Below the pieces are notes generated by a model. The model searched no databases. It was not told where the DNA came from and worked only from the letters and a program-made list of their open reading frames with translations. 18,899 nucleotides of DNA from NCBI GenBank assembly GCA_024409185.1, contig JAKSUD010000002.1, positions 1-18,899 on the forward strand. Reading direction: 5' to 3'. Positions within the stretch are counted from its first letter, which is position 1, and every line of letters starts with the position of its first letter. Made by a program: the position numbers and the translations under genes. This DNA comes from an archaeon. GTDB taxonomy: Archaea > Methanobacteriota > Methanobacteria > Methanobacteriales > Methanobacteriaceae. Below are positions 1 to 18,899 of the stretch, piece after piece.

Positions 1-204
1 TTGTTCTTTAAGTTTTTTAGATCTGTAGCTACTAATACCAGTTTGTGGTTTAGCTTTAATAATACCTTGATCAATAAGTTGTCTAACACCGTCTCTTGTA
101 ATAGCTCTAGAAACTTCTTCAATTTCATTAGGGTCTATCCATACACAGTTTACTCCAACTTTGAGTATACTAGCAGCTAATCTTTTTTGTGTAGTAAGAT
201 TCAT
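1..204 (-). CDS. rpl19e: Large ribosomal subunit protein L19e (eL19), N-terminal part
   Basis: The reverse strand reads 68 codons from an ATG at 204 to the window edge with no stop. The product begins MNLTTQKRLAAS and contains VWIDP and AITRDGVRQLI, the typical N-terminus of archaeal/eukaryotic L19e. This protein binds 23S rRNA and bridges to the small subunit at the subunit interface; that role is known for the family. An SD (GGAGG, 216-212) sits 7 bases before the ATG. In Methanothermobacter this gene directly follows L32e. Here 660 non-coding bases separate the two, so it probably has its own promoter. The gene is cut by the window edge, so its C-terminal helix is not visible. Confidence 0.96.
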   Translation of the reverse strand, partial: MNLTTQKRLAASILKVGVNCVWIDPNEIEEVSRAITRDGVRQLIDQGIIKAKPQTGISSYRSKKLKEQ

Positions 205-420
205 TAATAATCCTCCATTCTAGTTAGCTGATAAACTTGAATTAAAATTTCTCAAGTTTCCCTTTAATTTCATTAAATTAATTAATCTAATTTATTTTGT
301 TTAATAATAAGAAAATGGATTCTTTCATTACCCATTATAATAGAAAACCATTATAAATCTTATTGAGCTCGTTCTTTTGGAACATACGAATCAAATAGTT
401 ACATAAGTTGTGATACAAGG

Positions 421-439
421 TTAAAGACGTATTCTTTAA
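421..439. repeat. Hairpin in the L19e upstream region
   Basis: TTAAAGA (421-427) and TCTTTAA (433-439) form a perfect 7-bp stem around a 5-base loop. It sits just downstream, in the minus-strand sense, of the TTATATAA box at 453-460, so it could be the first structure of the L19e transcript. Its function is unknown. Confidence 0.45.
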
Positions 440-452
440 TCTCATACCAACT

Positions 453-460
453 TTATATAA
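453..460 (-). promoter_or_regulatory. Candidate TATA box for the L19e transcript
   Basis: TTATATAA lies in a relatively G+C-rich setting (minus strand GGGCG before it), a fair match to an archaeal TATA box. The predicted start would be near 430, giving a leader of about 225 bases that begins close to the 421-439 hairpin. A second TATA-like site (TTTATAAT, about 349-356) would give a leader of about 120 bases. I cannot say which is used. Confidence 0.35.
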
Positions 461-525
461 CGCCCCTAAGTTTCTTATTTTAAACACATACATAATCATT
501 AATTTATGCTAAATTTATACTAAAC

Positions 526-575
526 TTAATCTTAAATTTATTACCAAATTAGTTTTAAACCTGGCTCCAAATTTA
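526..575. repeat. 50-bp direct repeat, copy 1
   Basis: This segment is identical over 50 bases to 610-659. Both copies contain ACCTGGCTCC inside A+T-rich flanks, and the bases just after each copy are also similar (TTAAATTT). The copies are 84 bp apart, start to start. No coding or tRNA signal is visible. Confidence 0.9.
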
Positions 576-609
576 CTTTAAATTTATTTAAATATTTCAA
601 TTTGTACAT

Positions 610-659
610 TTAATCTTAAATTTATTACCAAATTAGTTTTAAACCTGGCTCCAAATTTA
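610..659. repeat. 50-bp direct repeat, copy 2
   Basis: Second copy of the repeat at 526-575, with no mismatch over 50 bases. A duplication in a non-coding spacer that has not decayed is either recent or under selection; the sequence alone does not tell which. Confidence 0.9.
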
Positions 660-864
660 TCTTAAATTTTTGATTAATTACAATACTTAATTGTATTTTC
701 GATTAATTTTGAATTTTTAGGAAATGAAAAAACTTCATGTTTATTCATCTAATAATTATCTGAAATAATCAAATAATATTTATTTTTAAATTTTATTTTA
801 AAGTTCATTTTAAAGTTTTTTTAAATTTTACTTAATAATTTAAAATATTTATAAATTATAAAAT

Positions 865-1191
865 TTATTTATTAAAAACTTTAATACCTAATTCTGATGC
901 TTTTTCTAACATCAATTCTTTTTTACGTTTACCAATAGAAGCACTAATTCTTGCAGCTTCAGTAGCAGGATCAATAGCTTCTAATTCTTTCATATTACAA
1001 ACAAGAACATCTTTAAATCCAGAAGGATGTAAGTCTCTAATAGCTTTAGGAGTACGATAACCTATAGCAGGCATTGCAGGTTTACCAGCTTCATATCTTC
1101 TCATTTTACTGGTTTTTCCTCTTGGACGTCTCCATTTAGTGCCTAATTTTTTGTAACGAGCATATTCTTGTCTTTTAAATTGTTTACTCAT
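865..1191 (-). CDS. rpl32e: Large ribosomal subunit protein L32e (eL32)
   Basis: The 108-residue product begins MSKQFKRQEYARYKKLG and contains WRRPRGKTSKMRRYE and GYRTPKAIRDLHPSG, the basic rRNA-binding core of the L32e family, which sits in the large subunit and is found in Archaea and Eukarya only. A GGTGAT SD lies 5 bases before the ATG at 1191. L6 ends or starts immediately beside it: its stop is 17 bases upstream of this ATG. This is the last gene of the compact part of the cluster; 660 non-coding bases follow before L19e. Confidence 0.97.
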   Translation of the reverse strand: MSKQFKRQEYARYKKLGTKWRRPRGKTSKMRRYEAGKPAMPAIGYRTPKAIRDLHPSGFKDVLVCNMKELEAIDPATEAARISASIGKRKKELMLEKASELGIKVFNK

Positions 1192-1208
1192 ATTATCACC
1201 AAATATAA

Positions 1209-1742
1209 CTATTCTTTGCTTACTAAATAGATACCATCTTGGAATACTCTAGGGTCTTTGCCTCTAATTTTAGTAGCTTGTTCTAAGTTAGCCATAGTTT
1301 GACCAACATCTTCTTTATTTACACCAGTAATGATAACTTCGTCACCTTTAACAGAAACTTTAGCATCTCCAACAATTTTAGAGGTTCTTGGATGTCTTTC
1401 TCCAATAAAGTTATCAATAGTAACAACATCGCCTTGAGGTTTTACAGTCATTGGAAAGTGAGCAAATACAATTTTCATACGGTAAGTGAAACCATCGGTT
1501 ACACCAGTAATCATATTTTGAATATGTGCTTTAGTAGTTCCAATCATTGATTTATCTGCTTTTTTAGGGAAAGCAGTTTCAAGTACGATAAGGTTGTCTT
1601 CAACATCAATAGTTACATTAGGGTAAGTAAATTTTCTAGAAGTTTGACCATTAGGGCCTTTTACAGAAAATTCTTCTTCGTTTATAACTTCAACGCCTTC
1701 AGGGATTTCAATTTCTTCCCTAATAGCTGCAGCTAATACCAT
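1209..1742 (-). CDS. rpl6: Large ribosomal subunit protein L6 (uL6)
   Basis: The 177-residue product begins MVLAAAIREEIEIPEGVEV and has the two-domain L6 fold, with the conserved region near DPRVFQDGIY at the C-terminus. L6 binds 23S rRNA near the sarcin-ricin loop and the factor-binding site. I chose the ATG at 1742. An in-frame GTG at 1751 would add MIY, but that GTG is part of the SD GGTGA, which is well placed for the ATG. S8 stops at 1752, so the gap is 9 bases. Confidence 0.97.
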   Translation of the reverse strand: MVLAAAIREEIEIPEGVEVINEEEFSVKGPNGQTSRKFTYPNVTIDVEDNLIVLETAFPKKADKSMIGTTKAHIQNMITGVTDGFTYRMKIVFAHFPMTVKPQGDVVTIDNFIGERHPRTSKIVGDAKVSVKGDEVIITGVNKEDVGQTMANLEQATKIRGKDPRVFQDGIYLVSKE

Positions 1743-1751
1743 ATAAATCAC

Positions 1752-2144
1752 CTAATACATATAAGCCAACAAACGTCCGCCGATACCTCTTTCTTTAGCT
1801 TCTCTGTGGGTCATAATACCTTCAGGAGTAGTTACAATTAAGATACCGAAATTTTTTGCTGGTAAATATCTTTTTTCAAATTTCTCAAATTCATCTTTCT
1901 TTACAGCATGACGAGGTTTAATTACACCACATTGGTTAATATTACCTTCTAATTCTACTTCGAATTTTCCAGCCCTTTTGTCATCTATAAATTCAAATTC
2001 ACCTATATAATTCTCTTTTTGCATAGTGCTTAAAACATGTCCAATTAATTTGGATGCAGGAGAAATAGTACAGTGGTCATTTACTTGACGTTCGTTATTT
2101 CTAATGTTTGTTAAAGCATCAGCAAGAGGATCCATAAGAGTCAT
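1752..2144 (-). CDS. rps8: Small ribosomal subunit protein S8 (uS8)
   Basis: The 130-residue product begins [18 protein letters not shown], the standard S8 N-terminus, and ends in the family's conserved C-terminal block ([22 protein letters not shown], here described by its key GGRLLAY). S8 binds helix 21 of 16S rRNA and is a primary assembly protein. The ATG at 2144 is preferred over an in-frame GTG at 2153 because that GTG belongs to the AGGTG SD and the 130-residue form is the usual archaeal length. S14 ends 14 bases upstream. Confidence 0.97.
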
Positions 2145-2158
2145 AATAAACACCTTTT

Positions 2159-2302
2159 TTAATTATATTTTTTAAATCCTATTTTAGGAGCAAGTTCTCT
2201 GAAACATTGCCTACATAAGTTGATACCATATCTGCTGATTACTGCAGAGTGGTCTCCACAACGGCTACATTGTTTTGCTGCTTTACCATATTTTCTTGGC
2301 AA
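2159..2302 (-). CDS. rps14: Small ribosomal subunit protein S14 (uS14), zinc-binding type
   Basis: This 47-residue gene is easily missed because it is short and starts with TTG (2302-2300). The product begins [20 protein letters not shown] and ends [12 protein letters not shown], matching archaeal S14 throughout. Four cysteines in two CxxC pairs (C12, C15, C30, C33) form the zinc site. S14 binds 16S rRNA in the head of the small subunit. An SD (AGGTGAT) lies 5-6 bases before the TTG, and no better ATG or GTG exists in frame. The position between L5 and S8 is the normal one in the archaeal spc cluster. Confidence 0.95.
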
Positions 2303-2334
2303 AATAATCACCTTTCATTAATTATCATATATTA

Positions 2335-2354
2335 AATAATAATTCATCATTATT
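2335..2354. repeat. Short hairpin between L5 and S14
   Basis: AATAAT (2335-2340) and ATTATT (2349-2354) can pair around an 8-base loop in the 56-base gap between the L5 stop and the S14 start. The stem is A-T only and weak, so any role in processing or uncoupling translation is a guess. Confidence 0.25.
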
Positions 2355-2358
2355 CCAA

Positions 2359-2889
2359 TTAGTATAAAATTTCCTCTTCTTCTTCAGAAATTTTTACATT
2401 GAATTTTTCTTCCATGAATTTCATAGTTTCTTCAGGAGTAATTCTGTGTCTTTTTGGAATAGATTTCTTTTGGATTTTTCTTCTTTTAATTCTGTAACCA
2501 GGTTTTTCAAAAGTAATAGATAAATCCATACCGAAAATACCAATATCTGGATCATATCTCATTCCAGGAATATCAATATGTTCTTTAATACCGAAAGAAA
2601 CATTACCTTGAGCATCAAATTGGCTTGGTCTTAATTTGTTGTTAATACCTTCTAATACCATTTTAATAGCATCATCAGCTCTATCTCCACGAAGGGTTAC
2701 TTTACAAGCAATAGGTTGGCGTTTTCTAATACCAAACTCAGGGTTAGTTACTTTAGAGAAAGTTTTAACAGGAGTTTGACCAGTCATATTTTCTAAAAGA
2801 GTCATAGCTCTTTCTAATCTTTCACCAGATTCTCCAACACCAATATTAATAGTTGCTTTACCAATAATTACTTCGTTCATTGGATTCAT
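2359..2889 (-). CDS. rpl5: Large ribosomal subunit protein L5 (uL5)
   Basis: The 176-residue product begins [20 protein letters not shown] and contains [14 protein letters not shown] and the C-terminal KRHRITPEE block of archaeal L5. L5 binds 5S rRNA and contacts the P-site tRNA and the head of the small subunit. The ATG at 2889 overlaps the S4e stop in an ATGA arrangement, with a strong SD (GGAGGT) 6-7 bases upstream, inside the last codons of S4e; translation is probably coupled. The acidic C-terminus ([11 protein letters not shown]) is a little unusual but plausible. Confidence 0.97.
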
Positions 2890-3620
2890 TGATTAACCTC
2901 CATTAATTCAATAACAGGTTTATCAGCACCAATAACAAAAGCATATTTTTCTAAAGTTAAGAAAGTATCATTATTAGCTTTTTCAATAGTTATAGTATTT
3001 GGTTTAGAAGATTCATTTACAATAACTTCTTTAACTTTACCAATTTCACCAATGTGTTTACCACCAGTTACGAAAACAACAGCACCTTCTTCAAATTTGT
3101 AAGTTTCATTAATGTTTTGTTCAGGTAATCCTAAAGCAATAACATCTTTAGCAGCGAAGTTATCTTCTTCTACTAAAACATTTCTACCATCGTGAAGGTT
3201 TAATTGAGTAATTCCACCTTTAATAGTAGATTTGTTCATGATTTTAGCTAATTTGAATTTAGCATCATCTTCAGAAATTGGGTGTAAGTTTAATCTTCCT
3301 TTATTATCTAAGAGAAGTCTGTAATTATCTCCAGTTTTAGGAATAGATAAAATATCCATGAACCCCACTGGGAATTTGTAATCTTTTTTAGCTTGTCCAT
3401 CAATTAATATATCACCATTATTGATGATTCTTTTTGCTTCTCTGGAATTATCAGCAAGACCTAAAACGTCTCTAACAATAACCATTAAAGATAAGGAATC
3501 TTCAATTGCGTGACTACCTGGAGCAGGTTTTACAGTCCAAGTATCTTCTTTTGGGTGGATAGGCCAACTTTTAGGTGCTTTGAATCTTTTAAGATGCTTT
3601 CTAGATCCCATTTTTGCCAT
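2886..3620 (-). CDS. rps4e: Small ribosomal subunit protein S4e (eS4)
   Basis: The 244-residue product begins [19 protein letters not shown], the diagnostic S4e start. An S4 RNA-binding domain lies at about residues 43-105 and a KOW motif at about 175-215 ([15 protein letters not shown]). The family is found in Archaea and Eukarya only and binds 16S/18S rRNA in the small-subunit body. An SD (GGAGG) lies in the last codons of L24, and the gap to L24 is 2 bases. The stop overlaps the L5 start. Confidence 0.97.
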
Positions 3621-3622
3621 CC

Positions 3623-3970
3623 TTAATCCTCCTTATTATTTATTCTTCTATCATCTTTTAAGTCAGCGTCGATAATCATCAAGTTAGATGGGTGAATTGG
3701 GAGGAATACTGCAGTTCCATCAGGTTTGTTTAAAGTTACACCTTCAACAGTAACTTTGTATCTCATAACATCGATGGATTCAACTTTTCCTTCATGTCCT
3801 TTAAAGTCACCACGGACAACTTGAACTTTATCCCCTACTTTAATTGGTAAAGATCTTTTACCAATGTCTGCTCTTAAATCTTTGCTTAAGTTAGCACTCA
3901 TAATTTTACGACGGATGTGTAAAGGAGCAGTGTAGAGAGCTTTTCTTTGTTTTCTTGGTTGAATTGACAT
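3623..3970 (-). CDS. rpl24: Large ribosomal subunit protein L24 (uL24)
   Basis: The 115-residue product contains a KOW motif ([15 protein letters not shown]) and, in the second half, [20 protein letters not shown], which marks archaeal L24. It is an assembly initiator on 23S rRNA and sits near the exit tunnel. The N-terminus ([18 protein letters not shown]) is the usual basic extension. A GGTGAT SD precedes the ATG at 3970. The gene sits between L14 and S4e, as in other archaea. Confidence 0.97.
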
Positions 3971-3985
3971 TCTACATCACCATAT

Positions 3986-4384
3986 TTAAATTAAAATGCT
4001 TGCAGCACTACCTACACTAGGCCATTTATCAGCTGCTTCTTTAGCAACAGGTCCTCTAATTTCTGAACCTTTTAATAAACCTTCTGGAGTGATGATAACA
4101 GCAGCGTTATCTTCAAATTTAACACGAAGGCCATCTGCACGTCTGTATTCTTTTTTCTGTCTTACTACAACAGCGTTAACTACTTCTCTTCTCATGTCAG
4201 CAGTTCCTTTTTTAACTGAAGCAACAACAAGGTCACCGACTCCAGCTACATCAAGTCTTCTACGGACACCTTTGAAACCTTTTACAGAAATAATTTGGAT
4301 TTCACGAGCACCAGTATTATCTACACATTGTAATCTAGCACCAATTGGTAACGCTTTAGTAACACTAGAAGTTGTAGGTTTCAT
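3986..4384 (-). CDS. rpl14: Large ribosomal subunit protein L14 (uL14)
   Basis: The 132-residue product contains [20 protein letters not shown] and [21 protein letters not shown], both strongly conserved in L14. It binds 23S rRNA at the subunit interface and forms a bridge to the small subunit. The ATG at 4384 follows the S17 stop with no gap (TAAATG), with GGTGATGATTAAATG as SD and start context, so the two are probably translationally coupled. An open frame on the plus strand across the same bases is an antisense shadow. Confidence 0.97.
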
Positions 4385-4705
4385 TTAATCATCACCTTTT
4401 ACTTCGACTAATACGAAATGTTTAGTTTTACTTAAAGGTCTGCATTCTGCAATTTTTACAGAATCGCCTATTTCAACATCAAGACAGTCAGGTTTGTGAA
4501 CACTAATTCTTGATCTTCTTTTTTCATATCTTTCATATTTTCTAATGAACTTATAGAAACTACGTTCTACTGTAATAGTCCTTTCTGCTTTGTTAGAAAC
4601 AACAATTCCCTCAAGGACTTGTCCTCTAACAGCTAAAGTACCATGGAAAGGGCAGTTAGGATCATCACATACAGTTTCTGGTTCCTTAACATTAAGTCCA
4701 ACCAT
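4385..4705 (-). CDS. rps17: Small ribosomal subunit protein S17 (uS17)
   Basis: The 106-residue product has the OB-fold core of S17 ([19 protein letters not shown] region, residues about 31-50, and [18 protein letters not shown]). The archaeal N-terminal segment carries C13, C18 and H21 ([10 protein letters not shown]), typical of archaeal S17. S17 binds helices 7 and 11 of 16S rRNA. A GGTGAT SD precedes the ATG at 4705. The gap to the RNase P protein gene is 10 bases. Confidence 0.97.
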
Positions 4706-4715
4706 TATATCACCA

Positions 4716-5015
4716 TTAAATTTTTTTATATCTCTTTTTTATCCTATCTTCAGGACGATTCAACAATATTTTACCATCAATTTCAACAATAGTTCCATCT
4801 GGAACTTTAAATTGAAACACAGAAATGTCTTTCTGAATTAATTTCTCAGCGGATTTCCCTTTGTTAAAAGAGGAATTGGTTTGGATTAAGAAAGTTTTTT
4901 TAGTCTCATCAACAATTGTCCCTGTAAGACCAATTAAATAGCTATCTGTACTATCAACAATCTTAATTTCTAATCCAATTAATTCATGATAGAATATGTT
5001 CTTTGAGCTTATCAT
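4716..5015 (-). CDS. rnp1: RNase P protein component 1 (Rpp29/POP4 family)
   Basis: The 99-residue product begins [20 protein letters not shown] and contains [14 protein letters not shown] and [18 protein letters not shown], the Sm-like barrel of archaeal Rpp29. It pairs with Rpp21 on the specificity domain of RNase P RNA, which removes 5' leaders from pre-tRNA. I chose the ATG at 5015: the in-frame TTG at 5027 overlaps the SD GAGG (5025-5022), which is well placed for the ATG. The position between S17 and aIF1 is conserved in Methanobacteriales. Confidence 0.93.
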
Positions 5016-5065
5016 TCTAAGCCTCAATATGTGAATTAATAACTTAATTAACTATCATAATATAC

Positions 5066-5410
5066 TTAACGTCTTCTTCTGTTATTGAATTTTTTATCAG
5101 CATCTCTGATTTCAATAGTATCAGAAGAGAATCCCATATCAGATAAAACTTCTTTAACTCTTACTTTATGATCACCTTGGAGTTCAATTTGACCTTTTTT
5201 AGCAGTTCCTCCACAAGCACATTTTGCTTTAAGAGTTTTAGTAAGTTCTTTGATATCAATATCATGTTCATCGATACCTTCAACAATAGTCATAAGTTTT
5301 CCAAATCTTCTTCTAACTGTATAAACTTTAACAGCTTGAACTTCTCTTGCAATTTCTTCACAAACACAAAGTTCTTCAGGAAGACCACATACATCACAGA
5401 TTTTTGACAT
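5066..5410 (-). CDS. Translation initiation factor aIF1 (SUI1 family)
   Basis: The 114-residue product has an N-terminal segment with paired cysteines ([15 protein letters not shown], residues 5-19) and a SUI1 domain ([34 protein letters not shown]). aIF1, like eukaryotic eIF1, acts at the P site of the small subunit to check start codon choice. The ATG at 5410 directly follows the L29 stop (TAAATG), with an SD (GGAGAA) in the last codons of L29. The C-terminus is basic (NNRRRR). The family call is firm. Confidence 0.96.
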
Positions 5411-5617
5411 TTAATTCTCCTTCTGTTTTTGGTTCATAATTGTAAGAACACGAGCAATAGTCCTTTTGAGTTCTCTGATTTTACCAGGGTTTTCATTAAC
5501 TCCAGCAGCAGCACTTTTAGAAATGTTTTTAGCTAATTCAGCTTTGAGTTCAACCAATTTTTCTTGGATGTCCTCATCTTCCATTTCCCAAATTTCTTTA
5601 CTTCTTAAAATTGCCAT
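5411..5617 (-). CDS. rpl29: Large ribosomal subunit protein L29 (uL29)
   Basis: The 68-residue product is a two-helix L29 protein (MAILRSKEIWEMEDED start; NPGKIRELKRTIARVLTIMNQ end). It sits at the polypeptide exit of the large subunit near L23. The SD is weaker than those of its neighbours (GTGAG or GAG about 8-13 bases upstream). A 59-base gap with a hairpin separates it from S3, one of the larger gaps inside the cluster. Confidence 0.96.
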   Translation of the reverse strand: MAILRSKEIWEMEDEDIQEKLVELKAELAKNISKSAAAGVNENPGKIRELKRTIARVLTIMNQKQKEN

Positions 5618-5650
5618 TCTTTCAACTCACTTATAAAAGTAAATTAATAA

Positions 5651-5668
5651 TAATTCTAAAAAGAATTA
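5651..5668. repeat. Hairpin between S3 and L29
   Basis: TAATTCT (5651-5657) and AGAATTA (5662-5668) form a perfect 7-bp stem with an AAAA loop (UUUU in the minus-strand transcript). It lies in the 59-base gap between the S3 stop and the L29 start, inside the transcription unit. It could be a processing or partial-termination site. Confidence 0.4.
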
Positions 5669-5676
5669 ATTATTAT

Positions 5677-6414
5677 TTATTCTTCCTCTTCTTCAGTAGC
5701 TGCTTCAAGTTCTTCAAGATCAGAATCATCTTCGATTTCTTCTAATTCTTCAAGTTCTTCAGTGACTTCTTCAATTTCTTCAGAGTCATCTTCAACCACT
5801 TCTTCAATAATTTCTTCAACTTTTGGAGCAAGGATGTCAACTTTATCTGGTAAAACTGCTTCAGGAGGCATAATTCTAACTACAATTCCTAAAACACCAG
5901 GTTTTAAAGGAGCAGTAGCGAAACCTTGTTGTACAAATCTGTCTGCTGGTTCACCACATTTTTTGATGTAACCTTCAACAAATTTAGCAACTGCAGATCT
6001 TGAACCTCTGATTTTTCCAGATATAGTTACTTCTACACCTTGAGCACCTGCACCCATAATTCTACGAATAGTGGAGTAAGCTACTCTTCTGAAGTGCATT
6101 CCTCTTTGGAGCATGTTAGCTATTTTAGCAGCCATAATTCTTGCATTAAGTTCAGGAACATCTACTTCTTTAACTTCAACTTGAGGGTTGTCTAAATCAA
6201 ATTTGTTTTTGAGGTTTTGAGTAATTTGTCTTACAGTTTTTCCACCTCTACCGATAACCATACCAGGTCTTTCAGCATAAACAACAACCATAGTTCCTAA
6301 AGGAGTGACTTGAATGTCCATTCCTCCGTAACCTGCTCTTTCGAGTTCTTTTTCTAAGTATTCATCAATTTTGGTTCTTCTGAGACCTTCTGTAACGAAA
6401 TCTTTTTCTATCAT
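5677..6414 (-). CDS. rps3: Small ribosomal subunit protein S3 (uS3)
   Basis: The 245-residue product carries a type II KH domain with GRGG at residues 55-58 (PGMVIGRGGKTVRQIT), then the S3 C-terminal domain (RVAYSTIRRIMGAGAQGVEV; GKIRGSRSA). S3 lies at the mRNA entry channel. Residues from about 198 to the end form a strongly acidic Glu/Asp-rich tail; similar tails occur in other archaeal S3 proteins. The SD GGAGG is inside the last codons of L22, and the gap to L22 is 3 bases. Confidence 0.97.
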   Translation of the reverse strand: MIEKDFVTEGLRRTKIDEYLEKELERAGYGGMDIQVTPLGTMVVVYAERPGMVIGRGGKTVRQITQNLKNKFDLDNPQVEVKEVDVPELNARIMAAKIANMLQRGMHFRRVAYSTIRRIMGAGAQGVEVTISGKIRGSRSAVAKFVEGYIKKCGEPADRFVQQGFATAPLKPGVLGIVVRIMPPEAVLPDKVDILAPKVEEIIEEVVEDDSEEIEEVTEELEELEEIEDDSDLEELEAATEEEEE

Positions 6415-6417
6415 TAA

Positions 6418-6882
6418 TTAAGCCTCCACTAAAACAATTTGAACATGAGTAGTTTGGGTATTGAATGGAGTTACTCTACCGAATGCTCTTGGTCTGTAAC
6501 CAGGAATTCTAACACCTTTATGACTGGAAATATGTTCAATTTTAAGGTTTTCTACATCCATACCTTTGTATTCAGCATTTGCTTCAGCATTTTCTAAAAC
6601 TTTTAAAATTGCTTTAGAAGCTTTTACAGGGTATCTTCCAGCAGCCCATCCTTTCATTCCTTTTCTATGACCTACATCTCTGTTATATCTTTTAAAAGGA
6701 ATAGCTTTTTTCATGTCAATAACATCATTTAAGTATGCTTTTGCTTTAGAAACTTCCATTCCTCTTAATGCATTACAAATTTCAACACAATGTTTTGGTG
6801 AAACTTTAAGGGATTTAGCCATAGCACGTGCGACTTTAGCTTCGTCAGCATCTTTATTATTGTAAGCGTATTTATTTGCCAT
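6418..6882 (-). CDS. rpl22: Large ribosomal subunit protein L22 (uL22)
   Basis: The 154-residue product contains [24 protein letters not shown] near the N-terminus and the C-terminal block [20 protein letters not shown], as in archaeal L22. Its beta-hairpin lines the nascent-chain tunnel. The ATG at 6882 has an SD (GGAGAT) that overlaps the end of S19. An alternative frame over 6765-6986 is a shadow. Confidence 0.97.
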
Positions 6883-6894
6883 GATTTAATCTCC

Positions 6895-7305
6895 TTATTT
6901 AAGTGGTACAAACATAGATGATCTAGTAGCACCCATACCTGGGTCACCGTGTTGAACTCTTTGTCTAGTTGGTGCAAATTCACCAAAGAAGCAACCTAAC
7001 ATTTCAGGAGTGAAAGTTACTTCTACAAAGTCTTTACCATTGTAAATTCCAAAAGTGGTTCCTACCATTTCAGGAATTACAACCATATCACGACAGTGGG
7101 TTCTTACTACTAAAGGTTTTCCACCTTGAGTACCTTGTTCTTTCATTTTTCTCATTTTATCCAACACAGACTGTTGTCTTGGTAAGAATCCTCTTTTTAA
7201 GGATCTTCTTTGTCTTGCTGGTAAAAGTTCTATAAATTCATCTAAGGACATTTCTTTTAATTCTTCAATAGTATATCCTCTGTATTTAAATATTTTTCTA
7301 GCCAA
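6895..7305 (-). CDS. rps19: Small ribosomal subunit protein S19 (uS19)
   Basis: The 136-residue product contains [36 protein letters not shown] and the [14 protein letters not shown] block of archaeal S19, a small-subunit head protein near the A site. I chose the TTG at 7305, giving [16 protein letters not shown]. An in-frame GTG at 7311 lies only 2 bases after the SD GGAG, too close, while the TTG is 8 bases away and gives the usual N-terminus. It is the second TTG start in this cluster. Confidence 0.95.
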
Positions 7306-7323
7306 TGACACATCTCCTTAAAT

Positions 7324-8049
7324 CTATCTTCTTTTTCCTGTACGTTTAGCTGCAATAGAACCAACTTTTCTTCCAGGTGGTGCATGTCTTGAAATAGTAG
7401 TAGGACGACCTGGGTGTTGTCTGTTACCCCCACCGTGAGGGTGGTCTACTGCGTTCATTGCTACTCCTCTAACAGTCATAGATTTCTTACCTTTAGCTTT
7501 GAGAGCATACCATCTGACACCTGCTTTGAGGTAAGGTTTTTCTTTTCTTCCTCCACCAGCTACAACACCGATACTTGCACGGCATTTAGGGTTAAAGGAT
7601 TTAAGTTCACCAGATGGTAATTGAACCATCGCTTGAGTTGCATCATGAGTAATTAAAGAAGCATAAGTTCCGGAAGATCTTACAAAACGACCTCCATCTC
7701 CTGGTCTGTTTTCAATATTATAAATAGGAGTTCCCTCTGGGATTTCAGCTAATGGTAAGGTGTTACCAAAGCTAATAGGAGCGGAAATACCACATTCAAT
7801 ATCATCGTCAATTTGAATACTTTCAGGAGCTAAAATGTATTTTTTCTCTCCGTTTTCAAATTTAACAAGAGCAATAGGAGCGGTTCTTCCTGGGTCGTGA
7901 ACTATGTCAACAACTTTACCTTTGAGGCTTCCTTCTTTTTCTAAATCATCGTAAGCTCTGTATTGGATTTTATCTTTAAATCTGTGAGAAGCAACACGAT
8001 GAGCAGGAGTTCCTCTTCCTCTACGTTGATGTATTAATCGTTTTCCCAT
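7324..8049 (-). CDS. rpl2: Large ribosomal subunit protein L2 (uL2)
   Basis: The 241-residue product begins MGKRLIHQRRGRGTP and carries the near-universal HPHGGG motif at residues 203-208; the histidines lie near the peptidyl transferase centre. L2 joins domains of 23S rRNA and is needed for subunit joining. The OB fold (about residues 35-100) and the SH3-like domain (about 100-180) are both complete. A strong SD (GGAGG) lies 7 bases before the ATG. The gap to L23 is 12 bases. Confidence 0.98.
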   Translation of the reverse strand: MGKRLIHQRRGRGTPAHRVASHRFKDKIQYRAYDDLEKEGSLKGKVVDIVHDPGRTAPIALVKFENGEKKYILAPESIQIDDDIECGISAPISFGNTLPLAEIPEGTPIYNIENRPGDGGRFVRSSGTYASLITHDATQAMVQLPSGELKSFNPKCRASIGVVAGGGRKEKPYLKAGVRWYALKAKGKKSMTVRGVAMNAVDHPHGGGNRQHPGRPTTISRHAPPGRKVGSIAAKRTGKRR

Positions 8050-8061
8050 TCTTTAACCTCC

Positions 8062-8322
8062 TTAGAATACTCCCATTTTAACAGCTACATCTTCAGCTTC
8101 ATTTTCTTCTGCGAGTTTAATGTAAGCTAATTTTACACCTTTAGGAGTAATGTGAGTGTTAACTTTTAAAACTTCTTGATCAAATAACTCTTCAAAAGCA
8201 GCTTTAATTTCTCCTTTTGCAGCATCTCTTTTAACAACAAAAACGAGTTCGTTATTTTGATCGATTAAATTCATTGTTTTCTCAGTAATATGAGGTTTAA
8301 CAATAATTGAGTACGGATCCAT
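8062..8322 (-). CDS. rpl23: Large ribosomal subunit protein L23 (uL23)
   Basis: The 86-residue product begins MDPYSIIVKPHITEKTMNL and ends with AEDVAVKMGVF, as in other methanobacterial L23 proteins. L23 sits at the tunnel exit and docks SRP and chaperones. The ATG at 8322 is chosen over an in-frame GTG at 8331, which is part of the SD GGTGA. The 44-base gap to L4 holds a small inverted repeat (TTCC taaa GGAA). Confidence 0.96.
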   Translation of the reverse strand: MDPYSIIVKPHITEKTMNLIDQNNELVFVVKRDAAKGEIKAAFEELFDQEVLKVNTHITPKGVKLAYIKLAEENEAEDVAVKMGVF

Positions 8323-8366
8323 ATTATTCACCTTCTTAAACTATCCTAACAAATTCCTAAAGGAAC

Positions 8367-9131
8367 TTATTGGAATAATCCTCCTAATTTTTCAACAGCG
8401 GACTTAGTGAAAATAGTTAATCTACCAGCATGGGTACCAGGTGCTAATAATTCAGCATTTAAGTTATCTACAACAACGATATCGACACCAGCGTGGTTTC
8501 TTGCACCTAAGCTAATACCTTTATCTTCACCGACAACAACTAAAGGTCCTTTACCTTGCTTGTATTTACGTCCTCTTGTTTTACCTCTACCTGCTCTTAT
8601 ATGTTTACTGTTTTTAGCTTTAATGACATCATCGTAAACTCCTAATTTTTCAAAGATTTCACGAGTTTCACTAGCAGTTTTAACAGCTTCTAAATCATCT
8701 TCAACAATTATAGGTAATTGTTCAATGTTTTCAGCAACATGGCCTCTAGCAGCAACTAATTCAGCATCAGTAGTAGCTGCAATAGCAGATCTGATTGCGA
8801 ATCTTCTTTCTTTGTTGTTGACTTTTTCGTGATGATTTTTCTCAGCTCTTACAGGGTGAGCTCTTCTTCCACCAATAGCTTGTGGAATGAATGCAGTTCT
8901 AGAACCGCCTTTGATTCTAGGTACCATAGCTGCACCTCTACCAGAACCCCAAGATTCTGCAGAAGTTCTTTTACCTGCCATTGGGTCATTACCCCATGGT
9001 TGAATTCTTGCAGATTGAGCAGAGAGAACTGCTCTTTTAATAAGGTCAGGTCTATATTCTTCATTAAAAATAGCAGGAAGTTCTATTTCTTCTTTAACTT
9101 CCCCTTGAATTGAATAAACATTAACTTTCAT
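8367..9131 (-). CDS. rpl4: Large ribosomal subunit protein L4 (uL4)
   Basis: The 254-residue product begins MKVNVYSIQGEVKEEIELP and includes the long basic loop that reaches the exit tunnel (QPWGNDPMAGKRTSAESWG; GAAMVPRIKGG; about residues 45-100). The later region (RGRKYKQGKGPLVVVGED) is also typical of archaeal/eukaryotic L4. The ATG at 9131 is preferred to an in-frame GTG at 9140 that would add MVS; the GTG overlaps the SD region. The gap to the L3 stop is 11 bases. Confidence 0.97.
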   Translation of the reverse strand: MKVNVYSIQGEVKEEIELPAIFNEEYRPDLIKRAVLSAQSARIQPWGNDPMAGKRTSAESWGSGRGAAMVPRIKGGSRTAFIPQAIGGRRAHPVRAEKNHHEKVNNKERRFAIRSAIAATTDAELVAARGHVAENIEQLPIIVEDDLEAVKTASETREIFEKLGVYDDVIKAKNSKHIRAGRGKTRGRKYKQGKGPLVVVGEDKGISLGARNHAGVDIVVVDNLNAELLAPGTHAGRLTIFTKSAVEKLGGLFQ

Positions 9132-9142
9132 ACTAACCACTC

Positions 9143-10153
9143 TTATACACCTTGTTTAGAACTAGTACTAATGTAGTTTATTTGTGGTGCTACATCATCT
9201 GCTTTCTTAGGTCTCATAGCTTGTCTAAGGATAACTAATCTTTTAGTTGGACCTGGTAAGGAACCTTTTACTAATACATAGTCATTTTTGACTAAACCGT
9301 ATTTAATGAATCCTCCATCAGGGTTAACTAATTCTACTTCAGATTCGTTTCCTATTTTTAAGACTTTTTTGTTGAATTCAGTTCTTTTGTGGTATCCCAT
9401 TTGACCAGCTTGTGCAACAGTCCACATAGTTCTGTTAGGGGTCCATGGACCAATAGAACCTACGTGTCTACCTTTACCACTTCTGGTTGCTTTACCATAT
9501 TGAATTCTAATATTCCATCTTTTAACTACACCTTGGAATCCTTTTCCTTTAGTAGTTGCAATTGCATCTACATATTGGCCTTCGTTAAAGATATCACTTG
9601 CTCTTACTTCGTTACCTAATAATTCAAGTGCTGCGTTTAATTTTTCTTCAGCAGATTTTCCACCGATAGCACATTCAAAAATTTCAGGTTTTTTCTTAGG
9701 TACACTAGCCATTTTAGGGTTAGTATGTACTAAAACTTTAATGTCTTCAGTTTTTTCTAAAGCATCTTGTATTTTTGCAATAGCATTAGATTTATCGTAG
9801 TCTTTAGGAAGAGTAATTTTCCTAGAGAGTTCTTCATCTAAATTATCTGCAATAACTTCAGTGATAACTTTAAGTCCGTGTGCAGTTTTTTCGTATGATC
9901 TTATCCCCATTACTACAAGGGGTGGTACTTCCAAAACAGTGCATGGAGTGAATACTTCCATTCCGCTAGTAGGAGAGTTTTTATCATTGTCTACTACCAT
10001 AGCGTGAGTCATACCGACTTTATAACCAGCAAGACCCAAAAGTTTTGGTTCTTCATTACTTGGCCAAGATTTGATTCTAGGAGTTTCTTTAGCTACTCTC
10101 TTACGAGGGCTGAATGCTACAGAACCTTTTCTTGGTTGGTGATGTCTTACCAT
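9143..10153 (-). CDS. rpl3: Large ribosomal subunit protein L3 (uL3)
   Basis: The 336-residue product begins MVRHHQPRKGSVAFSPRKR and contains LGLAGYKVGMTHAMVVD and GKGFQGVVKRWN, as in archaeal L3. L3 is an early assembly protein near the peptidyl transferase centre and the factor-binding site. It is the first gene of the cluster. A strong SD (GGAGG) precedes the ATG, and about 140 bases of predicted leader made of four hairpins lie upstream. Confidence 0.98.
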   Translation of the reverse strand: MVRHHQPRKGSVAFSPRKRVAKETPRIKSWPSNEEPKLLGLAGYKVGMTHAMVVDNDKNSPTSGMEVFTPCTVLEVPPLVVMGIRSYEKTAHGLKVITEVIADNLDEELSRKITLPKDYDKSNAIAKIQDALEKTEDIKVLVHTNPKMASVPKKKPEIFECAIGGKSAEEKLNAALELLGNEVRASDIFNEGQYVDAIATTKGKGFQGVVKRWNIRIQYGKATRSGKGRHVGSIGPWTPNRTMWTVAQAGQMGYHKRTEFNKKVLKIGNESEVELVNPDGGFIKYGLVKNDYVLVKGSLPGPTKRLVILRQAMRPKKADDVAPQINYISTSSKQGV

Positions 10154-10195
10154 TATTTTCCTCCGTTAATTTATTTTCCGTAATTTAATTAGTTT

Positions 10196-10212
10196 AATCT
10201 ATAAAATAGATT
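10196..10212. repeat. Leader hairpin 4 (closest to L3)
   Basis: AATCTAT and ATAGATT form a perfect 7-bp stem with an AAA loop (UUU on the minus strand). It lies 43 bases before the L3 start codon. Confidence 0.7.
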
Positions 10213-10217
10213 TAATT

Positions 10218-10241
10218 TTCTGTAACAAATTGTTAACAGAA
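10218..10241. repeat. Leader hairpin 3
   Basis: TTCTGT (10218-10223) pairs with ACAGAA (10236-10241); inside, AAC and GTT extend the stem with one bulged base. This is an imperfect but long stem. Confidence 0.65.
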
Positions 10242-10248
10242 CTTTATT

Positions 10249-10265
10249 AAATCCCATTGGGATTT
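10249..10265. repeat. Leader hairpin 2
   Basis: AAATCCC (10249-10255) and GGGATTT (10259-10265) form a perfect 7-bp stem with a 3-base loop. It is the most G+C-rich stem of the leader. Confidence 0.7.
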
Positions 10266-10274
10266 TAAATAGCT

Positions 10275-10292
10275 AATCTACAACAGTAGATT
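10275..10292. repeat. Leader hairpin 1 (predicted 5' end)
   Basis: AATCTAC (10275-10281) and GTAGATT (10286-10292) form a perfect 7-bp stem with a 4-base loop. The predicted transcript start falls at its outer edge, so the mRNA may begin with this stem. Confidence 0.65.
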
Positions 10293-10312
10293 TAGTTTAA
10301 TCTGGCATACTG

Positions 10313-10321
10313 TTTTTATAA
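10313..10321 (-). promoter_or_regulatory. TATA box of the L3 (ribosomal protein) promoter
   Basis: On the minus strand the site reads TTATAAAAA, a good archaeal TATA box, 160 bases upstream of the L3 ATG. Two 17-bp direct repeats lie immediately upstream of it. Other TATA-like sites further away (for example near 10460-10470) are possible alternatives. Confidence 0.55.
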
Positions 10322-10328
10322 TACATAC

Positions 10329-10345
10329 ATGTATCAACAGCAAAG
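10329..10345. repeat. 17-bp direct repeat, promoter-proximal copy
   Basis: ATGTATCAACAGCAAAG, read on the plus strand, is repeated exactly at 10370-10386. This copy starts 7 bases upstream of the proposed L3 TATA box. It may be a binding site for a transcription activator or chromatin protein. Confidence 0.6.
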
Positions 10346-10369
10346 CAAAGACACATGTTCATATCTTTA

Positions 10370-10386
10370 ATGTATCAACAGCAAAG
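10370..10386. repeat. 17-bp direct repeat, promoter-distal copy
   Basis: Exact copy of 10329-10345. The spacing is 41 bp, close to four turns of B-DNA, so proteins on both copies would face the same side. A 12-bp perfect palindrome (AATACATGTATT, 10391-10402) follows just beyond, and its 10-bp core recurs at 10325-10334. Confidence 0.6.
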
Positions 10387-10504
10387 GCCAAATACATGTA
10401 TTTAAACAGCATCCAAGCTAAATAAGCTAGATAAACATGAAAACAAGCAAATTAACACAATATAAAAATAAATTTATTCAATTTTAGTAAAATTTACATA
10501 CTCC

Positions 10505-10523
10505 AGTCTAGGAAGACCAGACT
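10505..10523. repeat. Hairpin with bulged base
   Basis: AGTCT (10505-10509) and AGACT (10519-10523) pair, and GG/CC extend the stem past one bulged A to a 4-base loop. It lies between the candidate RNA terminator and the L3 promoter region. No function can be assigned. Confidence 0.5.
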
Positions 10524-10528
10524 TGAAT

Positions 10529-10547
10529 AAAAAGCTAGGCATCTAGC
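10529..10547 (-). terminator. Candidate terminator of the intergenic RNA
   Basis: On the minus strand GCTAG and CTAGC form a perfect 5-bp stem with a 4-base loop, followed at once by T5. Archaeal termination mainly needs a U-tract; the hairpin plus U5 fits the 3' end of the candidate RNA at 10529-10718. Confidence 0.45.
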
Positions 10548-10631
10548 ATTTATAGAAGTTAATACTTGTTAAAATTTACTTTTCAAGGATTTCAAATGAG
10601 AGTGTCTAATTCCCTGGAAATAAAATTTCCA

Positions 10632-10654
10632 ATTAAGAGTGTCTAATTCTTAAT
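10632..10654. repeat. Shared-loop hairpin A
   Basis: ATTAAG (10632-10637) and CTTAAT (10649-10654) pair around an 11-base loop, AGTGTCTAATT on the plus strand. The loop is the same as the copy at 10601-10611 and differs from hairpin B in one base. Confidence 0.75.
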
Positions 10655-10659
10655 ATTAT

Positions 10660-10682
10660 CTTCGTAGTGTCTATTTACGAAG
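10660..10682. repeat. Shared-loop hairpin B
   Basis: CTTCGT (10660-10665) and ACGAAG (10677-10682) pair around an 11-base loop, AGTGTCTATTT on the plus strand. The stem shares little with hairpin A, yet the loop is kept. Confidence 0.75.
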
Positions 10683-10699
10683 GGAATCCCTGAAGCCAA

Positions 10700-10713
10700 A
10701 GCTAATAATAGCT
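10700..10713. repeat. Short hairpin near the 5' end of the candidate RNA
   Basis: AGCTA (10700-10704) and TAGCT (10709-10713) pair around a 4-base loop. It would be the first structure in the candidate minus-strand RNA. Confidence 0.45.
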
Positions 10714-10738
10714 AAAGCTAATCTATAATCTCTATATG

Positions 10739-10761
10739 TATTTATAAAATGTATTTATAAA
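10739..10761 (-). promoter_or_regulatory. Two TATA-like boxes before the candidate RNA
   Basis: On the minus strand TTTATAAA (10761-10754) and TTTTATAAATA (10749-10739) are both good TATA-like sequences. The second predicts a start near 10717. In a region this rich in A+T such matches are common, so the call is tentative. Confidence 0.35.
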
Positions 10762-10774
10762 TTTTACGTAAAAT

Positions 10775-10815
10775 AACGCCACGTAACAAGCGTTCATATA
10801 ATTTACCGCTATATG
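10775..10815. repeat. Two adjoining hairpins downstream of the SPOUT gene
   Basis: AACGC (10775-10779) pairs with GCGTT (10790-10794), and directly beside it CATATA (10795-10800) pairs with TATATG (10810-10815). They lie between the 3' end of the methyltransferase gene and the TATA-like boxes. Confidence 0.5.
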
Positions 10816-10822
10816 ATAACGA

Positions 10823-10846
10823 AAACTAATAATGAACTATTAGTTT
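10823..10846 (-). terminator. Hairpin over the stop codon of the SPOUT gene
   Basis: AAACTAATA (10823-10831) and TATTAGTTT (10838-10846) form a perfect 9-bp stem with a 6-base loop, the longest perfect stem in the region. It begins inside the stop codon of the upstream gene and is followed on the minus strand by TTTTCG, so it may end or stabilise that mRNA. The U-tract is short. Confidence 0.45.
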
Positions 10847-11657
10847 ACATGATATTGAAAATAGCTAAAGTTGAAATCACAGCTTCTTCAGTTCTTACAG
10901 TTTCAGTTCCTTGATTAGGAATTGTATTAAGACTAATAGTGTCCCACATAGAACTTTCAACATTTTCTCCAATTGAAGAGTAAGGGCCTCCAAAAAGGAT
11001 AGCAACATGTTTATAACTGTTAACTTTAGATTTCAAATCATCAAAAACAGAATCGATTGTATCTGCATATCTTGTTGTTTCTACAACAAGATCGGGATTA
11101 GTTAATTTTAAACTATTTCTAAGGCCTTTATTAGTAGATTCAGCCTTATATCCCCAGTAAATGTCATCTGGTTCATCAGGTGTGACTATTACTTCTTTAG
11201 CAAACTTAGTAATTTTAAAACTAAAAATTTTATTTACTGTAAGTTGCTCTTTACAAAATGCAAGTTTATCCATACCAATATCAACAAAAGTACCTTTTTT
11301 ATTCCTTTTTACAGTAAATCCTTGTCTGAAATCACCTAATTCTGGTTGTTCAGTAGGATGATGAGGAGCTCTTAAAGGAGGTAAAATTCCAACATGTCTT
11401 AATTCAGACTTAATAGGAATTGCCTTTTTCCTAAGATATTGAGGAGTATTCATATAATTTAAAACTTCTGCAATAAAATCTCCATCATTATTCTGTTTTT
11501 CATCAGGAATAGAAAGATCTTTATAAACAATAATTTGATTCACTCCGAAAACAGCTGCTGCACGACCAATTAAACCGACTTTAGAAGTCTTTAATTTTAA
11601 GTCTTTAGTTTCAGCTAAGAATGAATTTGGTATAAAGAGTGATACTTGATTTTGCAT
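10845..11657 (-). CDS. SPOUT-class RNA methyltransferase (COG2106/DUF171 family)
   Basis: The 270-residue product (MQNQVSLFIPNSFLAETKDLK; MNTPQYLRKKAIPI; LRHVGILPPLRAPHHP; CTD GTETVRTEEAV) matches the knotted methyltransferase family whose Methanothermobacter member lies next to L3 and has a known structure. The family has an OB-like insert (about residues 90-165 here) and a C-terminal trefoil knot that binds S-adenosylmethionine (LFGGPY at 221-226; PNQGTETVRTEEA near 247-259). The eukaryotic relative (SPOUT1/C9orf114) is linked to uridine N3 methylation of rRNA, so an rRNA target is likely but not shown here. The SD AAGGT precedes the ATG. Its place upstream of the ribosomal cluster is conserved, but a 690-base structured gap separates it from L3. 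Confidence 0.92.
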   Translation of the reverse strand: MQNQVSLFIPNSFLAETKDLKLKTSKVGLIGRAAAVFGVNQIIVYKDLSIPDEKQNNDGDFIAEVLNYMNTPQYLRKKAIPIKSELRHVGILPPLRAPHHPTEQPELGDFRQGFTVKRNKKGTFVDIGMDKLAFCKEQLTVNKIFSFKITKFAKEVIVTPDEPDDIYWGYKAESTNKGLRNSLKLTNPDLVVETTRYADTIDSVFDDLKSKVNSYKHVAILFGGPYSSIGENVESSMWDTISLNTIPNQGTETVRTEEAVISTLAIFNIM

Positions 11658-12044
11658 AGTTTACCTTTTTCAATTTTGATAATCTATACTCTATGAGTCA
11701 AGTAATTAAAATAAGCAATATTTTCTGTAATACTCTTAATTTATGTATATTATATAGCATCTCAATATAGTTAGACATATATCATAAATATACATTAATT
11801 ACAAAACATGTAAAAATATAAAAAATAATTAAATACATTTTAATCCAGCAAATTAACTAAAAAAGCCATAAAGTAGCCTGTTTAGATAAAATACCTCTGA
11901 TAAGTCGCAAATACCTCTTAAGACGATTAAGATATCAGCAAATTAAACAATATTAAAAATAAAAAATTTAAAAATTTCTTATAAATAACATAGACATATA
12001 GATTAGTAATATATTATTTTTTTATAGTATATAAATGTTTGTAT
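11658..12044. other. Non-coding gap between the METTL5-like and SPOUT genes
   Basis: No open frame is supported. Apart from the TATA-like site, it holds a hairpin at 11916-11932 (TCTTAA/TTAAGA, 5-base loop), an 11-bp direct repeat CAGCAAATTAA (11846-11856 and 11936-11946, 90 bp apart) and two copies of ATACCTCT (11891-11898, 11911-11918). Confidence 0.7.
11750..11757 (-). promoter_or_regulatory. Candidate TATA box of the SPOUT gene
   Basis: The minus strand reads TATATAAT about 93-100 bases upstream of the ATG, predicting a start near 11725 and a leader of roughly 65-70 bases. Strong A+T bias lowers confidence. Confidence 0.4.
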
Positions 12045-12051
12045 AAAAAAA
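12045..12051 (-). terminator. U7 tract after the METTL5-like gene
   Basis: Seven A residues on the plus strand give U7 in the transcript, starting 7 bases after the stop codon. This is the usual form of an archaeal terminator. Confidence 0.55.
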
Positions 12052-12057
12052 GTCATT

Positions 12058-12743
12058 TTAGAAAGTTGTTGCTCTTAAGACAACTACTTTTACATCACGT
12101 GATTCTTCTCTATGAAAATCATATAATTTTGGTATTGGGAATTTATATACTAATTTATGAGTTACATCTGCACCTAAATCTATAAAGTAATCTATAACAA
12201 ATTCCTCTGTACTTGCCATATGGAATGAATATATCACATCAGCACTATTTACAGCAAATTCTATAAATTTTCTATCTATATTTCTAGTTCCTCTCTCTTG
12301 AGAACCAAATGGAGGATTTTGAATAAGAGTGTCTGCTTTATATCCTACAAATAATGAATCATCAAATACATCATTTTTATTATCAATGTTATTTAATAAG
12401 TCAGAAATACTATTAAATGAAGTGATGTCTGCAGTTATAAAATTTGCATTATGTACATCTATTCTAGTGAATATTTAGCTAAATCAATAGATTCTTTATC
12501 AATATCAATACCTAAAGAAGTCTTAGCACCTAAAAGTAAAGATCCAAAAGTAAAAATACCACAACCACATCCAAGATCAATTACAGACTTACCTCCAATA
12601 TCTCCTATAGAATAGGCATTCCAAAGTAAATCAGCTGCAATTGTAGCAGGAGTAGAATATTGTTCTAACTCAACTTTAGGATTTGGATGTTTAGGAACAT
12701 TCTCCAAAATCATTTCAAGATGTTTCTTCTTAGATATATTCAT
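12058..12743 (-). pseudogene. METTL5-like N6-adenine RNA methyltransferase, frameshifted
   Basis: The frame opens at ATG 12743 (SD AGTGAT) and encodes 94 residues with the S-adenosylmethionine site D56LGCGCGIF and GIDID (78-82), then stops at 12459. The protein resumes in the -1 frame from about 12462 for 134 residues to a stop at 12058: IDVHNANFITADIT, then NPPFG, the catalytic motif of N6-adenine methyltransferases, then EFAVNSADVIYSFHMAS. Joined, the product is about 228 residues, close to the archaeal METTL5-like family, which methylates an adenine in small-subunit rRNA in eukaryotes. No homopolymer marks the break. It may be a true pseudogene, a sequencing error or a lost segment: the join SLE-IDVHN is shorter than usual for the family. 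Function, if intact, would be rRNA modification. Confidence 0.8.
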
Positions 12744-12757
12744 AAAATCACTTATTA

Positions 12758-12778
12758 TAATATATAATATATAATATA
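12758..12778. repeat. Three tandem 7-bp repeats in the METTL5-like promoter region
   Basis: TAATATA occurs three times head to tail, ending 15 bases upstream of the ATG (minus strand TATATTA). The tract covers the likely TATA/start region of this gene, so copy number could change promoter spacing. Confidence 0.7.
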
Positions 12779-12817
12779 TTATATTATTAATAATTTTTTA
12801 TTTTTTATTATTAACTA

Positions 12818-14275
12818 CTAAATCATCCCAGTAGCAACTAAAGTCCATTGAGAAATTAAAAGAGAAATTAAAAATGTTCCTCCAATAACAACACAAGTTA
12901 TAATACTCCCTCTAAAACCAATTCTCTCAAATTTATGCCAATCATTACCAATAGCTATACCCACATAAGCCAAAAATACAGTACAAATAACACTTAAATC
13001 GATTTGAGAAACATAATATGTTAATATATTTGAAGTTGGAACTTGAGGAAATGCTAAAAACATCCCCACTAAACTTACATAAACAATAGAAGGAATATTC
13101 ACATTAACAAATTTTTCAATAACCATACCTATAACTGCAATTATAGATAACATTATCATCCCAATAAAACAATTAATAATAGAATGATTATAACCTACCC
13201 AATTACCAATAGCTACGATAAATGAAAAAACTAAAAGTAAAACAATTAAACTTCCTATTTTAAATAAATTAAATTTTGATTTTACACTAAAATCAGGAAC
13301 ATAAATATCATCAGTTTCAATTTTATCTTTAAATCCTAATTCTCCAGTATTATCTTTAGATTCTAAATCTCCAGTATTATCTTTAGATTCTAAATCTTCA
13401 ATAATATCTTTAGAATCAATTTCTTCATCATCCAAATCTTCAAAAACAACTTTTTCATCTTCAACTAATTTTTCATCAACCTTAGCTTCACCAATAAGTG
13501 GATTTAAAATTTTATACAACTTTTCAGCTATAGGAATTGCTACAAATACAACAATATATATCCCTACACAAGTTGTAATAAGATTACTACAAGCAGTAAA
13601 TGCTTCTAAATCACTTGCCATAGATGGAAATAAATGCATAATAGGAGTTACACCAGCAACACTCATACTTGCACTACCAACACCACAAGCCATAGCATAA
13701 GCATAAGGATGAAGCGGTAAAATTGAAATAAGACCACTTGATAACAAACTAATAAAAACAGTCCCAATAATTGAGCCAATAATAAAAACAATTAAAACTC
13801 CACGAGTTTCAGGAGAGTTAAATCCATATTTATCCATTATAATACTTAAACTTGGGTCTCTACAAATTGAAGTTGACATACCAATAACTTCTCTTTTAAA
13901 TCCAAGGAATAAACCAACAGGAAGGGCAATTAAAGAACCTAAACAACCTATTTGTTTTAATATAAGAACTGGACCCATTTGAATAATAATATCAATAGAT
14001 TGACCACTTGAAACACCTAATTTAGCTATTAATACACCTATAAAAACAGCCATAATTCCTCCAGCTACTTTAGATTGTTTTTTACCAACAAATTTAATAG
14101 GTTTGTATAAATAGAGAGCCAAACCAATAAATAAAGAATAAACTAAAGGAAATAATAAAATTTTAATTGTACCTTTAAGTGGAATTTCTATAATTCCAAT
14201 AAGCATAGAAATAATCACAATAAATAAGACTACAATATGAATCTTACAATCTAACCAGGGTACTCTATTTTTCAT
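12818..14275 (-). CDS. Polytopic membrane protein, probable DUF3100 family transporter-like
   Basis: The 485-residue product has about ten to twelve hydrophobic segments in two blocks, residues about 10-265 and 335-485, joined by a charged linker (about 270-330). Conserved-looking sites are REVIGMSTSICRDPSLS, SPETRGVLIVFIIGS, YAYAMACGVGSASMSVAG and a later AYVGIAIGNDWHKFE. These resemble the DUF3100 family, membrane proteins of unknown substrate; I rely on memory of the motif pattern. I chose the ATG at 14275: an upstream in-frame TTG (14287) overlaps the SD GAGG (14285-14282). The linker is acidic and includes a tandem 9-residue repeat. Nothing nearby suggests a substrate. The two-block layout with Gly-rich half-helices recalls bile-acid/sodium- or amino-acid-exporter folds, which is only a guess. 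Confidence 0.7.
   Translation of the reverse strand: MKNRVPWLDCKIHIVVLFIVIISMLIGIIEIPLKGTIKILLFPLVYSLFIGLALYLYKPIKFVGKKQSKVAGGIMAVFIGVLIAKLGVSSGQSIDIIIQMGPVLILKQIGCLGSLIALPVGLFLGFKREVIGMSTSICRDPSLSIIMDKYGFNSPETRGVLIVFIIGSIIGTVFISLLSSGLISILPLHPYAYAMACGVGSASMSVAGVTPIMHLFPSMASDLEAFTACSNLITTCVGIYIVVFVAIPIAEKLYKILNPLIGEAKVDEKLVEDEKVVFEDLDDEEIDSKDIIEDLESKDNTGDLESKDNTGELGFKDKIETDDIYVPDFSVKSKFNLFKIGSLIVLLLVFSFIVAIGNWVGYNHSIINCFIGMIMLSIIAVIGMVIEKFVNVNIPSIVYVSLVGMFLAFPQVPTSNILTYYVSQIDLSVICTVFLAYVGIAIGNDWHKFERIGFRGSIITCVVIGGTFLISLLISQWTLVATGMI
13341..13394. repeat. Tandem 27-bp repeat in the membrane protein linker
   Basis: Two identical 27-bp units (13341-13367 and 13368-13394) encode the 9-residue unit DLESKDNTG on the minus strand. 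A third, degenerate unit follows to 13421. In-frame copy change would alter linker length without breaking the protein. Confidence 0.85.
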
Positions 14276-14368
14276 AATTTTCCTCAATTATTAGATATTA
14301 TATAATATAATTTAATAATTTAAGTAAATAAATATTATTTAATGAATAAAAAAAGTTAGAATGAAAAA

Positions 14369-14387
14369 TTAGGATTTGCCCTCCTAA
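14369..14387. repeat. TTAGGA/TCCTAA hairpin, copy downstream of the adhesin gene
   Basis: TTAGGA (14369-14374) and TCCTAA (14382-14387) pair around a 7-base loop, TTTGCCC. On the minus strand T5 follows, so it may be a second terminator. The same stem with loop TTTGTCG occurs at 18402-18420. Confidence 0.6.
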
Positions 14388-14429
14388 GAAGATAATGAAA
14401 ATTGATAAAAATTTATTATAATTTTGAAT

Positions 14430-14467
14430 AAAAAAAGAAAGTATTAGAGGAAACTATAATCCTCTAA
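14430..14467 (-). terminator. Terminator of the adhesin-like gene
   Basis: TTAGAGGA and TCCTCTAA (14460-14467 and 14444-14451) form a perfect 8-bp stem with an 8-base loop, 8 bases after the stop codon at 14475; U7 (14436-14430) follows. It resembles a bacterial intrinsic terminator. Confidence 0.65.
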
Positions 14468-14474
14468 ATTTAAA

Positions 14475-14774
14475 TTAATAATTTACAAATACACAGTAAT
14501 TAGGTAATCTGTGTTTATTACTATAGAACGCTAAGATTTTAGCTAAAGAGTAAGAATATGGGTTGTATCCTATCTTTTTACCTCCATAAGTGAAGTATTT
14601 AGGAAGTGTTCCTTTAACTCCTTTCTTATAAAGAGTATTAACAACATTAAGATATCCTTTTTTCATGATTTTCTTAGATACTTTAGCATTATAAGCAGTG
14701 TATTTAACATTAAGTACTTTTACTTTAGTGCTTGTTTTTTTACCTGCTTTAATCTTTTTAATAGCCACAGTCAT
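14475..14774 (-). CDS. C-terminal fragment of the adhesin-like protein (wall-binding repeat), separate frame
   Basis: The 99-residue frame begins MTVAIKKIKAGKKTSTKVKV and ends with RLPNYCVFVNY. It continues the domain cut at the end of the upstream frame: GQLT there, followed here by codons for TYLMTVAI just before and at the ATG. That is the QFxYLMxxAI-like core of pseudomurein-binding repeats, as I recall it; the end (HRLPNYCVFVNY) resembles the beginning of another such repeat. The ATG shares its A with the upstream stop (TAATG), so re-initiation could produce it as a separate peptide. I see no SD other than in the preceding codons. Most likely it is the tail of one broken gene. It could otherwise be a -1 frameshift product. 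Confidence 0.65.
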   Translation of the reverse strand: MTVAIKKIKAGKKTSTKVKVLNVKYTAYNAKVSKKIMKKGYLNVVNTLYKKGVKGTLPKYFTYGGKKIGYNPYSYSLAKILAFYSNKHRLPNYCVFVNY

Positions 14775-17700
14775 TAAGTAAGTTGCCCGTGAGTTAATTT
14801 ATAAGATCCAACCTTAATAGTAGCAGGTAACTTCTTATTCTTTTTACTGGAAGCTTTTAAAGATTTAGCAGCTTTAATAATATCTGTTACAGTGACATAA
14901 GCCTGTTTAATAACCACTTTGACTGACTTAGAACTAGATAAGTAACTACTATCTCCTGCAAATTTAATTGTTGCAGTGTAATTTTTAACATATTTACTTG
15001 TAATAGCTAATTTAGCCTGACCTTTAGAATCAGTAGTTCTACTATAAGTTTTACCATTAAAGGTAATAGTTACTTTTTTACCAGTTAATATTTTACCTTT
15101 GCTGTCTTTTAATGTTACAACAAGATTTTTAGAAGTATAAGCAGTAATAGTTAAAGTAGAAGCACTTAAATTAGTAGCAACTTTAGGAACAGTTACAACT
15201 AAAGTAGAAGTATTCTCAGAAGAATTATACAAATCAGAACCACTATAAACAGCTCTAATAGTGAAACTACCAGTAACATTAGCATAATAAGTAAATTTAG
15301 CCAAACCATCAACTAATTTAACACTGCCAATTTCACCATCATTAACATAGAAAGTAACAAGACCAGAATCAGCAACAACATGAGCAACCAAATCAACAGA
15401 ATTATTCAACTTACAAGAAGCTTTATCAACAGTAACAAAACTATCCCATTTAACAGTGAAAGTAGTATTTACAGAATTTAATTCATAATTACTATCATTA
15501 TAATAAGCAGTAACAGTATAATTTCCTACTTTTAAGTCTTTAATGGTTAATTTAGCAACTCCTTCTTTAACTGTTGCAGTATAATTAGTACCATTAACAT
15601 TGATAATTACATTACCAGTTGCATCAGTTGGGACAGTTACATTAATAACTTCATCCTCAGCAACAGTAATGTTAATTGCAGAAACATTCATAAAGTAAGT
15701 GTTATTTTTACTTACAGTGAAGTTACATTTTGCAGAGGATTTAGTATTATTAAGATCTCCTGAATATTCAACAGTTAAATAATAAGTTCCAGCACTTAAA
15801 TTATTAATAACTAAAGTTAAATTACTAATATCTTCAGTAGTATATTCATTACCATTTAAGTAATAAGTAATATTTCCAGTACCATTAATAACATCAAGAG
15901 TTACATTAACAGTTACATCAGAACCATAACTAACATCAGAAGCACTGACAAATATAGTAGATTGACGTGCTTCAACATTTAAAGTAGCAGTAGCATTAAA
16001 AGGACAATAAATATCATCTCCAGAATAATAAATATTAATATTATGAACTCCCACACTTAAACCTGTGATATTAATAGAGATGGAACTTTCATTAATTATT
16101 TTTGTAAATACTTGACCATCATCTACTTTAAAAGTTAAATTACCAGTTACATCACTTGGAACAGTAACAACTACAGTAGCAGTTCCACCATAATCACAAT
16201 CACTAGTAATAATATTATAATCAACAAGACCTAAAGTAATATTTACTAAAACTTTATTTGTATTAAGACTAGTTAATAAATAATGGCCTTTTACATATGT
16301 GTCATTAAAACTATTATTTTTAATAGTAATCTCTTTAACACCAGCATCATTAATAGTCAAAATAACATTATAATCCATCATACTTGCACTTAAACTAGAA
16401 CCATCATTCAAAACAAAATCAACAAAATAATCACTACTAGAATTAGTAATATTCAAAACAACCCAAGAATTAAGAGTAACTCCAGAAACCAACCCCTGTG
16501 GAAAACTAGTGACATTATTCTGAAAACCAAAGAAATTAAAATCAGCATTAACAGTACCAGATTTTACATAAATATCCTTAACATTCTTAGAATTACCCTC
16601 AAAAATACAATAATTAATAGAACAATTATTACCAGAAACCAAGTGAATAGCACCAACAAATCCATTAGAACTACAATTTACAAAACTACAACCACTAACA
16701 GAACAATTATTACAAGAATTTCCATAAATAGCACCACCCTGATGAAATGCAGTACACTTCATAAAACTACAATTCACAACAGAACTATTATTAGAGTTCC
16801 AATAAATAGCTCCACCTTCATTATTAGTATAACAATTAGTAAAACTACAACCACTCACAACACCATTATTACCACTCCAATAAATAGCACCACCTTCACT
16901 ATCACATCTAGCATTTATAAAGTTAATTCCTTTAATTGTTACATTCTCACCAGTGATTCTAAATACTTTAGATACACCAGATCCATTAATAGTAATATCA
17001 TTACCTTCAATAATTACATTATCACCAATAATAATGCCCTCTTTAAAATCATCATCCCAATGCTTATAAAATTTATAATTATGATTTAAAATAACTGGAG
17101 AATTACTAGAAATAAGGTCATTTAAAGTTGTAAAACTATCTTCAATATATCCAAACTTAGCACTTGCTATTAATTTACCAGTATTACTACTATTCACTTT
17201 ATAAACACTATTAAGTAGATAAGTATCATTAAAACTATTATTTTTAATAGTAATCTCTTTAGCATCTGTATCATTAATAGTCAAAATAACATTATAATCC
17301 ATCATACTTTCATTTAAACTAGAACCATCATTCAAAACAAAATTAACAAAATAATCATTACTAGAATTAGTAATATTCAAAACAACCCAAGAATTAAGAG
17401 TAACTCCAGAAACCAACCCCTGTGGAAAACTAGTGACATTATTCTGAAAACCAAAGAAATTATAATCAACATCAAGCCAAGAATTATCAACATAAATAGC
17501 ATTACCATTACTTACATTATTTTCAAAAATACAATAAGTAACAGAACCATTTTCTTCAAAGTAAATAGCACCTCCACAGTGACCACTACAATTCACAAAA
17601 CTACAATTTACAACACCAGCATTTTCTTCATGGAAGAAAATAGCACCACCCTCATAATAAGCACTACAACCTACAAAACTACAACCACTAACAGAACCCC

Positions 17701-18235
17701 AACCATAAATAGCACCACCATACTTTTTAGACAAACAATTCACAAAACTACAATTCACAACAGAACCCCAACCATAAATAGCACCACCATTTTCTATTGA
17801 GTTACAGTTAGTGAATTTTAAATTTTTAATTGAAACTTGATTTGCATTAACATTAAATGCACGAGCAGTATTAAATCCATCTATAGTATGGCCATTACCA
17901 TTAATAGAAATATTTTTATTAATATTAATTCCACTTACAAAATCTTCATCATTATTAGAATCATACTTATAATCATACTCTAAAGTAATTTCATTAGTTG
18001 TACAATTAGAAATTGTTTCATTTAACTCTTTAAATGTTCTATACTCCTCTGATAAATTATTAATATCTTCGCTAACCCTCACATTATCAGTCTGAACATT
18101 TACATTATTTCTAACACAATCATCACTAATATCCTCTACACTTATATCTACATTATCCCCAGCACTTACAACACCTAGACTAATACAAAATATAGTAAAT
18201 AAAGATAAGATCATTAATATTTTATTAATTTTCAT
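14774..18235 (-). CDS. Adhesin-like surface protein with beta-helix and Ig-like domains (frame broken near the C-terminus)
   Basis: The 1153-residue product has a signal peptide (MKINKILMILSLFTIFCISL, cleavage probably near AGD at about 26). Two right-handed beta-helix blocks follow, at about residues 60-250 and 385-570, with repeated GGAIYxW and NCSFVNC coils of about 23 residues. About five Ig-like domains fill roughly 660-1110, rich in Asn-X-Ser/Thr sites; the last resembles bacterial Ig-like groups (KDSKGKILTGKKVTITFNGK). The end (VTDIIKAAKSLKASSKKNKKLP, key LP and KVGSYKLTHGQLT) is the first part of a pseudomurein-binding-type repeat that stops early at 14774. Such proteins are secreted and bound to the wall in Methanobrevibacter and Methanosphaera, where they are thought to mediate attachment. 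An SD (GAGG) lies 8-9 bases before the ATG. Confidence 0.85.
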   Translation of the reverse strand: MKINKILMILSLFTIFCISLGVVSAGDNVDISVEDISDDCVRNNVNVQTDNVRVSEDINNLSEEYRTFKELNETISNCTTNEITLEYDYKYDSNNDEDFVSGININKNISINGNGHTIDGFNTARAFNVNANQVSIKNLKFTNCNSIENGGAIYGWGSVVNCSFVNCLSKKYGGAIYGWGSVSGCSFVGCSAYYEGGAIFFHEENAGVVNCSFVNCSGHCGGAIYFEENGSVTYCIFENNVSNGNAIYVDNSWLDVDYNFFGFQNNVTSFPQGLVSGVTLNSWVVLNITNSSNDYFVNFVLNDGSSLNESMMDYNVILTINDTDAKEITIKNNSFNDTYLLNSVYKVNSSNTGKLIASAKFGYIEDSFTTLNDLISSNSPVILNHNYKFYKHWDDDFKEGIIIGDNVIIEGNDITINGSGVSKVFRITGENVTIKGINFINARCDSEGGAIYWSGNNGVVSGCSFTNCYTNNEGGAIYWNSNNSSVVNCSFMKCTAFHQGGAIYGNSCNNCSVSGCSFVNCSSNGFVGAIHLVSGNNCSINYCIFEGNSKNVKDIYVKSGTVNADFNFFGFQNNVTSFPQGLVSGVTLNSWVVLNITNSSSDYFVDFVLNDGSSLSASMMDYNVILTINDAGVKEITIKNNSFNDTYVKGHYLLTSLNTNKVLVNITLGLVDYNIITSDCDYGGTATVVVTVPSDVTGNLTFKVDDGQVFTKIINESSISINITGLSVGVHNINIYYSGDDIYCPFNATATLNVEARQSTIFVSASDVSYGSDVTVNVTLDVINGTGNITYYLNGNEYTTEDISNLTLVINNLSAGTYYLTVEYSGDLNNTKSSAKCNFTVSKNNTYFMNVSAINITVAEDEVINVTVPTDATGNVIINVNGTNYTATVKEGVAKLTIKDLKVGNYTVTAYYNDSNYELNSVNTTFTVKWDSFVTVDKASCKLNNSVDLVAHVVADSGLVTFYVNDGEIGSVKLVDGLAKFTYYANVTGSFTIRAVYSGSDLYNSSENTSTLVVTVPKVATNLSASTLTITAYTSKNLVVTLKDSKGKILTGKKVTITFNGKTYSRTTDSKGQAKLAITSKYVKNYTATIKFAGDSSYLSSSKSVKVVIKQAYVTVTDIIKAAKSLKASSKKNKKLPATIKVGSYKLTHGQLT
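16302..16541. repeat. Internal 240-bp duplication in the adhesin gene, copy 2 (C-terminal)
   Basis: Nearly identical to 17226-17465, offset 924 bp (308 codons). It encodes residues about 566-645 (FFGFQNNVTSFPQGLVSG onward). About 103 bases from 16436 to 16538 are identical to the other copy. Confidence 0.9.
17226..17465. repeat. Internal 240-bp duplication in the adhesin gene, copy 1 (N-terminal)
   Basis: Encodes residues about 258-337, at the end of the first beta-helix block; the other copy ends the second block. Each copy probably forms the capping or linker domain of one beta-helix. Confidence 0.9.
17690..17790. repeat. 69-bp period repeat in the first beta-helix
   Basis: A 32-bp segment at 17690-17721 recurs without change at 17759-17790. 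The 69-bp period equals 23 residues, one beta-helix coil carrying GGAIYGWGSV. Confidence 0.85.
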
Positions 18236-18310
18236 TGTAATTTCCTCAGTTTTTCTTGCTTATACGTAGTTTAAAATTAATATTTAATTAATATATATTT
18301 CTATTAAATA

Positions 18311-18320
18311 ATATATAAAA
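18311..18320 (-). promoter_or_regulatory. Candidate TATA box of the adhesin gene
   Basis: The minus strand reads TTTTATATAT about 76-85 bases upstream of the ATG at 18235, predicting a start near 18288 and a leader of about 50 bases. A second TATA-like tract lies at 18291-18300. Confidence 0.45.
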
Positions 18321-18401
18321 GTTGATAGAATTATTGAGAAAATAGAAAAAATTTAGGAATATGATAATAATTTATCAACCTAAGACATTTAGGCAGACAA
18401 A

Positions 18402-18420
18402 TTAGGATTTGTCGTCCTAA
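18402..18420. repeat. TTAGGA/TCCTAA hairpin, copy upstream of the adhesin gene
   Basis: TTAGGA (18402-18407) and TCCTAA (18415-18420) pair around TTTGTCG. Stem and most of the loop match the hairpin at 14369-14387 in the same orientation, so the two copies bracket the adhesin gene. Confidence 0.65.
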
Positions 18421-18610
18421 CAACTATGAAAAAATTAAAAGAAAAAATAGTGGTAAATTATTATTTATCGTCCTAAGAAAAAAGTTAAAATAAGTAAAAT
18501 TAGAAAAAAAGTTAAAAAAGAAGAAAAATAACATATAAAATAAGAAAAAGAAGAAAAAATAGATAGGGTTTAAATAAATTCGTTAAATGATAATATTACG
18601 AAACAAAAGT

Positions 18611-18632
18611 AAAAAAAGAAAATTTAAAAAAA
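18611..18632 (-). terminator. U-tract terminator of the partial surface protein gene
   Basis: Two A7 runs on the plus strand (18611-18617 and 18626-18632) give U7 tracts directly after the stop codon at 18634-18636, a typical archaeal terminator. Confidence 0.6.
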
Positions 18633-18633
18633 G

Positions 18634-18899
18634 TTAATTGAAGTACTCAGTCATATTAAAATCCATTATTTTAGTAGGAGTAGGATTTTCTGACCCTCGT
18701 TTAATAATTGAATCATACTTAGGAGTTGGAGTGGTACCATTTTCATTAAGATGAATAGGTATATAATAATCACCTGCTACATTTACAGATTTATTCTTAG
18801 AATTAGCATTAACCTTAGAAGATTTATTTACATTTACAGATTTAGGTTTAGTATTAACTTTAGAAGATTTATCTGTAATTATAGATTTAGTATTAACTT
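18634..18899 (-). CDS. C-terminal end of a Lys/Ser/Asn-rich protein, probably extracellular
   Basis: The minus strand stays open from the window edge for 87 codons to a TAA at 18634-18636. Residues 1-40 of the visible part are low in complexity, with KSSKVN and KSVNV units that recur at 15- and 13-residue spacing, also visible as DNA repeats (ATTAAC starts at 18808, 18853, 18892). The last part is more ordinary (AGDYYIPIHLNENG, then PTPKYDSIIKRG). I do not recognise the family. Composition and the neighbouring adhesin suggest a surface or secreted protein, but no signal or anchor is visible. The start lies outside the window. Confidence 0.6.
   Translation of the reverse strand, partial: VNTKSIITDKSSKVNTKPKSVNVNKSSKVNANSKNKSVNVAGDYYIPIHLNENGTTPTPKYDSIIKRGSENPTPTKIMDFNMTEYFN

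Follow-up and report, generated by a model that had tools for sequence, protein, structure and literature searches.

Within the window, by which we mean the whole 18,899-nt stretch of Methanobacteriaceae DNA that was analysed, a structured element lies in the 691-nt intergenic region between a putative RNA methyltransferase gene, whose PF02598 family we take to be of the SPOUT class, and the gene for ribosomal protein L3. The order on the minus strand is methyltransferase, element, L3 and then L4, L23, L2 and S3 (Table 1). Elsewhere in the window and on the same strand, a 94-aa open reading frame (12459-12743) aligns with PrmA solely in its central part (positions 161-201 of 296) and is a fragment or a split gene, and a 1153-aa protein with Big_3_5 Ig-like domains (14774-18235), a putative adhesin-like surface protein, adjoins a 99-aa open reading frame with a pseudomurein-binding repeat.

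Table 1. Features of the L3 upstream region, in window coordinates
Feature	Position	Strand	Details
L3 ribosomal protein gene	9143..10153	-	PF00297; heads the cluster with L4, L23, L2 and S3
ATGTTTATCTAGC, conserved start of the L3-proximal part	10426..10438	-	most other genera have the related TTTATCTAG
Candidate terminator of the window	10529..10547	-	hairpin GCTAG/CTAGC and five U, 43 nt after the domain
Whole P0 and P1 domain	10577..10721	-	extent by covariance model R2
P1, 3′ strand	10583..10591	-	P1 pairing probability 0.97 in the whole-leader fold of the window
Loop hairpin 3	10598..10614	-	GGGA [ATTAGACAC] TCTC; same loop, 4-bp stem
Arm without the loop motif	10615..10631	-	TGGAAAT/ATTTCCA
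Loop hairpin 2	10632..10654	-	ATTAAGA [ATTAGACAC] TCTTAAT
Loop hairpin 1	10660..10682	-	CTTCGTA [AATAGACAC] TACGAAG
P1, 5′ strand	10685..10693	-	stem closing the multibranch domain
P0, 5′ hairpin	10694..10719	-	AGCU..UU..AGCUA / UAGCU..UU..GGCU
TATA box TTTATAAA of the predicted promoter	10754..10761	-	aligned with relatives; second copy 10741-10748
Putative RNA methyltransferase gene, upstream neighbour	10845..11657	-	PF02598

The preliminary description of this DNA had singled out two hairpins that lie 5 bases apart and have unrelated 6-bp stems (CTTCGT/ACGAAG and ATTAAG/CTTAAT) with 11-base loops differing in one base, AAATAGACACT at 10660-10682 and AATTAGACACT at 10632-10654, together with a third copy of the loop on a weaker stem. 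All three are present on the minus strand; with the A-U closing pair added, the first two are stems of 7 bp around 9-nt loops. In the dinucleotide shuffles used to gauge chance, a pair was defined as two 6-bp hairpins with loops of 8-13 nt that differ by at most one base. Such a pair arose in none of 1500 shuffles of the 190-nt stretch first proposed as the RNA and in 23 of 1500 shuffles of the 691-nt intergenic region (6 of 2000 when 9-nt loops only were counted), and a triple with 9-nt loops arose in none of 1500 shuffles of either. Because a pair becomes frequent once any loop of 5-13 nt is admitted (110 of 400 shuffles), the pair alone would be modest evidence, and it is the triple and the relatives that carry weight. 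The 190-nt stretch also folds better than its shuffles on both strands (z of -3.80 for minus and -4.02 for plus), so that folding energy alone does not decide the strand.

Of the 19 genomes that represent the genus, 13 have an assembled L3, and every one of these carries the element between the methyltransferase and L3 genes in a gap of 593-912 bases; the other six genomes gave no L3 match, and two of these carry a partial methyltransferase gene. The comparison set comprises 12 distinct sequences, two genomes (G002 and G015) being identical across the gap. Throughout this set a TATA box stands immediately upstream of P0, as exact TTTATAAA in eight sequences and as ATTATAAAT, one base different, in the other four. 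We infer that the box at 10754-10761 is used as a promoter; from its spacing, transcription is predicted to start at about 10728-10732. P1 is an unbroken run of 7-11 bp that encloses a domain of 116-189 nt, inside which lie one to four hairpins with a 9-nt loop (core URGACA) as well as arms that lack the motif. The loop is mostly A[AT]TAGACAC, with ACTAGACAT and TCTAGACAG/A as further variants and ACTGGACAT seen once. Since three of the 12 sequences (L043, L042 and L036) have a single in-domain copy, multivalency is not universal. L032 has a rebuilt P0 stem and, at the place of the motif-less arm of the window, a stem that carries another loop hairpin. Additional loop hairpins occur outside the domain, at -141 to -143 from the L3 start in L036-L038, at -283 in L034 and, as a match of a covariance model, at -160 in L042.

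Whole-leader folds predict loop hairpin 1 with a pairing probability of at least 0.90 in all 12 sequences and P1 with at least 0.93 in 10 of them, the values for P1 being 0.67 in L033 and 0.43 in L043; two of the four loop hairpins of L032 are not formed in its fold. Single folds of six relatives gave z values from -2.81 to -4.50. A switch between two folds, proposed earlier on the ground that a stem at 10616-10630 would compete with the third loop copy, is not supported, as both stems form together in the predicted fold.

Covariation among the relatives argues that this structure is conserved as RNA. Across the alignment of 12, 96.3% of the cells in P0, P1 and loop hairpin 1 are paired, against at most 55.3% with slid partners, and five pairs have changed on both sides, a number reached by 3 of 500 shuffles (mean 1.8); the count of further pair types is unremarkable, being reached by 94 of 500. 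In alignment A1 the P1 of G014 is shifted by one column, which counts against pairing. All cells of loop hairpin 1 are paired (100%), and three of its seven pairs have changed on both sides, and in an independent alignment fold 10 of 30 predicted pairs show a two-sided change in at least one sequence. A second alignment, A2, holds 20 distinct hairpins taken from 35 intergenic loop copies after duplicates were merged and six copies with stems shorter than 4 bp were excluded; its 46 doubly changed cells (shuffle mean 16.3) are partly due to this selection for stems of at least 4 bp. Uncompensated stem mutation with loss of the loop, the pattern that would speak against a selected RNA, was sought in the relatives and not found, yet the six short-stemmed copies have to be set against this. 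Among 140 stem cells read on the minus strand, G-U occurs eight times and A-C once, an excess that marks the minus strand, as supposed at the outset, as the RNA strand under selection. On this comparative evidence from sequence, the element appears to be a genuine structured RNA encoded by the minus strand, in the sense of L3, with a kept loop on changing paired stems as originally conceived. It has the position of a ribosomal-protein operon leader, upstream of a ribosomal-protein gene and in the same sense, and the conserved structure with compensatory changes of such a leader. The same data make it highly improbable that what look like hairpins are palindromes acting as DNA, whether operators or terminators belonging to the upstream gene. 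Palindromes would account for the folding of both strands and for the further perfect palindromes found upstream of the promoter, but operators keep the sequence of their arms, whereas here the arms vary yet pair and the loop is constant; the 8 to 1 preference for G-U over A-C and the covariation of the long-range stem P1 also tell against them.

The element appears confined to one genus and to one place in its genomes. Strong matches in a DNA search of 60 genomes fell in 13, all of the same genus and none outside it, and two weak hits (G000:C193 and G017:C42) have no stem of at least 4 bp. The covariance models for the loop hairpin (R1) and for the domain (R2) were trained on the very sequences that they find, the window itself belonging to the training set of R2. 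Run with strict filters on 138 genomes of the family and on 151 of the class, R2 returned the same 13, in each case upstream of L3, and found no copy away from L3 in the 151. R1 was used to score 150 candidates, out of 511-1498, in each of the 19 genomes of the genus. At E≤0.019 there were 22 matches, all upstream of L3 in the 13, followed by one at E 0.03 in G006 that lies elsewhere, and within the same candidates the motif was not found at other target genes, where a CsrB-like RNA would lead one to look for it. Applied to 41 L3 loci of other genera, R1 gave three matches, the best with an E value of 0.5. A genome-wide role for the motif was rejected, AWTAGACACT occurring 203 times in the 19 genomes against 229 times for its reversed control, and one of 25 other loop-sequence sites examined (30 loci fetched) has a 4-bp stem. 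A search of viral contigs with one strict pattern found no copies, and a search for 23S rRNA, which the element might conceivably mimic (at helix 93), gave a match in none of five genomes. The intergenic hairpin-pair test was positive in 8 of 12 sequences of the genus versus 4 of 33 in other genera, which shows that similar hairpin pairs occur elsewhere, e.g. those with RTATTGAAC loops in L056 and L060.

The constant neighbourhood also raises the question of the methyltransferase. Were the element a target or decoy by means of which this enzyme regulated itself or L3, the order methyltransferase, element, L3 wherever both genes are assembled and the retention of a U in the loop would be accounted for. 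We regard this as improbable, because other genera have the same gene order without the element; no substrate of the enzyme turned up in the analysis.

Several other hairpins were observed around L3, in this genus and beyond. Upstream of the promoter is a second family (10764-10786 and 10794-10816 in the window, minus strand) of one to three tandem 7-bp hairpins with the loop GCR plus 3-6 nt; their stems differ (TTACGTA, TTACATA, TCATGCA, TCATATA and others), and the 15 distinct members in the 12 sequences have 101 of 105 stem cells in Watson-Crick pairs. Just past the methyltransferase stop codon (about 10821-10847, minus strand), most relatives have a hairpin with varying stems and a kept AGTTCAT loop. 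In the L3-proximal part of the window, two 30-nt repeats that are 83% identical (10329-10358 and 10370-10399) form minus-strand hairpins with a shared TTTGCTGTT loop. A sister genus (L044-L053, L059 and L069-L078) has two hairpins of its own upstream of L3: TTTTTRGGACTCnCCYAAAAA, whose stem covaries and which lies close to a TATA-like box, and TAGTTGTAA..TTACAGCTA. The L056 and L060 sequences, from another genus, each present the common RTATTGAAC loop on two hairpins of different stem, also upstream of L3.

The RNA had been delimited, at about 190 nt, by TATA-like boxes on one side and a hairpin followed by five U on the other, all of which are present in the window. The upstream limit is supported by the TATA box in 12 of 12 sequences and the downstream one in part, by a U-tailed hairpin within about 45 nt of the domain in 10 of 12, but the hairpin of the window itself is not that of nine others, which have instead AACAAG/CTTGTT with U5-6 at 20-24 nt after the domain. 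L032 shows U5 but no local hairpin, and neither is found nearby in L033. Terminator-like sites number two in the window, above the shuffle mean of 0.1. The U-tailed hairpin, which is not the same one throughout the 10 sequences that have it, may mark the end of the RNA or be a place of regulated termination. It fits a separate RNA equally well. A close rival, to which we give appreciable weight as a possibility, is therefore an independent small RNA beside L3, about 170-240 nt long, that has a promoter and a terminator of its own and either titrates a loop-binding protein in the manner of CsrB or acts in trans. It would suit the TATA box directly upstream, the terminator-like sites in excess of shuffles, the repetition of identical loops and a possible promoter for L3 proximal to that gene. 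As to the latter, no common TATA box was found at a shared place between the domain and L3 in the 12 sequences, and a block rich in A and T that contains RGGAAA, a short distance ahead of L3 and common to many genera, could be a nearer L3 promoter. On the other hand, the element was never found apart from L3, no loop hairpins that it could compete with were found at other genes among the sites and candidates scored, some species have loop hairpins in the L3-proximal region too, one in-domain copy is all that 3 of the 12 sequences have, and two of the 12 are without a local U-tailed hairpin. It is the constant link to L3 and the loop hairpins near the L3 start that lead us to prefer a leader, or an attenuated leader. 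Two other proposals were discarded. In one, prompted by an alignment fold, GUUUUUCAYGUUU would sequester the L3 Shine-Dalgarno sequence, but it was the best partner in none of 12 leaders; the other was a leader peptide, no open reading frame of at least 12 codons being common to all 12 sequences. A 14-codon open reading frame at the last arm is common to five related sequences.

We therefore favour, at a confidence just short of even, a conserved RNA that regulates the L3 ribosomal-protein gene cluster in cis. Stems that are free to change, a loop that is held and a copy number that varies are the marks of a loop that a single partner reads, and the best reading of the element within this regulatory RNA is that of a multivalent binding site for one candidate loop-binding partner. 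The TATA box would drive its transcription, the RNA forming the opening segment of the L3 leader, and the partner, most simply a protein, would bind the exposed URGACA core, several copies of the loop giving avidity. Binding would change the expression of L3 and the genes behind it, by way of termination at the U-tailed hairpin after the domain or through the stability or translation of the leader. Because the site is found nowhere else, the partner most economically supposed is a ribosomal protein from the cluster itself, although this is a guess. A more elaborate version of this proposal, which we consider rather unlikely, is a multivalent RNA switch in which an RNA-binding protein not yet described, or a ribosomal protein with an additional function, reads the URGACA loop, displayed one to four times at the junction and at sites near the L3 start, and thereby sets termination or translation of the cluster. 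Since the loop stays constant as the stems and the number of copies drift, the array would, on this version, have evolved inside one genus.

To our knowledge, the regulatory RNAs known to act in cis in archaea are few, and the way in which these organisms balance the synthesis of ribosomal proteins is, as far as we know, mostly open. The element gave no Rfam 15 match, at the gathering score across the whole window or at E≤5 within 10100-10900, and searches of the open-access literature on archaeal ribosomal-protein leaders and on structured RNA in Methanobrevibacter turned up nothing on it. It thus appears to be undescribed, and would serve one genus of methanogenic archaea in controlling ribosome production. 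Present throughout a genus before the L3 cluster, and with a loop that is both repeated and invariant, such an RNA offers a bait for its partner and a control element that can be tested with reporters.

The S10 operon leader of E. coli is bound by L4. That leader lies upstream of a homologous gene cluster starting near L3, as the present element does, and is not known to have a repeated-loop architecture. In sponge RNAs of the CsrB/RsmZ type, several hairpins with unrelated stems reportedly show the same loop motif to one protein (PMC7652899, PMC5027483). The element resembles them in part, with one to four in-domain copies of its loop on unrelated stems and a single copy in 3 of the 12 sequences; its loop core is URGACA whereas theirs is GGA, and it is linked to L3 in every case, with no other motif-bearing targets found in the genomes. 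The closest archaeal case that we found is the autocontrol of L7Ae, which is reported to bind the leader of its own mRNA (PMC5539422; PMC6298567) at one k-turn that masks the Shine-Dalgarno sequence (PMC5539422). The present element is characterised by several 9-nt loop hairpins around a multibranch junction, and it lies hundreds of bases before the start codon, in one genus only. Like the L7Ae leader, it would put a structured RNA in the 5′ leader of an archaeal ribosomal-protein gene, and feedback control is the use that we propose for it.
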